Shown here in pieces: positions 1-5,147 of a stretch of 5,147 nt of DNA; within the stretch, counting starts at the first letter, position 1, and each line of letters opens with the position of its first letter. Under the pieces are notes generated by a model. That model was given only the letters and a program-made list of their open reading frames with translations, was not told the DNA's origin and did no database searches. This DNA is from an uncultured Rhodobacter sp. (GTDB taxonomy: Bacteria > Pseudomonadota > Alphaproteobacteria > Rhodobacterales > Rhodobacteraceae). The translations under genes and the position numbers were made by a program. The stretch is taken from the NCBI GenBank assembly GCA_937901435.1, contig CALGTJ010000225.1, forward strand, positions 1 through 5,147, in the 5' to 3' direction.

Positions 1-11
1 GGCACAGCCTG

Positions 12-93
12 AATCTATGCGCTCAATAGTTGGCGCCACTCAGTAAGAGCGGTGGTAGCAGCCTCCGGAAATATTGGCTTTCCAATCTATGCG
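12..93. repeat. Direct repeat AATCTATGCG, two copies
   Basis: The ten bases AATCTATGCG occur at 12-21 and 84-93, just beyond the FAD gene stop. A small hairpin, ATTGG with a 4-base loop and CCAAT (73-86), overlaps the second copy but is too weak and lacks a T-run to be called a terminator. Positions 1-106 contain no supported gene. Confidence 0.4.
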
Positions 94-106
94 ATTTGAT
101 GCTGTG

Positions 107-1465
107 TCACTGCCTGCGTACACCTTGACGATCTAGCTCTTTGTGGATGGCCACAAGATCGACGCTATCCAACTCTGCCTTAGATTTAACCGCTTGAGCT
201 GCCGCTATACCAGCACCCTGGCCTGCAACTGCACAGCATGCCATGTTGCGTGTGGCTGCATGGGCGATGCGGTCCCCGCCGGTAGCGCGTCCTGCAACCA
301 GCAATCCCTTGATCTTTTTCGGCAGCAACGACCGGTATGGAATGTGCATATAGCGCCCTGTTGTTGGCAAGATCAGGATGCCGTAGCCGTCAATGAATTC
401 TGGATAAATGCCGATACTGTCTTCAAAACGGGCCTGATGACGCACATCCGCTTCAGTCATATTATACACCGCATCGATTTTGCGCGTGTCCCGTACACCC
501 AATGTCATGCCAAAATTGCGTAGCCGAACGCTCTCACATCCTGGAGCAAAGCGGCGCAGCGCATCGATGGCCATCATCGCCTGACGTCGGCCTTCCATTT
601 CAAAATGGGTCAGATCCCCTGGGTCGGTACCGTCGCAATTATCCAAATGTACGAGGTTCATATAGGTCATCTCACCGCTATCATGCACCGCGCCCCAAGT
701 TCCAGAGATGGTCGTGAGATCGGAGGGAATGACCCCCATTTTGCGTGCCGTCTCAAATGGTTTCTTGAGGAAGGGCGAGAACATTTCGTCTTCCTTACCA
801 TCGGTCTCGACCGTCCATTCACCCGATGACCAATCCGAATAGGTTTGTGGGTTGGCCCGCACGTCTTCCATGAAGCGCGCTTTATCAACCCCTGCGACGT
901 GGAACATAACGCTGGCGGCCTGCAATTCTTCCCGGGGGGGATGTGTCACAGGAGCCCCAGCCCGATGGGCAATATCTGCATCTCCTGTTGCGTCGATCAC
1001 AACTTTTCCCAGGATAGCCTCGCGCCCAGCCTTGGATTCAGTGATTATCCCTGTGATTCTGTCGTTCTCGACGATCGGAGCGACGAATAGGCGGTGCAAC
1101 ATTGGCGTTATGCCAGATTCCTCAACCAACTGATCTGCAACAACTTTAAATCCCTCGCTATCAAGTTCGTAGCTTAACGACTGCGATTCTGGAACAGCGG
1201 CACCCATTGCTTTGGCCCGCTCCTCAAATTCACGCCCAATCCCGTTGGCCTCAACGGTCCTCTCGTGACGATACCAGGCAAAGCCCTCAACGCCAACGGT
1301 CGTAATGTTGCCGCCAAAGCAACCAAAGCGTTCCACCAGAGTAACCTCAACCCCCGCACGCGCCGCAGCCAAGGCTGCAGCCAAACCTCCCGGACCTGCG
1401 CCGACAACCAAAACATCTGTACGATGCACGACGTCAATTTTTCGGGATGGTTCGGTGATCTTCAT
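107..1465 (-). CDS. FAD-dependent oxidoreductase (PF12831-type flavoprotein)
   Basis: From the ATG at 1465 this gives 452 residues. The dinucleotide-binding fold opens at 'TDVLVVGAGPGG' (GxGxxG at residues 22-27), with the ribose-binding Glu45 ending the second strand. A second FAD motif 'VIDATGDADIA' lies at about 156-166. The C-terminal cap 'LLVAGRATGGDRIAHAATRN...GQGAGIAAAQAV' is characteristic of this oxidoreductase family. The family is widespread and includes enzymes annotated loosely as fumarate-reductase or thiazole-biosynthesis-like, so the name alone gives no substrate. No signal peptide or membrane segment is visible. A GTG at 1477 would add four residues, but the ATG has GAGAG five bases upstream whereas the GTG has no clear ribosome site. 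It is co-oriented with the operon upstream but separated from it by about 420 bases, so it may have its own promoter. It could oxidise an intermediate of the same pathway (inference). Confidence 0.9.
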   Translation of the reverse strand: MKITEPSRKIDVVHRTDVLVVGAGPGGLAAALAAARAGVEVTLVERFGCFGGNITTVGVEGFAWYRHERTVEANGIGREFEERAKAMGAAVPESQSLSYELDSEGFKVVADQLVEESGITPMLHRLFVAPIVENDRITGIITESKAGREAILGKVVIDATGDADIAHRAGAPVTHPPREELQAASVMFHVAGVDKARFMEDVRANPQTYSDWSSGEWTVETDGKEDEMFSPFLKKPFETARKMGVIPSDLTTISGTWGAVHDSGEMTYMNLVHLDNCDGTDPGDLTHFEMEGRRQAMMAIDALRRFAPGCESVRLRNFGMTLGVRDTRKIDAVYNMTEADVRHQARFEDSIGIYPEFIDGYGILILPTTGRYMHIPYRSLLPKKIKGLLVAGRATGGDRIAHAATRNMACCAVAGQGAGIAAAQAVKSKAELDSVDLVAIHKELDRQGVRRQ

Positions 1466-1528
1466 TTTCGCTCTCACTGATTGGGTTTCGAGTCTTCAGT
1501 ATCGGTGTTCGCAGGGCAACTCCAACTA

Positions 1529-1555
1529 ATTTTGCAACCGGTTTGTGCATGTAAA
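1529..1555 (-). promoter_or_regulatory. Second candidate promoter/operator with AACCGGTT core
   Basis: AACCGGTT (1536-1543) is a perfect 8-base palindrome with the central CG typical of LacI-family operators. It is flanked by TGCA on both sides (1533-1536 and 1546-1549). It lies between TTTACA (1555-1550) and CAAAAT (1534-1529), which are 15 bases apart, short for a sigma-70 promoter. It is about 70 bases before the FAD gene start. Confidence 0.25.
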
Positions 1556-1682
1556 CGCCTCAGAAAGCGGCGATTGACGCTACTGCTGCAAACGACAGAT
1601 TCGTCTCGCAAAAACAGCCATCGATGCAAAACGCGGCCAACGGCTACAATCTCCTGTAATGCTGATATTTCCACAATAAAGC

Positions 1683-1697
1683 GATATATCATATATC
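1683..1697. promoter_or_regulatory. Perfect AT-rich palindrome, candidate operator
   Basis: GATATAT, one central base, then ATATATC: a perfect 7+1+7 inverted repeat. The size and symmetry suit a dimeric regulator such as a GntR-type protein, and it overlaps the candidate -10 box. No regulator gene is in the window. AT-rich palindromes also arise by chance. Confidence 0.4.
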
Positions 1698-1715
1698 AAT
1701 GTAAACTCTGCGCAA
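1688..1715 (-). promoter_or_regulatory. Candidate sigma-70 promoter for the FAD oxidoreductase gene
   Basis: Reading leftward, TTGCGC (1715-1710) and TATGAT (1693-1688) are spaced by 16 bases. The -10 box matches the consensus at five of six positions; the -35 box matches only its TTG. It would give a leader of roughly 215 bases before the ATG at 1465. The -10 box sits inside the palindrome at 1683-1697, so a repressor there could block transcription. Assigned by eye only. Confidence 0.35.
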
Positions 1716-1884
1716 TTGAGCTGTGCGGTAGAGCTGCTTTAGCAATCGGGCCTGAGCAGACCCTCGTGTAAGGTACAGCTAATGGCAGCTAACAGCCCAA
1801 ACGAGCCGGTGCTGCATTATTGATGAAGAGCCACAGTGGGTGCCGCAGACCATTTCGTACTATCAATGATCTAAGGCGACACCG

Positions 1885-2256
1885 TTAAATACGTTGTTTG
1901 TAGTAGGTGTCCTTGTGGACAATTAGCCCATCCTTAAAGGTAAGAATATCCACGCTAAGATATTCCTCGGTTGTTCCATCTTTGTGTCGCGCCGTGCGGC
2001 GGTATTCGCAGTATGCCTTGGTCGCCGTCAACGCGCAATCAAGCGTTTCCCAATTCACGTTTTCCACCTTGTCAAATAGTCCAGAAAAGACTCTACGGAT
2101 CACTTCAGCGCCTTCAAAACGAACGCCATGCGCGTCTGGGCCGATGGCATGGTCAAATGTTGCATCAGCGGCAAAAAACTTCATTACGGCATCAATGTCA
2201 TTTGCGTTAAAGGCGTCGCCAACGGCATCCACTAGTTCGCGTGTAATATCTGTCAT
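1885..2256 (-). CDS. NTF2-like / SnoaL-like small protein
   Basis: This encodes 123 residues, the usual length for a single-domain NTF2-fold protein. It begins with a helical stretch (ELVDAVGDAFNANDIDAVMKFF) followed by 'AADATFDHAIGPDAHG' and 'FEGAEVIRRVF'. It ends in alternating strands ('AYCEYRRTARHKDGTTEEYLSVDILTFKDGLIVHKDTYYKQ'), the order expected of the alpha+beta cone with a hydrophobic pocket. Family members act as isomerases, cyclases, dehydratases or ligand-binding partners. Asp22, Asp31, Asp35 and His36 near the pocket entrance are possible functional residues, but this is not shown. AAAGGA lies 7 bases before the ATG and forms part of the final hydrolase codons, with only 4 bases between the two genes, suggesting translational coupling. 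It is the last gene of the compact operon; no strong terminator follows. The specific function is unknown. Confidence 0.85.
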   Translation of the reverse strand: MTDITRELVDAVGDAFNANDIDAVMKFFAADATFDHAIGPDAHGVRFEGAEVIRRVFSGLFDKVENVNWETLDCALTATKAYCEYRRTARHKDGTTEEYLSVDILTFKDGLIVHKDTYYKQRI

Positions 2257-2260
2257 ATCA

Positions 2261-3148
2261 TTATCCTTTCAGGCCAAGTATGGCGCAGGTTTTTGCAAAG
2301 AACGGGCTGGTTGGATCAGCCAATACGTTGAGTTCATCAAAGTGGTCCACATCCGGCACCACATAGATTTCCATGGGCCGCTCGTCGGTTGCAAACTTGT
2401 CTAGGTACATTTGCGACTGGCGATGAAATTCGGCTGTTTCTGCCCCGCCGACGACGACCATTTGCGGGGCATTTGTCAGCGGTGGATGATTGGTCATTGG
2501 GCTTTCGGCGTTTGCCTCGGCAGCGTCCATCCTAAGGTTAGCGTTAAGGGCGAGGGTCAGGCGCACAGGCTCCAAAAAACTAAGCGGAGATACGGGAATA
2601 CCCGATTTTATGAGATCAGCTGGCAAGCCGCCATCGCGAGCAACCCAGTCGGTTGCCATCATCATCTGGGTCAGATGCCCTCCGGCGGAATGGCCCATCA
2701 CCGTAATCCGGTTGCGGTTGATGCCCAACTTTGGGGCTTCGTGCCAGATGTATGTAAGTGCCTCACGAATTTCCTCAGAGATACGCGTCATCGTGACGCT
2801 CGGGCATAGATCATAGCCCACGACCACGACATTCGCTCCCGCTTTTACAAAGGCCGTCGCCAAGAAACTATAGATTGATTTGTCACCACGCTGCCAATAT
2901 CCGCCATGGATCCAAATCAAGGTCGGCGCAGTTGCATCCCCGCACCGAAACACATCCAGCACTTGCTTTTCGCCAACCGCATAACGCACATCCAACACGC
3001 AATCGAGTGTATCACGTGCCACCTGACTGGCCGCGGTCCAGTCAGGGATCACGGTTTCCTCGTAATCGGGTCGACCTGCGCGTAGGTTATACTGAGCGTC
3101 GAACCAGTCAGGTTCATGCTCTTGGTGAAAAGTAAGGGGATCGGTCAT
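2261..3148 (-). CDS. Alpha/beta hydrolase of the kynurenine-formamidase-like (arylformamidase/esterase) type
   Basis: This encodes 295 residues with one alpha/beta-hydrolase domain and no signal peptide, so it is probably cytoplasmic. The oxyanion-hole motif HGGYW is at residues 81-85 and 'YDLCP' at 112-116. The nucleophile elbow GHSAGGH has Ser154 as catalytic serine, and His269 in 'DVDHFDEL' is the likely catalytic histidine. Residues 233-245 read 'VGGAETAEFHRQS', the arylformamidase-type acid segment, with Glu237 where animal enzymes as I recall them have Asp. This pattern is closer to N-formylkynurenine formamidases than to the wider HSL lipase family. The start has GGAG with an 8-base spacer, lying in the last codons of the preceding small ORF, which it overlaps as ATGA. 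No tryptophan-catabolism genes accompany it, so the substrate is more likely an ester, lactone or N-formyl/amide product of the upstream monooxygenase (inference). Confidence 0.9.
   Translation of the reverse strand: MTDPLTFHQEHEPDWFDAQYNLRAGRPDYEETVIPDWTAASQVARDTLDCVLDVRYAVGEKQVLDVFRCGDATAPTLIWIHGGYWQRGDKSIYSFLATAFVKAGANVVVVGYDLCPSVTMTRISEEIREALTYIWHEAPKLGINRNRITVMGHSAGGHLTQMMMATDWVARDGGLPADLIKSGIPVSPLSFLEPVRLTLALNANLRMDAAEANAESPMTNHPPLTNAPQMVVVGGAETAEFHRQSQMYLDKFATDERPMEIYVVPDVDHFDELNVLADPTSPFFAKTCAILGLKG
2264..2269 (-). promoter_or_regulatory. Ribosome binding site for the SnoaL-like gene
   Basis: AAAGGA lies 7 bases upstream of the ATG at 2256. It encodes the last Lys-Gly of the hydrolase and touches its TAA stop, so ribosomes ending the hydrolase cover the next start. 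Confidence 0.75.
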
Positions 3149-3302
3149 ACAGGTATCTCCGGATCGGGTGCGGCAAAAAAAGTGCAGTTACAATAGACAA
3201 ATGGGGCGCCGGGCTGATGGGTGTAATTCTCCACCAATACCAGCAGGATTTCGTGATCTTAGGCTTCGATACGAGCGCGCAGCGATAATCTTTCAGGTCC
3301 AT
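3145..3302 (-). pseudogene. Small ORF (about 52 residues) with a probable one-base frameshift, unknown function
   Basis: Two overlapping frames join into one coherent small protein. The first starts at ATG 3302-3300, fused to the GST stop as TGATG and preceded by GAGGGGG with a 7-base spacer. It reads MDLKDYRCALVSKPK to about 3258. It then turns implausible (CWYWW). The other frame, free of stops after the TAA at 3261-3259, continues DHEILLVLVENYTHQPGAPF and then VYCNCTFFAAPDPEIPV. It ends in a TGA that overlaps the hydrolase ATG as ATGA. The span is 158 bases, one fewer than 53 codons need. Loss of one G in an AAGGATC context near 3258 would explain the break, though the exact site is not fixed. 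No transmembrane segment or signal peptide is evident. I do not recognise the family. The break may be a true mutation, a sequencing error or, less likely, recoding. Confidence 0.55.
3157..3160 (-). promoter_or_regulatory. Ribosome binding site for the alpha/beta hydrolase
   Basis: GGAG lies 8 bases upstream of the ATG at 3148 and forms part of the Pro-Glu codons near the end of the small ORF's second frame. Confidence 0.7.
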
Positions 3303-3979
3303 CAAACGACCCCCTCGGATGCGCAGGCTTTTTCAAGGGCCGCCCATTCGTCAGGGTTAGTTCCAAAATGGCGCATCACGTGATCGCGGTAGGCTAGTCG
3401 CTCTGTTAGACGGTGATACCATGCCTCGACATGCGGCAATGTGGGGCGCTCGACATCAACATTAAAATAGCGATAGGCAATACAACCCAGCGGGATGTCG
3501 GCCATCGTAAAAGTATCACCACAGACGTAATCACGTTCGGTTAGATGCTGGTCCAAGATGCTTAGAGCGGCATGCGCTTCGTCTCGCAAGCCTGCTATTT
3601 TCACGGGGTCGCGGTCATCGGGTTGCGTGCGGACCGTTGCAAAAAACATATGGATGACGGGCATGAACGCCTTGCTGGCTGACCATTCCATCCACTGATC
3701 CGCAACAGCACGGGTTTGCGGGTCTGCCGGACTCAGTCCCCCCGCGCTGTAACGATCACAGAGATAACGCACGATAGCGAGACTTTCCCACAACGCAAAA
3801 TCGCCATCCCTGATCGCAGGAATCATGCGGTTGGGATTGATCACTGCGTATTCCGGTGTGTCCAGCTTGCCAAAGCTGCCACCAGCCAGTTGCAGCGTAT
3901 ATTCTAATCCCAGTTCATTCGCAGCCCAGATCACAGGGATCACATTGGACGAATAGGGTCTCCCCCAGATTTCAAGCAT
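3302..3979 (-). CDS. Glutathione S-transferase family protein
   Basis: This encodes 225 residues, a normal cytosolic GST length. The N-terminal thioredoxin-fold domain covers about residues 1-77. It opens with 'WGRPYSSNV', placing candidate catalytic Ser10/Ser11 where theta/zeta-type enzymes carry Ser. It also has the glutathione-site cis-proline Pro54 in 'NPNRMIPAI' and the gamma-glutamyl-binding pair Glu65-Ser66 in 'WESLAIVRYLCDRY'. The all-helical C-terminal domain contains the N-capping box Thr158-Asp161 in 'TFTMAD'. The frame is open up to 4072, but the extra 31 residues are monooxygenase gene read in another frame. The ATG at 3979 has a GGGAG ribosome site 7 bases upstream and starts the fold correctly. 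The start overlaps the monooxygenase stop in ATGCTTGA, and the stop joins the next small ORF as TGATG. It could conjugate glutathione to an electrophilic intermediate or act as a glutathione-dependent isomerase; the sequence does not distinguish these. Confidence 0.93.
   Translation of the reverse strand: MLEIWGRPYSSNVIPVIWAANELGLEYTLQLAGGSFGKLDTPEYAVINPNRMIPAIRDGDFALWESLAIVRYLCDRYSAGGLSPADPQTRAVADQWMEWSASKAFMPVIHMFFATVRTQPDDRDPVKIAGLRDEAHAALSILDQHLTERDYVCGDTFTMADIPLGCIAYRYFNVDVERPTLPHVEAWYHRLTERLAYRDHVMRHFGTNPDEWAALEKACASEGVV
3310..3316 (-). promoter_or_regulatory. Ribosome binding site for the small frameshifted ORF
   Basis: GAGGGGG lies 7 bases upstream of the ATG at 3302, within the final GST codons (Glu-Gly-Val-Val-stop). 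Its presence supports a real translated gene beginning at the TGATG junction. The match could in part reflect GST codon content. Confidence 0.55.
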
Positions 3980-5147
3980 CAACCAACTCCCGTTTTTGCG
4001 CAATTGACTGTGTGCCAAAACGCGGCACGATATGTTCGAAAAGCCGATGCCAGCTTGCGAGGATCTTCTCATATGGGACGCCGGTGTACTGCTGCATCAA
4101 CATCAAATGATCTAGACCTGTGGCTTCTTGTCGTTCCGCGATCCGGTCAGCCACAAATTCAGCGTCACCCACCATAATGATCCCCCGCTTGTTCAGGAAA
4201 TCGAACCAGTCGCTGTCTTCGTCCTCTGACGTCATTTCCTCATCGATGTCGAGGTATCCGCGTTTGGTCCACTCTCCCGCAGGGCGTGAACCGCCAAGGA
4301 ATTCGTAATAGGCGTTGATTGAGGGTCTGATGGTGTTGACGGCCTCCTCCATGCTTTCGCCAACATAGAAAGCAGTGCAGACACCAACGCCCTCGCCCAA
4401 AACCACTTCGCGGCCTGTGCTTGCCGCCAGTGCATCCCGATACGGTTCCCAACAGGCGCGCGTGCGTTTGACGCCCGCCGCCATAGAGATCACGCCCCAG
4501 CCCTTGTTTCCAGCGAGTTTGAATGTTGGTGGCGCATTGGACATCAACCAAACAGGCGGGTGTCCATTCTGATAGGGTCGCGGATGGACATACATCGCTT
4601 TATAATTGCCGTTTTCGTCATGATAACGCGAATCAAGCGGTTCAAAGAAACGATTAGTTTCCTTCCAGCCCGGTACTGGGAATTCATAGAACTCGCCCTT
4701 GTGGGTGAACACGTCGTTGGTCCATGCCTTCAGGATAACATCAAGGCTTTCTTGATAAAGCCGCATGACCTTGCCGTTGTCGCGGCGGTCTGCGTCAGGG
4801 TTGAACTGGATAGTAGAACGTTCGTTGATACCCTTAGCCACGCCAAAATCCACACGCCCAAGGGTCATATTATCCAACATTGCCACATCCTCAGCCACAC
4901 GCAATGGATGCCAGTCGGGCAGGATGATCGGTGCCGTTCCAACCCGCAGCTTTTTACAGTGAGCCGCGACATGGGTGCACATCTGTACGGGATTGGGTGG
5001 CGCGTTCATATAACCATTGTGGGCAAAGTGATGTTCCGTGAACCACGCAGTTGTAAAACCAGCGTCCTCAGCCAGGGAACATTGCTCGAGGATCATCTCA
5101 AGTGTTCGCGTCCACGGGATGGTTTCCCCGGGACTGAAATTCGCGAT
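3972..5147 (-). CDS. Luciferase-like (LLM class) flavin-dependent monooxygenase, 5' end cut by window edge
   Basis: The frame is open from the TGA at 3974-3972 to the right edge, giving 391 visible residues. The ATG at 5096 is internal: residues before it (including NFSPGETIPW) continue the family alignment, so only a short N-terminus is missing. Visible residues 25-41 match the conserved 'LAEDAGF..AWFTEHHF' segment of bacterial luciferase-like TIM-barrel proteins. Residues 67-106 match the 'LRVGTA..ILPDWHPLRVAED.AMLD....GRVDFGV.KG' segment, and the C-terminal 'VGDAEFVADRI' and 'GLDHLMLMQQYTG' blocks are also typical. The family uses reduced FMN, usually supplied by a separate reductase, to hydroxylate substrates or perform Baeyer-Villiger or desulfonation chemistry. 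It should be a soluble cytoplasmic enzyme. It is the first visible gene of the operon, and its stop overlaps the GST start by 8 bases. Family assignment is firm; substrate and reaction are unknown. A coenzyme F420-dependent relative is less likely in this type of organism. Confidence 0.93.
   Translation of the reverse strand: MANFSPGETIPWTRTLEMILEQCSLAEDAGFTTAWFTEHHFAHNGYMNAPPNPVQMCTHVAAHCKKLRVGTAPIILPDWHPLRVAEDVAMLDNMTLGRVDFGVAKGINERSTIQFNPDADRRDNGKVMRLYQESLDVILKAWTNDVFTHKGEFYEFPVPGWKETNRFFEPLDSRYHDENGNYKAMYVHPRPYQNGHPPVWLMSNAPPTFKLAGNKGWGVISMAAGVKRTRACWEPYRDALAASTGREVVLGEGVGVCTAFYVGESMEEAVNTIRPSINAYYEFLGGSRPAGEWTKRGYLDIDEEMTSEDEDSDWFDFLNKRGIIMVGDAEFVADRIAERQEATGLDHLMLMQQYTGVPYEKILASWHRLFEHIVPRFGTQSIAQKRELVDA
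3987..3991 (-). promoter_or_regulatory. Ribosome binding site that fixes the GST start
   Basis: GGGAG lies 7 bases upstream of the ATG at 3979, inside the last codons of the monooxygenase gene. It supports this start over the longer open frame reaching 4072. Confidence 0.75.

Follow-up and report, generated by a model that had tools for sequence, protein, structure and literature searches.

The window, the whole stretch of 5,147 nucleotides that was analysed, derived from an uncultured Rhodobacter sp. (GenBank assembly GCA_937901435.1, contig CALGTJ010000225.1). On the minus strand, its genes were ordered luciferase-like monooxygenase, glutathione S-transferase (GST), a gap at 3302–3145, alpha/beta hydrolase, SnoaL-like protein and, after approximately 400 bases, FAD-dependent oxidoreductase. 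The closest relative found, Octadecabacter ascidiaceicola (locus L022), carried an intact flavin reductase gene in the position of the gap, overlapping its GST and hydrolase neighbours in the same way. The features of the window were:

3972–5147, minus strand: luciferase-like monooxygenase (PF00296, E 2.3e-41), with its start beyond the window.
3302–3982, minus strand: glutathione S-transferase-like protein; its stop overlaps the old reductase start (TGATG).
3145–3302, minus strand: highly probable remnant of a flavin reductase gene (PF01613), with both ends kept and 328 middle bases absent relative to L022.
2261–3148, minus strand: alpha/beta hydrolase (89% identity in L022); its start overlaps the old reductase stop (ATGA).
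1885–2256, minus strand: SnoaL-like protein, found after the hydrolase in the operon relatives whose contig extends that far.
107–1477: FAD-dependent oxidoreductase (PF12831), past the gap of approximately 400 bases (1478–1884).

The original prediction had described 3302–3145 as the only gap in the operon. This is correct for the part between the luciferase-like and SnoaL genes, but a further gap (1478–1884) precedes the FAD-dependent oxidoreductase gene. Among 35 loci (see below; flanks up to 6 kb), a match to this oxidoreductase was present only in L024, in pieces of 58% identity on the other strand, so it is no fixed member of the operon. A divergently oriented gene for an HTH-cupin protein, likely the regulator of the operon, preceded the monooxygenase gene in L013 (2942–3559), L022 (2944–3600) and L024 (3424–4041). 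The window genes shared with L022 were under purifying selection (omega 0.04–0.11 against L022). The monooxygenase, with omega of approximately 0.04, was 92% identical to that of L001 and 95% identical to that of L022. A literature search yielded no description that we recognised as this operon, which is not a claim that none is in print, and we claim no substrate for it.

The gap was 158 bases long, and both reading frames in it translated as originally given. At one end, the GST stop overlapped an ATG on the minus strand (TGATG, with the ATG at 3302–3300), preceded at 3316–3310 by a ribosome-site-like GAGGGGG identical to that in L022. At the other end, the TGA of the second frame overlapped the hydrolase ATG (ATGA, 3148–3145). 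The following elements were distinguished:

3282–3302, minus strand: 5' end of the old reductase (MDLKDYR...), in the original start frame, with the best breakpoint at 3281; compare MDPKDYRR in L022 and MDIKDYRC in L001.
3145–3281, minus strand: 3' end of the old reductase (RARIEA-stop-DHEILL...PEIPV-stop), in a frame offset from that of the 5' end and matching L022.
3259–3261, minus strand: TAA stop in the old reductase frame, GAA in L022 and L001.
3157–3160, minus strand: GGAG, the likely hydrolase ribosome site, within the kept 3' end and with identical bases in L022.
3114–3302, minus strand: 62-codon open reading frame (ORF) from the old reductase ATG, running out of frame across the junction to a stop within the hydrolase gene.

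Relatives of the operon were collected by a hydrolase scan of genome contigs, which gave the 35 loci. L001–L026 were close (70–89% identity) and L027–L035 were distant and without this operon. Whole-genome hydrolase searches at E 1e-100 gave matches in 1/19, 4/394, 2/389, 1/62, 1/6, 2/387 and 2/293 genomes (the sets overlap and every count includes the centre genome), and added three further operons, L037–L039. Counting the window and L004, whose GST had decayed to a tail, but not L026, which had no GST upstream, the gap between GST and hydrolase was compared across 29 operons. Hydrolase relatives were also present in 346 plasmid records, all below 60% identity (best among the matches listed, 46.7%). 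The 241-base junction stretch was unmatched on plasmids, and viral contigs held no hydrolase relative.

An intact homologue in the same place, which the original prediction had proposed to look for in related operons, was present in 14 of the 29 operons, as a flavin reductase of 155–164 residues filling the gap between the GST and hydrolase genes:

Operons with an intact reductase: L001, L005, L007, L009, L010, L013, L014, L015, L017–L020, L022 and L023.

The reductase stop overlapped the hydrolase start in 13 of the 14; the copy in L015 ended 13 bases before it. Since the intact L022 gene has both overlaps, the coupling at the two ends of the gap is, as had been argued, beyond chance. The L022 copy (L022:5519–6001; a 486-base gene encoding 161 residues) was assigned to PF01613 with E 2.6e-41 and 141.7 bits against a cut-off of 27, over residues 11–153. 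It also matched eight NCBIfam reductase models, all under their curated cut-offs, so that the partner enzyme is not named by those models. Its start (MDPKDYRR) is the counterpart of the first frame of the window, and its C-terminus (...RARIDAEDHEILLGLVENYTHQPGAPLVYCRGTFFAAPQPEIPA) is the plain counterpart of the second. In a tblastn search of seven spacers, the 3' end of the window gap matched the L022 reductase over 47 residues at 79% identity (E 1e-24), and the two ends aligned around a gap of 328 bases, as expected for homology to the L022 gene. The L022 orthologue resembles the short flavin reductases of two-component monooxygenases (PF01613; HsaB, FerA, StyB and RutF models). In contrast, with 158 of 486 bases left, about a third of the gene, the window cannot make the enzyme: no full-length open frame across the PF01613 domain was present in it, most of the domain being gone and the remainder being split between two frames and interrupted by the TAA. 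The proposal of a hidden, broken small gene was therefore correct as to a broken gene coupled at both ends, but the gene was neither small, with 155–164 residues in the intact relatives (n = 14), nor of a family that could not be named.

Relative to L022, about the first 21 and the last 137 bases were kept, and 328 bases between them were missing, with the best single breakpoint at 3281. The lesion had been read as a single missing base near 3258. Instead, 328 bases were lost from the middle of a 486-base gene, and a TAA at 3261–3259 came in addition; this stop, directly before DHEILL in the second frame, was absent from the earlier description. Because 328 is not a multiple of three, the deletion accounts for the apparent missing base. 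TGCGC occurs at the left edge in L001 and L003 and at the right edge in L022, which makes a deletion between short repeats plausible, and the deletion perhaps arose between such direct repeats. The junction repeat consists of TGCGC only, its left copy being taken from L001 and its right copy from L022. A 7-base repeat in L022 was rejected as the deletion repeat, as its spacing is 330 rather than 328.

From these alignments, we conclude that 3145–3302 is almost certainly a pseudogene, the remnant of a PF01613 flavin reductase gene after an internal deletion of 328 bases; close relatives retain the orthologue intact in this position, as such an origin predicts. In the ancestor, the space between the GST and hydrolase genes would have been filled by a complete flavin reductase gene that was coupled to its two neighbours. 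Judging from the protein families, the luciferase-like monooxygenase encoded in that operon would have received its reduced flavin from this reductase. One internal deletion would have put the two gene ends out of frame. The old frame also contains a stop and has excess amino-acid changes, and the rest of the operon remains under selection. The remnant has the general features of bacterial operon pseudogenes formed by internal deletion: kept ends, a lost middle, a broken frame, a stop, relaxed change, and close relatives with the gene intact.

Changes in the 3' remnant were polarised with L001 as the outgroup. The window side had 8 nonsynonymous and 2 synonymous changes and the L022 side 1 and 8, with 2 ambiguous (Fisher p 0.0055). 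On the same branch, the GST, hydrolase and monooxygenase genes of the window together had 52 nonsynonymous and 154 synonymous changes (p 0.0007 against the 8:2 of the remnant). Both comparisons indicate relaxed constraint after the loss, from small numbers and one outgroup. Between the remnant and L022, dN was 0.112 and dS 0.499, giving a dN/dS of approximately 0.22, which is only mildly higher than the 0 to approximately 0.12 of intact pairs across the same stretch where computable. The case for relaxation therefore depends on polarising ten changes with the single outgroup L001, which is distant at silent sites (dS 1.67 to L022), and polarisation was noisy in the intact flanks too (8 nonsynonymous to 9 synonymous on the L022 side of the GST gene). 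A recent loss fits both the mild dN/dS and the polarised excess. Start signals within the remnant ends, together with a recent date of the loss, may explain why these ends persist. GAGGGGG still precedes the old start and GGAG the hydrolase start, each identical to L022.

A database search with the 62-codon ORF returned one protein, P0002 (52 residues, 2 contigs, 4 members), and a search with P0002 returned one more, P0123 (53 residues, 1 contig). The longest contigs encoding them measure 307,132 bases for P0002 and 4,999 bases for P0123. Both proteins begin with the junction peptide of the window, MD.KDYRCALVSKPKITK, which argues for an inherited deletion and not an assembly slip; the deletion thus appears to occur in other assemblies as well. 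None of the whole-genome hydrolase searches reached the DNA that encodes P0002 or P0123. By BLASTP, the window ORF was 85% identical to P0002 over 46 residues and 79% identical to P0123 over 53, and P0002 and P0123 were 89% identical over 90% of the query. P0002 stayed in the shifted frame past DHEILL, with just its last residues (PEIPV) in the old reductase frame, while P0123 was shifted to its end and the window ORF likewise remained in the shifted frame. The carriers of the deletion thus differ by a later small frame change.

The junction ORF could be a new gene born from the deletion scar and selected either for linking the translation of GST to that of hydrolase or for its peptide, in which case selection would keep a scar-born small ORF open in several lineages. 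The ORF is open in all three known carriers (62 codons in the window, 52 in P0002 and 53 in P0123) at identities of 79–89%, and the changes on the window side comprised 5 nonsynonymous and 5 synonymous in the shifted frame, where approximately 76% nonsynonymous would be expected (binomial p 0.065). However, ten changes are too small a sample, part of which may have arisen before the deletion, and the carriers do not agree in their C-termini. Among intact relatives, 8 of 13 also have the shifted frame open as far as the hydrolase start (L015, ending elsewhere, was left out), so that its openness is no evidence of function. We consider selection on this ORF unlikely. The junction ORF of 52–62 codons is probably a by-product of the deletion, and the hint of constraint on it is weak and non-significant.

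Far less probable still is the model of the original prediction, in which a gene of about 52 residues from an unfamiliar family lost its reading frame through a single-base defect near 3258 or a sequencing error. It would explain the exact coupling at both ends and a length of 158 bases, one short of whole codons, and P0002, with 52 residues, has a start like that of the first frame and an end like that of the second. An intact gene of about 52 residues in those two frames was absent from this place in all 29 operons, whereas 14 held a reductase of 155–164 residues whose ends match the two frames of the window. Moreover, the second frame holds the TAA, and neither P0002, shifted past DHEILL, nor P0123, shifted to its end, is the proposed protein. 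An assembly or sequencing artefact, in which the organism has a whole reductase gene and the contig joined two copies of the short repeat found at the junction, is scarcely credible given the stop and the excess amino-acid changes in the remnant and the junction peptide common to P0002 (2 contigs, 4 members) and P0123 (1 contig).

The pseudogene differs from usual deletion remnants in that absence of the gene at this locus recurs in relatives. No intact reductase was present in 15 of the 29 operons, which comprised three stubs, four untraced spacers and eight near-bare junctions. Besides the window, these were:

Stub, L002: 268 bases, an in-frame partial gene.
Stub, L003: 70 bases, starting MIELKDYNCALGSF.
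No more than 15 bases separating GST from hydrolase: L008, L011, L016, L021, L024, L025 and L037 (8 bases in L037).
Bare junction beside a decayed GST tail: L004.
Untraced spacers of 58–138 bases: L006 (69), L012 (69), L038 (58) and L039 (138).

The spacers of L006 and L012 were tried as reductase remnants and rejected (best tblastn E 0.38 and 0.071). They carried the label 'remnant' in the tree run and are counted as untraced here, which leaves the count of intact and not intact operons unaffected. In a tree of four shared proteins (30 rows), the window was sister to the intact L022 (97/90), with the intact L001 next. Presence or absence of an intact reductase required 6 changes on this tree, at least 5 of them forced by starred branches; shuffled labels required 9.9 on average and were as low in 7 of 500 runs. 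The label was thus clustered, so some losses are common to clades, although the count of changes does not tell gain from loss. The pieces kept in the window, L002 and L003 have different cut points, suggesting that the three arose by separate deletions.

Several relatives showed further peculiarities. In L016 (5200–6897), the GST and hydrolase genes formed one frame after a G run, with no stop between them, and the sister L037 keeps the stop; this join reflects either fusion of the two genes or a sequencing error within that run. Upstream of the hydrolase gene in L004 (about 5035–5235), there was just an apparent GST tail with a broken frame and stops, the reductase being gone too. Records labelled as SAR116 cluster (L002) and Acidimicrobiaceae (L026) carried this Rhodobacteraceae-type operon or hydrolase, at 84% and 73% identity, respectively, reflecting either transfer or mislabelled contigs.

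Monooxygenases of this luciferase-like kind receive their reduced flavin from a separate reductase, and the monooxygenase of the operon is presumed to be such a user. The L022 reductase was searched in 18 genomes, corresponding to 18 of the 26 close loci. All 7 genomes with an intact operon reductase gave a match at 71–100%. The 11 genomes without an intact operon copy held no reductase of at least 71% identity and, apart from the stub of L002, nothing above 46%; several of the 18 genomes are partial (two of 1.4 and 2.2 Mb), so absence there is weak evidence. Ten of these 11 held a distant reductase, with best identities of 30–46%, one of them with an internal stop. After loss of its own reductase, the operon monooxygenase most likely takes reduced flavin from reductases encoded elsewhere in the cell.

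According to an excerpt of PMC5192521, several reductases can serve diketocamphane monooxygenases. An excerpt of PMC12239570 describes luciferase-like monooxygenases without a nearby reductase and suggests that reductases elsewhere assist them. The window resembles the systems in that excerpt in that the monooxygenase is kept, no reductase adjoins it and reductases elsewhere are suggested to serve it. It differs from them, as far as the excerpt describes them, in the other partners of the operon (GST, hydrolase and SnoaL) and in a visible deletion scar. Service by reductases encoded elsewhere would explain how the operon can lose its own.

In place of a supposed unfamiliar gene family, the gap thus exhibits visible operon decay. 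The remnant is ordinary and belongs to a known enzyme family, and only the recurrent loss of the gene is of some interest. With the other genes of the window's operon under purifying selection and an intact reductase missing in 15 of 29 operons, our analysis suggests that, among the components of this marine operon, the dedicated flavin reductase is the one that can be dispensed with. The freedom with which such monooxygenases draw on a common supply of reduced flavin is a testable point.
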